Assembly: GCA_017449065.1 (NCBI GenBank)
Contig: JAFSKF010000009.1
Span: 1 to 64,000, forward strand
Reading direction: 5' to 3'
Length of the DNA: 64,000 nucleotides
DNA from: Bacteroidales bacterium
GTDB lineage: Bacteria; Bacteroidota; Bacteroidia; Bacteroidales; UBA3663
A program made the translations under genes and the position numbers. Below the pieces are notes generated by a model, which saw only the letters and a list, made by a program, of their open reading frames with translations, had not been told where the DNA came from and did not search any database. Of this stretch, positions 1 through 64,000 are shown piece by piece (within the stretch, counting starts at the first letter, position 1; the number at the start of each line of letters is the position of its first letter).

Positions 1-13
1 GCGAAAGCGGGTG

Positions 14-45
14 CAAAGATAGGGCTTTTCAGGATACCCTCCAAA
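14..45 (-). promoter_or_regulatory. Promoter for a gene beyond the left edge
   Basis: Read on the minus strand this is TTTG, 20 nt, then TATCTTTG, a perfect match to the Bacteroidetes -33/-7 consensus. It points left out of the window, so its gene starts before base 1. It also marks the end of the leftward operon that finishes at 188. Confidence 0.7.
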
Positions 46-187
46 TTTTTTCAAAACTTTTTCCGGAAATTCCCCGTTTTTAGCAGAATCCGGCAGGCAA
101 ACTACCCTCTTTTGGAATGCTTGAGTTGCAAAATCAAGAAAAAAACAAACAGGAAAAGGTTGTATTATAAAAGTGACGACTTGGAAT

Positions 188-1504
188 TTACTTCCAATCC
201 TGCAACAGCGTACGCTTGTCGAGCACATGCTTAGCTTTGCCGATAGAGCGCTCGATATTGCCGGGCTCCTTGATGTGGATGTTCGGCTTAATGCCGATCA
301 TGCTGACTATACGGTCGTAGAGCGGTTTGATGAAAGGCATCTGGTTGGCCGGATTTGGCGAGAAGTATTCGGTGCGCAGTTCGACATCGAGGTCGAATGT
401 ATCTTCGTTGTTCTTGCGATCGACAGTAATAAAATACTGTGGTGTGAAAACCGGGAACTCGGAAAGAACGGTTTCGATCTGCGACGGGAAGACGTTCACG
501 CCACGAATGATGAGCATATCATCGCTTCGACCCAGAATCTTACCGATACGCACGGAAGTACGTCCGCACTCACAAGGTTCGTAGATAAGATGAGTAAGGT
601 CGCGGGTACGATAACGCAGAATAGGCATAGCCTCCTTGCAGAGCGAGGTAAATACCAGCTCACCCTCCTCGCCCGGAGCAACAGGCTCGAGCGTCTCAGG
701 ATTGATAATCTCCGGATAGAACATATCCTCAGCAATATGCGTACCATTCTGGAACTGACATTCGCCGCCCACACCAGGACCGCACATTTCGGTCAAACCA
801 TAGATATCGATAGCCTTGATGTGCAGTTTTTTCTCCAACTCACGGCGGATGCCCCACGTCCAGGGTTCAGCACCGAAGAAACCGACACGCAGTTTCAGGT
901 CCTCGGCTTTGACATCACGGCTCTGCTCGATAACCTCTGCCAAATGCAAAGCATAAGAAGGCGTGCAGCACAGGGCTGTCGAACCGAAATCCTTCATCAG
1001 CATGATCTGTTTCTCCGAATTACCGGCCGATGTCGGCAACTGCACAGCACCACGTTTCATCGCACCGTCATGCAAGCCCAAGCCACCGGTGAACAAACCA
1101 TAACCATAAGACACTTGAAGAATGTCACCAGGACCGATATCGCCCACAGCCAATACGCGAGCCACGCACTCGGCCCAATTGTCGAGATCGTTCTGCGTAT
1201 AGGTACCGACTACCGGCTTACCCGTTGTACCTGACGAAGCATGAATACGACGTATTTCGCTCTGCGGAACAGCCTGTAAACCGTAAGGATATTCGTCACG
1301 CAAGTCGTGCTTAGTCGTGAATGGCAACTTGTAGATATCTTCTATACCGCGAATATCTTCGGGCTTGATGCCCATACGGTCCATTTTTTTCTTGTAAAAA
1401 GGAACTTTCTCGTAACAGATCTTTACGGTTTTGCGGAGTCTCTCACTTTGCAAAGCCGTCATCTCGTCACGGCTCATGCACTCGATTTTTGGATTGTGGA
1501 TCAT
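188..1504 (-). CDS. paaK: Phenylacetate/aryl-acid CoA ligase (first paralogue)
   Basis: Adenylate-forming ligase of 438 residues that activates an aryl acid such as phenylacetate or indoleacetate to its CoA thioester with ATP. The sequence shows the phosphate-binding loop SSGTTGKP, the motif IDIYGLTEMCGPGV and the C-terminal hinge region GRSDDMLIIRGVNVFPSQIE, all typical of the PaaK family, and the length is normal. It is the last gene of the leftward cluster and a second divergent copy lies at 2445-3779. Beside IorAB it could make, or in reverse release, the aryl-acetyl-CoA product. The exact substrate cannot be read from sequence. Confidence 0.93.
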   Translation of the reverse strand: MIHNPKIECMSRDEMTALQSERLRKTVKICYEKVPFYKKKMDRMGIKPEDIRGIEDIYKLPFTTKHDLRDEYPYGLQAVPQSEIRRIHASSGTTGKPVVGTYTQNDLDNWAECVARVLAVGDIGPGDILQVSYGYGLFTGGLGLHDGAMKRGAVQLPTSAGNSEKQIMLMKDFGSTALCCTPSYALHLAEVIEQSRDVKAEDLKLRVGFFGAEPWTWGIRRELEKKLHIKAIDIYGLTEMCGPGVGGECQFQNGTHIAEDMFYPEIINPETLEPVAPGEEGELVFTSLCKEAMPILRYRTRDLTHLIYEPCECGRTSVRIGKILGRSDDMLIIRGVNVFPSQIETVLSEFPVFTPQYFITVDRKNNEDTFDLDVELRTEYFSPNPANQMPFIKPLYDRIVSMIGIKPNIHIKEPGNIERSIGKAKHVLDKRTLLQDWK

Positions 1505-1537
1505 TGAGTTTGTTTTATAAGGTTAGAAATAAATACA

Positions 1538-1951
1538 TCACATCAGGGCATCGAATTTGAATTCTGCCTGTTTCCGATAGGCCAAGCCCGTACAGCTTGC
1601 CACCAGGTCGCCTTTCTGATTCCAGACCTTCACCTCGCAATAAGGAAGTTTATGGTGATTGAGCGTCAGCGTAGCCTCAGCCGTCAGATGATCACCTAAC
1701 CGCCCGGAATTGTGATACGCAATGGTATTCTCAATGCCGAATGTCAGCAACCCGTGACTGTTCATGACAGCGGCCACCGCCAGATCAGCCAACGTGAAAA
1801 GAGCTCCGCCCTGGCACACATCTCCCCCGTTCAGGTGGCGCTCTTCGACCGTCATCTCAGCTTTGGCATAGCCTTCACGAATCTCGGTGAGACAGATACC
1901 GTTCGATGCCGCCATGCGGTCTTTCTGATTCAGAAATTCCAGCAGGGTCAT
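1538..1951 (-). CDS. PaaI-like hotdog-fold acyl-CoA thioesterase
   Basis: A 137-residue single hotdog domain. The segment HLNGGDVCQGGALFTLADLA corresponds to the PaaI/YbdB active-site helix region, and the length is normal for the family. Its start codon overlaps the stop of the upstream ACT gene by 4 nt (ATGA), which indicates translational coupling. Between two CoA ligases it would plausibly hydrolyse stalled or surplus aryl-CoA esters and recycle CoA. The family is well supported; the physiological substrate is inference. Confidence 0.88.
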   Translation of the reverse strand: MTLLEFLNQKDRMAASNGICLTEIREGYAKAEMTVEERHLNGGDVCQGGALFTLADLAVAAVMNSHGLLTFGIENTIAYHNSGRLGDHLTAEATLTLNHHKLPYCEVKVWNQKGDLVASCTGLAYRKQAEFKFDALM

Positions 1952-2388
1952 ATCGACTGTTCCATCAAAGATTTCAACTCCGACTCAGAAGCCTGCTTCA
2001 GCTTGGCGAGCGTAATCACCTCCTGAGCTTTGTTGGTCTGGTGGGTACGAAGCACGAGGATGCCCTTCCCGCCCAACAGGAAACTGTACATATAGCGCAC
2101 AGAAATACCTTCTTCGGCAATCACGCCAATGGCACGAGCCGCCATACCCGGTTCATCATCCACCACGAGGGCGAACACATCGGGCATCATCACATTGAAG
2201 CCTGCCTTATGCAGCGATTCATAGGCCTTATCGGGATCGGTGCAGAGCACACGGTAAATGGCGAACTCCGGCGAATCGGTCAGCGTAGAGGTGATAATCT
2301 GATGACCTTCCTCTTTCAAGACATCCAAAACGCGCACTAACGAACCGGCCTTATCATCGATAAAAACAGAAATCTGTCGTATTGTCAT
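1948..2388 (-). CDS. Tandem ACT-domain protein, probable amino-acid sensor
   Basis: A 146-residue protein made of two ACT domains, roughly residues 1-68 and 70-140, each with the start pattern seen in amino-acid-binding regulators (IRQISVFIDDKAGSLVRVL and DVFALVVDDEPGMAARAI). No catalytic domain is attached. Stand-alone ACT pairs of this kind often sit beside paaK and iorAB in anaerobes. A role in sensing an aromatic or branched amino acid to tune the neighbouring enzymes is inference from context. Confidence 0.88.
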   Translation of the reverse strand: MTIRQISVFIDDKAGSLVRVLDVLKEEGHQIITSTLTDSPEFAIYRVLCTDPDKAYESLHKAGFNVMMPDVFALVVDDEPGMAARAIGVIAEEGISVRYMYSFLLGGKGILVLRTHQTNKAQEVITLAKLKQASESELKSLMEQSI

Positions 2389-2444
2389 AATATTTCAATT
2401 TTTAACGGTTTGACTTGATCTGAAAAACACTTGCAGCAACCTGC

Positions 2445-3779
2445 TTATTGGTAAACCTTACGTTTATCAACCACACGAACCGCCTTGCCTTCGCTGACAG
2501 GCAATGTACCCTTAGGCACCAGTTTGACGATAGGTGTCAGAAGGATTTCGTCCTTCAGCTGACGGGTTACCTCGCGCTTCAGTTCCTGCAAGCGTCCGTA
2601 ATCGTCGGTGAAGAGTTCCTCCAACTCCACTTCGACAGTCATGTTATCGTTATCGTCATCGGTGGTCAGCGTAATCAGGTAGTTCGATGCCAGTTCCTTG
2701 AAGTTCATCAGGATCTTCTCGATCTGGATCGGGAATATATTCACGCCACGAAGCACCATCATATCGTCCGAACGGCCTTTCATGCGATCCAGACGGATGT
2801 GATTGCGTCCGCAGGCACAGGTTCGTCCCAACACACGCGTTAAATCGCGAGTACGGTAGCGCAGCAACGGCATCGCCTCACGACAGATACTGGTCAGCAC
2901 CAGTTCGCCGATTTCGCCATCGGGCACAGGTTCCAGGGTGTCCGGATTGACAATCTCAACAATATAATAATCTTCCCAAAAGTGCAAGCCGTTCTGCTCC
3001 TTGCATTCGAAGCCCACACCGGGACCGCACATCTCCGACATTCCGAACGAATTGTAGGCTTTCACACCCAGCATCTGCTCGATGCGCTGACGCTGCGCCT
3101 CGCTGTGAGGTTCGGCGCCGATGGCAAGCGCTTTCAGCTTCAAATCTTTTCGGGGATCGACACCGGTTTCCTGCATCACTTCGTACAAGCGTGTCACATA
3201 CGAAGGAACCGCATGCACAGCAGTGGTGCCGAAGTCCTTCATGAACTTAATCTGACGCAACGAATTGCCGGCAGCCGCCGGAACCGTCAGCATACCCAAG
3301 CGCTCGGCGCCATACTGGAAGCCCAGACCACCGGTAAACATACCATAGCCGGAAGAGTTCTGGAACACATCACTTGGACGCAGACCGATCATCCAGAGAT
3401 TTCTGGCAACCTGGTTCGCCCACTCGTCCAAATCGTTCTGCGTGTGCAGGATTACGGTTGGATTACCCGTTGTGCCCGAACTTGAATGCAGACGCACACA
3501 ATCGCGCAACGGCACACACGCCAGTCCGAACGGATAGTTCTCGCGCAAATCCTGCTTAGTGGTAAACGGCAGTTTGCGAACATCGGCAACCGTCTGGATG
3601 CTCTCCGGAGTGATGTCTGCCTCAGCAAGCCGTTTCTTATAAACGGGATTCTTCTGGCAGCGCTTAATAGTATCGCGCAAACGTTCCACCTGCAAAGCCT
3701 CGATCTGCTCGCGGGTCATGGTCTCGTGCTCTTGGTCGAAGTATTCGCACGAATCGTCTGGTACGGGAAATTTTGACAT
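2445..3779 (-). CDS. paaK: Phenylacetate/aryl-acid CoA ligase (second paralogue)
   Basis: PaaK-family adenylate-forming ligase of 444 residues with the loop SSSGTTGNPT, the motif SFGMSEMCGPGVGFEC and the C-terminal GRSDDMMVLRGVNIFPIQIE. It is clearly homologous to the copy at 188-1504 but diverged along its length, so the two probably prefer different aryl acids rather than being a recent duplication. It follows iorB by 37 nt and precedes the ACT gene by 56 nt, all on the minus strand and probably co-transcribed. Confidence 0.93.
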   Translation of the reverse strand: MSKFPVPDDSCEYFDQEHETMTREQIEALQVERLRDTIKRCQKNPVYKKRLAEADITPESIQTVADVRKLPFTTKQDLRENYPFGLACVPLRDCVRLHSSSGTTGNPTVILHTQNDLDEWANQVARNLWMIGLRPSDVFQNSSGYGMFTGGLGFQYGAERLGMLTVPAAAGNSLRQIKFMKDFGTTAVHAVPSYVTRLYEVMQETGVDPRKDLKLKALAIGAEPHSEAQRQRIEQMLGVKAYNSFGMSEMCGPGVGFECKEQNGLHFWEDYYIVEIVNPDTLEPVPDGEIGELVLTSICREAMPLLRYRTRDLTRVLGRTCACGRNHIRLDRMKGRSDDMMVLRGVNIFPIQIEKILMNFKELASNYLITLTTDDDNDNMTVEVELEELFTDDYGRLQELKREVTRQLKDEILLTPIVKLVPKGTLPVSEGKAVRVVDKRKVYQ

Positions 3780-3816
3780 GATTAATTGTTTTGTTTCTCA
3801 ATAATTACATTTAAGC

Positions 3817-4392
3817 TTATTTCACTGCAGCAACACCGGCATCGAAAGCCTTCAAGTTGGCCTCCACGACAGCCTCACCCTTACGGGCAAAGACGGTAGC
3901 GATGGCACTGCGTAACTGACCCACCGAAAGGATCTCCAGATAAGGGGCAGCCATTCCGAGCAGCACCATATTGGCACCACGCGCATTGCCGCAATCCTTG
4001 GCAACGGTCTCGATGTCGAGTTTGGCCACCGATGGAAGTGCGTCAAGTTCGGCATTGAGCGCTGCCTCGTCCGGATAGTTGGGGATATTGACGAAAGGCT
4101 TGCTGCTGGTAACAATAGTGCCCTTAGGCGACAGATAAGCCAGATAGCGCAAACTCTCCATAGGCTCCATCGAAATGATAACATCGGCTCCTGCCTGAGG
4201 AATCAGGTCGCTCCAGATGGATTCGGTCGAGAGTCGCAGGTTCGACTGTACATCACCGCCACGCTGACTCATGCCGTGCACTTCGGCCTGCTTGAGGTTT
4301 ACGCCTGCTTTGGTGGCTGCCTCGCCGATGATGGTGGCGATACTGAGGATTCCCTGACCGCCTACACCGCACAGAATTATATCTTTCTTCAT
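3817..4392 (-). CDS. iorB: Indolepyruvate ferredoxin oxidoreductase, beta subunit
   Basis: A 191-residue gamma-type 2-oxoacid:acceptor oxidoreductase domain. The N-terminus KKDIILCGVGGQGILSIATI carries the glycine-rich motif of IorB/PorG proteins. With IorA it oxidatively decarboxylates aryl pyruvates (indolepyruvate, phenylpyruvate, hydroxyphenylpyruvate) to aryl-acetyl-CoA. It starts 23 nt after the iorA stop on the same strand. Confidence 0.95.
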   Translation of the reverse strand: MKKDIILCGVGGQGILSIATIIGEAATKAGVNLKQAEVHGMSQRGGDVQSNLRLSTESIWSDLIPQAGADVIISMEPMESLRYLAYLSPKGTIVTSSKPFVNIPNYPDEAALNAELDALPSVAKLDIETVAKDCGNARGANMVLLGMAAPYLEILSVGQLRSAIATVFARKGEAVVEANLKAFDAGVAAVK

Positions 4393-4415
4393 AGTGAAAT
4401 CTGATTAAATTTTGA

Positions 4416-6008
4416 TTATTTCGCAGCCTTAGCTTTGGCAGCCTCACGTGCATGACGGGCAGCTGTCTGAATACACTCACGACGTGGGATGATGACACTC
4501 ACACCCTCGTAGGCAATCTCATCGCGCAGCAACTGGGCGATGGCCGGAATATTCTTCGGCAACGGCGTAACCACATGCAGGTGTGCCGGATCCATACCTA
4601 AGCCCAAACAGATTGCCTCGAACTTGTTGGTACCTGCCGAATCCTGTCCGCCCGTCATACCGGTGGTCAGGTTATCGCTGATGATGACGGTAATCGGCGA
4701 GTTCTCGTTGATGGCATCCAGAAGTCCGGTCATACCCGAATGGGTGAAAGTGGAATCGCCGATAACGGCAATAGCTGGACGCAAGCCAGCGTCGGCGGCA
4801 CCCTTTGCCATCGTGATAGAAGCACCCATATCGACGGTGCTGCTCAATGCCTTGAAAGGAGGCAAAGCGCCCAAGGTGTAGCAACCGATATCACCGAACA
4901 CACGCGCATCGGGCATTTCGTCGATAATCTGACGCAAAGCGGCATACACATCACGGTGTCCGCAACCCTGACACAACTGCGGCGGACGTGGAGCCAGATT
5001 CTTGGCTGCATCGAAGGCAGGGCCAGCCGGTTTCCCCAAAGCTACTGCCACACAATCGGGGGTCAGTTCGCCGGTACGAGGCAGATCGCCCGTCAGACGT
5101 CCTTTCACCGCATAACCGGTACCCAGCAAAGCTTTCACATCCTGCTCCACTACCGGCTGTCCGTCTTCCACCACCAGAATAGCGTCGTTCTCGTCGGCCA
5201 ATGCCTTGATTTTCTTCTCCGGCAGCGGATATTGCGAAATCTTGAGAATATTCCCTTCTTCGCCGATGGCCTCTTTCACATAGTTGTAGCCGACGCCGCA
5301 GGCAATGATACCTAACTTCTTGCCGCCACGCTCCAACTTGTTGAAGACTGAGTTCTCCGCAGCCTCCTCCATCTGAGGCTGCTTGCTCAGCAGCACCTCA
5401 TACTTGCGACGCGCAATGCCCGGCAGGAGCACCCACTGGTCGGTTGATGGATTCATCGGATTCGTATCGCGCACCTCGCCGATCTCGACAGCTGCACGGG
5501 AGTGAGCCAAACGGGTCACAACTCGCAGCAAAACGGGTTCCTTGATGGCTTCGCTATAGTCGAAAGCCTTCGCCATCACATCGTAGCACTCCTGTTGGTT
5601 TGAGGGTTCGAAAATCGGAATCAGGGCGAACTTGCCATAGAAACGCGAATCCTGTTCATTCTGGCTGGAATGCATCGAAGGATCGTCGGCAGCCAATACT
5701 ACCAAACCGCCATGCACGCCGGTCACAGCCGAGTTAACAAAAGCATCGGCACAGACGTTCATGCCCACATGCTTCATGCAAACCAAAGCGCGCTTACCGG
5801 CATACGACATACCTAATGCGGCTTCCATAGCAGTTTTCTCGTTGGTGCACCAGCGGCAATGAATACCGCGTTCGCGGGTCAATGGATGGCCCTGTATAAA
5901 TTCTGTAATCTCAGTCGATGGGGTGCCCGGATAGGCATACACGCCACTAAGTCCTGCATGCAGGGCTCCCAGCGCAATGGCCTCATCGCCCAAAAGGAGT
6001 TTCTTCAT
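4416..6008 (-). CDS. iorA: Indolepyruvate ferredoxin oxidoreductase, alpha subunit, without a C-terminal ferredoxin domain
   Basis: A 530-residue thiamine-diphosphate enzyme. An N-terminal pyrimidine-binding module (residues about 1-190, beginning MKKLLLGDEAIALGALHAG) and a C-terminal TPP-binding module (about 340-500, with CQGCGHRDVYAAL, GDIGCYTLGALPP and the GDSTF...INENSPITV metal/TPP site) are complete. Archaeal-type IorA proteins are longer and end with two 4Fe-4S cysteine clusters; here the protein stops after VIIPRRECIQTAARHAREAA and a basic tail with no CxxCxxC motif. An electron-transfer partner must therefore come from elsewhere. The assignment itself is secure from the domains and the iorB neighbour. 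Confidence 0.94.
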   Translation of the reverse strand: MKKLLLGDEAIALGALHAGLSGVYAYPGTPSTEITEFIQGHPLTRERGIHCRWCTNEKTAMEAALGMSYAGKRALVCMKHVGMNVCADAFVNSAVTGVHGGLVVLAADDPSMHSSQNEQDSRFYGKFALIPIFEPSNQQECYDVMAKAFDYSEAIKEPVLLRVVTRLAHSRAAVEIGEVRDTNPMNPSTDQWVLLPGIARRKYEVLLSKQPQMEEAAENSVFNKLERGGKKLGIIACGVGYNYVKEAIGEEGNILKISQYPLPEKKIKALADENDAILVVEDGQPVVEQDVKALLGTGYAVKGRLTGDLPRTGELTPDCVAVALGKPAGPAFDAAKNLAPRPPQLCQGCGHRDVYAALRQIIDEMPDARVFGDIGCYTLGALPPFKALSSTVDMGASITMAKGAADAGLRPAIAVIGDSTFTHSGMTGLLDAINENSPITVIISDNLTTGMTGGQDSAGTNKFEAICLGLGMDPAHLHVVTPLPKNIPAIAQLLRDEIAYEGVSVIIPRRECIQTAARHAREAAKAKAAK

Positions 6009-6069
6009 CGTTGGTATTTTATATTATATATATTTAAAATGTGTACAAAGGGGAAATAATCTTATCTGT

Positions 6070-7185
6070 TCAGAAGGCAATCTGCGTCTGGATCTGCACG
6101 CGGCTATACCGACCGTGATCCCAAGAATCGCTCCAAGTGTATTGTGCCTGCACGCGACACTTGCGGAAGAACCAGTATTGCAACCCGATCACCAGATTGG
6201 TCTGGTCTTTTTCGGCATCGACATGATAGTGCAAGTTGCCGGACTTATCGATCGAAACATAATCCTGATCCTTGGCACCGCAGAAGTAATCGTAGGAGGC
6301 GATGGCATCCAGTTGTCCGACAATCGGTACTGTGGTTACGACGTATGCGCCCCAGGAATGTACGTCGCCGTCGCGTCCGCCGAGCACTTCTCCACGCACA
6401 GAGAAGCAACGGTCTTTCCAGTAATCGTTCTTCCCGCCATTGGTCTTGTATTCGGCTCCGACGGTCCATCGGTCACGACGGTAAATATCGCCGACATTAA
6501 TATCCGGGCACAAGGTGCTCTTGGCCAATGCCGTACCATAGCCTTTCTGAGCTGATGCCACGAACTTCAAGCCTGCAAAAGGACGGTAATCCAACTTGAC
6601 AATCACATCCTTCTTATTATCCTGATCTTTCTTGTTGATGCCGCGCCCGTTCATGATTTCCAGATTGTAGAACAGATGGTCGTTGAACAGCTGTCCGTAG
6701 AAGTCAATACCCAGATCTCGTCCGTACTGTACGCCGAACAACGGATCGGAGCCGCAGCCGGTCAGATAGGTGGTTGCCTGACTATATACGTCCACCAGTT
6801 CGCAAGTAGTGGGCGAATATGGGTTCTCCATCGAAAGCTGGTTCTTGAACTGACCGAAACGAACCGTCAAGGCTTTGTTGTTCGTAATGCGATAATCGGT
6901 ATAGAACTCCTGCACCACGCTGTTGAAGTCGTGCATGAACAAGAACGACCAGCGGTCGGTAATTCTCGCCTTCACCCAAAGCAGGGTTCGTTTCACATCA
7001 AGCGTATTGCTGTTCTTGTCGCCCAGATTCGAGTATGTATAGCCGGCTTGTGCATAGCCGTTCACCTGAAAACGCTCAATTACGTCTTTCATCCAATAGG
7101 CTTCATCCTGCTCTGCGGAGGTCTGCGCCTGCATAGGCAAAACCAGAAGCCATCCTGCCAATATTGTAAAGATAATCCGCTTCAT
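6070..7185 (-). CDS. OprO/OprP-type outer-membrane porin
   Basis: A 371-residue secreted beta-barrel. The first 21 residues are a signal peptide ending LPMQAQ, followed by alternating amphipathic strands rich in aromatic residues and a C-terminus ending in phenylalanine. The pattern around RTLLWVKARITDRWSFLFMH and VRFGQFKNQLSMENPYSP is typical of phosphate-selective porin O/P family proteins in Bacteroidetes, which are not restricted to phosphate. It starts 4 nt after the symporter stop, so the two are almost certainly co-expressed as an outer- and inner-membrane uptake route for the substrate of this cluster. Confidence 0.85.
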   Translation of the reverse strand: MKRIIFTILAGWLLVLPMQAQTSAEQDEAYWMKDVIERFQVNGYAQAGYTYSNLGDKNSNTLDVKRTLLWVKARITDRWSFLFMHDFNSVVQEFYTDYRITNNKALTVRFGQFKNQLSMENPYSPTTCELVDVYSQATTYLTGCGSDPLFGVQYGRDLGIDFYGQLFNDHLFYNLEIMNGRGINKKDQDNKKDVIVKLDYRPFAGLKFVASAQKGYGTALAKSTLCPDINVGDIYRRDRWTVGAEYKTNGGKNDYWKDRCFSVRGEVLGGRDGDVHSWGAYVVTTVPIVGQLDAIASYDYFCGAKDQDYVSIDKSGNLHYHVDAEKDQTNLVIGLQYWFFRKCRVQAQYTWSDSWDHGRYSRVQIQTQIAF

Positions 7186-7189
7186 GGTC

Positions 7190-8752
7190 TTACTTATTAT
7201 AGCATTTGAAAATATTATTCAGTTTCTCAGCCTTCATCTTGGGAGTGAGCAGCGATACCAGAGGAACCACCACAAAACCACCCAACATGGCTACGGCACC
7301 ACAGTCGATCGGATTCATCAGAGCATTGCCCAACATCATGTTCACCAACGTCAGACCCACGCCCCAAACGAAGCAAGCCCAAACAGCAGCCTTGGTCACA
7401 CCCTTCCAATACAAGCCCAACAGGAAAGGAGCCAGGAAAGCACCGGCCAATGCGCCCCATGAAATACCCATCAGCTGGGCAATGAACTGCGGCGGATTCA
7501 GAGCGATCATCAGACTGATAACGATGAAGAACACAATCAGCACGCGCATGATAACCACCTTGCGGCGCTCAATCTTTTCGGCCACCATATCGTCGATGGT
7601 TCCTTCGGGAGCCTCATCGGGCAAGGTTTTCTTATCGCGATAAATCAGGTCGAGGGTCATAGTCGATGACGAAGTGAGCACCAGCGAAGCCAACGTGGAC
7701 ATCGAAGCCGACAACACCAGAAGCACCACAATGGCAATCAGGGCATCAGGCAACGTTTCGAGCATCGATGGCACAATCGAATCGTAAGCATATTTGCCGC
7801 TGGGCGAAATGGCGGGTTCCGGATACAGACGTCCGAAGCCTCCCAAGAAATAGCATCCTCCGGCTACCACTAAAGCGAAAATCGTAGAAATCACAGTTCC
7901 GCGACGAATAGCAGCATTGTCGGTAATTGAATAGAACTTACCCACCATCTGCGGCAAGCCCCAGGTGCCTAACGAAGTCAGCACCACAACGCCCAAAAGA
8001 CTCAAGGCATTCGGGCCGAACCATGAGGCAAAGTCGCCCGGTTGGAAGTTAGCGAACAAACCGGCTTTATCGGTTGCCAGATCGTGAGCGGTCGGCACAC
8101 ATTCGCCCATTTTGCGAACGGCATCCGTCAAACCGCCCTGATTGCCCAAGACAACGGCAATCACCGTCACGATGCCGAACAGCATGATGATTCCCTGAAT
8201 GAAATCGTTGATTGCGGTGGCTTTGTAGCCGCCCAAAATCACATAAACGGCTGTCAGGAGCGCCATAATCATGGCACAATACTCATACGGAATACCAAAG
8301 CCCATTTCAAAAAGCTTCGAGATACCCATATAGACACCTGCGGTATAGGGAATCAGGAAAATAAAGGCGATGATGGAAGCGGTCACACGCAGACTTTGGC
8401 TGTCGAAGCGCGAACCGAAGAAGTCGGGCATCGTGCGGCTTTGAATATGCTGCGTCATCAAACGGGTGCGCCGAGCCAGAATCAGCCAAGCCAGCAACGA
8501 TCCCACCAGCGCATTTCCGATACCGATCCAGGTGGAAGCCAAACCGTACTTCCATCCGAACTGACCGGCATAACCCACAAACACTACGGCCGAAAAATAA
8601 GAAGTACCATAGGCAAAGGCTGTGAGCCATCCGCCCACAGAACGCCCGCCCAACACAAAGCCTTCGACCGAGGAGGCCTGTTTACGGGAGTAGATTCCAA
8701 CTGCGACCGTTATTCCGAAGAACAAAAGGGTCAAAAGAATCTTAATAAGCAT
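7190..8752 (-). CDS. Sodium:solute symporter (SSS family)
   Basis: A 520-residue inner-membrane transporter with about 13 hydrophobic segments. The conserved GGRSVGGWLTAFAYGTSYFS and GIGNALVGSLLAWLILARRT regions and the long TM run through residue 500 are typical of SSS proteins such as PutP and PanF. The downstream porin (4-nt gap) and iorAB suggest an organic acid or amino acid as substrate; the sequence does not specify which. It follows trpS by 65 nt on the same strand, and no clear -7 element was seen in that gap, so read-through from trpS is possible. Confidence 0.92.
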   Translation of the reverse strand: MLIKILLTLLFFGITVAVGIYSRKQASSVEGFVLGGRSVGGWLTAFAYGTSYFSAVVFVGYAGQFGWKYGLASTWIGIGNALVGSLLAWLILARRTRLMTQHIQSRTMPDFFGSRFDSQSLRVTASIIAFIFLIPYTAGVYMGISKLFEMGFGIPYEYCAMIMALLTAVYVILGGYKATAINDFIQGIIMLFGIVTVIAVVLGNQGGLTDAVRKMGECVPTAHDLATDKAGLFANFQPGDFASWFGPNALSLLGVVVLTSLGTWGLPQMVGKFYSITDNAAIRRGTVISTIFALVVAGGCYFLGGFGRLYPEPAISPSGKYAYDSIVPSMLETLPDALIAIVVLLVLSASMSTLASLVLTSSSTMTLDLIYRDKKTLPDEAPEGTIDDMVAEKIERRKVVIMRVLIVFFIVISLMIALNPPQFIAQLMGISWGALAGAFLAPFLLGLYWKGVTKAAVWACFVWGVGLTLVNMMLGNALMNPIDCGAVAMLGGFVVVPLVSLLTPKMKAEKLNNIFKCYNK

Positions 8753-8817
8753 AAGACAACGAGGTTAGAAATTAATAATATTTTGTAATTTGTAATTCGA
8801 ATTTTTGTAATTATAAA

Positions 8818-9819
8818 TTATTTGAACCGATGGAAGCCCATGATCTGACGCATCTCTTCCACATTTTCACTCACAATGGCACGAGCTTTTTCTGCACCCT
8901 GCTCGCGCACTTTATTCAAGTAGTCGGCATCGGCGTAAATCTCATTATAGCGCTCGCGAATCGGACGAGTCACCTTCAGCACGTCTTCGGCAATCTGCAT
9001 CTTGAGGTCGCCATAGCGAATGGAGCAGTCATTCCAGGCAGCAAGGAACTGGTCATAGACTTCCGGGGCGCTCACCAACTTCAGGAAATAGAACAGGTTC
9101 TTGATCGGTTCGTTCATTTCGCTGTTCGGCTCGGTGGGGGTCATATCGGTCACCGCCTTCTTGAACTTCTTGATTACTACGCAGTCATCATCGTTGATGT
9201 AAATGCAGTTTCCTTCACTCTTGCCCATCTTACCGCTTCCGTCTAAGCCCGGAATCTTGATCGGTTCGCCTTTGGCCTCGTAGGGTCTCGGCTCGATCAT
9301 GAAATCGGTTTTATAGAAGTGGTTGAAACGGTTGGCGAAGTTACGTGCCATCTCCAGATGCTGCAACTGATCTTTGCCCACCGGCACGAAGTTGGCCTTG
9401 TGCTGCAAGATGTCGGCTGCCATCAAAACCGGATAGGTAAGCAAGCCGGCATTGACATTGTTCGGCTGTTTGCGAGCCTTATCCTTGAAGCTGACGGTTT
9501 TCTCCAACTCGCCCAGATAGGCGTGCATATTGAGCAGCGTGTAGAACTCGCAGGTTTGCGGCACATCACTCTGAATGTAAATGATACATTTTTCCGGATC
9601 CATACCGGCAGCCAGATACTCGGCCAGAATGCTACGGACGTTGGGATTCAAGACAGACGGATCAGGCTGAGTGGTGAGCGAGTGATAGTCGGCAATGAAA
9701 TAGCGACAGTCATAATCGTTCTGCATTTCCACGAAGTTACGCAAGGCACCATAGTAGTTGCCCAGATGCAAGTGTCCCGTAGAACGAATGCCGCTCAGCA
9801 CAATGGGTTTCTTATCCAT
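8818..9819 (-). CDS. trpS: Tryptophanyl-tRNA synthetase
   Basis: A class I aminoacyl-tRNA synthetase of 333 residues, the normal length. The HIGH-equivalent motif is HLHLGN near residue 16 and the KMSKS-equivalent is GKMGKSEGN near residue 200. It charges tRNA-Trp in the cytoplasm. A textbook promoter lies just upstream at 9871-9902. Its position ahead of an indolepyruvate-oxidising cluster is suggestive of a link to tryptophan but may be coincidental. Confidence 0.98.
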   Translation of the reverse strand: MDKKPIVLSGIRSTGHLHLGNYYGALRNFVEMQNDYDCRYFIADYHSLTTQPDPSVLNPNVRSILAEYLAAGMDPEKCIIYIQSDVPQTCEFYTLLNMHAYLGELEKTVSFKDKARKQPNNVNAGLLTYPVLMAADILQHKANFVPVGKDQLQHLEMARNFANRFNHFYKTDFMIEPRPYEAKGEPIKIPGLDGSGKMGKSEGNCIYINDDDCVVIKKFKKAVTDMTPTEPNSEMNEPIKNLFYFLKLVSAPEVYDQFLAAWNDCSIRYGDLKMQIAEDVLKVTRPIRERYNEIYADADYLNKVREQGAEKARAIVSENVEEMRQIMGFHRFK

Positions 9820-9870
9820 AATTATTTCTCTTTTTTTATATTTGTATCTACCTTTTTAAAAATTCGGGTG

Positions 9871-9902
9871 CAAAATTACATAATATTTCTAAAACCGCCA
9901 AA
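9871..9902 (-). promoter_or_regulatory. trpS promoter
   Basis: On the minus strand: TTTG, 20 nt, TAATTTTG, matching the Bacteroidetes -33/-7 consensus. The -7 element lies 52 nt upstream of the trpS start codon. It may also serve the downstream symporter-porin-iorAB-paaK genes. Confidence 0.75.
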
Positions 9903-9965
9903 ATTATCGACAATTATTTAGACAAAATCGGCGTTTTTATACATTTTGATAAATTTTCATACAAA

Positions 9966-11378
9966 TTACTTGCCCGATTCTTCAAAAATCTTGTCTTTTT
10001 CGGACACTTGGCTCGGAATACTGTTTACGATGCCGCCCAAATGACAGTTTTTGAGCGAAACATCGAGCGTATGCGTAGAAGAAAAGCCGATCTGACTGCG
10101 GTTCACCACTACATCCTCGAAGGAGATATCATGCAACGGCTTGGCTTCGGTTCCCTGCAAAACGATGGCAGCATTTCTCACTTTCCCGCACGAAACATGC
10201 TCCACATGAATGTTCCCGACATCCGTAAAATGATGGTCGTCCAAGCCTTCTCCGGCATACATCGATGTGATGTAGAACAGGTCTTCGGTCTCTTCGAACC
10301 GACAGTTATTAAAATAAATATCTCTCACAAAGCCGCCTCGGTTCGGATTGGTCTTCACGTATAAGGCTCGCTTGCAATAACCCCTGCTCTCGCAGTTCTC
10401 GACAAACACATTACGCACGCCGGCACTCATTTCGCTGCCGATCACCACCCCGTGCAAACCCTTGAAGCGACAGTTGCGGATCACGATATTCTCCGACGGG
10501 AACGGATTCAGCCAGCCGTCGTTGTCGCGTCCGGCTTTGATGGCTACGTTATCGTCGCCGTTGTCGAAATCAATGTCCTCGATCAGCAGGTTGCGTGTCA
10601 TTTCCGGATCGATACCGTCGTTGTTCACCAGCTTGGCATCGTACTTCAGACTCCGGCAAACAGCGTTCTCGCATTGCAGCAGATGCACGCACCAGAACGG
10701 ACTATTGGTGATGAAGAAATCGCTCAACGTGATGCCATTACATCCGTAGAGCTGAATCAGGTGCGGACGCAATTTGTGTCCTGCGCCAAACACACGTTCC
10801 TTGACCGCCACCTCCGCATGATCCTGCTGGCGGAGTTTCTGCTGGCTGAAGTCCTGTTCCTGACGCCAAATGGCGAAAGTCTCTGTGGCATTTCCGTCGA
10901 TCTTACCTTTGCCGACGATGGCCACATTCTGCAACTGATAGCCATAGATGAACGGGCTGTAATTATAGCAGAAGCTACCCTCCCACGACGTATGCACCAC
11001 AGGCAGATAATGAGACGGTTCGGACGAGAACTTGAGCACAGCGCCTTCCTGCAGTTCCAGACAGACGTTGCTGACCAAGTGAATCGGACCATTCAGCAGA
11101 TATTCGCCCGCAGGCACCACCAGATGCAGGCCCTTGGGATTCTGCGCAGCTTTCTTCATCGCTTTGTCGAAGGCCGGCTTGCAGTCTTTCGTCCCATTTC
11201 CTCTCGCTCCGAACGACAGCACACTCCGCACAGGTTGCTGTGCATCGAAAACTGCTCCGCTTATCTGTGTGAGCACCGCATCGCGCAAGGAATCTCTTCT
11301 TGCCGACTGTTCGGCCGTGATGGCATAAAGAAGACTGGCTAATGCCATTACTAATGACAGGAGAAATATTCGTTTCAT
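9966..11378 (-). CDS. GH28-family polygalacturonase-like enzyme
   Basis: Secreted parallel beta-helix glycoside hydrolase of 470 residues; family members hydrolyse galacturonan or rhamnogalacturonan linkages in pectin. The GH28 signature set is present: NNDGIDPE near residue 250, GDDNVAIKAG near 272, HGVVIGSE with H309, and a downstream YVK in place of RIK, common in Bacteroidetes members. The start at 11378 is chosen because it opens directly onto a signal peptide (MKRIFLLSLVMALASLLYA); the frame is open further upstream but only through the 41-bp repeats. It is preceded on the same strand by a membrane-anchored regulator. Confidence 0.9.
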   Translation of the reverse strand: MKRIFLLSLVMALASLLYAITAEQSARRDSLRDAVLTQISGAVFDAQQPVRSVLSFGARGNGTKDCKPAFDKAMKKAAQNPKGLHLVVPAGEYLLNGPIHLVSNVCLELQEGAVLKFSSEPSHYLPVVHTSWEGSFCYNYSPFIYGYQLQNVAIVGKGKIDGNATETFAIWRQEQDFSQQKLRQQDHAEVAVKERVFGAGHKLRPHLIQLYGCNGITLSDFFITNSPFWCVHLLQCENAVCRSLKYDAKLVNNDGIDPEMTRNLLIEDIDFDNGDDNVAIKAGRDNDGWLNPFPSENIVIRNCRFKGLHGVVIGSEMSAGVRNVFVENCESRGYCKRALYVKTNPNRGGFVRDIYFNNCRFEETEDLFYITSMYAGEGLDDHHFTDVGNIHVEHVSCGKVRNAAIVLQGTEAKPLHDISFEDVVVNRSQIGFSSTHTLDVSLKNCHLGGIVNSIPSQVSEKDKIFEESGK

Positions 11379-11420
11379 GACAAACTGATTTGGCAACAAA
11401 TTCTTAAAAATAATATTAGT

Positions 11421-11540
11421 TTCCCGAAGTTCGGGAGATTCAGTTTCGCTTGAAAATTGACTTCCCGAAGTTCGGGAGACTCTGTTTCGCTTGAAAATTG
11501 GCTTCCCGAAGTCCGGGAGACTCTGTTTCGCTTGAAAAAG
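11421..11540. repeat. Three tandem 41-bp units, each with a CCCGAA-G-TTCGGG palindrome
   Basis: Palindrome centres recur at exactly 41-nt spacing: 11423-11435, 11464-11476 and 11505-11517 (the third is CCCGAAGTCCGGG). The spacer GAGACTCTGTTTCGCTTGAA is nearly identical in all units. The array fills most of the 164-nt gap between the regulator stop (11543) and the GH28 start (11378). It could be a multi-site operator, a set of mRNA hairpins or an extragenic palindromic repeat; sequence alone does not decide. Confidence 0.9.
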
Positions 11541-11542
11541 CA

Positions 11543-12283
11543 TCACTTCTTCTCCAGAACATATTCTTTGCCACGTTCGGAAGAAATCTGCAAGTCGCCT
11601 TGTTCTTCGACGATAGGCTTCAGACGTTTGATGAGGGTGTAGAGTGTTTCGCTGGCATCGGGCTTGCGGGGCCAGAGGGCATCGCAGATCTGCTGCTTGG
11701 AAAGATGATGATTCGAAGATGTGAAGAACATCCTCAGAAGCTGTTCCTGCATCGGAGTGAGATGGATGGGGCGGTTCGAACGATTGTAGAAGACATCCGA
11801 CTCCAGCTTGATGCCACCAATCCGAATGGCAGCAGCCTTGGGCTGGCGCTTCTCATAATTATAATATAATGTGGCGCCCAACAGCCAAAGCACCGACAAC
11901 GAGAAAAAGAAGAGCGACAGGCGCTGATCGGACATTGCCCAAAGCGAAGCAAACGAACAGGAAGCGAAACTCTGATACTCGTAGGTCGGGGCATCGGCCC
12001 ACCTGCGACGCTCGCTGCAAAGCATATAGTCGGTGTTCGGAATCGCATAGGAGATGAACGAGCGTTCGCGCAACTCCGGAATCTGCAAGTTCGACAAATA
12101 ATTACGAACCGTATCAGGCGTAATCTCGTAGGATGTCTGCAAGGCTAAGGTCTTTTCGAGCGCCTGGTTCATATCGGCCACCAGTTGCTGCCGGACGTGA
12201 CGATAGCTCCGCCAGCTGCAAAACACCGACGGAGTGAGCAGCACGAAGAGGACCATCCAGATATGGAAACGTTTCAGCTTCAT
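11543..12283 (-). CDS. Membrane-tethered winged-helix transcriptional regulator
   Basis: A 246-residue protein with a first TM helix at about residues 8-24, a periplasmic segment to about 115, a second TM helix at about 122-142 (LSLFFFSLSVLWLLGATLYY), and a C-terminal OmpR/PhoB-type winged helix (about 155-246, with HLTPMQEQLLRMFF and LSKQQICDALWP). The DNA-binding domain is C-terminal, the reverse of the ToxR/CadC order. No receiver domain is present, so it is probably a one-component regulator sensing the periplasm. It lies 21 nt after xth and upstream of GH28; the tandem palindromes at 11421-11540 are candidate targets (inference). Confidence 0.82.
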   Translation of the reverse strand: MKLKRFHIWMVLFVLLTPSVFCSWRSYRHVRQQLVADMNQALEKTLALQTSYEITPDTVRNYLSNLQIPELRERSFISYAIPNTDYMLCSERRRWADAPTYEYQSFASCSFASLWAMSDQRLSLFFFSLSVLWLLGATLYYNYEKRQPKAAAIRIGGIKLESDVFYNRSNRPIHLTPMQEQLLRMFFTSSNHHLSKQQICDALWPRKPDASETLYTLIKRLKPIVEEQGDLQISSERGKEYVLEKK

Positions 12284-12304
12284 CGTAAAAAGGAATCAGT
12301 TAAA

Positions 12305-13084
12305 TCAGGCAAAATCGAGAACCACCTCCACCGGGCAATGATCGCTGCCCATTATCTCGTTATGAATAGAGGCTCCCTGCAAACGTTCGGTCAGCCGGTT
12401 GGAAACCAGAAAATAATCGATACGCCAGCCGACATTCTTCTCGCGGGCATGGAAGCGATAGCTCCACCAGGAGTAGGCATCGGCGAGGGTCGGATAGAAA
12501 AAACGGAAGGTATCGGTAAAGCCAGACTCCAGGTGCCGGGTCATTTGGGCACGCTCCTGATCGGTAAAACCGGCGCTCATATGGTTCGTCTTCGGGTTCT
12601 TGATGTCGATTTCCTCGTGAGCTACGTTCATATCGCCGCACACAATGACAGGCTTCCGGGCATCGAGCTGCAGCAAATAGCGACGGAATGCATCGTCCCA
12701 CGTCATGCGGTAATCCAGCCGCTTCAAGCCATCCTGCGAATTAGGCGTATAGACCGTCACCAGAAAGAATTCCGGATACTCGAGCGTAATCACCCGACCT
12801 TCCAGATCCTCCACCTCAACCCCGTTTTCATCGTTCCATCGGCCAATGCCGTAGCTGACGCTCAGGGGTTCGTGTCTGGCAAAGATAGCGGTACCCGAAT
12901 ACCCCTTCTTCTCGGCATAGTTCCAATAAGAGCGGTAACCCGGAAACTCGATATCCAGCTGTCCTGCCTGCATCTTCGTTTCCTGAATGCAGAAGAAATC
13001 GGCATCGAGCGAAGTGAAAACATCGGCAAAGTTCTTGCCTACCACAGCCCGGAGGCCGTTCACGTTCCAAGAGATGAATTTCAT
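12305..13084 (-). CDS. xth: Exodeoxyribonuclease III (ExoIII-type AP endonuclease)
   Basis: A 259-residue endonuclease/exonuclease/phosphatase-fold repair enzyme acting on abasic sites and 3' ends. The motifs are complete: MKFISWNVNGLRA, CIQETKMQ, VYTPNSQDGLKRLDYR, CGDMNVAHEEIDIKNPK, WRIDYFLVS and GSDHCPVEVVL. The start at 13084 is chosen because it opens on the conserved first motif and lies just downstream of a consensus promoter; a longer in-frame opening to 13252 would run through that promoter. Confidence 0.97.
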   Translation of the reverse strand: MKFISWNVNGLRAVVGKNFADVFTSLDADFFCIQETKMQAGQLDIEFPGYRSYWNYAEKKGYSGTAIFARHEPLSVSYGIGRWNDENGVEVEDLEGRVITLEYPEFFLVTVYTPNSQDGLKRLDYRMTWDDAFRRYLLQLDARKPVIVCGDMNVAHEEIDIKNPKTNHMSAGFTDQERAQMTRHLESGFTDTFRFFYPTLADAYSWWSYRFHAREKNVGWRIDYFLVSNRLTERLQGASIHNEIMGSDHCPVEVVLDFA

Positions 13085-13129
13085 CGTAGTTATAATGTAA
13101 AGGTGAGTAGAAAAAATCGGTTGAGAGTG

Positions 13130-13161
13130 CAAAAATAGCAATTTGAACCGTCCCAAACAAA
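13130..13161 (-). promoter_or_regulatory. Promoter of xth (and probably regulator and GH28)
   Basis: Minus-strand TTTG, 20 nt, TATTTTTG, a full match to the Bacteroidetes consensus. The -7 element lies 46 nt upstream of the xth start. The downstream regulator is only 21 nt beyond xth, so it probably shares this transcript. Confidence 0.75.
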
Positions 13162-13293
13162 TTTCGGACATGAGGAAAAGACGAACACACAAGAAATCCG
13201 TGCTTTTGTTACATAGGGCTGTCAAAACAGGGAATAAAAAGACACCCGCCAACCTTTTTCACGGAAAAACACACAATATTTGGGGAAAATATC

Positions 13294-13301
13294 TATTTTT
13301 G
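13294..13301 (+). promoter_or_regulatory. Possible -7 element for the TPR-HTCS-GH2 operon
   Basis: TATTTTTG matches TAnnTTTG on the plus strand, 70 nt before the proposed TTG start of the TPR gene. No TTTG lies at the expected -33 distance, so this is a weaker call than the divergent xth promoter. Confidence 0.4.
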
Positions 13302-13370
13302 CAAAAAAATACTAATCTTTGCAGCCATCCGGGAATTACCTCGGGCAAAACCTGCATAATAACCAAAGTC

Positions 13371-15374
13371 TTGAAAAATTTCTGTTTACTAAAATATTGT
13401 ACGGTTCTATTCGTAATTTCGATGCTGACAACATCCCTGTTTGCCCAAAGCGAACAACGGGGTATCGTGTTGGAATACGACAACGTGAAACACCAGAAAA
13501 CACCGCTTGCCGATGTGGAAATCGTGGTGGCGAATGCCGGATCGACCATTACAGACAAAAAGGGAGAATTCGTGCTGAAGTTCCGCCAGCTGCAACCAGG
13601 CGACAAAATCACGGTGCGACGGATTATGAAGAACGGATACGAAATCTTCAACACCGACGTAGTGGAACAATGGCACGTATCGCGTGAGAATTCGCCGTTC
13701 GAGATACTGCTGGTAAAAACGGAGAGACTGGAAGAAGCACGTCATGAAATGGTGCAGAGAGCCTCCAGACAGACGGAAAAAGAATATGAACGGGATATGC
13801 GGCAGCTGCGCAACCAGTTCAAAAAACAGAACTTCGGCGAAGAGGAATACAAACGTCGCGTGCGTGAACTGGAACGCAACTATGAGCAGAAACTCGACGA
13901 CATCGACAACTACATAGAGCGCTTTGTGCGCATCGACTGGACGGAACTCAGTGCAAAAGAGAAAAAAGTGATGGATCTGGTCGCCAAAGGCAAGTTCGAC
14001 GAGGCCATCGAGAGTTATGAGGCCGCTAATCTGGTGGAAAGATTTGTGCAGCAGCAAGCCAGTATTGCCCAATTGGAATCCGACGAGAAAGCCATCGAGC
14101 GGGCACAAAAACAACTGCTCGAACAACAAAAGCGTCTGATGCGTTCCATCAATCAGGAAGTGGAACTGTTGCATCTGCAAGGCAGCAAAGAAAACATAGA
14201 CCGCATCGACGAGATTCTCCGCACAGTGGCTTTTGCCGACACGACAAACCATGAAGTGATGTTCCGCTATGGACACTACCTGCGCAATCAAGGCCGATAT
14301 GAGGATGTGCTGAAAATCTACGAGGATCTGGCCATCCGCGCCCGCAACGACCACGATACGCTGAGCGAACTACGTGCCACCATGTTTGCGGGCACTATTC
14401 TGGACAAAATCGGCGAATATGAAAAGAGCGTGGAGCTCTTGTCGGAAGCCCTTCCCTCATTGGAACGCTACAACCAGACCTTGCGTGATACAGCCCGCTA
14501 CATCGACGATATCGCTTACGGATATCACACGCTCGGCTACACTTTAGCGTTGCTCCATCGTCCGGACGAAGGCCACCAATACCTGCAAAAAGCACTTCTG
14601 TTGCTCTATCATCTGCAAAAGGGCGGATACAACCAGCCGCCACGCTATCGGCTCCAGCATGCAATGATGCTGGTAAAAACGGCAGCCGTGCTCCGCAACT
14701 CCTCATGGATGGAAGAAAGCGAACCTGCCCTGCGCGAAGCAATTCCGATCGTCGAATCGTTTTACAAGCAGAAGCCCTACCGGCATGCATTCAGCCTGGC
14801 ATACGCCTGGTGCTGTTACGGACAGGTTTATTTCACGATGGGAGATTCGTATATGGAGGAAACCGAATATGCCTACCGCCGCTCGCTCGACTACTTCCGG
14901 GAAGCTGTCGAAAAGAACCCGGATGCCTATATGGGCGAAATGGCAAAGTGCAAACTCTATTTGGGCGAATACTTCTTTGTGCACTCCGAACTCGACAAAG
15001 CGATCGAGAACTACGAATGGAGCCTGAAGGTATTCGAACAGAAGACAGCCGTCGGTGAGAACTACAAGCACGAACTGAGCGAAACCTACTTCGACCTGGG
15101 ATCGTGCTACTACTTCCAGCAACGCTATAACGAGGCACTGGACATGGACCTGAAAGCACTCACCGCTACAGAACCGCTCTTCGAAAAAGAGCCGATTGTG
15201 TATCGCGACCTGATGAGCATGTGCCTACGCCACATGGCAAACGTCCACATTGCCTTAAACAACTATGAAGAAGCGCAGAAATATGCCCGCCGGGCGATGA
15301 ACATCGATCCGAAGCAGGCAGAAAACCGACAGATCATGACAAAGATCGAAAACAAGCTGCGGACTTCGAAATAA
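13371..15374 (+). CDS. Secreted TPR and coiled-coil protein preceding the HTCS
   Basis: About 667 residues. From a TTG start at 13371 it opens on a signal-peptide-like segment ending SMLTTSLFAQ; the in-frame ATG at 13143 would place its start inside the divergent xth promoter region and is unlikely. Residues about 27-115 look like a carboxypeptidase-regulatory-type beta domain, about 120-270 form a charged coiled coil rich in Glu, Gln and Arg, and the rest to the C-terminus is TPR repeats (for example EAQKYARRAMNIDPKQAENR). The HTCS gene starts 10 nt after its stop, so they are co-expressed. A periplasmic accessory role in sensing or envelope assembly is possible; no specific function is recognised. 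Confidence 0.8.
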   Translation: MKNFCLLKYCTVLFVISMLTTSLFAQSEQRGIVLEYDNVKHQKTPLADVEIVVANAGSTITDKKGEFVLKFRQLQPGDKITVRRIMKNGYEIFNTDVVEQWHVSRENSPFEILLVKTERLEEARHEMVQRASRQTEKEYERDMRQLRNQFKKQNFGEEEYKRRVRELERNYEQKLDDIDNYIERFVRIDWTELSAKEKKVMDLVAKGKFDEAIESYEAANLVERFVQQQASIAQLESDEKAIERAQKQLLEQQKRLMRSINQEVELLHLQGSKENIDRIDEILRTVAFADTTNHEVMFRYGHYLRNQGRYEDVLKIYEDLAIRARNDHDTLSELRATMFAGTILDKIGEYEKSVELLSEALPSLERYNQTLRDTARYIDDIAYGYHTLGYTLALLHRPDEGHQYLQKALLLLYHLQKGGYNQPPRYRLQHAMMLVKTAAVLRNSSWMEESEPALREAIPIVESFYKQKPYRHAFSLAYAWCCYGQVYFTMGDSYMEETEYAYRRSLDYFREAVEKNPDAYMGEMAKCKLYLGEYFFVHSELDKAIENYEWSLKVFEQKTAVGENYKHELSETYFDLGSCYYFQQRYNEALDMDLKALTATEPLFEKEPIVYRDLMSMCLRHMANVHIALNNYEEAQKYARRAMNIDPKQAENRQIMTKIENKLRTSK

Positions 15375-15384
15375 CAGAGTTCTC

Positions 15385-18300
15385 ATGTTTAAGATAACAT
15401 TGCAGAAACGAATAATCCTATTGACACACGTACTGCTGACATGCGTGCTGCTCTTCCCCACCGAGGCGAGAGCGGCACATGTGTTACGTAGCCGGCATTT
15501 CTCCACCGTCGATGGTCTGGCATCCAACACCGTGCGGAAAATCATGCAGGACTCCGACGGCTATCTCTGGTTCTGCACTAACAACGGCATCAGCAGCTAC
15601 GATGGCTACAACTTCCGGAACTATGGAGCCGAAGCCGGGCTCACCGATCCTGTGATACGCACCATCCGCGAAGATGAAAACCACAAACTGATTATCCAGT
15701 CGGTGCGAGGCAACCTCTTCTACTTCGACAAAGACTTAGGACACACCATCCAGAACAAGGAACTGAAAAAGCAGAGCGAAGCCCTGAAACAGAACGGCAT
15801 CAAGTACGCCAATCCTCGAGACGAAATGCAAACCGACGAAAAAGGCGGCACCTGGCGACTGGGATCCGGCAGCGAACTGATCTACACCGAACCGGACGGA
15901 AAGATACACATTCTTCCCAAGGTGGCAGATCACATTGCAATGAGCCGTGCATACGTCTTCCATGTATGCTACCTCCGCAACGGTCTGATTGCCCTGACCA
16001 CCAACGGCAACGGCTTCTTCCTATACGATCCGAAAGAAGACGAACTGGAGCATTTTGTCAGCGAAATCGACGATCCTGCCTCTCCGATCATGTCCGACAA
16101 CATCCTATGCGTCACGGAAGACAAGAACGGGAACATCTGGTTAGGCTACGAAATGCTGGGTGTTGGACAGCTGAACCTGGAAACCCACCCGAATGTCAGC
16201 TATCTGGAACCAAAGAAAAAGGACAGCGACGGCATGAGCGGGTCGAACACGATCCGGGCAGTCTATTTCGACGAACAGAAACAGCAGCTTCTGGTGGCTA
16301 ACCGACAGAAGATGGTCTATACGTCGGAGGGCGATTTCACAGACCTCAAACCGCTGTTATCGGTAGAAAATCCTATCTATTGCATTCAATGCGATCCCGA
16401 CCACTCGTTTTGGATGGGCACCCGAGGTTCCGGATTGTGGCACGACGGACAATATCTCCGCCATGATGCCAACGATTCGACCACCATCGGCGCAAACGAT
16501 ATCTACTGTCTGCTCTTCAGCCGGAATGCAGACAATCAGAACGTGCTGTGGGCGGGCACATTCGGGGGAGGCCTGTCGAAGGCTGTGCTGCCTGCCGATT
16601 CGAGAACGCCACTCCGATTCGAGCATTTCTTCCAGAAGGATTACGGTAGCCGGCGTATCCGTGCACTGATTCAGGACAGCAACGGATGGATCTGGGCAGC
16701 GAGTAGCAACGGTGTTTTCGTTTTCGATCCCGAGAAACTCGATCACACAGAAGACAGCCTTTATCACCTTTGTATTGAAAATGGCCAATTGCTCAGCAAC
16801 GAAGTTCGGAACATCTATCTTTCTAACCGGGGTGATGTCTATATTTCCGAATTGGGGCAAGGCTTTGCCGTTACTCAAGTTCCGGACTCTGCCGACGGAT
16901 ACGGCAACCTGAAATTCGCCCATTACGGAACCGGTCAGGGCCTTTGCAATAACATGGTGCAGAGTTTCATCGAAGACCACAATGGCGATGTCTGGATTGC
17001 CACCGAGATGGGTCTCTCCTGCTTCAGTCCAGCCACCCGGGACATCTTCCGCAACTATACGCCATCCTATACTTTAGCTGGAAACATCTTCAGCGAAGGA
17101 TCGGCCGTACGGTTACCCGACCAGCGTATTGTGTTTGCGGGCAACCGAGGTGCAGTGATTATAGATAGTGATGAACTGAAAAGCCTGAAGTCGGAAGCCC
17201 CAAAAGTTTATCTGGAGTCGCAAACTGTAGCCGACAGGAACATGCAACTGACTCTGACCACCTTCGACTTCAACATCCAGCCGAATGCCATCCGATACAG
17301 CTACAAACTCGACGACAATCCGTGGAGCCCGACCACCAATCTCAACTATTTGATCTTACTGCGCCAGCGTCCCGGACATTATTCGCTGCAAGTGAAAGCC
17401 GTAAACGAAGCCGGATTATGGAGCGAGCCTTTAGACGTTTCTTTCGACATTGCCTGGCCTTGGTATTTCCGATGGTGGTCGATCTCTCTGTGGATTGCAC
17501 TGATTGTCCTCACCTTCGTGATTATCCATATTTGGACACGAGCCCGCAACCGCATCCGCCAGCATCTGCGCATGGAAGCAGAACTGAATGAGGCAAAACT
17601 GAACTTCTTCACCAATGTAAGTCACGAGTTCCGTACGCCGCTGACACTGATTCGCGGCGGATTGGAACGTGTTCGCGAAAGCGGACTCCTGCCCGAACCA
17701 TTGAAACAGCCGATGAGTCTGGTGGATCGCAACTCTGACCGTCTGATGCATCTGGTTAACCAGCTGCTGGAGTTCCGTCGCATGGAGAACCAGATGATGA
17801 GTCTCCGATTGGAACAAATGGACATTATGGATTTTATCAGCCAGTTGTTCTCTTCGTTCGCCGATGTGGCCAAACAGAAACAACTGCATTATGAATTAGA
17901 TTGCCAGCCGACAAGTTTACAGGGCTACTTTGACCGATCGTGCGTCGATAAAGTATTGTACAATCTGCTATCGAACGCCATCAAATATACGCCCGAGAAG
18001 GGAAATATCAAATTACAGATAAGAGCGTTGCCCGATCCCGTCAACCTGCTAGAAATACGTGTCATCGATAATGGTGTGGGTATCCCGGAAGAGCAACGCA
18101 AGTACTTGTTCGAACGCTTCAACCGCAGTAAGTATCTAAGCGGAAGTATGGGCATCGGACTGAGTCTGTGTGCTGCTTTGGTGGAAATCCACCACGGACA
18201 GATACAGTTCGAACCGAATCCAGGCGGCGGTTCGATATTCAAGGTATATCTGCCACTCACACAAGAGAATTATTCGGAAGAGGATTATCTGAAAACAGAC

Positions 18301-19134
18301 ATCATCCTACCCGAGGAACACACCCGAACGCCTTTGCCCGAATTGCTGGTGCCGATCAATAGTCAGCAGGTGCTGGTGATTGAAGACAATGATGACCTCC
18401 GCGAATACATCGTGCACGAACTGTCGCGTTACTTCCAGGTGCAAAGTGCCTCTACCGGCGAAGACGGATTGCGCAAAGTGGAAGAGAACGTGAACGGCTT
18501 CGATCTGGTTATGACCGACATCATGATGCCCGGAATCTCCGGTATTGAAGTGATCAAGCGCCTACGAGAGAATTTCAACACAAGCCACATCCCGATTGTC
18601 GCTCTTACGGCACTCGACAGCACAACCAGCAAGATTGAGGGTCTGAAGGCGGGCGTAGATGCCTATCTGACAAAACCGTTCAGCACACAGTTACTGTTGG
18701 CTACGCTCATCAATCTGATGAACCAACGCAGCAAACTGCGCGAGAGGTTCAGTTCCGACAACGGAATGCCGTCCCTGCCATTGATTACCACCTCCCAGGA
18801 CAAACTGTTTGTCGAACGTCTCGATGCTATCATCGGACAGCAGATGTCCAATTCTGATTTCTCGGCCGACGACTTCGCCAGCCAGATGAACCTTGGACGA
18901 ACCATCTTCTTCCGCAAAGTGAAGGGGGTAACCGGCTATTCACCGAAGGAATATCTGCGCATACGACGTCTGAAGCAGGCTGCCCTTTTGCTGAAAACCA
19001 CCGACCTCTCTTTGGCAGCCATCGCCTTCGAGGTAGGCATCAGCGACCCGCTCTATTTCAGCCGGTGCTTCAAACAGCAGTTCGGCATGACGCCAACCGA
19101 ATACATTGCAAAAAACAAGAAAATCGAATCATAA
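15385..19134 (+). CDS. Hybrid two-component system sensor kinase/response regulator (HTCS)
   Basis: A 1249-residue one-polypeptide two-component system of the type that controls polysaccharide utilisation in Bacteroidetes. In order: signal peptide; periplasmic propeller repeats (about 35-615, with recurring SNGVFVFD/NGNIWLGY-type blades); Y_Y_Y domain (about 620-690); TM helix at about 697-720; HisKA with phospho-acceptor H747 in NVSHEFRTPL; HATPase (about 850-965); receiver with phospho-acceptor D1045 in MTDIMMPG; AraC-type HTH (about 1145-1245). The GH2 gene overlaps its stop by 1 nt, so the regulated enzyme and sensor share a transcript. The glycan ligand is not readable; pectic fragments are plausible given the nearby GH28. 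Confidence 0.96.
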   Translation: MFKITLQKRIILLTHVLLTCVLLFPTEARAAHVLRSRHFSTVDGLASNTVRKIMQDSDGYLWFCTNNGISSYDGYNFRNYGAEAGLTDPVIRTIREDENHKLIIQSVRGNLFYFDKDLGHTIQNKELKKQSEALKQNGIKYANPRDEMQTDEKGGTWRLGSGSELIYTEPDGKIHILPKVADHIAMSRAYVFHVCYLRNGLIALTTNGNGFFLYDPKEDELEHFVSEIDDPASPIMSDNILCVTEDKNGNIWLGYEMLGVGQLNLETHPNVSYLEPKKKDSDGMSGSNTIRAVYFDEQKQQLLVANRQKMVYTSEGDFTDLKPLLSVENPIYCIQCDPDHSFWMGTRGSGLWHDGQYLRHDANDSTTIGANDIYCLLFSRNADNQNVLWAGTFGGGLSKAVLPADSRTPLRFEHFFQKDYGSRRIRALIQDSNGWIWAASSNGVFVFDPEKLDHTEDSLYHLCIENGQLLSNEVRNIYLSNRGDVYISELGQGFAVTQVPDSADGYGNLKFAHYGTGQGLCNNMVQSFIEDHNGDVWIATEMGLSCFSPATRDIFRNYTPSYTLAGNIFSEGSAVRLPDQRIVFAGNRGAVIIDSDELKSLKSEAPKVYLESQTVADRNMQLTLTTFDFNIQPNAIRYSYKLDDNPWSPTTNLNYLILLRQRPGHYSLQVKAVNEAGLWSEPLDVSFDIAWPWYFRWWSISLWIALIVLTFVIIHIWTRARNRIRQHLRMEAELNEAKLNFFTNVSHEFRTPLTLIRGGLERVRESGLLPEPLKQPMSLVDRNSDRLMHLVNQLLEFRRMENQMMSLRLEQMDIMDFISQLFSSFADVAKQKQLHYELDCQPTSLQGYFDRSCVDKVLYNLLSNAIKYTPEKGNIKLQIRALPDPVNLLEIRVIDNGVGIPEEQRKYLFERFNRSKYLSGSMGIGLSLCAALVEIHHGQIQFEPNPGGGSIFKVYLPLTQENYSEEDYLKTDIILPEEHTRTPLPELLVPINSQQVLVIEDNDDLREYIVHELSRYFQVQSASTGEDGLRKVEENVNGFDLVMTDIMMPGISGIEVIKRLRENFNTSHIPIVALTALDSTTSKIEGLKAGVDAYLTKPFSTQLLLATLINLMNQRSKLRERFSSDNGMPSLPLITTSQDKLFVERLDAIIGQQMSNSDFSADDFASQMNLGRTIFFRKVKGVTGYSPKEYLRIRRLKQAALLLKTTDLSLAAIAFEVGISDPLYFSRCFKQQFGMTPTEYIAKNKKIES

Positions 19135-22100
19135 TGAAACATCTTTTTGCCCTCTTATCGTTGCTCTTCTTTGTTTTTTCCGAAGCTATCGCCGATAGTG
19201 AGAAGTACAATTTCAATCCCGATTGGCTGCTTGAGACAACGGATGTGCCCGATGCTCAGGATCCGACTCTCAACGATCAGCGTTGGAAGCGTGTCACGCT
19301 GCCTCATGCCTGGAACGAAGACGATGCCTTCCGCGTTCTCATCGACTCCTTGCCGACCGGTATGGTGTGGTACCGGAAGCATTTCACCATCAGCAATCGG
19401 TCGGGCAAACGCTATTTGCTTGAAGTGGAAGGTTGCCGTCAGGGTGGACAGTTTTTCCTGAACGGCAAAGAGGTAGGACTGCATGAGAACGGCATTACGG
19501 CGTTCGGCCTTGACCTGACTCCGTATCTGAAGGACGGTGAGAATGTGCTGGCCGTCCGCCTGAATAATGCCTGGGACTATCGCGAGACATCGACCAATGC
19601 AAAGTTCCAGTGGAACGACCACAACTTCAATGCCAACTACGGAGGCCTGCCGAAAAATATGTGGCTGCACATCATGGGATCGGTTTATCAGACCCTTCCC
19701 CTCTATCGCAATCTGGGTACCATAGGCGTTTATGTCTATGCCAAAGATATTGACGTCGCCAAGCGCGAAGCTACGATTCACGCCGAAAGCGAAGTTCGCA
19801 ACGATCGCAACCATCCAGTCAAGATTTCCTATCGTGTGACACTTACTGATCGCGACGGAAAGCAGTTGCAGCAATGGAGTGCCGTTCCGCAGGAGGTACC
19901 GGCCCAGTCGTCGGCCAAACTGTGTGCCGAAACGACTGTCGGAAATCTGCATTTCTGGAGCTGGGGCTACGGCTATCTGTACGATGTCAAGACCGAACTG
20001 ATCGTAGATGGCAAGTCTGTCGATGAAGTGGTGACACGCACGGGCTTCCGGAAGACGCAGTTCGGCGAAGGCAAGATCTGGCTGAACGACCGCGTGATGA
20101 TGGTACACGGATATGCGCAGCGCACCAGCAACGAATGGCCTGCCTTGGGCATCGATGTGCCGGCTTGGCTGAGCGACTACAGCAACCACCTGATGGTGGA
20201 AAGCGGCGGCAACGTGGTGCGCTGGATGCACACTTGTCCGTCGAAGCAGGATGTAGAATCGTGCGACCGCGTGGGTCTGATTCAGGCAATGCCTGCAGGC
20301 GATGCCGAGAAGGATCGGGAGGGCATCCAGTGGCAACAGCGCATGGAAGCAATGCGCGATGCCATTATCTACAACCGCAACAACCCGAGCATTCTTTTCT
20401 ACGAATGTGGTAATGCCGGCATCAGCCGCGAGCACATGCTGCAGATGATCGACATTCGCAACCAGTATGATCCCAACGGCGGACGAGCCATCGGCTGTCG
20501 CGAGATGCTGGCTATCGACGAAGCCGAATACGGCGGGGAGATGCTCTATATCAACAAGTCGAAGAAACACCCGATGTGGGCGATGGAATATCATCGCGAC
20601 GAAGGCTTACGCATCTATTGGGACGAAGACTCCTATCCTTTCCACACCGAAGGCAACGGTCCGCTGTACCGAGGCAAGCCGGCTTTGGAATACAACCATA
20701 ATCAGGATGTGTTTGCCGCAACGATGGTGCAACGCTGGTTCGACTATTGGCGTGAGCGTCCCGGAACAGGCAAGCGCGTTTCGGGCGGCGGCGTGAAGAT
20801 TGTCTTCAGCGATACCAACACCCACTGTCGCGGCGAAGAGAACTACCGTCGTTCGGGAGTGACCGATGCCATGCGTATTCCGAAGGATGCCTTCTATGTG
20901 CATCAGGTGATGTGGGACGGCTGGGTATCGCCCGAAAAAGATCGCACCTACATCATCGGTCATTGGAACTTCGGCAACCAATATTATAATGCCAAAGGCG
21001 AACTGCTCGGTCAGGCGGCCACAGGTCCTGTGGAGCGCGACGTGCAGGTGGTTTCGACGGCCGACAAAGTGCGTCTTTTCCTGAACGGTGAAGAGGTGGA
21101 AGCCAAAGCGGAACGCAATTACCAATGGCTGTTCACCTTCAGAAACATCCGTTTCCAAGCGGGCAAGCTCGAAGCTATTGGCTATAATGCCGACGGACAG
21201 GAAACCAGTCGCTATCAGCTCGAAACGGCAGGAAAGCCGGCCGCACTCAAACTGACAGCCATCCAAAATCCGTTAGGCTTCAAGGCCGATGGTTCGGATG
21301 TGGCTTTGGTGCAAGTGGAAGTGGTCGATAACAAAGGGCGCCGCTGTCCGTTGGACAATCGTCTGGTGCACTTCACCCTCAGCGGTGAAGGCGAATATCG
21401 GGGTGGCATCGCACGCGGCTACATGGACCATAGCGGACACTTTGTGAAGCGCAATGACAATTATATTCTGTGCGATACACTCCCTGTGGAATGTGGCGTG
21501 AACCGTATTCTGGTACGCAGCACCACCACACCGGGCAAGATTACCTTGAAGGCGGAAGCCGAAGGTTTGAAACCGCAGAAGCTGACGCTTTCTACACAAG
21601 CAGTGGAAACGCGGGGCGGATTGAGCAGCTACCAGCCCGGTCGCGAATTGAAAGGCTGGCTCACCCGCGGCGAAACGCCGGCTACTCCTTCCTATCAGGA
21701 CATCTACCAGACCGTAGATATCGCCAGCGCTTCAGCCATTTCGAATCCGGATCAGGTGGAAGCCACCTTCGACGATAACGAATACTCATCGTGGGCTAAC
21801 GACGGACAACTCTCGACGGGCCGCATTGACTTCACTTTGGTGCGCGAAGCTGCCATCAAGGATATTGCCGTCAAACTGGGCGATTGGCGCACACGCCGCT
21901 ACCAGCTTGAAGTGTTTGCCGACAATCAGAAAGTCTGGGAAGGCATCACGCCTGCCGGCTTAGGATATGTGCATCTCGACATCAAGCATCCGGTGAAGGC
22001 TCTCACCTACTCGATTCGTTTGGCCGGAGCAGCTGCCGACATCGACCTCAGCAACACCGTCGGTGAACTGGCTGGCGGCAAAACCAACATCACCGAAGGC

Positions 22101-22169
22101 AAGAAAGGCGGCAAGAGTCAGCTCAAGATTGTCGAAATAGATTTCTTAGAACCGATTCTTGCCGAGTAA
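19134..22169 (+). CDS. GH2-family glycoside hydrolase with an atypical acid/base position
   Basis: Secreted 1011-residue protein. The ATG at 19134 shares its A with the HTCS stop codon and opens a signal peptide (MKHLFALLSLLFFVFSEAIA). The order is an N-terminal sugar-binding domain (about 25-200), an immunoglobulin-like domain (about 200-310), a TIM barrel (about 310-600), a DUF4982-like and C5-type beta domain (about 620-830), and a discoidin-like C-terminal domain. In the barrel the usual NHPSxxxWSxGNE motif reads NNPSILFYECGNAG, so the acid/base Glu is Ala428. E485 in AMEYHRDEG is a possible nucleophile. Family membership is secure; substrate and even activity are open. Confidence 0.88.
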   Translation: MKHLFALLSLLFFVFSEAIADSEKYNFNPDWLLETTDVPDAQDPTLNDQRWKRVTLPHAWNEDDAFRVLIDSLPTGMVWYRKHFTISNRSGKRYLLEVEGCRQGGQFFLNGKEVGLHENGITAFGLDLTPYLKDGENVLAVRLNNAWDYRETSTNAKFQWNDHNFNANYGGLPKNMWLHIMGSVYQTLPLYRNLGTIGVYVYAKDIDVAKREATIHAESEVRNDRNHPVKISYRVTLTDRDGKQLQQWSAVPQEVPAQSSAKLCAETTVGNLHFWSWGYGYLYDVKTELIVDGKSVDEVVTRTGFRKTQFGEGKIWLNDRVMMVHGYAQRTSNEWPALGIDVPAWLSDYSNHLMVESGGNVVRWMHTCPSKQDVESCDRVGLIQAMPAGDAEKDREGIQWQQRMEAMRDAIIYNRNNPSILFYECGNAGISREHMLQMIDIRNQYDPNGGRAIGCREMLAIDEAEYGGEMLYINKSKKHPMWAMEYHRDEGLRIYWDEDSYPFHTEGNGPLYRGKPALEYNHNQDVFAATMVQRWFDYWRERPGTGKRVSGGGVKIVFSDTNTHCRGEENYRRSGVTDAMRIPKDAFYVHQVMWDGWVSPEKDRTYIIGHWNFGNQYYNAKGELLGQAATGPVERDVQVVSTADKVRLFLNGEEVEAKAERNYQWLFTFRNIRFQAGKLEAIGYNADGQETSRYQLETAGKPAALKLTAIQNPLGFKADGSDVALVQVEVVDNKGRRCPLDNRLVHFTLSGEGEYRGGIARGYMDHSGHFVKRNDNYILCDTLPVECGVNRILVRSTTTPGKITLKAEAEGLKPQKLTLSTQAVETRGGLSSYQPGRELKGWLTRGETPATPSYQDIYQTVDIASASAISNPDQVEATFDDNEYSSWANDGQLSTGRIDFTLVREAAIKDIAVKLGDWRTRRYQLEVFADNQKVWEGITPAGLGYVHLDIKHPVKALTYSIRLAGAAADIDLSNTVGELAGGKTNITEGKKGGKSQLKIVEIDFLEPILAE

Positions 22170-22195
22170 AAGAGAGAAAAGGAGACTTGCTGTAA

Positions 22196-24274
22196 TCAAC
22201 TATTTATTTTCAGCAGCATATTGTCGTTATCGATTTCGATTCGCCCGAGGCGTTCGAGGACGGATTGGCCCAACAGGAGGGGTGCTTTCAGGTTAGAGAC
22301 AATGCCCGCTTTGACGTTGGTGAGCGCCACACCGGCAAACACAACGTTACGCAAGCAGACCTTGGTTCCTTCCGCAATGCTCCCGTCTGCTATACTGTAA
22401 TACTCCTTGCCCGAAAGATCGGATTCCTCCAGGTAACCGTTCTTCAGCATAAACGTAGCCTCTACCGACGACATCGAGATATCGGAAGCGCCCGTATCAA
22501 AAATAAAATGAAGCGGAAGTCCATTGACTTCGCAGGGCACTTTGCACATCTTGTTTTCGCGCACAAACGGGATTTCCGCTTTGATATTCGCGCGTTGTGG
22601 CACAGGTGCCGATTCTAACTGCGCGAGAACATACTCCCGATTCTTTTTCTGTCTTTCTTCTTCTGCCTTTATGAGCTCTTGGAAATCCTTGTTGGAAAAC
22701 AACGGCTCCAGAAGCCGATTGTGGGAAACCGGCCAAAGAGACACCATACCCGTAGCCAAACCTTTTTTCAGGCACCCGATGGCAAGATCTGTATGCTGCG
22801 TCCTGGCATATACGGCTGCCACATAACACCAGAAATCTTTATCCTGAATTTTGTCATCACTCTGTTCAACCAGCACATTGCACTTCTCGACGGCTTCCTT
22901 CTCATGACCTAAGAAGAGCAAGGCCAACCCGATAGCATGTTGACCTTCTTCCAGTTGTTCTTCTTTCTCGACGATACTTTGCCACACGTTCTCTGCTTCC
23001 TCTTGCCGACCGGTCTCCGCCAGTGCCCAACCCTTATACAACAGAGCGACAGCCATGCTGTCTTTCACCGAAAGCGCCGTATCGAGATCTTCTATGGCCT
23101 CCTCATAACGACCAGTCTCGAAGAAGATTCGTCCTCTACTATAATACGAATTGTGGTCATCAGGAAGCAGTTTCGCACATTCCGTCGATGCAGCAATGGC
23201 TTCATCATATCGGCCAAAATCTGCAAAAAGTTTTGCCCGATCCGACTTATAATTATACTCCTTGGGATCTTGCGCAATAGCCTTATCATACACCTCCAAA
23301 GCCTTATCGAAAGCCCCCATCTTGGACAAACAAAAAGCCTCAAAATCCAACAATTCAGAATCTTTATTGATTTTATAGGCATTATGATAGGCCAAAGTGC
23401 CTTCCTTCATTTCTCCACGCACAAGGCATTCCCACCCAAAAATACGATACCAGCTTTCATCATCCGGATGCGCAATGGCCTGAGCCTTTATCTTGAGCAA
23501 AAGGCCTTTAATATCATCCTTACCAATTTTCGCCATAAGCGCATGTGCAGAGGGTTCATTTTTATCATAGATAAGCGATGTAATGATGGCATCGAACGCG
23601 TCCGTCTTTTTGCCCAACGCATAGAGACTTTCCGCCTTGAACGCATAAGCCGATGAACAACAATTATCCACTTTGATCGCTTTATCGAACTGACCGATGG
23701 CCGCCAAATGCTCATTTCGGGCCTGCAGATTACACCCCAGACCCAAATAGCCAATCGGATTGTACGGCTTAATTTCCGTCATTTTTCCGAAATAGATGTC
23801 CGAAGAATCATACTGCTTCGTATTAAAATAATAGTTTCCCAACTCAAAGAGAGCATCATCGGATTCCGGATCATAGGTAAGGGATTTCAGAATATCTTCA
23901 CGCAACTTGTCCGGCTCCGAAAGCGAGCGATAAATCAGTCCCCTCCTGTAATACGCCTTGCTCAACCATTTCGCATTCTTGGTGGGTTCCAGATTCGCCA
24001 ATGCGCTGTTTGCGCTCTTCAAAGCGTTTCCATAATCCGCATGCCGATAATGCAAATCAGCCATCATCAGATGAGCTGCGCCGTTCTGCGGATTCATTTT
24101 CAGTTCTTGGCACAACTCTTTACAAGCATCTTCATCTTGGCCTTGGTGATACAAATTCCAGGCATACATATAGTGAAAACTGCGCAAATACTCCTCCTGA
24201 ATTCTCCATTGCTTCTTTGCCTTAGGCTGAAACCACTGTATTATTTTGACGACATCCATAAGTTTGCTAATCAT
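22196..24274 (-). CDS. TPR-repeat protein fused to a retropepsin-like aspartic protease domain
   Basis: About 692 residues, counting from the ATG at 24274, 10 nt after the upstream stop; a longer opening to 24388 overlaps the previous gene. Residues about 30-560 are TPR repeats (at least ten visible, for example SYYSRGRIFFETGRYEEAIE). The C-terminal 110 residues form a clan AA aspartic protease domain with FIFDTGAS (D593), and the later flap-like and LLLGQSVLERLG segments expected of that fold; such domains act as dimers. No clear signal peptide was seen, unlike its two upstream TPR neighbours. It is the last gene of an operon with ADP-ribosylglycohydrolase. Confidence 0.85.
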   Translation of the reverse strand: MISKLMDVVKIIQWFQPKAKKQWRIQEEYLRSFHYMYAWNLYHQGQDEDACKELCQELKMNPQNGAAHLMMADLHYRHADYGNALKSANSALANLEPTKNAKWLSKAYYRRGLIYRSLSEPDKLREDILKSLTYDPESDDALFELGNYYFNTKQYDSSDIYFGKMTEIKPYNPIGYLGLGCNLQARNEHLAAIGQFDKAIKVDNCCSSAYAFKAESLYALGKKTDAFDAIITSLIYDKNEPSAHALMAKIGKDDIKGLLLKIKAQAIAHPDDESWYRIFGWECLVRGEMKEGTLAYHNAYKINKDSELLDFEAFCLSKMGAFDKALEVYDKAIAQDPKEYNYKSDRAKLFADFGRYDEAIAASTECAKLLPDDHNSYYSRGRIFFETGRYEEAIEDLDTALSVKDSMAVALLYKGWALAETGRQEEAENVWQSIVEKEEQLEEGQHAIGLALLFLGHEKEAVEKCNVLVEQSDDKIQDKDFWCYVAAVYARTQHTDLAIGCLKKGLATGMVSLWPVSHNRLLEPLFSNKDFQELIKAEEERQKKNREYVLAQLESAPVPQRANIKAEIPFVRENKMCKVPCEVNGLPLHFIFDTGASDISMSSVEATFMLKNGYLEESDLSGKEYYSIADGSIAEGTKVCLRNVVFAGVALTNVKAGIVSNLKAPLLLGQSVLERLGRIEIDNDNMLLKINS

Positions 24275-24284
24275 TAAAATAATC

Positions 24285-25283
24285 CTACTTTGAGTCAATG
24301 CGTTCCGCCATAGATTCGTACAAACGGGCCATATTATCATTGTCCATTTCTCTATAGCAGGCAGCAACCAGCAGGTATGTTTCGGCATTTTTGCCGAATC
24401 GATCCATCGACTTTTGGAAGTATTCTATGGCCTCTTCATAATGCCCGTGTCCGTAGTGAGCGATGGCGATACACTGATACCAGTCGAAACCTCCGCGGTC
24501 TTCTTCCGCTCTCTCAGATAACTGCGTCAACAGATGCCGGTAACACATATCATCACAGTCTTTGATTGCATCCACCGCATGGCGGTTTCCGTCCATCTTC
24601 ACGGCTGTAATATAGTCCTTGGCTGCATTCCAGTAAGATTTTTTCCCGACATAGCAGGTGGCACGCAGCACATAGAGATTGGAAATCCTTCCGTCAATCT
24701 GAATAGCCTTGCTGAAGTGTTCAATAGCTTCATCATACCGCTTCTCCAGCGACAAGCATCGGCCCAAACCGGTTTGAGCCATGAAATCATCCGGGTTGAC
24801 AGAAATGATCTTCCGATAGTCCTCCTGTGCCTTATCGTACATATCCTCCTGCAGATAGAATTCGGCACGCATCAGATAATACTCCATATTATCCGGATTG
24901 GTCTGAATGCACAGGGAGACTTCTTTCAAAGCCTTATCTTTCTCACCCATATCATTATAGGCTCTTGCCAGTGAATTATGCACAAGACCGACGAAAAAGG
25001 CATCCTGTTGGGGCAGCAGATTAAGCGCTAACTTACCCGCATTGATAGCCCTCTCATTCTCTCCTATTTCAAACTGAATCGCCGACATCCAGGCCCAGGC
25101 ATATCCGTTATTCGGATTATCCTTCAGTACGAGTTGGAAACATCTCATACTCTCTGAATAATTGCCGGCCGAAACTGCCTCTTGTCCTTTTTGGTAGTCG
25201 CTACTCTCTGTAAGCTTATTTTCTGCCCATGCTGGCACACACATCAGCAAAGCCATCAGCACGAAGTATAATCTTGTTTTCAT
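24285..25283 (-). CDS. Secreted TPR-repeat protein (332 residues)
   Basis: An N-terminal signal peptide ends VPAWAE near residue 21. The rest is consecutive TPR helices (for example NYSESMRCFQLVLKDNPNNG and RYDEAIEHFSKAIQID). It starts 7 nt after the smaller TPR gene and is followed after 10 nt by the TPR-retropepsin gene, so the three form a translationally close set. Probably a periplasmic scaffold; the binding partner is unknown. Confidence 0.85.
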   Translation of the reverse strand: MKTRLYFVLMALLMCVPAWAENKLTESSDYQKGQEAVSAGNYSESMRCFQLVLKDNPNNGYAWAWMSAIQFEIGENERAINAGKLALNLLPQQDAFFVGLVHNSLARAYNDMGEKDKALKEVSLCIQTNPDNMEYYLMRAEFYLQEDMYDKAQEDYRKIISVNPDDFMAQTGLGRCLSLEKRYDEAIEHFSKAIQIDGRISNLYVLRATCYVGKKSYWNAAKDYITAVKMDGNRHAVDAIKDCDDMCYRHLLTQLSERAEEDRGGFDWYQCIAIAHYGHGHYEEAIEYFQKSMDRFGKNAETYLLVAACYREMDNDNMARLYESMAERIDSK

Positions 25284-25290
25284 ACGCCTG

Positions 25291-25845
25291 TCATTCTGCT
25301 GTCATCGACTCTTCTTCCATTGGATAGCCTATCAAGACTAAGTACTGGTGCATATCGACCCAAGAAAGGGAGTCTTCGCCCATTTTATTGTAAACATCAG
25401 ATCGCTCTCTGTAAGCAATCGGATTATCCGGCATAATACGGATGGCCACCGAATAGTCTTCCAATGCCTTTTCAGAATCACCCAACATAAAATAACTATG
25501 CCCACGTCCTGTATAAGCCAAAGAAAGGCTCTGGGTATCTTCCGGTGTCTGTAGCGTTTTCCCTTCAGTCAACAGGCTGATAGCTTTGTTGGCATACTCG
25601 ATGTTCTTAGCATATTCCGCTGATTGTCCAAACAATATGCTCATAAAAGCATAGGCATGCCCACATTGTGGATTATTCGCTTGTATCTCCTTGGAAAAAT
25701 GCTCTCGGGCTTCTTCTATTTTGCCTTGAACGAAAGCATCTACCCCCGATCGGAAGTTCTCCGAAAACTTGGGTTCTTCTACACTCTGCGGGCTTGCAAT
25801 CACCGTACACATCAGGCAAGCCAGGATAACAATCATTCTGTTCAT
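25291..25845 (-). CDS. Secreted TPR-repeat protein (184 residues)
   Basis: The signal peptide (MNRMIVILACLMCTVIAS) is followed by about four TPR units ending with EKALEDYSVAIRIMPDNP. It shares its architecture with the 24285-25283 product and may be a shortened paralogue. It lies 29 nt after the ADP-ribosylglycohydrolase gene. No catalytic motif is seen. Confidence 0.82.
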   Translation of the reverse strand: MNRMIVILACLMCTVIASPQSVEEPKFSENFRSGVDAFVQGKIEEAREHFSKEIQANNPQCGHAYAFMSILFGQSAEYAKNIEYANKAISLLTEGKTLQTPEDTQSLSLAYTGRGHSYFMLGDSEKALEDYSVAIRIMPDNPIAYRERSDVYNKMGEDSLSWVDMHQYLVLIGYPMEEESMTAE

Positions 25846-25874
25846 ACTTCTATAATAGTTTTTTCTGTTAATAA

Positions 25875-26669
25875 TTATGCTAAAAACGCAAGGAAGTTAT
25901 CCTTGATTTCCCTCAAATCATTGGGCAGGATAGCGTTGCACTTCCCGACAATCTCTTCAGGAATCGGATACATACATGAGGCGATGGCTCCAGCCATACA
26001 TCCAATGGTATCAGAATCTCCTCCTATCGAAACTGCCAAACGGACAACCTCTTCGAAAGAGTTACCTTCCAGAAAAGCAATGATAGCTTCTGGCACACTC
26101 CCCTGACAAGATACATCGAACGAATAACCCGGACGGATCTCATCGATGGTTCTATGGAGGTCATAACCGAACCGGCTTTCTACGAACTCCTTAATCTCCT
26201 GCTTGGATCTCCCCTCTTTGCAGAGGAAAACGCATGCAGCAATGGCTTGTGCGCCTTTGATGCCTTCCGGATGATTGTGACTGACGGAGGCCGTAACGCC
26301 TGCAAGCAACAAAGCCTCATCCAATGTTTTGGCATATAGCCCCACAGGGCTGACCCGCATGCCGGCACCATTGCCCCAACTGTTGTAAGGACGGGGATCC
26401 TCTTGAACCAGCCACCAATAGAAACGCCCGCCATACCCGGCATTCGGATACAATTGGCCAAGTTCCTGCATACATTTGATCAGGTGTTGCTCCGTGTGAT
26501 TTTCATCCTCCACCAGCCACTTAGCAACAGCCAAAGTCATTACAGAGTCATCTGTAAATGTGCTCCACGGAGTAAACAAATCGAAATCAGTTCGCTTCGT
26601 ATTACGGAACTCATATACTGAGCCGATAATATCGCCAACCAGCGCACCTAACATCGAACGATTCTTCAT
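25875..26669 (-). CDS. ADP-ribosylglycohydrolase family protein
   Basis: A 264-residue all-helical DraG/ARH-type protein that would remove ADP-ribose from a modified macromolecule or small ADP-ribosyl compound. Both metal-binding clusters are present: TDDSVMT (T39, D40, D41) and GGDSDT (D218, D220, T221), with the intervening HNHPEG motif. The length is normal. It starts 6 nt after a 52-residue gene and leads the TPR genes. Family assignment is secure. The substrate is unknown and no ADP-ribosyltransferase was identified with certainty nearby, although a truncated DUF3990 remnant lies 12 kb away. Confidence 0.93.
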   Translation of the reverse strand: MKNRSMLGALVGDIIGSVYEFRNTKRTDFDLFTPWSTFTDDSVMTLAVAKWLVEDENHTEQHLIKCMQELGQLYPNAGYGGRFYWWLVQEDPRPYNSWGNGAGMRVSPVGLYAKTLDEALLLAGVTASVSHNHPEGIKGAQAIAACVFLCKEGRSKQEIKEFVESRFGYDLHRTIDEIRPGYSFDVSCQGSVPEAIIAFLEGNSFEEVVRLAVSIGGDSDTIGCMAGAIASCMYPIPEEIVGKCNAILPNDLREIKDNFLAFLA

Positions 26670-26675
26670 ACCGCA

Positions 26676-26834
26676 TTATTTTTTGTTGTTGCCGAAAAAC
26701 TTGCCAAATGCCTTCCGATTTTGCTCAATCAGACGTTCAACATCATCATACTCCATCTGCTCCACTTCACGCTGAGCCTTTTCTTTCGAATCCAATACCT
26801 CAGATTCTGTTCTGTCATTTACCTTGGTTTTCAT
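26676..26834 (-). CDS. Small acidic/charged protein leading the ADP-ribosylglycohydrolase operon
   Basis: A 52-residue frame, MKTKVNDRTESEVLDSKEKA... to ...KAFGKFFGNNKK, almost wholly charged and probably helical. It begins about 38 nt downstream of the expected start site of a perfect -7 element and ends 6 nt before the ADP-ribosylglycohydrolase start, which supports it being translated. No family is recognised. Confidence 0.65.
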   Translation of the reverse strand: MKTKVNDRTESEVLDSKEKAQREVEQMEYDDVERLIEQNRKAFGKFFGNNKK

Positions 26835-26878
26835 TTTCTATCTGTTTATAGTTATAGTTGTTTGTTACTAACTCTCTG

Positions 26879-26886
26879 CAAAGATA
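26879..26886 (-). promoter_or_regulatory. -7 element for the ADP-ribosylglycohydrolase/TPR operon
   Basis: TATCTTTG on the minus strand, 45 nt upstream of the 52-residue gene. No TTTG at -33. It separates this operon from the signalling operon to the right. Confidence 0.6.
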
Positions 26887-26910
26887 GATTGTTTTTCCGA
26901 AATACGGGAA

Positions 26911-26956
26911 TCTATCTCTGTTCATTGTACGAAGTCGTGGGTTTATTGTATGAAAT
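26911..26956. repeat. Partial copy (D) of the dispersed accessory-region repeat
   Basis: Bases 26923-26956 match the segment from ATTGTACGAAGTCGTGGG to ATGAAAT in the copies at 34510, 36825 and 39950; only the right-hand third is present. It lies just upstream of the ADP-ribosylglycohydrolase operon promoter. The remaining sequence to 27093 shows no gene. Confidence 0.8.
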
Positions 26957-27093
26957 GATGGTGCAAATATCTAAGGTTTTATTTGCAGGAAGGACGACAA
27001 AATAAAATCTGCAATCGAAATTGGTTTTTGAACGCTATTATCGGTTGCAAACTTTATAACATTAAAGATGAATATTTTTTTTATAGTTTTTGT

Positions 27094-27918
27094 TCATTTA
27101 TAAAATGTAATCCAGTTTGTCGTATATGGTATTTTCGTTTTGTGGATTTCATGAGCTACTCCCAAAGAATCTCTCCACCACGAATAGTTCCAACCCGGTC
27201 CCATATCCAGATAAAGGGCATATTTCACTCCGTATGCGAGCAATGCATCTCTGAATACGCCAAATGATTGCGAGGCACGAGAATCCGCAATACAGAGTTT
27301 CCCGTTTTTCTCGCAAAGGCAGCGGTATTCATTAACCGAAGTATCTTTAAATGGTTTCGATTTCACCTGTCCGTCGAAAATGACCATATACTGCACAAAG
27401 CCCATACCATCCTCAGCAGCTGCCTTTTTCAGAAGGTTAGCCTTATCGGAGACAGAAAATTTCCATCCACCTTTTGCCCAAGTCATTACACCTGCAGCAC
27501 CTTGACCACAACCGTCATACAAGACTCCGGCAGAAACATGAGGGCCACAGATATTCTTATGACTGAATGTATCAAGATACTGAGCCGTAAATGCAGCTTC
27601 GGCACAGAAGATAACATCATCATCTTCTATGGATGGCATCGTTCCACAGACAAGATCAATACGACTGAACTCCGGATAATATACCAAAAGATTCTCTGTA
27701 GTATCAATTCGCATGTTTGGGCATACAGATACGGCATTAGTAGCAGAAACAAGCGAATCTTCGAGGTCTGCTATCATCGCGAAGGCCTCTTCGTTGCTCC
27801 CCTCCTCTGATCCTCTTGTATCAGCATGACGGAACGCCATTAGCAATGCTAATAGTAAGATCGGTATGAGCGCCATTAGTAACACCGATGTTTTGGAAAT
27901 CTTTTGCATCTTATTCAT
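27094..27918 (-). CDS. Secreted phosphodiester-glycosidase (NAGPA)-like protein
   Basis: A 274-residue protein with an N-terminal membrane/signal segment (about 9-28) and a globular domain. The C-terminal pattern ALYLDMGPGWNYSWWRD and the earlier AEAAFTAQYLDTF and CGPHVSAGVLYDG resemble the N-acetylglucosamine-1-phosphodiester glycosidase (NAGPA) fold, where a conserved LDxG loop lies near the active site. The identification is from memory of the family pattern and is moderate. It follows the small basic gene by 43 nt, with a possible internal promoter between, so it may be only partly coupled to the kinase operon. A role in trimming an envelope glycan-phosphate is possible. Confidence 0.65.
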   Translation of the reverse strand: MNKMQKISKTSVLLMALIPILLLALLMAFRHADTRGSEEGSNEEAFAMIADLEDSLVSATNAVSVCPNMRIDTTENLLVYYPEFSRIDLVCGTMPSIEDDDVIFCAEAAFTAQYLDTFSHKNICGPHVSAGVLYDGCGQGAAGVMTWAKGGWKFSVSDKANLLKKAAAEDGMGFVQYMVIFDGQVKSKPFKDTSVNEYRCLCEKNGKLCIADSRASQSFGVFRDALLAYGVKYALYLDMGPGWNYSWWRDSLGVAHEIHKTKIPYTTNWITFYK

Positions 27919-27956
27919 CGTTACGAAAACTTGCTTTTAATACATACTCAAAGTGG

Positions 27957-27964
27957 CAAAACTA
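27957..27964 (-). promoter_or_regulatory. Possible internal -7 element before the phosphodiester-glycosidase-like gene
   Basis: TAGTTTTG matches TAnnTTTG on the minus strand, 39 nt upstream of the start at 27918, overlapping the stop of the preceding small gene. No clear -33 box. Confidence 0.4.
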
Positions 27965-28132
27965 TTTCCCGAAGATTGTCTTGAGAATAGTACTACCGAT
28001 CTTCCTTTCTAATCCTTGTTTACTCATAGGAATGCCTGTTTCTCTGGCAATTTTCTGTTTCGCCTTAGTAATTCCCAAGGCTCTCTTCCAAGAGAAAGAG
28101 AGACCTGGTATTGGATTCTGCTTTTTGCTCAT
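27962..28132 (-). CDS. Small basic protein with an FSWKRALGI motif
   Basis: A 56-residue protein from the internal ATG at 28132, 11 nt after the DUF4407 stop; the open frame extends to 28219 but that would overlap DUF4407. It is rich in Lys and Arg, with GLSFSWKRALGITKAKQKIA and KIARETGIPMSKQGLERKIG. Similar short basic proteins are common in Bacteroidetes accessory regions (from memory), without known function. Nucleic-acid binding is plausible from charge only. Confidence 0.7.
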   Translation of the reverse strand: MSKKQNPIPGLSFSWKRALGITKAKQKIARETGIPMSKQGLERKIGSTILKTIFGK

Positions 28133-28143
28133 AGATAATCTAA

Positions 28144-29541
28144 TTATGCTTTTTCTGTATTTGATTGAATATATGCGGAAGGATTCTCGTTTATCTTTCT
28201 CAGTTCCTCTTTTCTCCATTTTTCAATGGCTGTTTGAAGAAGTTCGGCTTGGACTTTGGCTATTTTTTCCATCAACAGATTATTGGCTTGTACTTCTGCT
28301 TCCAACTTCTTTTTATTCTTTTGGGTAGATATCTGAACTTCTGTATTAACAACATCATTGATGTCCGATTGTTTCTTTTCCGATAATACACGCACTTTAT
28401 GTGATTCAGCTGCCAAATAATCATCATATGGCCCAAATGTGAGCATCATTTTAAAAAGTGTCGGAATAACTTCTATTGAAATAAATAATAATGTAATAAA
28501 AAGCCTTGCAAAAAACAAAGTCAGATTTTCTGAAGGAGATGTAATTTTGTTTAATGCATTTATTTGAGCACTAAAACCAGTCAGCGCTTTCTGAGTTTCA
28601 TCTCCTGTTTTATCAATTTCATCAATCTTGTTCTCAACTACCTTTAATCTTCTATTATATTCTTCTATTTCTTTTTGAAGGCTGGCTTTTCTTTGTTTGA
28701 TATATTCTACATTATCTTTATTCTGCTGTTTTTCTTCCGCACGCAGATTATGAAGGTCACTCTGTAATCTTTCGACTTGGCTTTCTAACTGCTTAGCTGC
28801 TGGTCCATAGCCCCGAGTTTTTGTCGCTCCAGTTCCGTTTACTTCATAATATAACCTAAGTTCTGCGGCATTGAGTTCTTTTTCTTTATCTGCTACTCTA
28901 TCAGATATGCTATTATTTTTTCCAGCTCGCAAATCATTTATTTGATTATTTCTTGTTGCAATCTGGTCTTCTATGTCTTTGCGTTGTTGATAGAGAAAAT
29001 CATTAGCATTTCTAATTTCATCTCCAACCTTACTTTGATCAATTACTAACTGTGCTTTGATTTTATCCTGAAATATTCTTATTTCTATAGGTGTAGAGAT
29101 GACAATTCCCAAAAAGATTGCAAGAATTATTCGAGGGAGTCCGCCCCAAAATTCTGGCCTGCTAATTGTGTGCTTTCCATCAGAATACATAGTATTCACC
29201 ATAAACCTATCAAGATTAAATATCATTAATCCCCAGATAAGTGCAAATCCTATTGGTACGAATAATGGTGCTTCTTGGAAAACGAATGATATAGCATATC
29301 CTCCCGATAGTGCTGCCATAATTGCGGTAAAGAGTATTGTACCCCCAGTTCCTGCATACTTTGCATAATCAGAAGGACACTGTCTTAAAACTCTTCGGTT
29401 TACTCCAGCGCATATCCACAAGAATTCATTGATCCATCCACCCCATTTCACCTCTGGGTCTTTGGTCGTCAACGATTCTTCATATTCTGTTAATAACTTA
29501 TTTTCTACTACTTCCTGTATTTTTGAATCTTTTTCTTCCAT
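28144..29541 (-). CDS. DUF4407 membrane protein with long coiled coil
   Basis: A 465-residue protein. TM helices lie at about 66-86, 92-110 and 137-156, then a long coiled coil (about 160-330), a fourth TM at about 341-362 and a cytoplasmic helical tail. The segments KYAGTGGTILFTAIMAALSG and MIFNLDRFMV fit the DUF4407 pattern. Its start lies 44 nt inside the preceding zinc-finger gene, an unusually long overlap that ties their translation. In this operon it may anchor or transduce the kinase/phosphatase signal at the inner membrane; that role is inference. Confidence 0.85.
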   Translation of the reverse strand: MEEKDSKIQEVVENKLLTEYEESLTTKDPEVKWGGWINEFLWICAGVNRRVLRQCPSDYAKYAGTGGTILFTAIMAALSGGYAISFVFQEAPLFVPIGFALIWGLMIFNLDRFMVNTMYSDGKHTISRPEFWGGLPRIILAIFLGIVISTPIEIRIFQDKIKAQLVIDQSKVGDEIRNANDFLYQQRKDIEDQIATRNNQINDLRAGKNNSISDRVADKEKELNAAELRLYYEVNGTGATKTRGYGPAAKQLESQVERLQSDLHNLRAEEKQQNKDNVEYIKQRKASLQKEIEEYNRRLKVVENKIDEIDKTGDETQKALTGFSAQINALNKITSPSENLTLFFARLFITLLFISIEVIPTLFKMMLTFGPYDDYLAAESHKVRVLSEKKQSDINDVVNTEVQISTQKNKKKLEAEVQANNLLMEKIAKVQAELLQTAIEKWRKEELRKINENPSAYIQSNTEKA

Positions 29542-30580
29542 TGCTATTTCCTTTTAAATGACTAAATAGTTTTTTGATTGAACTCTTTAAGCTGAAACGT
29601 CGAAGTGGTGGTGAAAGTTCCACATTTAATCCCAGATCCTTGAATGATGGAACCTTGGGAACTTCTGTTTTTACAAATTCTATTGATATATTGGGAAAAA
29701 ATAACGATACATTATATTGTGGCTGTTTTATTGTTATTGACAATTTATTTGCAATATTTGGAGCTGGCACAAATAGCGACTTAACAAGAGGAATTGGCAA
29801 CATTTGGATTTCTACCCTCTTCTCCTTGGTCCCGAATTCATCTTCAGCCGACAAAACATAAGTCATATTCTTTTCTGGTTCTACGACCTTTTTGCCGGAA
29901 GAAGGCTCCTCCTCTTGATCCAGCCAAACCTTTTTGGCATTCTTGACATTCCACGAAAGCAGAACAGGAACAGTCGGAAAGATATAGTTCTTATCAGCAT
30001 TGAACTCTATTTCGCATTCGTCAAAGACACCAATTTGCAATTCTTCTGTAAAGGTGGTTACATCATCCAAAGCGATGTACTCAATAATATAGGATGTAGT
30101 CTCATTGGGACAAACTTCCAATTTTCCAGAAGAAGGAATCTCTTCCCGATTATCGCCTACAATTAAATATACTTTACTTGTTTTTTCAGTTTTCCAAGTT
30201 AACAATGAATTTTCTTTCTTCCCTCTTTTTAATTTTGATTTACTAGAAGAAAATTCTATTGTAGGACGCTCTATGAAGTCCAATTCAAAACTAACCGTTC
30301 TGGTTGTAGTATCCGAATTCGATAAAAAGAAAATCACATCCTGTTCGTCTGGATTCTCTAAGCTATAAGATTCTTTTCCTGTAACGTCTGAAGTTTCTCC
30401 TTTATAACAAAAAGATACTTTATCACAGAACTCCGTTTTCCACCTTAATACAATTGGTTTGCCGCACAGAACCCTATCGTACGAGAAATCAATAATCTTT
30501 GGAGCATGCGTTTCACATACTTCACAAACATCCAAAATATCAGGATTCTCCGTTTCGCAGTTTTTGCATATCCAACTCAT
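29498..30580 (-). CDS. RanBP2-type zinc finger plus Ig-like repeat protein
   Basis: A 360-residue protein. Residues 3-22 fit the RanBP2 zinc-finger consensus exactly (W3, C5, C8, N12, C19, C22). Then come three similar beta-sandwich-like segments of about 85 residues, each with a central Trp (LRWKTEF, LTWKTEK, LSWNVKN) and a YxL/YxI strand near the end, resembling tandem Ig-like domains. A basic Pro-rich tail follows. No signal peptide, so it is cytoplasmic. It is 5 nt from the DUF2971 gene. TerY-P kinases commonly carry a zinc ribbon; here the kinase has none and this separate protein may substitute (inference). Confidence 0.72.
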   Translation of the reverse strand: MSWICKNCETENPDILDVCEVCETHAPKIIDFSYDRVLCGKPIVLRWKTEFCDKVSFCYKGETSDVTGKESYSLENPDEQDVIFFLSNSDTTTRTVSFELDFIERPTIEFSSSKSKLKRGKKENSLLTWKTEKTSKVYLIVGDNREEIPSSGKLEVCPNETTSYIIEYIALDDVTTFTEELQIGVFDECEIEFNADKNYIFPTVPVLLSWNVKNAKKVWLDQEEEPSSGKKVVEPEKNMTYVLSAEDEFGTKEKRVEIQMLPIPLVKSLFVPAPNIANKLSITIKQPQYNVSLFFPNISIEFVKTEVPKVPSFKDLGLNVELSPPLRRFSLKSSIKKLFSHLKGNSNGRKRFKNTGSSRK

Positions 30581-30585
30581 AGGTC

Positions 30586-31350
30586 CTATATGGAAAAAGG
30601 TTCAAACTCAATATTAAATGGACGACATACTTTTGTTTTTCTGACAGGGATACCTAAGTTTCTTGCGACCTCACCAATATAGCAATATCTGTCTTTGAGA
30701 AAATTGTGACCAATAATAATTCCTTTAATTGCACCTTGGGGGATTGGAATTTTGTATCCTCCCGTTTCATATTTAACTTTAGGATTCGCTCGATCTATTA
30801 TATCTTTCCCTGTAATCAACCTCCTTTCACATTCTTTTTCCCATACAATATTTTTATAGGAACATAAATGGGTAAATAGTTTATCCATCGTCTTAAAATC
30901 TTGCAAACAATCCTCAAGTTTTATGGTTTGAATCTTCCCATCATATGCCCTATAATTAAAAGTATAGTTCATATCATCCAAATTGGGACATTCTTCCTTA
31001 TACACAACTTTTTGATAAGATACTCTAGCTGATAATTCATTAGTTATACTTTCAAATGTATCATCCTCAAATTCGACAACAAAACCACTATAATTATCAG
31101 CATATAATGCCCACATAACTTTATTGTCACATTCTTCACAAAAAGAACATGTCCCATAACTTTCCATAGTTTCTTTAGCGTTCGGCACTATTATGGGGTC
31201 AATAAATTTCAAAAATTGAGGAGATTGTATCAAGTCAAATGAAGCATCATAAGGGTCATTTAGTTTTGACACTTTGCAGAAATAAAAATAATTTTCCGAT
31301 AATGCTTCAAAATTATACGATTGAGGCGAATAGTATTTATATACTTTCAT
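30586..31350 (-). CDS. DUF2971-family protein
   Basis: A 254-residue cytoplasmic protein. MKVYKYYSPQSYNFEALSEN at the N-terminus and VMWALYADNYSGFVVEF in the middle match the DUF2971 pattern, and a cysteine cluster CSFCEEC precedes the latter. The C-terminal IPQGAIKGIIIGHNF is also typical. The family has no settled biochemical role but recurs in accessory and defence loci. Gaps of 5 nt on each side place it firmly in the kinase operon. Confidence 0.8.
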   Translation of the reverse strand: MKVYKYYSPQSYNFEALSENYFYFCKVSKLNDPYDASFDLIQSPQFLKFIDPIIVPNAKETMESYGTCSFCEECDNKVMWALYADNYSGFVVEFEDDTFESITNELSARVSYQKVVYKEECPNLDDMNYTFNYRAYDGKIQTIKLEDCLQDFKTMDKLFTHLCSYKNIVWEKECERRLITGKDIIDRANPKVKYETGGYKIPIPQGAIKGIIIGHNFLKDRYCYIGEVARNLGIPVRKTKVCRPFNIEFEPFSI

Positions 31351-31355
31351 ATAAT

Positions 31356-32408
31356 CTATTTTTTATTGATTTTCCATGTTTTACTACGTAATATTGTTGT
31401 TTGAGGAGTATCAATTATTTCATCAGGAATTGTCTCTTTGACAATAAGAGTACCTCGCAATCCTGCCTCTGACGAACAAATTGTTGTAGTAGCACTAAGA
31501 AGATCTTCTCCTTTAAAATTTTTTAATATGTCAAAGACCTCACGAATTGTTGGCCTATTTTCAGGTCGAGAATTTAACATTTTTCTAATTAAGGCGTCTA
31601 ACCCCGATGGAATATGTTTTGCAAATGAAAAAGATTTGCAATTTTCAACACAATTCCAAGTACTACTATACCCGTCTTCAAGTATTGTTTTTTTTCCTGT
31701 AAAGTACTCACACAAAATAATACCCAATGTAAAGATATCGGATTTTAGAGTAAGAATACTACCCGAGATTTCTTCATCTTCATCCATAATATAGGCTGCC
31801 TGTTCTGGAGAATAATACTCTGGTGTTCCAACAAGGCTTTCGCGGTCTGTTGGTGGATTGCCGCTAAAATAGCTATCATCAAAGTCTATCAGTTTTCCCG
31901 AGTAGCCAGAAGGCGTTTTTTTTATAAGAATATTATCAGGCTTTAAATCTCCATGAACAATATTTAGGTCATGTAAAATTCGAATACTATGGCAAACAGA
32001 TTTTGCAATGAGCAGAATCTTTTCAAAAGGCAGACGAGAGATTTCCTCACAGGTAAGCGATGCCGTGTCTATCTTTTCAGTCACTTTATAATAACAAGTA
32101 CCACTACGGAAGAAATCCACCGCAAAAACGAGGTTACCTCCCAAAGAAACTTTTGTTGCAATTTTCTTATTGAGTTCTTTGTGATGCTTTTCAAATACTT
32201 CGCAAGCTTTGCGTCTTTGTTCCTTCACTTTCTCGCTGCCAGGGCTGTCTGGTAAAGGATATTTGGGAGAAAGAAATTCTTTGATAAAATATTCCTTCCC
32301 GCCCTTCTTTGCAAAAGTCACCTTACTCATGCCTCCAGCCACCTCAAAATCTTTTAAGATTGTATAGCCATTGATCACGTTACCTTCAAGCATTGGCATT
32401 GTTGTCAT
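31356..32408 (-). CDS. Ser/Thr protein kinase of a TerY-P-like triad
   Basis: A 350-residue Hanks-type kinase. The VAIK lysine is K43 in YFIKEF, the catalytic loop is HGDLKPDN (D154, K156, N159), and the Mg-binding motif is DFD (D176), followed by GTPEYYSPEQ as the activation/APE segment. The glycine loop is degenerate (EVAGGMSKVTFAK). The C-terminal 60 residues are Thr/Ser rich and may be autophosphorylated; no zinc ribbon or TM helix is present. The start overlaps the PP2C stop by 23 nt with alternative in-frame ATGs at 32399 and 32393. Confidence 0.93.
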   Translation of the reverse strand: MTTMPMLEGNVINGYTILKDFEVAGGMSKVTFAKKGGKEYFIKEFLSPKYPLPDSPGSEKVKEQRRKACEVFEKHHKELNKKIATKVSLGGNLVFAVDFFRSGTCYYKVTEKIDTASLTCEEISRLPFEKILLIAKSVCHSIRILHDLNIVHGDLKPDNILIKKTPSGYSGKLIDFDDSYFSGNPPTDRESLVGTPEYYSPEQAAYIMDEDEEISGSILTLKSDIFTLGIILCEYFTGKKTILEDGYSSTWNCVENCKSFSFAKHIPSGLDALIRKMLNSRPENRPTIREVFDILKNFKGEDLLSATTTICSSEAGLRGTLIVKETIPDEIIDTPQTTILRSKTWKINKK

Positions 32409-33423
32409 CGTTTATAAATTTCAGATACTTCTGCTTGTAACTCTCCCAGCCACTTTTAGCGATTTGTTCGTATTCGCGTTGCATCTTAGTCAGTTTCTGC
32501 TTTTGACTGGTAATATTAGACTCCAAATCTCGAAGTTTGCCAACAACTGAAACAGATTGCAATGCCATAATATTTTTAAACTTTCCAAATGACTCAAAGC
32601 CAATGCCAATCAAAGCCAAGGACGTATCGTCACCTGTCACTTCTTGAATACTCTGCATAAGCAGTTTCTTCCATTCTTCTTCATCGTTAGCTTTTTTCAG
32701 ACACCGTTTAAGCATATCCTCAAAGTGCATTGGCGTGGGGAGATAGCCGAAACAGCCATCTGTTGCACTTATTATTATGACAGGCTCTTTTGAAAGGTCA
32801 ATTTGCTTGTGATTAATTCGGAAATCACGATCCGCACAAATACAATTTGATACAGCAGCATCATTGTGCAAATTCTCCATAGGATCATTATCTTCTTCTA
32901 AATCATCCTTGCTAATCTGGTAGAATCCGTTCCTCGTCCACAAGTAGCAATGTGAGTCACCTGCCCAGTAACTATCAACTTTATAACTATTATCTTTTTC
33001 GTAAAGAGTTACAATTGCCATAGTTGTTGGATATTCACGAATAAGCCTGCTTCGTAACGAGGATATTGCCTTTGGGGCGAACTTCTCTTTTTCTTCAGAT
33101 AATGTTCTTTTTATAATTGCTTTCATTTCTTCTATATCGATATCCTCTGCGGGAAGACAGTTCTGAAGGAATTTATCCATGGAAGAACAAACTATTCTAG
33201 AAGAGACATAGGCCTGGGTATGTCCGACGCCCAAAGAGGATGATTCGCAAATCGTTGCACCGGCTCCACCCATTCCATCAAACACTCCAACTGCAAAAGA
33301 GTCTCTTTTTTGAATGAGAAGAGGTGGGGCATCTTCCCCATGCCTCGCCTCCTTCTCAATCATAAAAGAAACGGATATGACATCTATGCTTTTCACGTCC
33401 TCAGCTTTAAACAGATTTGACAA
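32386..33423 (-). CDS. PP2C-type protein phosphatase of the triad
   Basis: A 345-residue metal-dependent phosphatase with FDGMGG (D49), WAGDS (D156), SATDG (D222) and GDDTS (D265, D266), so the two-metal centre is complete. After residue 290 comes a coiled-coil tail (about 296-325). The likely start is TTG at 33423, 17 nt inside the vWA gene; no ATG is better placed. It would reverse phosphorylation by the adjacent kinase, with the vWA protein as partner. Confidence 0.92.
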   Translation of the reverse strand: MSNLFKAEDVKSIDVISVSFMIEKEARHGEDAPPLLIQKRDSFAVGVFDGMGGAGATICESSSLGVGHTQAYVSSRIVCSSMDKFLQNCLPAEDIDIEEMKAIIKRTLSEEKEKFAPKAISSLRSRLIREYPTTMAIVTLYEKDNSYKVDSYWAGDSHCYLWTRNGFYQISKDDLEEDNDPMENLHNDAAVSNCICADRDFRINHKQIDLSKEPVIIISATDGCFGYLPTPMHFEDMLKRCLKKANDEEEWKKLLMQSIQEVTGDDTSLALIGIGFESFGKFKNIMALQSVSVVGKLRDLESNITSQKQKLTKMQREYEQIAKSGWESYKQKYLKFINDDNNANA

Positions 33424-34090
33424 TAGCGGACATTATTGTTTCATAATCGACCTCAGTCAATCCCATACCTGATCTTGCAGGATGGTGAATAGTATTATCC
33501 CAATTCAGTCCAATTTCCGTCCAAGCACTAGCATCCGGTGCAAATACGATTAACCTCTCCGCATTGAAATCCATTCTTCCACCTTGTCTAAGATTCCACC
33601 AATCTGTTAGTTCGTTAAAATCACTTGGCATATCCTGAGGATAAAAGTCATTCATACACCTATCTAATCTCAAAGGATGAGTTGAAGCATCTGACCAGAC
33701 AACCACGACATGCCTTCTTTTATCACCACCTGTAGTCCAATCAGAATTAATAGCCATTGCCAAAGCTTCCAAACCATTCTCTGGCTCATCACCCCCACCA
33801 GTCGGCTGAAGTCCGTTTACAAAACTCTTGAATTCTGATTCTTGGGCTGGAATATTGATGAATCCAGAATCTTGAATAGCATTTGCGCCATCTGCATAAA
33901 AATCACGGAATCCTATAACTCGAATGCGAAGCTCAGAGATTTCTTTACCCTTAGCATCACATCTTGCTTTCAAATCTGGATAAAACTTTAATGCGTTAGT
34001 TTTTACTGTATCCAACAAATCACCCATACTACCTGTACAATCTATACACATTACAATGTCAACGTTGTACTTTAATCCTTGTCCTGGCAT
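33407..34090 (-). CDS. TerY-like von Willebrand factor A protein
   Basis: A 227-residue stand-alone vWA domain. The MIDAS motif is D17-C-T19-G-S21 in IVMCIDCTGSM, with the further T/D residues in PTGGGDEPENG and the VVVVWSDAS strand. It matches the TerY-type vWA found with PP2C and kinase. It is the first gene of the operon, about 340 nt downstream of a strong promoter, with a hairpin only 17 nt before its start codon. The metal ion and protein partner are unknown. Confidence 0.9.
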   Translation of the reverse strand: MPGQGLKYNVDIVMCIDCTGSMGDLLDTVKTNALKFYPDLKARCDAKGKEISELRIRVIGFRDFYADGANAIQDSGFINIPAQESEFKSFVNGLQPTGGGDEPENGLEALAMAINSDWTTGGDKRRHVVVVWSDASTHPLRLDRCMNDFYPQDMPSDFNELTDWWNLRQGGRMDFNAERLIVFAPDASAWTEIGLNWDNTIHHPARSGMGLTEVDYETIMSAIVKSV

Positions 34091-34106
34091 AACAATCCAC
34101 TTTTGT

Positions 34107-34128
34107 TCTGCTTGGCTACCACAGCAGA
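34107..34128 (-). promoter_or_regulatory. Hairpin close to the vWA start codon
   Basis: TCTGCT pairs with AGCAGA and an inner TGG with CCA around a 3-nt loop, giving about nine pairs with one bulge. On the transcript it ends about 17 nt before the vWA ATG, close enough to affect ribosome access. Confidence 0.55.
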
Positions 34129-34142
34129 TGTTTTCGTTTAAG

Positions 34143-34264
34143 GTTTATATATACAAACAAAGAACGTGGAGCCTATCTGTCACTCGCTCCACGCTCTAAA
34201 GGCTCTCGCATTGCCCAGTTTGTCGAAACGAGCAACGTGAAAGCCCCACGAAAATGTATATATC
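34143..34264 (-). ncRNA. Candidate structured leader RNA of the vWA-PP2C-kinase operon
   Basis: A segment of about 120 nt in the 5' leader is closed by ATATATAC (34147-34154) pairing with GTATATAT (34256-34263). Inside are a strong hairpin at 34161-34197 (8 perfect pairs CGTGGAGC/GCTCCACG, extended by AGA/TCT over a G-U), a two-part hairpin at 34209-34237 (CATTGC/GCAACG and GTTT/AAAC) and a small one at 34236-34250. On the transcript the strong hairpin is followed by a U-rich stretch, so it could act as an attenuator. No known riboswitch class is recognised. Confidence 0.55.
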
Positions 34265-34435
34265 AAATCCGTATCTTCTGCCTACCTTTATGAGTAGAGA
34301 CAAGATAAGGAAATGTATAAGCATTCCAAGGGACGTTCCCATTGCTTTGTTTTTGACAAACTGTTCGAACGTGCGAGATTCTTAGAGCGTCAAAGCCAAA
34401 GCGTCCAGAAAACGCCTATGTCTGTATGTTCGCCG

Positions 34436-34467
34436 CAAAAATATGATATTTTTTCGAATCGAACAAA
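34436..34467 (-). promoter_or_regulatory. Promoter of the vWA-PP2C-kinase operon
   Basis: Minus-strand TTTG, 20 nt, TATTTTTG, exactly the Bacteroidetes consensus. Transcription should start near 34429, giving a leader of about 340 nt before the vWA start. Confidence 0.75.
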
Positions 34468-34509
34468 TTTTTCAGGAACATTTTTTTGCAAATATGTTGA
34501 AGAACATAA

Positions 34510-34632
34510 AAATAAAGTCGTGAAGGATGCAATGCAATCCATCAGACAGGTTGCAAAGATACACTATTAATCTGAGAAACGGAAGGCACATCTGCTTCCA
34601 TTGTACGAAGTCGTGGGGTTATTGTATGAAAT
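34510..34632. repeat. Dispersed repeat copy A
   Basis: This 123-nt copy differs from copy B (36825-36947) at only about three positions. It includes GTTGCAAAGATACACTA, which carries a minus-strand -7 element TATCTTTG. Copies A and B flank the DUF4276/AAA gene pair in direct orientation. Confidence 0.92.
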
Positions 34633-34776
34633 ACTTATGATAGATCTATAATTCAATTCTTTCTCTTAATCAATGCCAATATATCATCGAACCTTCTACA
34701 CCAATATCCACGTACTATAAATGACAGAACATTAATACCCCAATAAAGTAGGACGATATGAGTGGAAACAGTTGAT

Positions 34777-35457
34777 TTAGCTATTCCGAACCTTTTCGCA
34801 GAAAGTTTTCAGTTCACGGTCTTTAAATATTAAATCGCTTGGATTCAGATGTGCAATGATACCGGGAGCATGGCGCAACTTGCCATATTTCAAGTCGCGC
34901 ACCTTTCCTGATGCACTCTTTTTCACTTTTTCTTGTGGAGCAAATACCTGTCGCAGAATCACACCCATCAAAAACGATGCTTTCTGCTGCAAGTGCTCAA
35001 TATCCTTGCCTTTGATAGAAGGATGATTGGCCAATGGATAATCTTGCCTGGGTTTGCGTGTCAGATTTTCATCCTCGGCCCATTGCTCTATAGCTTCTGG
35101 TTGTTTCAGGAACCATGCTTCCATCTCCTGAATCCAGAAACTTACGTGATCTGTCTTGTCCTTTGGCATCTTAATTCCATCGTCAGACAGGCTCTTGAAC
35201 CAATCGTTTCTCAACTCCGGCTTACGGTCAAGATCTACATACAGATAGTTTTCCTCATTTCCCGTTGCATTGATGAACTGTTTTGCGGCTTCTTTATAAC
35301 TGGAGCATTTCTTCACTACAATGCTGATGTCATCACGATTTAGTGCCCGTTGCATAAAGCGATTCAGTTCCTCTCGCAGAGCCTCCGAATTATTGTTCGT
35401 TGTGGCATCAACATTTCCATTGATAACACCACCCTCCACATATACATTGACTACCAT
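34777..35457 (-). CDS. DUF4276-like TOPRIM-type protein paired with an ATPase
   Basis: A 226-residue protein. The N-terminal strand VYVEGG (E8), the later YLYVDLD (D75, D77) and FWIQEMEAWFL (E111, E113) fit the DUF4276 pattern, a TOPRIM-like nuclease family often encoded beside SMC/AAA ATPases. It overlaps the ATPase stop by 7 nt. By analogy with ATPase-TOPRIM defence pairs such as OLD and PARIS it may be the effector nuclease; activity is not shown. Confidence 0.72.
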   Translation of the reverse strand: MVVNVYVEGGVINGNVDATTNNNSEALREELNRFMQRALNRDDISIVVKKCSSYKEAAKQFINATGNEENYLYVDLDRKPELRNDWFKSLSDDGIKMPKDKTDHVSFWIQEMEAWFLKQPEAIEQWAEDENLTRKPRQDYPLANHPSIKGKDIEHLQQKASFLMGVILRQVFAPQEKVKKSASGKVRDLKYGKLRHAPGIIAHLNPSDLIFKDRELKTFCEKVRNS

Positions 35458-36653
35458 CTTTTACCGCCAATCTCGCCGTTCAACCATAACTGACCTGGGA
35501 GCAGATCTCCCTCGCGATTTTCAAAATCATCTTCGCTGTAACGCGTGATTTGCGTTTCGTTCATGCCGTTCTTTTCGAATACCAATATATCATCGAGTTC
35601 AAAGGCATTCAACAAAAGAGCCGAATGGGTTGCTACAATAATCTGTGATGACTTTGCGGCACTCTTCATCATCTTTGCTACAGAACGAATCATATCCGGA
35701 TGCAGACACGATTCAGGTTCATCTATGTCAATAAGTGCGCCTCTATTTGGATTATGAAAGATGCTCAACAAAAGCAAATACTTCAATGTGCCATCTGAGA
35801 TATGGAGCGCATCTATGGCATGCGACAGATTTTTCTCACGAAGGGAGAGATACAATCTGCTGCCAAAAACATTATAACCGATTCCTGTAAAATTCGGATT
35901 TATATCGCTCAAACATTCTATTATTTTCTCATACTGGAACGTATAGTTGTTATTCAGGTTGCTCAACAACTGACTTAGGTTCTCTCCTGTGCTTATCAAT
36001 CGTTTAATATCATTGGCTTCAGCAGGCTGACGTACTTTGTCAAAATTAAACTTTGAATATCCGGCAATTGCATTGATGGCCTCTCTTACAACAAAAGACG
36101 GCAGATATCTCTGTGGATCGGTAATCTGCCTGAGCACCAATTCCTGCGCAGACAGCATACCGCTTTCATATTTTTCTACTTCTATACCGCTTTTGGTGCG
36201 AACCGAAATTTGGCCGATGCCATTACGGAATTCAAGATAACTGAATGTTTTTTTCTTTCCACTGCTATCTTCTGAATAAAGCGTTTCACAAAGGGAGTAA
36301 CTTGTGCCATCGCCAATAGGGAATACCGTTATCTTGTAATAAACATCTTTCTTAAAGGGAGAGGTGGGAACACGTTTCCTCAAAACATCGGCATCGAAAA
36401 CGTAGGTTATACTAAAACAATCCGGCTTTTGTTCACCGCACGCATTAACAATTGCATTGTATGTGCCCCACTGCCGAAACAATGCCGACAAACCGCCACC
36501 CGCAATGCCCTCATAAAGCATGGTGATGGCATTCAGAAAGGAAGTCTTGCCACTTCCATTAACACCTACAAGGATATTAACCCCTGTATTCAATTGAATT
36601 GTGTGCTCTCCTTTAAAGGAAAAGAAGTCACGGATAATTAGTTCTTTTATCAT
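35451..36653 (-). CDS. AAA/ABC-type ATPase (OLD/RecF-like)
   Basis: A 400-residue cytoplasmic ATPase with Walker A GVNGSGKTSF (K36), a signature-like HISDGTLKYLLLL, Walker B GALIDIDEPESCLHP and the H-loop ATHS. The N-terminal IKELIIRDFFSFKGEHTI is typical of AAA_15/AAA_21 proteins that sense DNA or phage components. It forms an overlapping two-gene unit with the DUF4276 protein and has its own -7 element upstream. The flanking direct repeats suggest that the pair is a movable cassette. Confidence 0.88.
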   Translation of the reverse strand: MIKELIIRDFFSFKGEHTIQLNTGVNILVGVNGSGKTSFLNAITMLYEGIAGGGLSALFRQWGTYNAIVNACGEQKPDCFSITYVFDADVLRKRVPTSPFKKDVYYKITVFPIGDGTSYSLCETLYSEDSSGKKKTFSYLEFRNGIGQISVRTKSGIEVEKYESGMLSAQELVLRQITDPQRYLPSFVVREAINAIAGYSKFNFDKVRQPAEANDIKRLISTGENLSQLLSNLNNNYTFQYEKIIECLSDINPNFTGIGYNVFGSRLYLSLREKNLSHAIDALHISDGTLKYLLLLSIFHNPNRGALIDIDEPESCLHPDMIRSVAKMMKSAAKSSQIIVATHSALLLNAFELDDILVFEKNGMNETQITRYSEDDFENREGDLLPGQLWLNGEIGGKRW

Positions 36654-36713
36654 ACGATAACAAATAGTTATTAGTGAACTTATAATCTAATAAGAATCCA
36701 CTCAAATCAGTTG

Positions 36714-36721
36714 CAAATCTA
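36714..36721 (-). promoter_or_regulatory. -7 element of the ATPase-DUF4276 pair
   Basis: TAGATTTG on the minus strand, 61 nt upstream of the ATPase start. The -33 position is weak (TTTC). Confidence 0.5.
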
Positions 36722-36824
36722 ATAATTTGTCCGTACATATATGCGAAAATAAAGGTATAATTCTTATTTTTTCTGAATATTTGAAGATTGTTTCGTATAA
36801 TTGATAAGTTTATTTGGCAACAGC

Positions 36825-37000
36825 AAATAAAGTCGTGAAGGATGCAATGCAATCCATCAGACAGGTTGCAAAGATACACTATTTATCTGAGAAACGGAAG
36901 GCACATCTGCTCCCATTGTACGAAGTCGTGGGTTTATTGTATGAAATGCCGAACAGAAATCTTACAAATTTTCCAAAATCATACAAATTCAGGAAGAAGC
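36825..37000. repeat. Dispersed repeat copy B (longest copy)
   Basis: The first 123 nt match copy A; the segment from 36854 to about 37000 matches copy C at 39950-40093, including ATCTTACAAATTTTCCAAAA. Together A, B and C define a unit of about 175 nt, of which B is the most complete. On the plus strand the copies keep an open frame with residues LYEVVGLLYEMP, but without a consistent start. Confidence 0.9.
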
Positions 37001-37076
37001 ATAGGAAAGAAACGCAGGTAACGTTGTGGAATCAGAATGCTTAATGACACTCATGACCTTGACCACTTTGACCGCA

Positions 37077-37118
37077 CTTTTTTGCTGCCCTACAGGGGAA
37101 AATTTGCTGCCCAGTTGG
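37077..37118. repeat. GCTGCCC direct repeat, copy 1
   Basis: Contains TTTGCTGCCC twice, separated by a short CTACAGGGG/AAAA spacer, and matches 37956-37998 almost base for base. The two copies bracket the toxin-antitoxin pair. Confidence 0.9.
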
Positions 37119-37155
37119 AGAGGGCACTCAAAATTTGGTTCTTTTTTTACATTTT

Positions 37156-37187
37156 CTTGTTTTATTTGATTATTTGTCGTATCTTTG
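37156..37187 (+). promoter_or_regulatory. Toxin-antitoxin promoter
   Basis: CTTG, 20 nt, TATCTTTG on the plus strand; the -7 element is perfect and the -33 has one mismatch. The start codon lies 22 nt downstream, so the leader is very short. Confidence 0.7.
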
Positions 37188-37208
37188 CGGCGAAAAAAAC
37201 ATTGGCAT

Positions 37209-37475
37209 ATGAATACAACATTGTCGTTAGAGAATATTCTCCACATGTTAAGTGGTTTGAGCCTCAGCAATCGTCAGTGGCTGGCTGAACATTTGGTAGC
37301 TCCTGAAGAATTGGAGCGAGCCAAACAGCGCAAGAGTGACGAGGAGTTTGTGCATGAGTTTTTAGCAATGCCCCGGGGCAATGATATGTCCGCTGAAGAA
37401 ATGAAGAAATTGTTGCGAGAAAGCCATCATTACGGTCTTCGTGAGATAAATTACAAATATGCAAATGAAGAATAA
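37209..37475 (+). CDS. Probable antitoxin of a PIN-domain toxin-antitoxin pair
   Basis: An 88-residue protein with helical N-terminal LENILHMLSGLSLSNRQWLAEHL and a charged C-terminal half (AEEMKKLLRESHHYG). The ATG at 37209 is preferred over 37185 because the latter overlaps the promoter. It overlaps the toxin start by 17 nt. Small size, charge pattern and position upstream of a PIN toxin support the role; no classical VapB DNA-binding fold is recognised. Confidence 0.75.
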   Translation: MNTTLSLENILHMLSGLSLSNRQWLAEHLVAPEELERAKQRKSDEEFVHEFLAMPRGNDMSAEEMKKLLRESHHYGLREINYKYANEE

Positions 37476-37887
37476 AAAATACCTTCTTGACACTAATATT
37501 CTCATAGAATTCATGTGGGGAACACCTACCATTGTAAGCAAGATTATTCAAACTGGTTTTGATAAATGTTGCATATCTACAATATCCTTGCATGAGCTTT
37601 ATTATGGCGCCTACAATGCCAAGAAGAAGAGCGAGAGATGCTTTCGGGAAGAAATAGCTCGTATAGAAAAGCTCCTTACAAAACTTACTGTTCTACCTCT
37701 TGGCACGAATGGCGAAATTTATGGTAATATCAAATATAGTCTCGAGAAGAAAGGGCTGATTATTGACGAGTTCGATATGGTCATTGCAAGTCATGCAATC
37801 AGCGAAGGTCTAACCGTTGTTACAGACAACCTCAAACATTTTAGCCGCATAGAAGGGTTGAAAGTTGAGAACTGGATGGAGCATTAA
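37459..37887 (+). CDS. VapC-like PIN-domain toxin (RNase)
   Basis: A 142-residue PIN domain. The acidic active-site residues are visible: D11 in LLDTNILIEF, Glu in STISLHELYYGA, Asp in IDEFDMVIASHA and TDN in VVTDNLKHF. PIN toxins cleave tRNA or mRNA when free of antitoxin. The start could also be the ATG 6 nt further on. Confidence 0.92.
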   Translation: MQMKNKKYLLDTNILIEFMWGTPTIVSKIIQTGFDKCCISTISLHELYYGAYNAKKKSERCFREEIARIEKLLTKLTVLPLGTNGEIYGNIKYSLEKKGLIIDEFDMVIASHAISEGLTVVTDNLKHFSRIEGLKVENWMEH

Positions 37888-37955
37888 ATTTTACACCAAA
37901 CTCCTTTATTTTTCAACACCATCAGTCGCTGTCGCATCATCCCAAAATTAGTTAC

Positions 37956-37998
37956 CTTTTTTTGCTGCCCTACAGGGAAAAATTTGCTGCCCAGTTGG
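37956..37998. repeat. GCTGCCC direct repeat, copy 2
   Basis: Second copy of the 37077-37118 repeat, located 69 nt after the toxin stop. Unlike copy 1 its right half also pairs with an inverted arm at 38013-38028 to form a terminator-like hairpin. Confidence 0.9.
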
Positions 37999-38028
37999 GG
38001 AACAAACTTTCTCCAACTGGGCAGCAAA
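37983..38028 (-). terminator. Terminator-like hairpin between toxin and DUF3791 cassette
   Basis: A 16-bp perfect stem (TTTGCTGCCCAGTTGG / CCAACTGGGCAGCAAA) with a 14-nt loop. On the minus strand the stem is followed by TTTTT, so it probably ends the leftward transcript of the 38072-38662 genes. Confidence 0.75.
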
Positions 38029-38071
38029 AAATGCATTATACCGGAAGCAAAGAACCGAATGAAACTTTTTT

Positions 38072-38317
38072 TTACAACAGTTTCTTCTCTCTCATAAATT
38101 CATCAGCCACATACAGGTCACCATAAAGATACAAGCCTGTTGTTTTGTTGTGCAAATCCTCGCAGGTCTTGCTCTCATAGAACATTTGCAAAGCTTTGAC
38201 GGGCTCAATATTCATCCGCTTAGCTAACTCTACAGAGATGGCTCCAATGCGGTTGCTCAAGATAATCTCCTGGATAACTGGAGACTTGACCGGATCATCA
38301 TATTTCCTCTGTTCCAT
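38072..38317 (-). CDS. Small protein of the DUF3791/DUF3990 cassette
   Basis: An 81-residue protein with SVELAKRMNIEPVKALQMFY and TGLYLYGDLYVADEFM, a pattern I associate with the short proteins encoded beside DUF3990 in gut Bacteroidetes and Firmicutes. It overlaps the DUF3990 remnant by 20 nt. Function unknown; an immunity or antitoxin role is possible. Confidence 0.7.
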   Translation of the reverse strand: MEQRKYDDPVKSPVIQEIILSNRIGAISVELAKRMNIEPVKALQMFYESKTCEDLHNKTTGLYLYGDLYVADEFMREKKLL

Positions 38318-38426
38318 CGAAAATCAGATATTTGTCCGTTATTTCTTGACTCAGCAGGCACATCTGGTTGTTAGGCTGATACTCTATAATTTCCGTTCCA
38401 CCATGATATGCTATCACTTCAATCAT
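38298..38426 (-). pseudogene. Internally deleted DUF3990-like remnant
   Basis: A 42-residue frame starting MIEVIAYHGGTEIIEYQP, like the start of DUF3990 proteins, then jumping to NQMCLLSQEITDKYL, which resembles their C-terminal end. Full-length members are about 150 residues, so about 100 central residues seem to be missing. Start and stop overlap both neighbours (ATGA with DUF3791), so the cassette order is intact. DUF3990 is, from memory, related to ADP-ribosyltransferases; this copy would be inactive. Confidence 0.55.
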
Positions 38427-38662
38427 TTCTTTTCCTCCCAGTTGTTAAGACATTCAACTATACCTTCCGCGATATTCTCCCGACTTTCACTATGGAGAAC
38501 CTCATAGTGAGGAATGATGTAGTGTTCTATCATTCCCACTTTCTTCATCCGCTGATATACTTCCTTATAAGAAACATTTAAAAGTCGTGCCGCAGCCTCA
38601 ATGCAAGTAGCTACAAAAGCCATAACAACCTGCGTCTTTGGCACTTCAAGAATATTCTCCAT
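38423..38662 (-). CDS. DUF3791-family protein
   Basis: A 79-residue protein matching DUF3791: a helical FVATCIEAAARLLNVSYKEV followed by IIPHYEVLHSESRENI. It is the first gene of the cassette and is coupled to the DUF3990 remnant by a 4-nt overlap. Function unknown. Confidence 0.82.
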   Translation of the reverse strand: MENILEVPKTQVVMAFVATCIEAAARLLNVSYKEVYQRMKKVGMIEHYIIPHYEVLHSESRENIAEGIVECLNNWEEKK

Positions 38663-38697
38663 CTGGCTACTTCCTGAAAATAAATGATTACTGAGTG

Positions 38698-38705
38698 CAA
38701 AAATA
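38698..38705 (-). promoter_or_regulatory. -7 element of the DUF3791 cassette
   Basis: TATTTTTG on the minus strand, 36 nt upstream of the DUF3791 start. The -33 box is unclear. Confidence 0.5.
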
Positions 38706-38820
38706 CAAAAAAAAATTGAGAGAAAAGTTTTTTTCTTTTTTTTTCAAATAAAAATGCTTCACTTTTATCGGATATCATATATTTTGTACTTCGGAACACA
38801 AGAAAAGAGACACTTTGCAA

Positions 38821-39939
38821 TTATTCTGCAGATAGAATACTTGCCCATTCCATGAGTATGGAAGAAGCCGCCTGTTCTATAGGATGATTGAAACTCGCAC
38901 TCTCTTCGTTCAACTTTTCTACGGTCTTAATCCATTCATCGAGGATAGGGCGAAGTTCTTTTGCGGCTGCCTGAGCCTCATGCTCTTTTTCATAGAAAGA
39001 GCTGTTGGGGTCTCTTTCTTCATATTCCCGATAATAATGCTCTATCATAGAAATAGTTTCCTTTAACGAAGTTTCATAGCTGTCAAAAAAGAATCGCTTG
39101 GCTTTTCTCAGATATGCTCCGGTCTTGTCTCCTTCTTCTCCCGACATAAGACCGAGAACCTTTTGGTACATGGACACGCGAGCCTTCACCAACAGATATT
39201 CTCTTTCCGAACTCTTCATCCCAGAGATAGAGCCTCCCCAGTATTTCATATCGGTCAAATCGTCGAAGATTACTCTGACCTTTTTAAGCATCTGTTCATA
39301 TAGTTGCCATTCCCGATAAACAAGGTTCTTGGCGTTTTCATCCTTACACTTGCTTACCATCTCATTCAGCAACCCATATTCCCTGCATCTGTCGAAAGAA
39401 TAGTTTACACTGTAGAAAACGCTCATGCCGTATGTACTTCCGAAATTGCCTCCCCGTTCCATCAGCCTCAGCCCTTGATTCAACACGGAGTCGGACTTCG
39501 CATAATCGGATATGGAACCGCTTCCGAGAGCATGGGAATCATAATAAACCGACAAATCATGCCTGTAGTTAGACATCCATCGCTCTTCTCTCCTAACTGT
39601 TGCCGGGAAGCTCTCGCTTTGCACATGCAGAAAGAGCCTATCCAACAGAACAAAAAGTTCGGAATTCTCTGAAAATGCTTTATTTTCAATCAGGTGTACA
39701 AGACTATTTTGAAACGATATCGAATCCAAAGAATACAAGTAGTCACCTTGCCTGATGGTAACAGACTTACTATCATCGGGTTTCTCAACAGTCATGCTGT
39801 CCGTCTTAGCAGAAGTCGTACTGTCGGCTGTCTTTACTGCTGTCGTACTCTTGTCAGTTTTCTCTGGGGTAGTATTGCCAGTATTGCTTCCGCAACCCAC
39901 CAGGCAAAAAACGATTGAAATAAAAAATAACTTTTTCAT
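38821..39939 (-). CDS. Lipoprotein of unknown function
   Basis: A 372-residue protein. The start at 39939 gives a clear lipoprotein signal with the lipobox LVGC, followed by a Thr/Lys/Ser linker to about residue 55. The rest is helical and rich in Arg, Glu and Tyr without a recognised domain. The longer opening to 39972 lies inside repeat copy C. The -7 element within that copy may drive it. Confidence 0.8.
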   Translation of the reverse strand: MKKLFFISIVFCLVGCGSNTGNTTPEKTDKSTTAVKTADSTTSAKTDSMTVEKPDDSKSVTIRQGDYLYSLDSISFQNSLVHLIENKAFSENSELFVLLDRLFLHVQSESFPATVRREERWMSNYRHDLSVYYDSHALGSGSISDYAKSDSVLNQGLRLMERGGNFGSTYGMSVFYSVNYSFDRCREYGLLNEMVSKCKDENAKNLVYREWQLYEQMLKKVRVIFDDLTDMKYWGGSISGMKSSEREYLLVKARVSMYQKVLGLMSGEEGDKTGAYLRKAKRFFFDSYETSLKETISMIEHYYREYEERDPNSSFYEKEHEAQAAAKELRPILDEWIKTVEKLNEESASFNHPIEQAASSILMEWASILSAE

Positions 39940-39949
39940 ATATACTCTA

Positions 39950-40093
39950 TCATACAGGTTGCAAAGATACACTATTTATTTGAGAAACGGAAAGAATATC
40001 TGCTCCCATTGTACGAAGTTGTGGGTTTATTGTACGAAATGCCAGACAGAAATCTTACAAATTTTCCAAAATCATACAAATTCGGGAAGAAGC
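39950..40093. repeat. Dispersed repeat copy C
   Basis: About 144 nt matching 36854-37000 of copy B with scattered substitutions; the left 30 nt of B are absent. A minus-strand TATCTTTG (39962-39969) lies 23 nt upstream of the lipoprotein start, so the repeat may supply its promoter. Confidence 0.88.
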
Positions 40094-40101
40094 CGCCGAT
40101 T

Positions 40102-40250
40102 CAGCAGATTTCATTTCTTGCGCTCCGGTGTTGCCACCGACACAGCGGAAACGATTTCCCGGCATCCGGAGTTCGCGCTGACACAGCGGATTTCATTTCT
40201 CGAACTCCGGAGTTGCCGCTGACGGCGTCGGCGCGAACTCCGGAAGATTT
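40102..40250. repeat. Degenerate 41-42-bp tandem repeat with CTCCGGAG cores
   Basis: Three units (about 40102-40142, 40143-40183, 40184-40225) share CAGCGGA, TTTCATTTC and a TCCGGAGTT core, and a partial fourth with AACTCCGG follows. The period equals that of the CCCGAAGTTCGGG array at 11421, although the sequences differ. Base composition is much more G+C-rich than the flanks. Confidence 0.75.
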
Positions 40251-40418
40251 GAAACGCTTCCCCGCGCGTCAGCACGAGGCAAGAAAAAAATTGGGGAATC
40301 ATCGTTGATTGCAAACTTACCCCACTTGTTTGAGGTACGCACATTACAAAAGAGGGACAAACAAAATAGAATTATAAATTTTCAGAATGCTATCGCTACG
40401 GTGTATTGCATTTTTTTG

Positions 40419-40426
40419 TATCTTTG
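40419..40426 (+). promoter_or_regulatory. -7 element of the typA operon
   Basis: TATCTTTG on the plus strand, 31 nt before the typA start; no clear -33 box at the usual spacing. Confidence 0.6.
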
Positions 40427-40457
40427 CGCGGTATTTATTATTTAAGGTAAAAAGTTT

Positions 40458-42311
40458 ATGCAACAAAACGTTCGTAATATTGCGATTATTGCACACGTCG
40501 ATCACGGAAAAACTACACTGGTCGATAAGTTGCTTCATGCGGGAAACCTCTTCCGTGAGAACCAGGCTACCGCCGACCTCATGCTCGATGGCTCTTCACA
40601 AGGTCTTGATTTGGAGCGTGAACGTGGAATCACTATTTTGAGTAAAAACGTTTCCATCAATTACAAGGGAGTTAAAATCAACATCATCGACACCCCTGGC
40701 CACAGCGACTTCGGAGGTGAAGTGGAGCGCGTGCTCAACATGGCCGACGGCTGCCTGTTGCTCGTCGATGCCTTCGAGGGTCCGATGCCTCAGACGCGCT
40801 TCGTGCTTCAGAAAGCCATTCAGATCGGTCTGAAGCCCATCGTAGTGGTCAACAAAGTGGATAAACCGAACTGCACGCCCGACTTGGCACAGGAGAAAGT
40901 GTTCGACCTGATGTTTAACTTAGGTGCTACTGAAGAACAGTTGGATTTCGTGACTATCTTCGGTTCTGCCAAAAACGGCTGGATGTCGGATGACTGGAAG
41001 AAGCCTACCGACAACGTGACCGCTCTGCTCGATGCCATTCTGGAAAACATTCCAGCACCGGAAATCATCGAAGGTCCTACGCAGATGCTTGTCACTTCGT
41101 TGGAATATTCAAGCTTTGTAGGCCGAATCGCCATCGGACGTGTTCATCGCGGTTCGATCAAAGCAGGTCAGGACGTGCTTCTCATGCACCACACCGATGC
41201 CGGCGTAGAATCGAAGAAAGTGCGCGTTAAGGAACTCTTCACTTTCGAAGGCATGGGCAAGAAGAAAGTCGATGAGGTCGTTTCTGGTGATATTTGCGCC
41301 ATGACCGGTATCGAAGGTTTCGAAATCGGCGATACCATCAGCGATGTCAATACTCCGGAAGCCATGCCTCGCATCAAGGTCGATGAACCTACGATGTCGA
41401 TGCTATTCACCATCAACGACTCTCCTTTCTTCGGCAAAGAAGGCAAGTTCGTGACCAGCCGACAGATTCAGGATCGCCTGATGAAGGAACTGGAGAAAGA
41501 CGTGGCATTGCGCGTTGAGAAGAACGAAGCTCGCGATGGCGCCTGGATGGTTTATGGTCGTGGTGTATTGCACCTCTCCATCCTTATTGAAACCATGCGT
41601 CGCGAAGGCTATGAACTGCAGATCGGTCAGCCACAGGTTATCATCAAGGAGATTGACGGCAAGAAGTGCGAGCCAATCGAACAGATGACAATCAACTGTC
41701 CGGAGGAATACAGTTCGAAAATGATCGATATGGTAACCCGCCGCAAGGGCGAAATGATCAGCATGGAAACTCAGGGCGACCGCATTCACATGGAGTTCAA
41801 GATTCCGTCACGCGGCGTGATCGGTTTGCGCACCAACGTATTGACAGCCTCTGCAGGCGAAGCCATTATGGCACATCAGTTCCTCGACTACGAACCTTGG
41901 AAGGGAGATATCGTCCGTCGCGTCAACGGTTCCATCATCGCTATGGAAGGCGGAACAGCCTTTGCCTATGCCCTCGACAAGCTGCAGGATCGCGGCAAAT
42001 TCTTCATCTTCCCGCAAGATGAGGTCTATGGCGGACAAGTGGTGGGCGAACATGCCAAAGACAAGGATCTGACCGTGAACGTTACAAAGTCGAAGAAACT
42101 GACCAACATGCGTTCGAAGTCGAGCGATGAAAAAGCCGCCCTTATTCCTCCGAAGGTATTCTCGCTCGAAGAAGCCTTGGAATACATCAAGGAGGACGAA
42201 TACGTTGAGGTAACCCCCAAGAGCCTGCGTATGCGTAAGATCGTGCTCGACGAACTGGAGCGCAAGCGCATCCATCGTGCTGCCGGCATTGAGGACGAAG
42301 ACGAAGATTGA
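40458..42311 (+). CDS. typA: Ribosome-associated GTPase TypA/BipA
   Basis: A 617-residue translational GTPase of the EF-G family. Motifs include G1 AHVDHGKTT (residues 12-20), G3 [16 protein letters not shown] and G4 VVNKVDKPN, then EF-G-like domains and the TypA-specific C-terminal domain. It binds the 70S ribosome and supports ribosome assembly under stress. The LptF/LptG-family gene overlaps its stop by 4 nt. Confidence 0.98.
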
Positions 42312-43414
42312 TATCGAACAACAAAGACAAACCAAAGGACTTGAAAAAGCTGGATTGGTATATTATCAAGAAGTTTCTGGGCACGTATTTCTTTACGATT
42401 GTCCTGATTCTTGCCATCGCCATCGTATTGGACTATAACGATAAGATGGACAAGTTCGAGGCGCATGATGCCCCCACTTGGGAAATCATCAAATACTATT
42501 TGAACTATATCCCGTATTTTGCCAATCTGTTCGGACCTCTGTTTGTCTTTGTTGCCTGTATTTTCTTTACATCGAAGTTAGCCGGCGACAGCGAAATCAT
42601 CGCCATGCTGGCCTCTGGCGTAAGTTTCAACCGACTGCTGCGTCCCTATATGCTATCGGCAGCCTTCTTGGGCATTCTGACCTTCACCCTCAATAGTTTC
42701 GTCATTCCGCCCACCAGCATCAACCGCATCGAGTTTCTGAACACCTACTGGAAGGACAAACAAAAGAAAGTTTCGACCAACAACCAGTTTATGGTGGAAC
42801 CCGGTGTGGTTGTCTATATGTATATGTTCGAAACCCGAAACAATACGGGGCGCAGATTCGCGCTCGAAAAATATGATGACAAGAAACTCGTATCGCGTCT
42901 GACGGCCGACAAAGCGGAATACAAAGGCGATTACCATTGGGACCTGACCCGTTGGAACATCCGTCATATCAACGAAGACGGAGAAACCCTGGAATCAGGC
43001 TTAAAGATGGACACCGTGATTGCCATCGGACCGGAAGACATCATCTTCCAGAAAAACGATTACGAGAAGATGACCACTCCCGAACTGAACGCCTATATCG
43101 AGAAACAGCGATTTCGCGGCACCGGAAATTTACAGGATTTCGAAATCGAATACCACAAGCGATTTGCAGCCATTGCCACCTCGTTCATCCTGACGCTTAT
43201 TGGTGTGTGTCTGTCATCGAAGAAAATCCGAGGAGGCATGGGCATCAACTTGGGTATCGGTTTGGTACTGGCGTTCGTCTATATTCTGTTCCAAACCGTC
43301 AGTTCTTCGTTTGCCGTAAGCGGAGACATGCCTGTTATTGCGGCCGTCTGGCTGCCCAATATTGTCTTCCTGTTTGTAGCTATTTATCTGTACAAATTCA
43401 AAGCTCCGAGATAA
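42308..43414 (+). CDS. LptF/LptG-family permease
   Basis: A 368-residue inner-membrane protein with TM helices at the N-terminus (KKFLGTYFFTIVLILAIAIV), two more around residues 65-135, a periplasmic beta domain (about 140-280) and three C-terminal TM helices: the YjgP/YjgQ layout of the LPS export permease. The likely start is TTG overlapping the typA stop (TTGA). It moves lipopolysaccharide from the inner membrane with LptB. Whether it is LptF or LptG is not decided here. Confidence 0.9.
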   Translation: MISNNKDKPKDLKKLDWYIIKKFLGTYFFTIVLILAIAIVLDYNDKMDKFEAHDAPTWEIIKYYLNYIPYFANLFGPLFVFVACIFFTSKLAGDSEIIAMLASGVSFNRLLRPYMLSAAFLGILTFTLNSFVIPPTSINRIEFLNTYWKDKQKKVSTNNQFMVEPGVVVYMYMFETRNNTGRRFALEKYDDKKLVSRLTADKAEYKGDYHWDLTRWNIRHINEDGETLESGLKMDTVIAIGPEDIIFQKNDYEKMTTPELNAYIEKQRFRGTGNLQDFEIEYHKRFAAIATSFILTLIGVCLSSKKIRGGMGINLGIGLVLAFVYILFQTVSSSFAVSGDMPVIAAVWLPNIVFLFVAIYLYKFKAPR

Positions 43415-43417
43415 TTT

Positions 43418-45316
43418 ATGGAACCCATCAAGCATGAATGTGGAGTGGCGCTCATCCGCCTGCTCAAGCCACTGGAATATTACCAAGAGAAGTATGGCTC
43501 TTGGATGTATGGTCTGAACAAACTGTATCTGCTGATGGAGAAACAGCACAATCGCGGACAGGAAGGTGCCGGTTTCGCCGTGCTGAAAATGGAGGCTCAC
43601 CCGGGAGAGGAATTTTTCTTCCGAGAGAGAGCCTTGGGATCGGGAGCTATCAGCGAGATTTTCTCGAAGGCGAACCATAAGTTCGAAGACTTCACGCCCG
43701 AACAGATGCGCGATGCCGAATTTGCGAAAATGCACATTCCGTACGCCGGAGAGGTCTATATGGGACACCTCCGATACTCGACTACCGGACGAAGCGGACT
43801 GGATTTCGTACATCCTTTCATCCGTCGCAACAACTTCCGCGACAAGAGCCTGTGCGTGTGCGGCAACTTCAACCTCACCAACGTGGATGAGATTTTCGAG
43901 GACGTGATGGATTCCGGACAGCATCCGCGTCGCTACAGCGACACCTACATGATTCTGGAGCAACTGGGATTCCGCTTGGACAGAGAAGTGGAACGCCTTT
44001 ACAAACAGTACAACGACGAAGACCGTCCCGGACGTGAAGTGACAGCTGAAATTGAGAAACACATCATCATCGAAAACATTCTGAAAACTTCCTCACCCTC
44101 CTGGGACGGCGGCTACTGCATTTGCGGCATGACCGGTTCCGGCGAGAGTTTTGCCGTACGCGATCCCTGGGGCATTCGTCCTGCCTTCTATTTCAGAAAC
44201 GATGAGATGGTGGTGGTGGCCAGCGAACGCCCCGTAATACAAACCGCCTTCGAGATTGCCCGCAAAGATGTGCACGAACTCCTGCCTGGACAAGCCATCG
44301 TCATCAACCAGGCAGGCGAAGTCCGATTGTCGCAAATCAATCCTCCACAGAAAATCAAGCAATGCTCGTTCGAACGCATCTATTTCAGCCGGGGTAACGA
44401 TGCAGAAATCTATCAGGAACGCAAGGTGCTGGGCAGATCGCTGGCAGAAAAAGTGTTTGCCGCCTGCGACAACGATCTGGAGCACTCCGTGTTCAGTTTC
44501 ATTCCGAACACAGCAGAAGTGGCCTATATGGGCTTAGTGGAAGGTTTGAACGACATTCTGAACCGGCAGAAAGCACAAATGATCCGTGCTTTAGGCTCCG
44601 ATTATACAGATCAGCAGCTGCAAGACATCCTTTCGATGCACGTACGTAACGAAAAAATCGCCAACAAAGACATCAAGTTGCGCACCTTCATTGCAGAAGG
44701 AGCCTCTCGCAACGACTTGGCCTCGCACGTATATGATGTAACCTACGGCTGCATCGTGAATCTTGTGGATAATCTGGTTGCCATCGACGACAGCATTGTG
44801 CGAGGCACTACACTCAAGCAGTCGGTCATCAAGATTCTGAATACCTTACACCCCCGCAAGATCATCATCGTCAGCTCTGCTCCACAAATCCGCTATCCCG
44901 ACTGCTATGGCATCGACATGAGCCGCATGGGCGAATTCATTGCCTTCCGTGCCGCTGTCGAACTACTGAAAGAAAGCGGGCAGGAACACATTTTGGAAGA
45001 AGTCTATCGGAAATGCAAGGCGCAGGAATCGCTACCGAAGGAAAAAGTGCGCAATTACGTCAAAGAGATTTACGCCCCCTTCACCGCTGACCAGATTTCA
45101 GACAAAATCAGCCAGATGCTTACCCCGGATAGCGTCAAGGTTCCCGTAGAAATCATTTATCAGACCATCGAAGGCCTGCACGAAGCCTGTCCGAACCACA
45201 AAGGTGACTGGTACTTTACCGGCGACTATCCCACAGCAGGCGGTAACCGGCTGGTCAATCTAGCCTATATCAACTACTTTGAAGGTAACGACTCAAAACG
45301 TGCAATGAAAAGTTAG
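43418..45316 (+). CDS. Long amidophosphoribosyltransferase paralogue
   Basis: A 632-residue protein against about 470-510 for canonical PurF. Its glutaminase domain has the nucleophile C8 after a 7-residue propeptide (MEPIKHE), RGQEGAGF and GHLRYSTTG; the usual HNG motif reads CGNFNLTN. The phosphoribosyltransferase domain carries the PRPP loop AIDDSIVRGTT. The last 100 residues are extra. PurF makes phosphoribosylamine from PRPP and glutamine; as a divergent copy it may have another role. It starts 3 nt after the permease. Confidence 0.85.
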   Translation: MEPIKHECGVALIRLLKPLEYYQEKYGSWMYGLNKLYLLMEKQHNRGQEGAGFAVLKMEAHPGEEFFFRERALGSGAISEIFSKANHKFEDFTPEQMRDAEFAKMHIPYAGEVYMGHLRYSTTGRSGLDFVHPFIRRNNFRDKSLCVCGNFNLTNVDEIFEDVMDSGQHPRRYSDTYMILEQLGFRLDREVERLYKQYNDEDRPGREVTAEIEKHIIIENILKTSSPSWDGGYCICGMTGSGESFAVRDPWGIRPAFYFRNDEMVVVASERPVIQTAFEIARKDVHELLPGQAIVINQAGEVRLSQINPPQKIKQCSFERIYFSRGNDAEIYQERKVLGRSLAEKVFAACDNDLEHSVFSFIPNTAEVAYMGLVEGLNDILNRQKAQMIRALGSDYTDQQLQDILSMHVRNEKIANKDIKLRTFIAEGASRNDLASHVYDVTYGCIVNLVDNLVAIDDSIVRGTTLKQSVIKILNTLHPRKIIIVSSAPQIRYPDCYGIDMSRMGEFIAFRAAVELLKESGQEHILEEVYRKCKAQESLPKEKVRNYVKEIYAPFTADQISDKISQMLTPDSVKVPVEIIYQTIEGLHEACPNHKGDWYFTGDYPTAGGNRLVNLAYINYFEGNDSKRAMKS

Positions 45317-45328
45317 AAACCCTGAATC

Positions 45329-48300
45329 ATGAAAAAACTAACCTCAATCATCTTATTATCCGGCACCGCTGCCATCCTGACAGCAGCGGCTGACCTCCCC
45401 CCTATCGATTATTCTTACTGCGGATACAAGGCTTCTGCAGACACGATACCAACTCTATCTTCCAGCCTGATTGTCACCCCTATCGACGGAGACAACACCC
45501 AAGCCATTCAGGACGCCATCGACCTGATTGGTGCGCTGGCACCTAATGCCCAGGGGTTCCGAGGCGTGGTACAATTGAAAGAAGGCACCTACCGACTTCA
45601 AGGACGCCTGCGTATAAACCAAAGCGGCATCGTGTTGCGTGGTATGGGAGCAGAAAAGACCCGGCTTTTGATGCAGGGCGTGGATCGAGAACCGGCAATT
45701 GCCCTGCAAGGACAACCTTCAGCCATTAACCGCTGCGACACACTTCCCCTCTGCGGACAAGTGCATGCAGGCGACCTCAAAGTGGCTTCGACCACTACCA
45801 TCTCGCACCTGAAAGCAGGAACAGAAATAGAGATTGTGCATCCAAGCACCCAATCTTGGATTGAGAAATACGGTTGTCAGGAATATGGTGGCGGCATCAG
45901 CGCCTTGGGTTGGAAACCCGGCGATGTGGATGTGCGCTATCGTCGCACTTTGGAGAACGACGGCAACTTGATGCTCGATGCTCCTTTGTATATGTCATTT
46001 AATGCCGACGAAGAACAAGCATACGCTTTGGTCTATCCGTGGTCGGACGGCTACGTTTCGGAGTGCGGCATCGAAGATCTCAGCATCGAAGCTGAAGTCA
46101 CTTCCCCGAATCCCAAAGACGAACAGCATTTGTGGACAGGCATCAGCATCGATAAGGCACACGACTGCTGGGTGCGACGGGTGAACTTCCGGAATCTGGC
46201 CGGAAGCGGTGTAATTGTGGAACCGAAAGGGCAACGCATCACCATCCAAGATTGCCTGTATCTGCATCCTGTTGGCGAATTAGCCGGACACCGGAGAAAC
46301 GCTTTCTATGTGTTCGGACAGCAGGTGCTGGTTCAGCGTTGCCTGGCTGAACAAGCCCTGCATGCCTTCGCTGCCGGATGGGCAGCTCCCGGACCGAATG
46401 CCTTTGTGCAATGCGAAGCTCGCGAAGCACTCGACTATAGCGGAGGCATCGATGCATGGGCCACCGGATTGCTGTTCGATATTGTGGATATTGACGGGCA
46501 CGATATCGTGCTGAAGAACATCGGGCAAGACCATAACGGCGCCGGATGGACGGCTGCCAACAGCACCCTTTGGCAATGTTCAGCTGCGGTGATTCATTGC
46601 TATGCCCCTGACGCTGACAATACGAACAGAGCCTATGGTGTGTGGTCGCAATTCCAGGGCAACGGCATTTGGGTAAGCAGTAATGAGCATGTGCGTCCCC
46701 GAAGTCTCTTCTATGCCCAGTTAGAGAAAAGATTAGGTAAAAAATGTCATCCGATCCTGCTTGAAACGCCCACCGAGGCAACCAGCAGTCCGACTCCGGA
46801 GTTAGCAATGCAATTAGCAGAACTGGCGAGAACCACTCCCAAATTCACGCTCGAAATGCTGATCCGGCAGCAACAGGCAATATCGGCAGACGGCTATCTG
46901 ACCATCAGCAAAGCGACACAACAGCAAGTGTCGCAAAAAGAAAAGAAGTTAGCGAGACAGAAACCTTCCGCTACAGAAAAGAAAGAACCGATCCGGATAG
47001 CTGTCACCAACGGACACCTGACTGGCAATGGTGCTTTATTGGTGGGTGGCAGATACAGTACGCCCTGGTGGAACGGCAAGATTCGTCCACCGTTCATTCA
47101 GCAGAAGGCACAACCAGCCCTGACCCGCTTTGTACCCGATCGCACAGGACTTGGTTTTACCGATCATATCGACTCGGTGATTGCCTACCTTGATAAGACG
47201 CAAACCCTGGTTTTCGACCAATGGTACGGATTGTGGTACGACAGACGTCGCGATGACCACGAACGCATCCGACGTCGCGATGCCGACTGTTGGACTCCTT
47301 TCTATGAACAGCCTTGGGCACGCAGCGGAAAAGGTGCCGCCTGGGAAGGCCTTTCGCGCTATGACCTCTCCCAACCCAACATCTGGTATTATTACCGCCT
47401 ACAGGAATTCGCCCGCAAGGCTCCGAATCACCTGCTGTTCCTCGAGCATTACTTCCAGCACAATATTCTGGAAGCCGGTGCCCATTGGGTGGATTGCCCT
47501 TGGCGTCCTGTCAACAACATCAACCAGACCGTTTTCCCTGAACCCGTCCCGTTTGCCGGCGACAAGCGCGTATTCGTGGCTGAATGGTTCTACGATGAAG
47601 AAAATGCTACGATGCGGCAACTGCATCGCCAGTATATCCGTCAAAATCTGGAACAATTCAAGGACCATCCCAATGTGGTTCACCTCATCAGTTCCGAATA
47701 TACCGGACCCTATCATTTCACACGCTTCTGGCTTGAATGTATTCAAGAATGGGAACAGGAAACCGGACAGCATCCGCTCATTGCCCTGGCTTGCACCAAA
47801 GATGTGCAGGACAGTCTGCTCGCTGACAAAAAGCTCAGTCAGGTCATCGACATCATTCAGATTCAATATTGGTTCTACAAGCAGGCAGACAAGCGCAATC
47901 CCAATACCCTTTGGGCTCCGGCCGGCGGACAGAATATGGCTCCGCGACAGCAACAGCGCAAGATGCCGAATGGCAAGACCACCTTCCTCGATGCCTATCA
48001 GGCGGTAAGCGAGTACCGGCAGAAATTCCCCGATAAGGCAGTTACCTTCTATGCCCAGAACTACCCCGATTTAGGATGGGCGATTCTCATGGCAGGAGGA
48101 TCGTGCTGTCAGGTGGATATTCAAGACGAAGAAATATTAACATCGCTGGCCTCCATGCAGATCGCAGAGGTCGGAACAGATGCCAAAGCCCTCAGCAACG
48201 GCACATCGGGTCTTATCTACTTCACGCACGACGGAGAAGCCGTACTCTCCGGCATGAAACCGGGCAAGCACGCATTGAAGCAACTGCACCGAGACAGCAA

Positions 48301-48388
48301 ATGCGTTTCGGTTGGCACCATTACGGTTCCGGCCAACGGCACTTGCCGGCTTACGGGCAAAAGCAACCAGATTTACTACATATTATAA
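45329..48388 (+). CDS. Secreted two-module protein: beta-helix plus TIM-barrel-like domain
   Basis: A 1019-residue protein with a signal peptide (to about residue 20). Residues about 45-470 form a pectate-lyase-like right-handed beta-helix (for example GVVQLKEGTYRLQG, WVRRVNFRNLAGSGVIVEP). After a charged linker (about 530-570), residues about 570-1010 form a second domain with a family-specific FDQWYGLWYDRRRDD and VFVAEWFYDEENA that I recall from DUF6298-type proteins of Bacteroidetes. It is likely to act on pectin or a similar polyuronate, consistent with DUF3826 next door; the reaction is unknown. Confidence 0.72.
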   Translation: MKKLTSIILLSGTAAILTAAADLPPIDYSYCGYKASADTIPTLSSSLIVTPIDGDNTQAIQDAIDLIGALAPNAQGFRGVVQLKEGTYRLQGRLRINQSGIVLRGMGAEKTRLLMQGVDREPAIALQGQPSAINRCDTLPLCGQVHAGDLKVASTTTISHLKAGTEIEIVHPSTQSWIEKYGCQEYGGGISALGWKPGDVDVRYRRTLENDGNLMLDAPLYMSFNADEEQAYALVYPWSDGYVSECGIEDLSIEAEVTSPNPKDEQHLWTGISIDKAHDCWVRRVNFRNLAGSGVIVEPKGQRITIQDCLYLHPVGELAGHRRNAFYVFGQQVLVQRCLAEQALHAFAAGWAAPGPNAFVQCEAREALDYSGGIDAWATGLLFDIVDIDGHDIVLKNIGQDHNGAGWTAANSTLWQCSAAVIHCYAPDADNTNRAYGVWSQFQGNGIWVSSNEHVRPRSLFYAQLEKRLGKKCHPILLETPTEATSSPTPELAMQLAELARTTPKFTLEMLIRQQQAISADGYLTISKATQQQVSQKEKKLARQKPSATEKKEPIRIAVTNGHLTGNGALLVGGRYSTPWWNGKIRPPFIQQKAQPALTRFVPDRTGLGFTDHIDSVIAYLDKTQTLVFDQWYGLWYDRRRDDHERIRRRDADCWTPFYEQPWARSGKGAAWEGLSRYDLSQPNIWYYYRLQEFARKAPNHLLFLEHYFQHNILEAGAHWVDCPWRPVNNINQTVFPEPVPFAGDKRVFVAEWFYDEENATMRQLHRQYIRQNLEQFKDHPNVVHLISSEYTGPYHFTRFWLECIQEWEQETGQHPLIALACTKDVQDSLLADKKLSQVIDIIQIQYWFYKQADKRNPNTLWAPAGGQNMAPRQQQRKMPNGKTTFLDAYQAVSEYRQKFPDKAVTFYAQNYPDLGWAILMAGGSCCQVDIQDEEILTSLASMQIAEVGTDAKALSNGTSGLIYFTHDGEAVLSGMKPGKHALKQLHRDSKCVSVGTITVPANGTCRLTGKSNQIYYIL

Positions 48389-48406
48389 TAATATATACCC
48401 ACCCTG

Positions 48407-50449
48407 ATGAAAAAAGGAATCGCCACAGTCGCGCTCTCTCTTTTGCTGTTGCCAATGGCGGCACAATCCTCTTCCAATAAGCCATTAGCAGTAGAAAACC
48501 GGATGACGCAACCGCTCAGTCAGGTTATGAAACAGATTGAGCAACGTTTCAACGTCACTTTCAGCTATAACGTCGATACTGCAGGACTGTCTGTTGACTA
48601 TGCTCCAGGCCGTATTCGTCCTTACAGCTTTGAAGAAACACTACAGAATGTGCTCGGACTTTTCGACTTCAAAGCCTGGAAACAGAACGATTCTGTTTAT
48701 CGCATCAAGCCTTTCGAGTATTATCGCAGATGGGACTCGGAAGGACAGCAGATGACCGACTATCTCAATACGCTATATCATAACCGCACCGAATGGGAAG
48801 CACGCGCCCAGGAACTACGCAAAGCCGTACGCGAAACTTCTGGCGTAGATGCCATGCTCCGTTCCTGCGTAGATGCAAAGCCTATTTTGGGGAAAGTGCG
48901 AAAATACGACGGATACACGGTACAGAACCTTGCCCTCGAACTCGTGCCTGGCTATTATGTGTGCGGCAGCATCTATGTTCCTAACAACAAAAAGGCACGC
49001 AAACAGGTTGCCAATGCCCAAGGCCAGTACCCGGTAATCATCAGCCCCAATGGACATTGGGCAGACGGTCGCTACAACAAAGACTTACAGGTTCGCTTTG
49101 CCACCTTGGCTCGTATGGGTGCCATCAGCATCAGCTTCGACCTTTTCGGATGGGGAGAATCTGCACTACAGGTCGGGGCGGAGAATCATGCCAGTAGCAT
49201 GGCGCTGACCTATCAGCTTGTTTCCGCCTTTCGCCTGCTCGATTACGCCCTCACCCGTCCGGACGTCGATTCGAAGCGCGTGGGTGCTTGCGGCGGTTCC
49301 GGCGGCGGCACACATTCCGTTCTGCTTTCCACCATCGACGATCGCTTCTCTGCCTGCTGTCCTGTGGTGCATATCACCAGTCACTTTGACGGAGGCTGCC
49401 CTTGCGAAAGCGGATTGCCTGTTCAGTATGTACTGGGGGGTACCACAAGCGCAGAAATGTTAGCAACGATGGCTCCCAAACCCATCATGCTGGTTGGCAA
49501 TGAAGGCGACTGGACACACACCCATCCATCGATTGAAGTTCCTTACCTGAAAAGAATCTATGGTTTCTATGATGCTGCTGATCAGGTTCAGAGTCTTTTC
49601 CTGCCCGGTGAACGGCATGATTTCCGTGCCAGCAAGCGCGAAGGTGTTTACAACTATTTCTCTTCTGTCTGGAACCTTGTAAAAGAGCAGCAGGATGAAA
49701 CGAAGGCCACCATCGAAACCGCAGACAAACTGATCTGTTTCGGAAGTACGAAAAACGAAGAAGGCAAAGTGGTGCCTACCGGAACAAATGCTCCCGAAAA
49801 CTTCGAACGCAGCATACAGCCGTTAGCTGAGAAATACTTTGACAAGCAACTGTACTTCGATCTCCGTTGGGCAGCAGGTCTCGAACAGAAAGCTCAGAAG
49901 TGGGCAGACAGCCTGCATCTGGACGATCCTGCAAAAACGCTTCGCGTACGCAAGCTGATTTTTACGCACCTCACGCAAATCACCCGCTGGCACAATGAAC
50001 ACCTGAACGATTGCCCGAGAGGCATCAATCCGAGAACCGGTGAGAAATTGCGCGAAGTGGATCTACAGATTATTGCGGATGCCGCCCAACCGAAAGAATA
50101 TCACACGACCCTGATGGACGGACTCCGCGCAGAACTCACATCCGAACAGGTAGAAACGATTCTTGATCTCTACACCATTGGCAAGGTACAATTCACAATG
50201 AAAGGCTATTATGGAATTGTGCCCGACATCACTCCTACGGAAGACAGCGTCTGCCTGGCCTATCTGAAAGAAGCCCGCGAAATGGCCATCGACTTCAAAA
50301 CGATGAAAGAGATTTCGGAGATTTTCGGAATCGCCAAAGACAAATGCGAAGCCTATTTCAATGCACATGGGCGCAACTGGCGACAAATGTATTCAGCCTA
50401 CGTGAAGAAACTGCAAGCTGAAAAGAAAGCCAAACAGACTAAACAATAA
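48407..50449 (+). CDS. STN-like / alpha-beta hydrolase / DUF3826 fusion
   Basis: A 680-residue secreted protein. After the signal peptide, residues about 27-103 resemble an STN (secretin/TonB short N-terminal) domain (MKQIEQRFNVTFSYN). Residues about 140-430 form an acetyl-esterase-like alpha/beta hydrolase with nucleophile elbow GGSGGG and a late PGERHDF histidine. Residues about 470-670 are DUF3826 (THLTQITRWHNEH, NGRNWRQ-like end), usually a separate pectin-locus protein. It is the last gene before a strong terminator. Confidence 0.82.
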   Translation: MKKGIATVALSLLLLPMAAQSSSNKPLAVENRMTQPLSQVMKQIEQRFNVTFSYNVDTAGLSVDYAPGRIRPYSFEETLQNVLGLFDFKAWKQNDSVYRIKPFEYYRRWDSEGQQMTDYLNTLYHNRTEWEARAQELRKAVRETSGVDAMLRSCVDAKPILGKVRKYDGYTVQNLALELVPGYYVCGSIYVPNNKKARKQVANAQGQYPVIISPNGHWADGRYNKDLQVRFATLARMGAISISFDLFGWGESALQVGAENHASSMALTYQLVSAFRLLDYALTRPDVDSKRVGACGGSGGGTHSVLLSTIDDRFSACCPVVHITSHFDGGCPCESGLPVQYVLGGTTSAEMLATMAPKPIMLVGNEGDWTHTHPSIEVPYLKRIYGFYDAADQVQSLFLPGERHDFRASKREGVYNYFSSVWNLVKEQQDETKATIETADKLICFGSTKNEEGKVVPTGTNAPENFERSIQPLAEKYFDKQLYFDLRWAAGLEQKAQKWADSLHLDDPAKTLRVRKLIFTHLTQITRWHNEHLNDCPRGINPRTGEKLREVDLQIIADAAQPKEYHTTLMDGLRAELTSEQVETILDLYTIGKVQFTMKGYYGIVPDITPTEDSVCLAYLKEAREMAIDFKTMKEISEIFGIAKDKCEAYFNAHGRNWRQMYSAYVKKLQAEKKAKQTKQ

Positions 50450-50455
50450 GAAAAG

Positions 50456-50494
50456 AAAATGAGGATGCATCATGGAAAATGCATCCTCATTTTT
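50456..50494 (+). terminator. Strong bidirectional terminator
   Basis: A 14-bp stem (AAATGAGGATGCAT / ATGCATCCTCATTT) with an 8-nt loop and T-rich ends on both strands. It ends the typA operon and the convergent outer-membrane protein gene. Confidence 0.92.
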
Positions 50495-50514
50495 ATTATG
50501 AAAAGATTCGTTTA

Positions 50515-51156
50515 TCAGAGAGTGAAACCAACAGTAACGTAGTTGGTGTGGAATTTCACTTTATTATTACCGAATTTAGCAATTGGCATAAAATCGCCCT
50601 GATACTGCCAGCCCAAATAAAGCTGTCCGAAATGTACTCCGGCTCCAACCTGACCTCCCAACTGGAAGATGTTGCGGTTGTCACGGCCTCCCATATCGTC
50701 CTTATCCAACAAATTCAGAGTGGTATCGAAAGCCTTCTGCTTTGCCAACATATTCACCTTGAAGTTCAGACCGGCATGTCCGCTTACTGCGACCTTGTCA
50801 TTGATGGTATATTTGTAAGCAGCATTCAACGGAATAGAAATGTTCATATAGGTGAATTTGCAATCATCACGGGTGTAAACATTCCCTGTTGGCGTCAACT
50901 CTGTGTTCCAAATATCATTCACAGAATGAGCCCATTCCAACTGAGCACCGATTTCGACGAAGAGCGGAATCTGATCGCTCACACTAATACCATAGATACC
51001 ACCCAAAGCGACACCCTTCGGATCGTTGTCGGTATTGGTCATCTGATTACCCACATAACTGACTTGCAAGCGAAAATAGTCATCGCTGTTAACAAGCTGA
51101 GCCATTGCACTACCGGCTGCCAGCATCAGAAGAGCAGCCATAAAAAACTTCTTCAT
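50515..51156 (-). CDS. Outer-membrane beta-barrel protein (porin family)
   Basis: A 213-residue protein with signal peptide (MKKFFMAALLMLAAGSAMAQ) and alternating amphipathic strands ending VTVGFTL, typical of an eight-stranded OmpW/OmpA-like barrel. No plug or peptidoglycan-binding domain is attached. Function unknown. Confidence 0.85.
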   Translation of the reverse strand: MKKFFMAALLMLAAGSAMAQLVNSDDYFRLQVSYVGNQMTNTDNDPKGVALGGIYGISVSDQIPLFVEIGAQLEWAHSVNDIWNTELTPTGNVYTRDDCKFTYMNISIPLNAAYKYTINDKVAVSGHAGLNFKVNMLAKQKAFDTTLNLLDKDDMGGRDNRNIFQLGGQVGAGVHFGQLYLGWQYQGDFMPIAKFGNNKVKFHTNYVTVGFTL

Positions 51157-51236
51157 TATCATACTCTTTAATTTTAATATGTTATTATTTTTGTTTTATC
51201 ATTATATGACGGCTTCTGCAAATCGTCACATAGTAG

Positions 51237-51506
51237 TCACGTAGGATCTGCCTCTTGCATCACCTGAATCACCAAGTCGTACACCTTATCCTTTTGCAAG
51301 GCGAAAGCTTCGTCCATACGGGCATTCAGGAGCGCGGCCGCTTTATCGGAGAACAATCCGAACGCCTGGAAATCATCGTCAGGCGTAAAATCCAGATGCA
51401 GACCGAACCAGATGAAGCGGAAGAACGCCTTCACATCGTTCGTTGTCTTGATTGGCTTACTGCAAACCGGACTATTCAGCACTTTTTCATTCAGTATTTC
51501 ATCCAT
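51237..51506 (-). CDS. Small hypothetical protein upstream of the outer-membrane protein
   Basis: An 89-residue cytoplasmic helical protein (for example VKAFFRFIWFGLHLDF and AAALLNARMDEAFAL). It follows the PrsW gene by 11 nt on the same strand, so the two are probably co-expressed. No family recognised. Confidence 0.68.
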   Translation of the reverse strand: MDEILNEKVLNSPVCSKPIKTTNDVKAFFRFIWFGLHLDFTPDDDFQAFGLFSDKAAALLNARMDEAFALQKDKVYDLVIQVMQEADPT

Positions 51507-51517
51507 AATTCGTAAAT

Positions 51518-52279
51518 TTAGACATGGTCGCTGCGATCATACTCGTCGAACGCAGACTGCTCCTGTTTCCTATATCCTTCCTCCAAATCTGCCTGAAGGT
51601 GCTGGGCGATGCGAATGCGCGACCACTTGTAGAATTGAAAGCAGGAAAAAAACAGGAAAAGAGACAACATAAAGATGAGAAAATCCGATTCTTCGACAGC
51701 AACGTACATCAATATGAAATCATATAGCGCATGGCAAATAATCGGAGCCGCCAAGGTCCAGAACAGATGGTACATCTTATTCTCTTTTTCAAACCAATAG
51801 AGTGAAAAGAAATAGCCCATGAAAACGGCACAATAATAATGGCAGGGAACCGACATAAACGCTCTGGTGATGCTCCTAATAACCCATTCGTCTCCTGCAC
51901 CGAAAATATACGTGACATTTTCCAGACCGGCAAAACCCATACCGACGCAGACTGCATAGACGATACCGTCCATTTTCTCATCGAAAAAAGGATTCTTCCG
52001 GACCACCAAAAAGAGCATCAGTAACTTAGCCAGTTCTTCCGGAAATGCTGCCCCGAAAAAAGCCAAGCGCAAAGCCCCTTTCCAATCAGAATAAGCCTCA
52101 CTAAACAACCCTAAGGATTGAGCCGGATAGCTGAACAGCAAAGACACAAAGATTGATAAAACGCCAAAAGCTACAGCCCGTCTCAGCTGTGCCACAGGCT
52201 CCGGTTGCAGTTTGTCTGCCTTATAAATGTGATATACCAATATCAGAGCGGGTAGTAAACTGGCTAAAAGTTTTATCAT
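51518..52279 (-). CDS. PrsW-family intramembrane glutamic protease
   Basis: A 253-residue integral membrane protein with seven or eight TM helices. The PrsW motif EELAK (E81, E82, K85), the second motif ending LENVTY (E120, N121) and a later HALYDF are visible. PrsW proteases cleave anti-sigma factors or similar membrane proteins; no anti-sigma gene is adjacent. Confidence 0.9.
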   Translation of the reverse strand: MIKLLASLLPALILVYHIYKADKLQPEPVAQLRRAVAFGVLSIFVSLLFSYPAQSLGLFSEAYSDWKGALRLAFFGAAFPEELAKLLMLFLVVRKNPFFDEKMDGIVYAVCVGMGFAGLENVTYIFGAGDEWVIRSITRAFMSVPCHYYCAVFMGYFFSLYWFEKENKMYHLFWTLAAPIICHALYDFILMYVAVEESDFLIFMLSLFLFFSCFQFYKWSRIRIAQHLQADLEEGYRKQEQSAFDEYDRSDHV

Positions 52280-52401
52280 AAGGGTTATTTTTGGGCAAAG
52301 GTAAGCAATTTTGCAAATGCAAACGGCAAAAATCGCTCAAAAGTGCTCAGAAGGAAAAGATTTTGTGTTCTTTACTCCGATTTTGATAAGTATATTTTAT
52401 A

Positions 52402-52433
52402 TAAAAAACCTGCATAGCAGACAACTATGCAGG
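52402..52433 (-). terminator. Terminator of the candidate small RNA
   Basis: A 9-bp stem CCTGCATAG/CTATGCAGG with a 7-nt loop, followed on the minus strand by six U residues. Confidence 0.82.
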
Positions 52434-52546
52434 TAGCATTTAAGGTAAAGAGAAAGCTTTATAGGTATTTTGCATTATTCCACATAGGAACATTTACAAA
52501 GGGATTCTTGTTTTTTGTTTTAATTGGGAAACACTAAATTGAATTC
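52402..52546 (-). ncRNA. Candidate small RNA or short-peptide gene
   Basis: A minus-strand -7 element TAACTTTG (52553-52560) would start a transcript near 52546, which ends about 145 nt later at a clean hairpin/U-tract terminator. The only frame inside is a 17-residue one (MFLCGIMQNTYKAFSLP). The murI stop is 180 nt further upstream, so the unit is separated from it. No Rfam family is recognised from memory. Confidence 0.45.
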
Positions 52547-52727
52547 GCGGTGCAAAGTTACGGCATTTTTCAGAAACGGAATACAAAAATAAAAGAAATT
52601 AAAGACAAAATCGTTTACCGAATATTGTTTTTAGCAATTTTGCGACAAAAAAAATTTGAAACATTCTTTCAATTTTGAAACATTTCTGCGTTTTATGAGC
52701 CTGTACCGCCTATTTCTGAATCTTCAG

Positions 52728-53573
52728 CTACCATTCGATGTTTCCTGCCCGGATGTGCTGCTTATGTCCTAAAAACAAGGTCGCCAGTTGCTCGAACTGC
52801 GCAACATCCCCTGTCGTAAAATACTCGACCCGCGCCCGTTTCGAGAGACGCGCCTCCATTTCCGGATGCCTTTGCAGATAATCCTTCAGGCTATAGCTGA
52901 CCGGCTTTCCCTGCGGCATCAGAATGATTTCCGGATGGTCGAGTTCCTGCAAGACACGCTGAATGAGCGAAGTGATGAGCGGATAGTGCGTGCAACCCAG
53001 AATGATCGTATCGATTTCCGGATCTGCATCTAAAAGTGCTGACAAGTCGCTGTAAACCTCGCGGTAAAGGTCTGCTGAATCGAGCTCTCCGGATTCGATG
53101 AGCGGCACCCACTTCGGGCAGGCCCGGGAAGTCAGCACGACCGGCACGCCATCCACGTGCTGCTTGGCCAATTCCATGTCGTAGGAGCGGGAAGAAACGG
53201 TTGCACGGGTTGCCACCAGTCCGATGTGTCCGGAATAGGTCAGATTGGCCACCCGCTCTACAGTCGGACGAATGACGCCCAGCACTCTTCGGGTCGGATC
53301 GTCCATCTTGGGGAGTTCATTCTGCTGAATGTTTCTCAGCGCTTTGGCAGATGCCGTATTGCAAGCCAGAATCACCAACGGGCAACCCATTTCGAACAGA
53401 CGGCGCACCGCCTGATTCGTAAAATCGAACACTTCCTGAAAAGACCGATCGCCGTAAGGAGCACGCCCGTTATCTCCTAAAAAGATATAGTCGTACTGTG
53501 GCAGCAGATGCTGGATCTCCCTGAAAATGCTCAAGCCTCCAAAGCCGGAATCGAAAATGCCAATGGGTCCCAT
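52728..53573 (-). CDS. murI: Glutamate racemase
   Basis: A 281-residue cofactor-independent racemase producing D-glutamate for peptidoglycan. Both catalytic cysteines are present in ACNTASA and LGCTHYPL, with the N-terminal IGIFDSGFGGLS. The start at 53573 is chosen because it opens on that motif; the upstream extension to 53606 has no support. Confidence 0.97.
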   Translation of the reverse strand: MGPIGIFDSGFGGLSIFREIQHLLPQYDYIFLGDNGRAPYGDRSFQEVFDFTNQAVRRLFEMGCPLVILACNTASAKALRNIQQNELPKMDDPTRRVLGVIRPTVERVANLTYSGHIGLVATRATVSSRSYDMELAKQHVDGVPVVLTSRACPKWVPLIESGELDSADLYREVYSDLSALLDADPEIDTIILGCTHYPLITSLIQRVLQELDHPEIILMPQGKPVSYSLKDYLQRHPEMEARLSKRARVEYFTTGDVAQFEQLATLFLGHKQHIRAGNIEW

Positions 53574-53603
53574 TTCGGTATGTAAAAAGGTGTTTATATG
53601 CGG

Positions 53604-53611
53604 CAAAGGTA
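53604..53611 (-). promoter_or_regulatory. murI -7 element
   Basis: TACCTTTG on the minus strand, 31 nt before the murI start; the -33 box is not clear. Confidence 0.55.
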
Positions 53612-53727
53612 ACGATTATTCGGGAAAGTTGACATCAAAACCTTGAATTATTTATTTAAAATGAGCAAAAAAAGGCTATTTTAGATTAAAAACAGCCATT
53701 CGGAAGTCAACCTATCTGATTTTTAGT

Positions 53728-53735
53728 TATATTTG
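53728..53735 (+). promoter_or_regulatory. -7 element of the DUF2723-deacetylase-deoC operon
   Basis: TATATTTG on the plus strand, 58 nt before the DUF2723 start; no clear -33 box. Confidence 0.5.
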
Positions 53736-53792
53736 CACCCGTGTTTACGCAAATAACATAATCATTTCTATATTTTCAATCTACTAAACATC

Positions 53793-56700
53793 ATGAAGCA
53801 ATACAAGTTGCTCAACAACATTTTCGGATGGGTAGCCTTTCTCATTGCCGCCTACACCTACCTGAGTACGGTGGAACCGACGGCAAGTTTCTGGGATTGC
53901 CCGGAGTTTATCACTTGTGCCGATAAAGGCGAAGTCGGACACCCGCCCGGAAACACTTTCTTTAACCTTACCGGCCGGTTCTTTGTAAACTTTGCCGGAG
54001 GCGACGTCACTCAGGCTGCCATTTGGGTGAACCGCATGAGTGCCATGTTCTCAGCAGCCACCATTCTCTTCCTTTTCTGGACCATCACGGCACTGACCAA
54101 GAAGTTCGTGTGCCGCGGCAATGCGCATGCCGGCACAGACCGTGAGGAAATGACTTGGGGACAGATTATCACCATTCTGGGCGCCGGCATGGTGGGCGCT
54201 TTGGTCTATACCTGGTCGGACACGTTCTGGTTCTCAGCTGTGGAAGCGGAGGTTTATGCGTTCTCCAGTTTCATGACTGCCCTGGTGTTCTGGCTCATCC
54301 TGAAGTGGGAACGTCAGGCCAACGGTGTGGAAGGTGACCGATACATCATTCTGCTGGCCTACATCATCGGTCTGTCTATCGGTGTGCACCTGTTGAACCT
54401 CTTGTCGTTGCCTGCCATTGTGCTGGTTTACTATTTCAAGAAGCATCCGAACGCCACTCTGGCAGGCTCTTTGGGAGCCCTGATTGTTTCCATATTGATG
54501 ATATTCTTCATCCTGTACGGCATGATTCCGGGCATGGTGAAACTGGCCAGCGCCACCGAGTTGTTCTTCGTCAACAGTTTGGGCCTGAGCTTCAATACCG
54601 GCACCGGATTCTACTTCTTCTTTGTGCTGATTTTCCTGGCCGTAAGCATCTTCCTGATGTATCGGAAAGAGACATCGAACCGCGTGCAGCAGGTGTTGCT
54701 CATTCTGGGCATCGTTTTGAGTGGTGTTCCGTTTGCCGGCGAGGGCTGGATTATCGGTATCATCGTCACGGTGGTACTGGCAGGTCTGATTTTCTATCTG
54801 GGCGAGCGCATCAACGCCCGTCTCACCAGCAACATCCTGCTCTGCCTGCTTACCATATTGGTAGGCTATTCCACCTTTGCACAGATCATCATCCGCTCTT
54901 CCGCCCAGTTACCGATGGACCAGAACTCGCCCGACGAGATCTTCTCGTTCACCAAGTACCTGAACCGTGAGCAGTATGGCGAATCTCCGTTGTTTATCGG
55001 ACAGACTTTCGCTTCGAGCGTATTGCGCGACAAGTCCGGGCAGGTGGTCAGCGAACAGGGGGCTCCTCTTTACGGCAAAAAAGTGAAGATGGATCCGAAT
55101 GAACCGGACCGCTACGAACTGACCGGCTATCGCGAGAAGTACAAGTATAATTACACGATGCTGTTCCCTCGTATGTACAGCAACCAGTCGAACCATATTT
55201 CCGGCTATAAGGAATGGTGCAACTGGGATGAAAAGGATCCCGGCCACAATGTGATTGGCAAGGACGGCAAGAGCATCAAAGGTATTCCTACGTTTGCCGA
55301 CAACCTGACCTATTTCATCAACTATCAGGTGAACTTCATGTACTGGCGTTACTTCATGTGGAACTTCTCCGGTCGCGAAAGCGATGCCCAGAGCTACGGT
55401 GAGATTGATCGCGGACGTGCCATCTCCGGCATTCCTTTCATCGACAAAGCGCTGTTCGATGTGCCCGACCAGAGCACCTTACCTTCCAGCATCGCCAATA
55501 ACAAGGGGCACAACGTGTTCTATATGCTTCCGTTGCTCTTAGGTCTGATCGGTCTGCTCTATCAGGCTTTTGCCGGACGCGAAGGTATTCAGGGCTTCTG
55601 GGTGGTATTTTTCCTGTTCTTCATGACGGGTCTTGCCATCGTAATCTACCTGAACCAGACGCCCTACCAGCCTCGTGAGCGAGATTATGCCTATGCCGGT
55701 TCTTTCTATGCCTTTGCCATTTGGGTCGGTATGGGTGTGGCCGGTGTTTCTGCCCTCTTGCAGAAAGCCATCAAGAACGCTGCGGTGGCTGGAGCAGTTG
55801 CTTCGCTGGTCTGCCTGCTGGTTCCGATCCAGATGGTGGGTCAGACCTGGGACGATCACGACCGTTCGGGTCGTTACACCGCCCGCGACTTCGGACGCAA
55901 CTACCTGTCTTCTTTGGAGCCGGATGCCATCATCTTCACCAACGGAGATAACGACACCTTCCCGCTCTGGTATGCCCAGGAGGTGGAAGGCTATCGCACC
56001 GATGTGCGTGTCTGCAACCTTTCTTACCTGCAGACCGACTGGTACATCAACCAGATGAAGAGTCAGGCCTACGAAAGCGATCCGCTGCCTATCGATTTGC
56101 GTCGAGACCAGTATGCGCACGACAAGCTCAACTATGCTCATCTGATTCAAGTCACCGAAGAAGAGGAACTACCGCTGCATGTTGCCATGACCTGCCTGTA
56201 TAGCGACGACCCGAGGTACAAGACGCTGCCCAACTACGGCAAGCTCGACTTCCTGCCTGCCAAGAAGTTCGGTATCGAGGTCAATCCAGAGGAAGTGCTG
56301 GCATCGCCTTGCATCAGCGTAAAAGACACTTCGGAGCTCATCACGCACATGACCATCGACCTCTCTAACAAGAGCTACGTCACCAAGAACGAGATTGCCG
56401 TGCTTGCTATGATCGACGGTATCAGCCGCACAGGCTGGAAGCGTCCTATTTACTTCGCTACCACCGTTGGCCGCGATATGTACATGGGGCTCGATAAGTA
56501 CTTCCGCCTGGTGGGTCTGGCCTATCAGATTGTGCCTTTAGCCAATGGCGGAACTTCCACCCCAGATATCGACAAGAGCTACGACAACCTGATGAACAAG
56601 TTCGTTTGGGGCAACATCCAGGATACGACCATCTATCTCGATGAGAATAACCGCCGTATGTGCCGCACCCAGCGCATGATGTTCTGCACGCTGATCGAGC

Positions 56701-57080
56701 AGCTGCTGAGCACCGGCGATATGGAGCGCGCCCTGAAGGCTACGGAGTTCTGCGACCAGACCATTCCGGCCGCCAACGTTCCTTACGAATACACTTCGCT
56801 CACGCTGGCTCAGTCGTACTACCTTTGCGGCAAGCCGGAAGAAGGCAACCGTATTCTGCAAGCCATCATCGACAGCAACGAGGAGTATCTCAACTGGGCA
56901 TACAGCCTCGACAAACGTCACATGCACCGCATCACGAACCAGATTCGCGAGCAGCTGCTGACCATGCGTGATGCCTTGAACATTGCCAAGCGCTACGAAA
57001 ACGAGGAGTTTGTCAATCGATACGATGCTGAATTCCGCGGCTATTTCGAGAAGGCTGTTTCAATCTATAAGCTTTTGTAA
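53793..57080 (+). CDS. DUF2723 membrane protein, probable GT-C glycosyltransferase
   Basis: A 1095-residue protein with about 12 TM helices in residues 1-680 and a large soluble C-terminal part. The N-terminal YTYLSTVEPTASFWDCPEFI with its acidic residues matches DUF2723, related to protein O-mannosyltransferase-type GT-C enzymes that use lipid-linked sugars. The C-terminal 150 residues contain TPR-like helices. The deacetylase gene follows after 3 nt. The acceptor is unknown. Confidence 0.88.
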   Translation: MKQYKLLNNIFGWVAFLIAAYTYLSTVEPTASFWDCPEFITCADKGEVGHPPGNTFFNLTGRFFVNFAGGDVTQAAIWVNRMSAMFSAATILFLFWTITALTKKFVCRGNAHAGTDREEMTWGQIITILGAGMVGALVYTWSDTFWFSAVEAEVYAFSSFMTALVFWLILKWERQANGVEGDRYIILLAYIIGLSIGVHLLNLLSLPAIVLVYYFKKHPNATLAGSLGALIVSILMIFFILYGMIPGMVKLASATELFFVNSLGLSFNTGTGFYFFFVLIFLAVSIFLMYRKETSNRVQQVLLILGIVLSGVPFAGEGWIIGIIVTVVLAGLIFYLGERINARLTSNILLCLLTILVGYSTFAQIIIRSSAQLPMDQNSPDEIFSFTKYLNREQYGESPLFIGQTFASSVLRDKSGQVVSEQGAPLYGKKVKMDPNEPDRYELTGYREKYKYNYTMLFPRMYSNQSNHISGYKEWCNWDEKDPGHNVIGKDGKSIKGIPTFADNLTYFINYQVNFMYWRYFMWNFSGRESDAQSYGEIDRGRAISGIPFIDKALFDVPDQSTLPSSIANNKGHNVFYMLPLLLGLIGLLYQAFAGREGIQGFWVVFFLFFMTGLAIVIYLNQTPYQPRERDYAYAGSFYAFAIWVGMGVAGVSALLQKAIKNAAVAGAVASLVCLLVPIQMVGQTWDDHDRSGRYTARDFGRNYLSSLEPDAIIFTNGDNDTFPLWYAQEVEGYRTDVRVCNLSYLQTDWYINQMKSQAYESDPLPIDLRRDQYAHDKLNYAHLIQVTEEEELPLHVAMTCLYSDDPRYKTLPNYGKLDFLPAKKFGIEVNPEEVLASPCISVKDTSELITHMTIDLSNKSYVTKNEIAVLAMIDGISRTGWKRPIYFATTVGRDMYMGLDKYFRLVGLAYQIVPLANGGTSTPDIDKSYDNLMNKFVWGNIQDTTIYLDENNRRMCRTQRMMFCTLIEQLLSTGDMERALKATEFCDQTIPAANVPYEYTSLTLAQSYYLCGKPEEGNRILQAIIDSNEEYLNWAYSLDKRHMHRITNQIREQLLTMRDALNIAKRYENEEFVNRYDAEFRGYFEKAVSIYKLL

Positions 57081-57083
57081 GCC

Positions 57084-57695
57084 TTGTTCATCGAGCAACC
57101 GCCCACTCTGATACGTCGGTTGATGGCGCCCGACAGCTTGTGGAGGCTTCCCTCCCAGCCCAAGTGCGTTTATCTGACTTTCGACGATGGTCCGACACCC
57201 GAGGTTACCCCTTGGGTGCTGGATTTGCTCGATAAATACCAGATCAAGGCAACTTTCTTCTGTGTGGGCGACAACGTGGCTCGTCATCGTGCCCTGTTCG
57301 AGGAAGAAAAACGCCGGGGACATCATGTGGGGAACCACACCATGAACCATATTTCAGCGCTCACCTACGGTTCGAAGGCTTATCTGGCCAACGTGGAGAA
57401 AGCCAATATGCTCATCCACAGCCAACTGTTCCGACCGCCTCACGGCTGGTTACGCTGGGGACACGCCAACCTGCTCACCAAAAAGTACCGGCTTATTTTC
57501 TGGGACCTGGTGACTCGCGACTATTCCAACCGCTTGGATGCAGACCAAGTGATCGAAAACGTGAAGAAATTTGCCCGCAACGGATCGATTATCACTTTTC
57601 ACGATCAGCCCAAATCGTGGCACAATCTGCAGAAAGCGCTTCCTGCTTCCATCGAATGGCTGATGAAAGAGGGTTATGAATTCAAACTACTATAA
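57084..57695 (+). CDS. Polysaccharide deacetylase (NodB domain)
   Basis: A 203-residue NodB-type deacetylase with TFDDGPTP, the metal-binding HHVGNHTMNH, RPPHGW and the late IITFHDQ motif. The likely start is TTG at 57084, 3 nt after the DUF2723 stop. No signal peptide is seen, so it is probably cytoplasmic or anchored by its partner; the substrate (a glycan N- or O-acetyl group) is not readable. Confidence 0.92.
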   Translation: MFIEQPPTLIRRLMAPDSLWRLPSQPKCVYLTFDDGPTPEVTPWVLDLLDKYQIKATFFCVGDNVARHRALFEEEKRRGHHVGNHTMNHISALTYGSKAYLANVEKANMLIHSQLFRPPHGWLRWGHANLLTKKYRLIFWDLVTRDYSNRLDADQVIENVKKFARNGSIITFHDQPKSWHNLQKALPASIEWLMKEGYEFKLL

Positions 57696-57708
57696 AACAA
57701 TAAAGACT

Positions 57709-58599
57709 ATGGAAACAAACAAGTATTTAGACACACTGAAAAAATACGAGACTGAATTGAACGACGAGCAGGTTACTGCGGAAGTCAATAAGATCATTGC
57801 AGAAGGTTACGAGGCCAACAACACCAAGGAGGTGCTCAAGACCTGTCTGCACTGCATCGACCTCACGACCCTCAACCCGACCGACAACGAAGCCCGCGTC
57901 CGCGAGTTCACCCGTCGCGTCAACAAGTTCGAGGAAGCTTATCCCGATTTGCAGAATGTAGCCTCTATCTGCGTTTATCCTAATTTTGCAGAAACCGTTT
58001 CCACGTTTCTCGATGTGACGGAAGTCGATACGACAGTCGTTTCCGGCTGCTTCCCTTCCAGTCAGACCTTCAACGAGATCAAGGTGGCTGAATGCGGACT
58101 GGCAGTTGCCAGTGGTGCTGACGAGGTGGATATCGTGCTCAATGTCGGACAACTTCTGGCTGAAGACTACGAAGAGCTTTGCGACACCATCGAAGAATGC
58201 AAGGCTGCCTGCAAGGACAAGATCTTCAAGGTGATTCTCGAAACCGGAGAACTGAAGACGGCCAGCAATATCGCCAAGGCTTCTGTATTGGCGATGTACA
58301 GCGGTGCAGACTTTATCAAGACTTCCACCGGCAAGACCCCTGTATCAGCCACACCCGAAGCCGCTTACGTCATGTGCAAGATGATCAAGTCGTATTTCGA
58401 GCAGACAGGCAATCGCGTTGGCTTCAAGGTTTCCGGCGGTGTTCGCACGCCAGAAGATGCTGTCAAGTATTACACCATCGTCAAGACCGTTTTGGGCGAG
58501 GATTGGTGCAACAAGGATTATTTCCGCATCGGTGCCAGCTCCGCTGCCAACAACCTGCTTTCCGCCATCATCGGTCAGCCGGTCAAGCACTTCCTGTAA
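57709..58599 (+). CDS. deoC: Deoxyribose-phosphate aldolase
   Basis: A 296-residue class I aldolase cleaving 2-deoxyribose 5-phosphate to glyceraldehyde 3-phosphate and acetaldehyde. The Schiff-base lysine lies in ADFIKTSTGK, with VILETGEL and KVSGGVRTPEDA around the barrel. The ATG at 57709 (METNKYL) is preferred to 57676, which overlaps the deacetylase end. Confidence 0.96.
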   Translation: METNKYLDTLKKYETELNDEQVTAEVNKIIAEGYEANNTKEVLKTCLHCIDLTTLNPTDNEARVREFTRRVNKFEEAYPDLQNVASICVYPNFAETVSTFLDVTEVDTTVVSGCFPSSQTFNEIKVAECGLAVASGADEVDIVLNVGQLLAEDYEELCDTIEECKAACKDKIFKVILETGELKTASNIAKASVLAMYSGADFIKTSTGKTPVSATPEAAYVMCKMIKSYFEQTGNRVGFKVSGGVRTPEDAVKYYTIVKTVLGEDWCNKDYFRIGASSAANNLLSAIIGQPVKHFL

Positions 58600-58667
58600 G
58601 ATTCGATTGAAATTTTTCTGAATAGGCAGAAAACTTGTGTTTCAGGTGCGGAAACATAAAAGTTAGT

Positions 58668-59936
58668 TCATCCTAACAACCATTTCCAAACCGGCATTAC
58701 CTCAACCTTTCCAAACGAATCGGAAATCATCTCCGTTTCATCGTAAGTCAGCAAGAGTCTCCGTCGGACAGGCACCCGTTTAGGCAACTTCTGCAAAGCA
58801 TCCAATTCTCGCGTCCGGGTTTCCTCATCACGCAATGAATGGCACACCTGAATAGCCAGTTCTTCCTCAGGAATATAGAAATCCACCTCATAATTATCCT
58901 GATAGAAAAACACCCGTTCATTGGCAGCATCATGCCCGTAAAGGCGGAATAGCTGCAATGCCACCAGGTTCTCCAGCAGCATGGCATCTTTATCAATCAG
59001 GAAAAGCCCCAGCACACCATTATCAATAAAATAGTATTTGCAGTTACTCTCTTTTTCAGCCAGCGCAGAAGCATAGTTTCTCAGTCGAAGCAGCAACCAG
59101 GCATCCTCACAATATTCCACATACTTGATGGTGGTTGCCAAGCTGAGCTTTCCTCCCACGCTCGACAACAGGTTACTGATCCGGTTATATGATATCGGAC
59201 GGCAAACGCTTTCCGCCATCTTACGAACCAGCACCCGAATGCCCGCCACATTGGTAATTTTATTACGGGCAATGATATCGCCCATATAAATCTTCTGATA
59301 GACACTACTCAGATAATCGCGTTTGGCAGGCAGTTTCACAGATGCCGGCAATCCGCCAGAATGCAGATATTCCTCAAAACTGCGAACAATTCTGGCTCTG
59401 CTTTCCGTACCGACCTGATCTTCGTCGCCAAAGGGCACTTTTCCGACTTCCAGAAATTCCCTAAAACTGTAGGGATAAACTTCCGTCGTCAGGAAACGCC
59501 CGCCCAAAGTGGTGTTGATCTCCCCCGACAGCATTTTCGCATTGCTTCCGGTAATAAATATCGCATAGCTTGAATCTGCCATTCGTCGGGCAAACTTATG
59601 CCACCCGTCCACATTCTGTATTTCATCGAGGAACAACATAGGCCGTTGTCCATACATTTCCTGATGGCACTCCAAAAGACGATTGAAGTCTTCGACCCCA
59701 AAGTTTTCGAGCCTTTCGTCCTCAAAGTTCAGATAAAGAATCTCATTCCATTTTCTACCCTGAGCCAACAGCTGCTGAATACGATGATACAGCATATAAG
59801 ATTTGCCTGCACGGCGAACTCCCACCAAAACCCGACAGGGGAAACTGTCAAGTTCAATCTGACGGGGAAAAACCTCGTAGCGCTCTACCTCCCGCTGGTT
59901 ATCGATCAATATCTGCTTCAAAACTTGCTTATCCAT
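58668..59936 (-). CDS. AAA_14/DUF4143-type ATPase
   Basis: A 422-residue protein. The N-terminal ATPase has Walker A GVRRAGKSY and Walker B MLFLDEIQN, then a sensor ITGSNAKML; the C-terminal part (about 220-420) is DUF4143-like. These stand-alone ATPases are very common in Bacteroidetes without a defined role. A consensus promoter precedes it. Confidence 0.92.
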   Translation of the reverse strand: MDKQVLKQILIDNQREVERYEVFPRQIELDSFPCRVLVGVRRAGKSYMLYHRIQQLLAQGRKWNEILYLNFEDERLENFGVEDFNRLLECHQEMYGQRPMLFLDEIQNVDGWHKFARRMADSSYAIFITGSNAKMLSGEINTTLGGRFLTTEVYPYSFREFLEVGKVPFGDEDQVGTESRARIVRSFEEYLHSGGLPASVKLPAKRDYLSSVYQKIYMGDIIARNKITNVAGIRVLVRKMAESVCRPISYNRISNLLSSVGGKLSLATTIKYVEYCEDAWLLLRLRNYASALAEKESNCKYYFIDNGVLGLFLIDKDAMLLENLVALQLFRLYGHDAANERVFFYQDNYEVDFYIPEEELAIQVCHSLRDEETRTRELDALQKLPKRVPVRRRLLLTYDETEMISDSFGKVEVMPVWKWLLG

Positions 59937-59962
59937 TGCATTACTGATTAAAGATTCGGGGG

Positions 59963-59994
59963 CAAAGGTACAAATTATTTAATGAATTTGCAAA
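59963..59994 (-). promoter_or_regulatory. Promoter of the DUF4143-type ATPase
   Basis: Minus-strand TTTG, 20 nt, TACCTTTG, a full consensus match; -7 lies 27 nt before the start. Confidence 0.75.
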
Positions 59995-60087
59995 TTTTTA
60001 GCCATTTTTATTTAATCGATTAAACAAAACAGCCTAAAGCAACAGAAATATATATTTAACCAGATGAGTTTTTAATTAAAAATGCTT

Positions 60088-61179
60088 TCATTTTATTCTC
60101 GTTAATTTGTATTCAAGATTATTGATTTTACCATAAAGGAACCGTCCATCGCTGCTTATGCGAAGCGTATCTCTTTTATTCGAGTTTTCCAACAAGATGC
60201 GAGAACCCACAACCTTGTAAGTAAATTTTTCTTTTGAATGGGAATGTGGCATCCTGTTCTTAAAGGATTTTCTAGTCTGCGAGTCCCAACCTGCCTCCTT
60301 AAGTGGAGTTTCATCTACCGAAAAGAATTTTGTTAAAACCAGTTTATTCTCCGTCTTAAAATTTACATTTACCCTAGCGATAATAGCTTTCTTCACATAA
60401 TCATCATTTACCCGATTATTCTCATTTCGGATTCTTTCTTGTTCTGCTTTCCGTATTTCTGTTTTTTCTCCTGTATCATCCTTATCTTTATCGCTCATTA
60501 CCTGCTTCTGCATTGCTGCTTTAACTGCATCTGCCTTCATATTCATTTTTGATTGAAGCAGGAAGTTCACCCCATCTATTACCACAGTTGCCACATTATC
60601 CACATGATCATTATTATAGATGCGGCCTACAAGATTCTTCGTCTCTGTGTTTAGAGCATGGGAAGAGTTTCTTGGTTTAGGATTCATTTCAACCGTAATT
60701 ACTTTTTCAGGAAGTCGAAATGAATAGGCCAAAATGACTTTCATAGGAGCAACTTCGCCATTGATTGTTCCAGGATTCCACCTCGGCATTAGAGTTGTTA
60801 TGCGCATAGCCTCCTTATTGAGTGCCTCAGCAGGCGAACGCATTGTCTCAAGATTGGATACCAAACCATCTTTTTCTACAATAAAAGAAAGAATCACTCT
60901 CCCTTGAATTCCATTTTCAGATGCAAACGAAGGATATCTCGAATTATTTCCGACAAACAAATGCAAACCTGATTCTCCCCCTGGGAATTCAGGCTGGATT
61001 ACTTCTCTGTCTGAATTTATAAGCGAATCCGACAAATGTAATTGTTCTTCATTTGATTCACCATTCGCCCGTGGCTCGAATCCTGTGGCTTGGACTTTTA
61101 TTATAGGAGCAACACTCATTAAGATGAAGAACAATAATAAAGAAAAACGTCCTGGAAAGATATATATTTTCTGTTTCAT
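60088..61179 (-). CDS. TonB C-terminal-domain protein with an extra C-terminal region
   Basis: A 363-residue protein with an N-terminal TM helix (residues about 12-30), PEFPGGESGL and a TonB-type domain (about 75-155, NGIQGRVILSFIVEKDGLV). In standard TonB the domain is C-terminal; here some 205 residues follow, including a charged helical region and a beta-rich end. Not a simple energy transducer. Confidence 0.75.
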   Translation of the reverse strand: MKQKIYIFPGRFSLLLFFILMSVAPIIKVQATGFEPRANGESNEEQLHLSDSLINSDREVIQPEFPGGESGLHLFVGNNSRYPSFASENGIQGRVILSFIVEKDGLVSNLETMRSPAEALNKEAMRITTLMPRWNPGTINGEVAPMKVILAYSFRLPEKVITVEMNPKPRNSSHALNTETKNLVGRIYNNDHVDNVATVVIDGVNFLLQSKMNMKADAVKAAMQKQVMSDKDKDDTGEKTEIRKAEQERIRNENNRVNDDYVKKAIIARVNVNFKTENKLVLTKFFSVDETPLKEAGWDSQTRKSFKNRMPHSHSKEKFTYKVVGSRILLENSNKRDTLRISSDGRFLYGKINNLEYKLTRIK

Positions 61180-61338
61180 AATCAACTATACTTTATCTAT
61201 CATATCATTAATATCCCTTTAAAATTGAGTGCAGACCATTCATTTTGGCCGCAGAGATAGAGAATCAAAACTGCCGACTTGCATAACTGCTCATAATTGA
61301 CTATATTTCATAGATTTCAAAGAACGATTTGTTCTCTT

Positions 61339-61992
61339 TTAAGGAACAGTAGTGTTCACTACTACCTTATATGCCATAATACAGTCTGTTTCATCAATGT
61401 GTTTCAGAACGTAGGTAGTACCTTTTGCTACCCCTTGCAATCCACCATCAACGATACATGCGATAACTCCGTCAACGAACACAAAGCTACCATTATTCTC
61501 GCATGCCAGCGGTTCACCGTCTACTTGCAGATGCAACACCTCCGGCTGGAGTCGGTAATAGATGAACCCTCCCATCTTGGTCATCACATCAAGGGCATTT
61601 TCTGACAGTCCTTTCACGAACCAGTTGTAGCGACGATTATATCCATAGCCATTCGACTGCAACGTGAGCATACTGCCCATCTGCATATACCACCCGTATG
61701 TCATCGTGTCAAAGCCATACGTGAAGTAGTTGTCATATCCCGTATAAGTCTTGTCTTCGTTGAACGTCAGCAGTTCATAGTAGCCCGCTTCTGCATCTCC
61801 CCACAGCCAACTACCCACAAGACTCCCTTCGTTTGCATGCGAGTCACTACCATCAACAAACGTGATGCTGTCAATCTGTTCTATCGCCACGTCAGTATGC
61901 CCTCCACCTTTATGATGGATGCGCATATATGTTTTTGCGGAAGTGACAGCACAAAGACAAAGTATTACGCATATAAGTGTTCGTATAAGCAT
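61339..61992 (-). CDS. Secreted hypothetical protein
   Basis: A 217-residue protein with a signal peptide (to about residue 19) and an N-terminal segment ending IEQIDSITFVD, common in Bacteroidetes secreted proteins. The rest is beta-rich with many Tyr/Gly. No function recognised. Confidence 0.72.
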   Translation of the reverse strand: MLIRTLICVILCLCAVTSAKTYMRIHHKGGGHTDVAIEQIDSITFVDGSDSHANEGSLVGSWLWGDAEAGYYELLTFNEDKTYTGYDNYFTYGFDTMTYGWYMQMGSMLTLQSNGYGYNRRYNWFVKGLSENALDVMTKMGGFIYYRLQPEVLHLQVDGEPLACENNGSFVFVDGVIACIVDGGLQGVAKGTTYVLKHIDETDCIMAYKVVVNTTVP

Positions 61993-62011
61993 ATGTTATA
62001 TAATAAGCCAA

Positions 62012-62039
62012 GAGCCGATTGAGAAAACCCAACCGGCTC
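62012..62039 (-). terminator. Weak terminator-like hairpin after the 62055 lipoprotein gene
   Basis: GAGCCG/CGGCTC plus an inner TTG/CAA, followed on the minus strand by A+T-rich sequence without a long U tract. Confidence 0.4.
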
Positions 62040-62054
62040 CTGTATGAATAATTT

Positions 62055-63857
62055 TTACGTTTTTTTTATTATAGGAGATAGCCAAATGCTTGAGCTACCT
62101 CGGGTGCTTGCTGAAGACTGTACAAATGAATTCAAATCGTAATATGTAATCGTTCCGCGGGCAAAGTTGAAGACAATTTGTATTTTTGATTCTGCCCGCG
62201 TAGGCCCGTCACAATATGCATACATGCTACTTTCCTCGCTTGTTCCAAAATGTGTGTACTCGGATGACAGGTATTCATGAATTTCTTGTTTATTAAAACC
62301 TTCTTTTAAGCTAAGCAGATAAGCTGTGGTTTTTCCTGTGTTACCATCTACGTTGAAATAGACATATTCAACATAATCGTTCACAATATAGTACATTGGT
62401 AATACGCCATAATACAAATCTCCATAGGTTGCGGCCAATTCATCAAGAGTCATACCAAAAGCAGATGTGTAATCAGGCAATTTGGGTAATCCCTCAAGTG
62501 TGAGATCTGTATAAATCACAGCATTGTTTACAACATCAAGCTTTACACGAAGAGTTCTTTCTTCATTAAACCATACGAGAAGACCTGCCTTGCTTTCGTT
62601 TTCGTCATAGACATAATTCTCGCCAATAGCTGTTGCGATAAAAGCCTTGTCGGTATCATCAAACATATATGCCCAATACTCAAACATTTGTCCTGCCTTG
62701 TTGAATACAAAACCATATAGACTCATGTACTCTCCATATTCATCTGAATAGTAATCTGAACCATACGGAGAATAAGAGTTGCTGTCGAATGTGAAAGTCA
62801 TTTTCAGGTCTTCTGTTGCTTGACGAACTCCTGTTTTGTCTGCTCCAAAGATTCCTGTGAAGTTAGGCCATAGATTAAAATAGGCATTAATATCATTGAT
62901 GATAATTGTTCCACCATCTTGATTGTATTCTATCATAGCAATAGAGTTATCCTGTGATGAATTATTCAAGAACTGAACCGACTTGCCAATTTCTCTAAAC
63001 TTATAATAGCGAGATTCCATATAGGTGAGCACGACCTCAGAAGGAACGCCCTCTTTGAGAATCAAGTTGAATGTTTCCACTGTACGTGTCCTAGGATTCA
63101 ACCAGAGACTTACTTGTTGAACTACATCATGGAGTTCCATTGCATAGAAATATCCTTGTTCGCCATCGTTTTGATGAGGATTCCCCAGTACGGTTCTTAC
63201 CTGAGTATAGCTCTGACCAATCAGAGAAATATAATCATACCACAGATCAAGACATTCATCTCCAACCACAACTTTCACCCACGCATTTCCGTTGTTTGTC
63301 GCAATTTTGATATAGGTTGTTCCTTTCTCGCCATTAGCTGTGATAAGTCCACTTTCTGAGACGCTAGCTATACGCTCATTCTTGCTGGCATAGGATTGCA
63401 CGGTGTAATCGGTTCGATCTTGTGCAAACGCTATCTGCTGAGTGTTGCCCACGCTCATATTATATGTTTCTACAACTTTTTCTTGTCGATGCGCAGCTAC
63501 AGTTTCCGACTTTATGGTGAAGCTAAACTCATCATGGTTTGTTATTGTCCAGTCAGAGAACTGAGTCTGCCCCATAAAGTTGTAAGTATTGGTAAGTCGC
63601 CCCGTCTTATAGTTTATTTCGTAACGACCCTCTGTCTCGCCAGATCTGCGAACATTACAATACTTGTCATAGAAGGTTCCAGATTTAGAGTAACGCATTT
63701 CTTCGTTTTCTTCCTCTTCATACCATACACCTACGTCATTCGGGCCTTCGCAGATCCAATCATTTTCTGGATCAGGAGGAATAATATGGTCACAATCATC
63801 ATTACAAGATGCCATTACAAACACAGTAAGCATCAACATTAAATAGTTTTTTTTCAT
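62055..63857 (-). CDS. Lipoprotein with Ig-like (BIG2-type) domain
   Basis: A 600-residue protein with a lipobox VMASC near residue 18. Residues about 130-200 look like a bacterial Ig-like domain (NMSVGNTQQIAF, VSESGLITANGEKGTTYIKI). The remaining 400 residues are beta-rich without a recognised family. It follows the edge gene by 38 nt. Confidence 0.75.
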   Translation of the reverse strand: MKKNYLMLMLTVFVMASCNDDCDHIIPPDPENDWICEGPNDVGVWYEEEENEEMRYSKSGTFYDKYCNVRRSGETEGRYEINYKTGRLTNTYNFMGQTQFSDWTITNHDEFSFTIKSETVAAHRQEKVVETYNMSVGNTQQIAFAQDRTDYTVQSYASKNERIASVSESGLITANGEKGTTYIKIATNNGNAWVKVVVGDECLDLWYDYISLIGQSYTQVRTVLGNPHQNDGEQGYFYAMELHDVVQQVSLWLNPRTRTVETFNLILKEGVPSEVVLTYMESRYYKFREIGKSVQFLNNSSQDNSIAMIEYNQDGGTIIINDINAYFNLWPNFTGIFGADKTGVRQATEDLKMTFTFDSNSYSPYGSDYYSDEYGEYMSLYGFVFNKAGQMFEYWAYMFDDTDKAFIATAIGENYVYDENESKAGLLVWFNEERTLRVKLDVVNNAVIYTDLTLEGLPKLPDYTSAFGMTLDELAATYGDLYYGVLPMYYIVNDYVEYVYFNVDGNTGKTTAYLLSLKEGFNKQEIHEYLSSEYTHFGTSEESSMYAYCDGPTRAESKIQIVFNFARGTITYYDLNSFVQSSASTRGSSSIWLSPIIKKT

Positions 63858-63895
63858 TGTTTCAAATTTTAATGTTTTTATGTTATGTTTTCAAT

Positions 63896-64000
63896 TTAGT
63901 TCTGAACATTAAGGTTAGGTGTAGATGACTCATAAACATCGTCCTCTACTGGTGTTGGTTCCAAGCTGTCTTCTGACTTGATAGAAACATCGCTATTTGT
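63896..64000 (-). CDS. C-terminal fragment of a gene cut by the right edge
   Basis: An open frame of 34 residues from the edge to a stop at 63896, ending SSTPNLNVQN, acidic and Ser/Thr/Pro rich. The gap of 38 nt and shared strand suggest an operon with the lipoprotein. Its identity is not readable. Confidence 0.5.
   Translation of the reverse strand, partial: TNSDVSIKSEDSLEPTPVEDDVYESSTPNLNVQN

Follow-up and report, generated by a model that had tools for sequence, protein, structure and literature searches.

A large structured leader RNA before a vWA–PP2C–kinase operon belongs to a multi-copy Bacteroidales family and is probably a portable, transcription-attenuating switch

The window (the whole stretch of 64,000 nucleotides of the Bacteroidales contig JAFSKF010000009.1 that was analysed) carries on its minus strand a run of genes that begins with a vWA protein, a PP2C phosphatase and a Ser/Thr protein kinase, and which is preceded by a long structured leader (Table 1). 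The −33/−7 pair at the head of this leader is a perfect match to the Bacteroidota promoter consensus. It lies about 345 nt before the ATG of the vWA gene at 34090, all on the same strand, in agreement with an earlier note on this DNA, which had placed a perfect promoter about 340 nt before the first start codon. The leader RNA (34439-34088) folds with −123.7 kcal/mol, compared with −88.3 (sd 4.6) for 100 shuffled sequences, none of which folds as well (z = −7.7). Together with the covariation described below, this rules out chance folding.

Table 1. Features of the leader and of the operon behind it, in window positions
Feature	Position	Strand	Detail and basis
Promoter	34436..34467	−	−33 TTTG 34464-34467; 20-nt spacer; −7 TATTTTTG 34436-34443
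Structured leader RNA family member, full model length	34150..34429	−	R1 and R2 covariance models
P1 5' strand AUACAGACA, closing stem	34419..34427	−	9 bp with one G-U; partner UGUUUGUAU 34151-34159
P2 hairpin AGGCG / CGCUUU (family AAAGGCG..CGCUUU)	34398..34417	−	97.2% of cells paired; two-sided change in 5 of 6 pairs
P3 5' strand CGCUCUAA	34382..34389	−	Partner 34192-34200; 98.4% paired; two-sided changes in 6 of 6 pairs
Small GAA/UUC stem, loop holding P4 5' strand UCUCGCA 34372-34378	34367..34381	−	Flank covariation
P5 5' strand CAGUUUGUC, variable helix	34355..34363	−	Partner GACAAACUG 34216-34224; sequence; by eye in alignments, uncounted
P6 5' strand GCAAUG	34340..34345	−	Partner CGUUGC 34232-34237; 96.5% paired
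Strand B UCGUGGGGC	34243..34251	−	Complementary to A 34330-34336 and C 34166-34174; A:B 83.5% paired; B:C permutation test
Pseudoknot strand CUCGUU	34227..34232	−	Pairs with GCGAG 34183-34187 in P9 loop; permutation test, 174 copies
GGGC..GCC element with P4 3' strand UGCGAGA 34204-34210	34201..34216	−	P4 98.4% paired; two-sided change in 6 of 7 pairs
P3 3' strand UUUAGAGCG	34192..34200	−	Covariation and sequence
P9 terminator-like hairpin, D GUGGAGC 34186-34192 and C GCUCCAC 34166-34172	34166..34192	−	93.4% paired; two-sided change in 5 of 5 pairs
U-rich tract, including P1 3' strand UGUUUGUAU 34151-34159	34151..34165	−	Sequence; U-tract count over copies
vWA protein, first gene after the leader	33407..34090	−	VWA_4, 1.2e-8
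PP2C phosphatase	32386..33423	−	PP2C_2, 3.3e-8
Ser/Thr protein kinase	31356..32408	−	Pkinase, 2e-25
DUF2971 protein	30586..31350	−	DUF2971, 1.2e-8
360-aa protein	29498..30580	−	Without Pfam match at 0.01
DUF4407 protein, last annotated gene of the run	28144..29541	−	DUF4407, 1.3e-70

On its upstream side, the leader promoter adjoins a 148-nt repeat, which is present at 34538-34685, 36853-37000 and 39946-40093 (the outer copies are 76% and 93% identical to the middle one) and carries, on the minus strand, a −7-like TATCTTTGC box. Part of it (131 bases) matches the own genome at four places, which all lie at 26.9-40.1 kb of contig C3; the repeat may be a local promoter-bearing repeat. The stretch 34777-36653, just upstream of the leader, encodes a pair of proteins that resembles known two-gene defence modules: one is an AAA_21 ATPase, of the putative AbiEii toxin type by its description, and the other a DUF4276-like protein (27.5 bits, under the Pfam cut-off of 30.2).

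The leader is one member of a multi-copy family of structured RNAs, roughly 230-300 nt long, of the gut bacteria that make up the Bacteroidales. A plain DNA search of 60 genomes (its own and relatives) detects similar stretches not only in the own genome but also in a species of that genus and in a different family within the order; outside the window locus, the three best matches are 72-73% identical. Two covariance models were used. R1 was built from 11 copies including that of the window, which it scores at 243.5 bits (E 6.5e-51), while R2, built without the window copy from 27 copies (24 from public genome contigs and 3 from viral contigs), gives the window leader 212 bits (E 3.2e-52). Over whole copies, the closest R2 sequence is 85% identical to an R1 copy, and none is as near as that to the 12 copies fetched from the own genome. 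Both models find a single copy in the 64 kb of the window, so that the uniqueness claimed for this leader stands as far as this RNA family is concerned; the next copy on the same contig is about 38.5 kb further.

The genome counts obtained with R1 and R2 are lower bounds, given the strict filters that were applied. R1 detects 13 copies in the own genome at E ≤4.3e-6 (one of them of 196 nt) and a fourteenth at 0.03; 14 of the 15 genomes of the genus contain between 1 and 14 matches and one contains none. Within the order, at least 23 of 149 genomes match R1 at 0.01, and at least 3 of 198 genomes of a sample of the phylum do so at 0.001, namely the own genome and two others, the latter weakly. 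With R2, matches at 1e-5 are found in at least 68 of 295 genomes of the order, and at least 43 of 177 genera. A DNA pattern derived from the conserved core of the family matched at least 120 stretches of genome contigs. Among the matches listed, nearly all contigs are from Bacteroidales by title, and mostly metagenome-assembled; the isolates listed are Segatella copri, Bacteroides caecigallinarum, Parabacteroides distasonis, Paraprevotella xylaniphila and Prevotella ihumii, and the bins include Phocaeicola, Alloprevotella, Barnesiella, Odoribacter, Alistipes, Duncaniella and Muribaculaceae. Four listed bins with Firmicutes-type names (L131, L167, L224 and L226) are perhaps misbinned. The core pattern also occurs in four stretches of viral contigs, three of which match the covariance model; the fourth (L230) is the one among 28 pattern-fetched loci that gave no model match.

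Shorter copies, most of them about 180 nt long, keep the order of the elements and are found in further families of Bacteroidales; the phylum sample lists one from a different order of the class (G256) and another from a different class (G196, locus L232). By reading, these short copies are without strand D, and a start codon follows within about 130 nt in four of them (L052, L054, L058 and L060). Nine of 11 loci with short or weak copies match R1 and nine match R2 (E 1.8e-7 to 1.1e-13); L060 and L232 gave no match with R1 or R2 when the loci were scanned again, though they had been listed in the genome searches. The short copies are probably relatives of the family. Five of them (L051, L052, L056, L057 and L060) are near contig ends, which suggests that these lie in or beside repeated sequence.

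Read from 5' to 3', the family consists of a promoter, a leader of typically about 50 nt, P1, P2, a rod made of P3, P4, P5 and P6, whose variable tip contains strands A and B, then P9, the U-tract, a spacer and the gene. P1 encloses P2, the rod and P9, and the U-tract overlaps its 3' strand. The −7 box of the window is about 6 nt 5' of the conserved part, compared with a family median of 52 nt, which means that the window copy is without the usual 5' extension. What the earlier note had described as a row of separate hairpins is one interlocked structure, whose conserved part is 34150-34429. The closing stem that it had seen is present as P1, with 9 bp (one of them G-U) rather than 8, and the strong hairpin and the U-rich run that it had placed one after the other are both there (P9 and the U-rich tract of Table 1); this run is, in addition, part of the closing stem. 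A small hairpin just before the start codon, which had also been claimed, is visible by eye in the sequence at 34108-34127; no counterpart of it was seen in other copies.

The covariation analysis that the earlier note had proposed as a check yields a clear answer: homologous leaders exist, and their hairpins covary. In an alignment of 59 copies, 95.7% of the cells are paired, 29 of 33 pairs show two-sided change, two-sided cells number 314 as against 85 in shuffled alignments, and the covariation score is 0.466, compared with 0.175 after shuffling and 0.028-0.108 when the structure is slid. Similar values are obtained with a further 96 copies, of which one duplicates a member of the 59, namely 96.3% of cells paired, 439 two-sided cells as against 131 shuffled, and a score of 0.392 versus 0.171. 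Both of these alignments were fitted to the covariance model. The structure-blind MAFFT alignment (A6) of 24 copies outside R1 gives 94.6% paired cells, 97 two-sided cells as against 32 shuffled, and a score of 0.369 versus 0.173; there, pairs with two-sided change are mildly above the shuffles (6/500), whereas further pair types are not (296/500). The copies of alignments A3 and A4 were fetched via the DNA pattern from the family core, so that conservation of the core in them is not independent evidence.

Among individual helices, P3 shows up to six pair types per position. In 118 copies matched by a regular expression, the flanks of P4 are GAA..UUC (57), AAA..UUU (49), AAA..UUC (8) or GAA..UUU (4), and this covariation suggests that P4 may be a loop-loop (kissing) contact of two small stems, as an alternative to a continuous rod. 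The P1 strands (164 copies) pair better with their own partners (energy −7.48) than with permuted ones (−6.52, sd 0.18; 0 of 2000 permutations as low), a result that is significant only as a mean, since the median rank of the own partner is 54.5 of 164. The junction strand after P6, mostly CUCGUU (with variants that have UUAUC, UCAUU or CCGUU there), pairs with the loop of P9. Over 174 copies the matched energy of this pseudoknot is −9.59 and the permuted one −8.34 (sd 0.10; 0/5000 as low); 162 of 174 matched pairs contain a perfect 6-mer, as do 2793 of 3480 permuted pairs, permuted partners often pairing too because one sequence dominates. The permutations made for P1, for the pseudoknot and for the B:C and Z:B pairings described below ignore the relatedness of the copies.

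In every alignment, G-U cells outnumber A-C cells by 2- to 5-fold (127:25, 204:43, 47:16 and 44:20), which implies that the selected molecule is the RNA of the gene-sense strand. The helices and the pseudoknot are thus under selection for pairing on that strand, and the compensating changes fall on the strand that is transcribed, as expected of a cis-regulatory leader. The same bias disfavours a repeat acting as DNA. An element of that sort, mobile or recombining, for instance through a folded single-strand site, would account for a copy number that varies from none to 14 within the genus, for the copies that look cut at one end (L023, L030 and L133) and for the 3' flanks that are alike by eye in L025/L026 and L022/L023. 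It would not require a sense-strand RNA, nor a set orientation with respect to genes, and it fits poorly with the divergence of the copies: the nearest own-genome copy is 72% identical to that of the window, just as the nearest copy from another family is, and only 6 pairs among 182 copies are at least 90% identical. We regard this explanation as highly improbable. L025 and L026 are two copies of one genome (4616-4914 and 5050-5263, respectively) with alike downstream flanks; one precedes a methyltransferase-type restriction operon and the other, by eye, a remnant of that operon.

The position of the family is that of a leader. Context was assessed in 156 of 181 distinct copies (those with more than 700 nt downstream and an ORF of at least 60 aa, the first ATG being taken as the start): the next ORF has the same direction in 147 of them, at a median distance of 62 nt, and 117 are at 0-200 nt. 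Position and orientation before genes are therefore set. Of the 164 copies with more than 200 nt upstream, 134 have the −7 box, TAnnTTTG, in the 130 nt that precede them, compared with 7.3% of 3280 control stretches taken at random from the same loci, coding sequence included; both promoter boxes are found in 64 of the 164 copies and 1.8% of the controls. At the other end, P9 is followed by a U-tract (5 or more U in 8 positions) in 159 of 164 copies, as against 15 of 163 in a control spacer, although part of this conservation may be structural since the tract also takes part in P1. Of the five exceptions, three (L029, L121 and L231) belong to the nine copies in this set with an oppositely directed next ORF. 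Two of these, L029 in a genome (4571-4849) and L231 in a viral contig (10040-10316), end at a similar, convergent HTH-like ORF and have lost the U-tract.

It may be asked whether transcription usually ends at P9, so that the product is a free RNA of about 280 nt that acts in trans (the earlier note had considered a released small RNA), its position being a by-product. The frequent −7 box, the terminator-like end and the 9 of 156 copies whose next ORF is not co-directional would agree with it. The short and similar distance to a gene that is nearly always co-directional, the 13 diverged copies in one genome and the loss of the U-tract in three of the nine copies that face an opposite ORF all argue against it, and the set position before genes points to a main role in cis rather than to a released small RNA. 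We consider the latter very unlikely.

A terminator-like stem followed by a U-tract before a gene is, as a sequence feature, what an attenuator would contain. Folded alone, the window stretch 34148-34200 gives −22.6 kcal/mol (z = −5.4), and the P9 stretches of three other copies are no stabler than shuffles (z = −0.1, −0.8 and −1.3). The U-tract of the window is interrupted (UUCUUUGUUU), and the loop of P9, about 16-20 nt, is large for a terminator; a simple terminator scan does not list P9 in the window nor in L035, because this loop exceeds the 8-nt limit of the scan.

A further observation concerns the 3' arm of P9 (strand C), directly 5' of the U-tract, which covaries with two partners, the local strand D and the distant strand B, itself nearly constant (CGUGGG). 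In 154 copies, the value for B:C is −15.1, compared with −13.5 (sd 0.13) for permuted pairs (0/5000 as low), and 136 of them have at least 8 contiguous complementary bases, G-U counted. Within groups of like B, two groups give 0/3000 each and the third (42 copies) is weak, at 40/3000. Compensated examples are CGUGAG with CUCACG, and CGCGGG with CCCGCG. The D:C and B:C helices are mutually exclusive, as alternative helices of attenuators are, with the reservation that B:C is weak in one of the three groups. A strand Z of the 5' leader also covaries with B in the 108 copies where B is recognisable and a −7 box is present 30-90 nt upstream (−15.7 versus −14.4, sd 0.22; 0/2000), with at least 10 contiguous pairs in 24 of them; strand Z is absent from the window copy.

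From these exclusive pairings and from the stem and U-tract, we infer conditional termination at P9. If C were left pairing with D, RNA polymerase would stop some 60 nt short of the gene; transcription would go on if a signal, be it a ligand, a protein or an RNA, changed how B pairs. A B:C helix would abut the U-tract too, so that either pairing could correspond to the ON state. The attenuator that had been suggested from the window sequence thus gains support from the comparison of copies, at the level of sequence. Alternatively, the fold could protect the mRNA or gate the access of ribosomes. Bacteroidota are mostly devoid of Shine-Dalgarno sites, so mRNA leaders may matter in these bacteria, and the 3' end of the element is about 60 nt from the start codon, which is consistent with such translational or stability control; it would leave the U-tract unexplained, and we find it quite unlikely.

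The nature of the genes behind the copies bears on what is being controlled. The 142 first genes (ORFs 400 nt or more away being excluded) form 96 clusters. A Pfam run on 138 of them, cut at 450 aa, returned 131 families, the most frequent of which are BspA-type LRR (7), LRR_8 (5), ResIII (5), LytTR (4) and DEAD (4). The recurrent themes, identified partly by eye, are lipoproteins and surface proteins (BspA-like), restriction or helicase proteins, kinase/PP2C/FHA proteins, LytTR proteins and small HTH-like regulators. PADLOC found no family in more than 4 of the 138 first genes, and returned helicase and methyltransferase models but no single system. Such a mixture of first genes speaks against one metabolic pathway, and against a riboswitch devoted to a single one; metabolite sensing of another kind, which the earlier note had also suggested, may still apply.

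The leader is not tied to the vWA gene either. The two relatives of the vWA protein that were found in 197 other genomes of the order (L253 and L254, 42-43% identity) have no copy in the surrounding DNA at E 10, and no vWA relative was found in viral contigs. The link to the vWA–PP2C–kinase operon that the earlier note had drawn has therefore to be abandoned in favour of a portable leader. In another record (L133), a gene 80% identical to the window vWA gene, with a related kinase in third position, lies behind a copy; there, a deletion apparently extends from P9 into the gene. Three of the own-genome copies precede kinase operons (those of the window, L032 and L069). The copy of L032, the second own-genome copy on the contig of the window, precedes an operon (L032 1-4875) which by eye encodes two Ser/Thr kinases and a zinc-ribbon protein, and resembles that of the window.

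Structured leaders that are usable before unrelated operons do exist: put of HK022, EAR and the targets of LoaP are reportedly leaders of processive antitermination. The put or EAR RNA stays with RNA polymerase, so that terminators are ignored. By analogy, the folded leader described here could remain with the polymerase and render it insensitive to terminators or to Rho in operons that are long, foreign or poorly translated. The unrelated accessory genes (142 in 96 clusters), the high internal conservation and the absence of a metabolic theme would fit this mechanism. Unlike put, EAR and LoaP leaders, the present family has its own 3' stem and U-tract and exclusive pairings, and antitermination alone leaves the 3' stem and U-tract, as well as the two exclusive partners of C, unexplained, which makes it unlikely in our opinion.

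We favour, with moderate confidence, the view that the leader is a cis-acting, transcription-attenuating RNA switch that belongs to a multi-copy Bacteroidales family and is portable between accessory operons. It shares with riboswitches, T-boxes and leader attenuators the 5' leader position, a covarying fold, a terminator-like stem with a U-tract and exclusive helices. It differs from known attenuators in that it has no Rfam class in the sources scanned, its genes have no common pathway, and it is very large and pseudoknotted. At the gathering threshold, Rfam 15 has no match in the window and in 12 loci; permissive scans gave only weak, unrelated matches for the leader and, for 14 loci, nothing beyond weak matches or tRNAs, located away from the copies (20 distinct sources were scanned in all). 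Bacteroidales-1 (RF01693) is also a structured RNA of Bacteroidales, with one match in each of 14 of 21 genomes; in the own genome, the match to RF01693 is weak, below the cut-off, and located elsewhere (G000:C12:43313-43555), where no copy of the family is present, so that the leader is not Bacteroidales-1. Flavo-1 (RF01705) and the other Bacteroidetes motifs reported in 2010 are likewise structured RNAs of Bacteroidota (PMC2864571), and none has an Rfam match at any scanned copy of the leader family. Hits of Flavo-1 are described as lying both sense and antisense to transcribed regions (PMC9723704). As far as our searches reach, no description matching the leader family was found in the literature; the portions consulted of PMC2864571, PMC9723704, PMC7366714, PMC8040213 and PMC11109978 do not describe it. 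DNA similarity was not found in plasmids.

Last, since the same element stands before very different accessory genes, the signal to which a switch of this kind would respond is probably general, unless the effect is on the polymerase itself. It is possible, although we would not call it likely, that the family is a general-purpose switch of Bacteroidales that obeys one common signal (an alarmone, a second messenger or an RNA-binding regulator) and which, copied from operon to operon, commands dozens of unrelated accessory systems. In that case it would serve the accessory genome as a regulatory module that can be transferred, and not as a pathway riboswitch: phage defence, surface proteins, kinase signalling and small regulators would come under one RNA-level command, as parts of one regulon. 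What selection has kept before about 100 unrelated gene clusters is a large interlocked RNA that matches no Rfam model in the sources scanned. If it is a switch, finding its signal would give access to gene control in a phylum about whose RNA regulation little is known.
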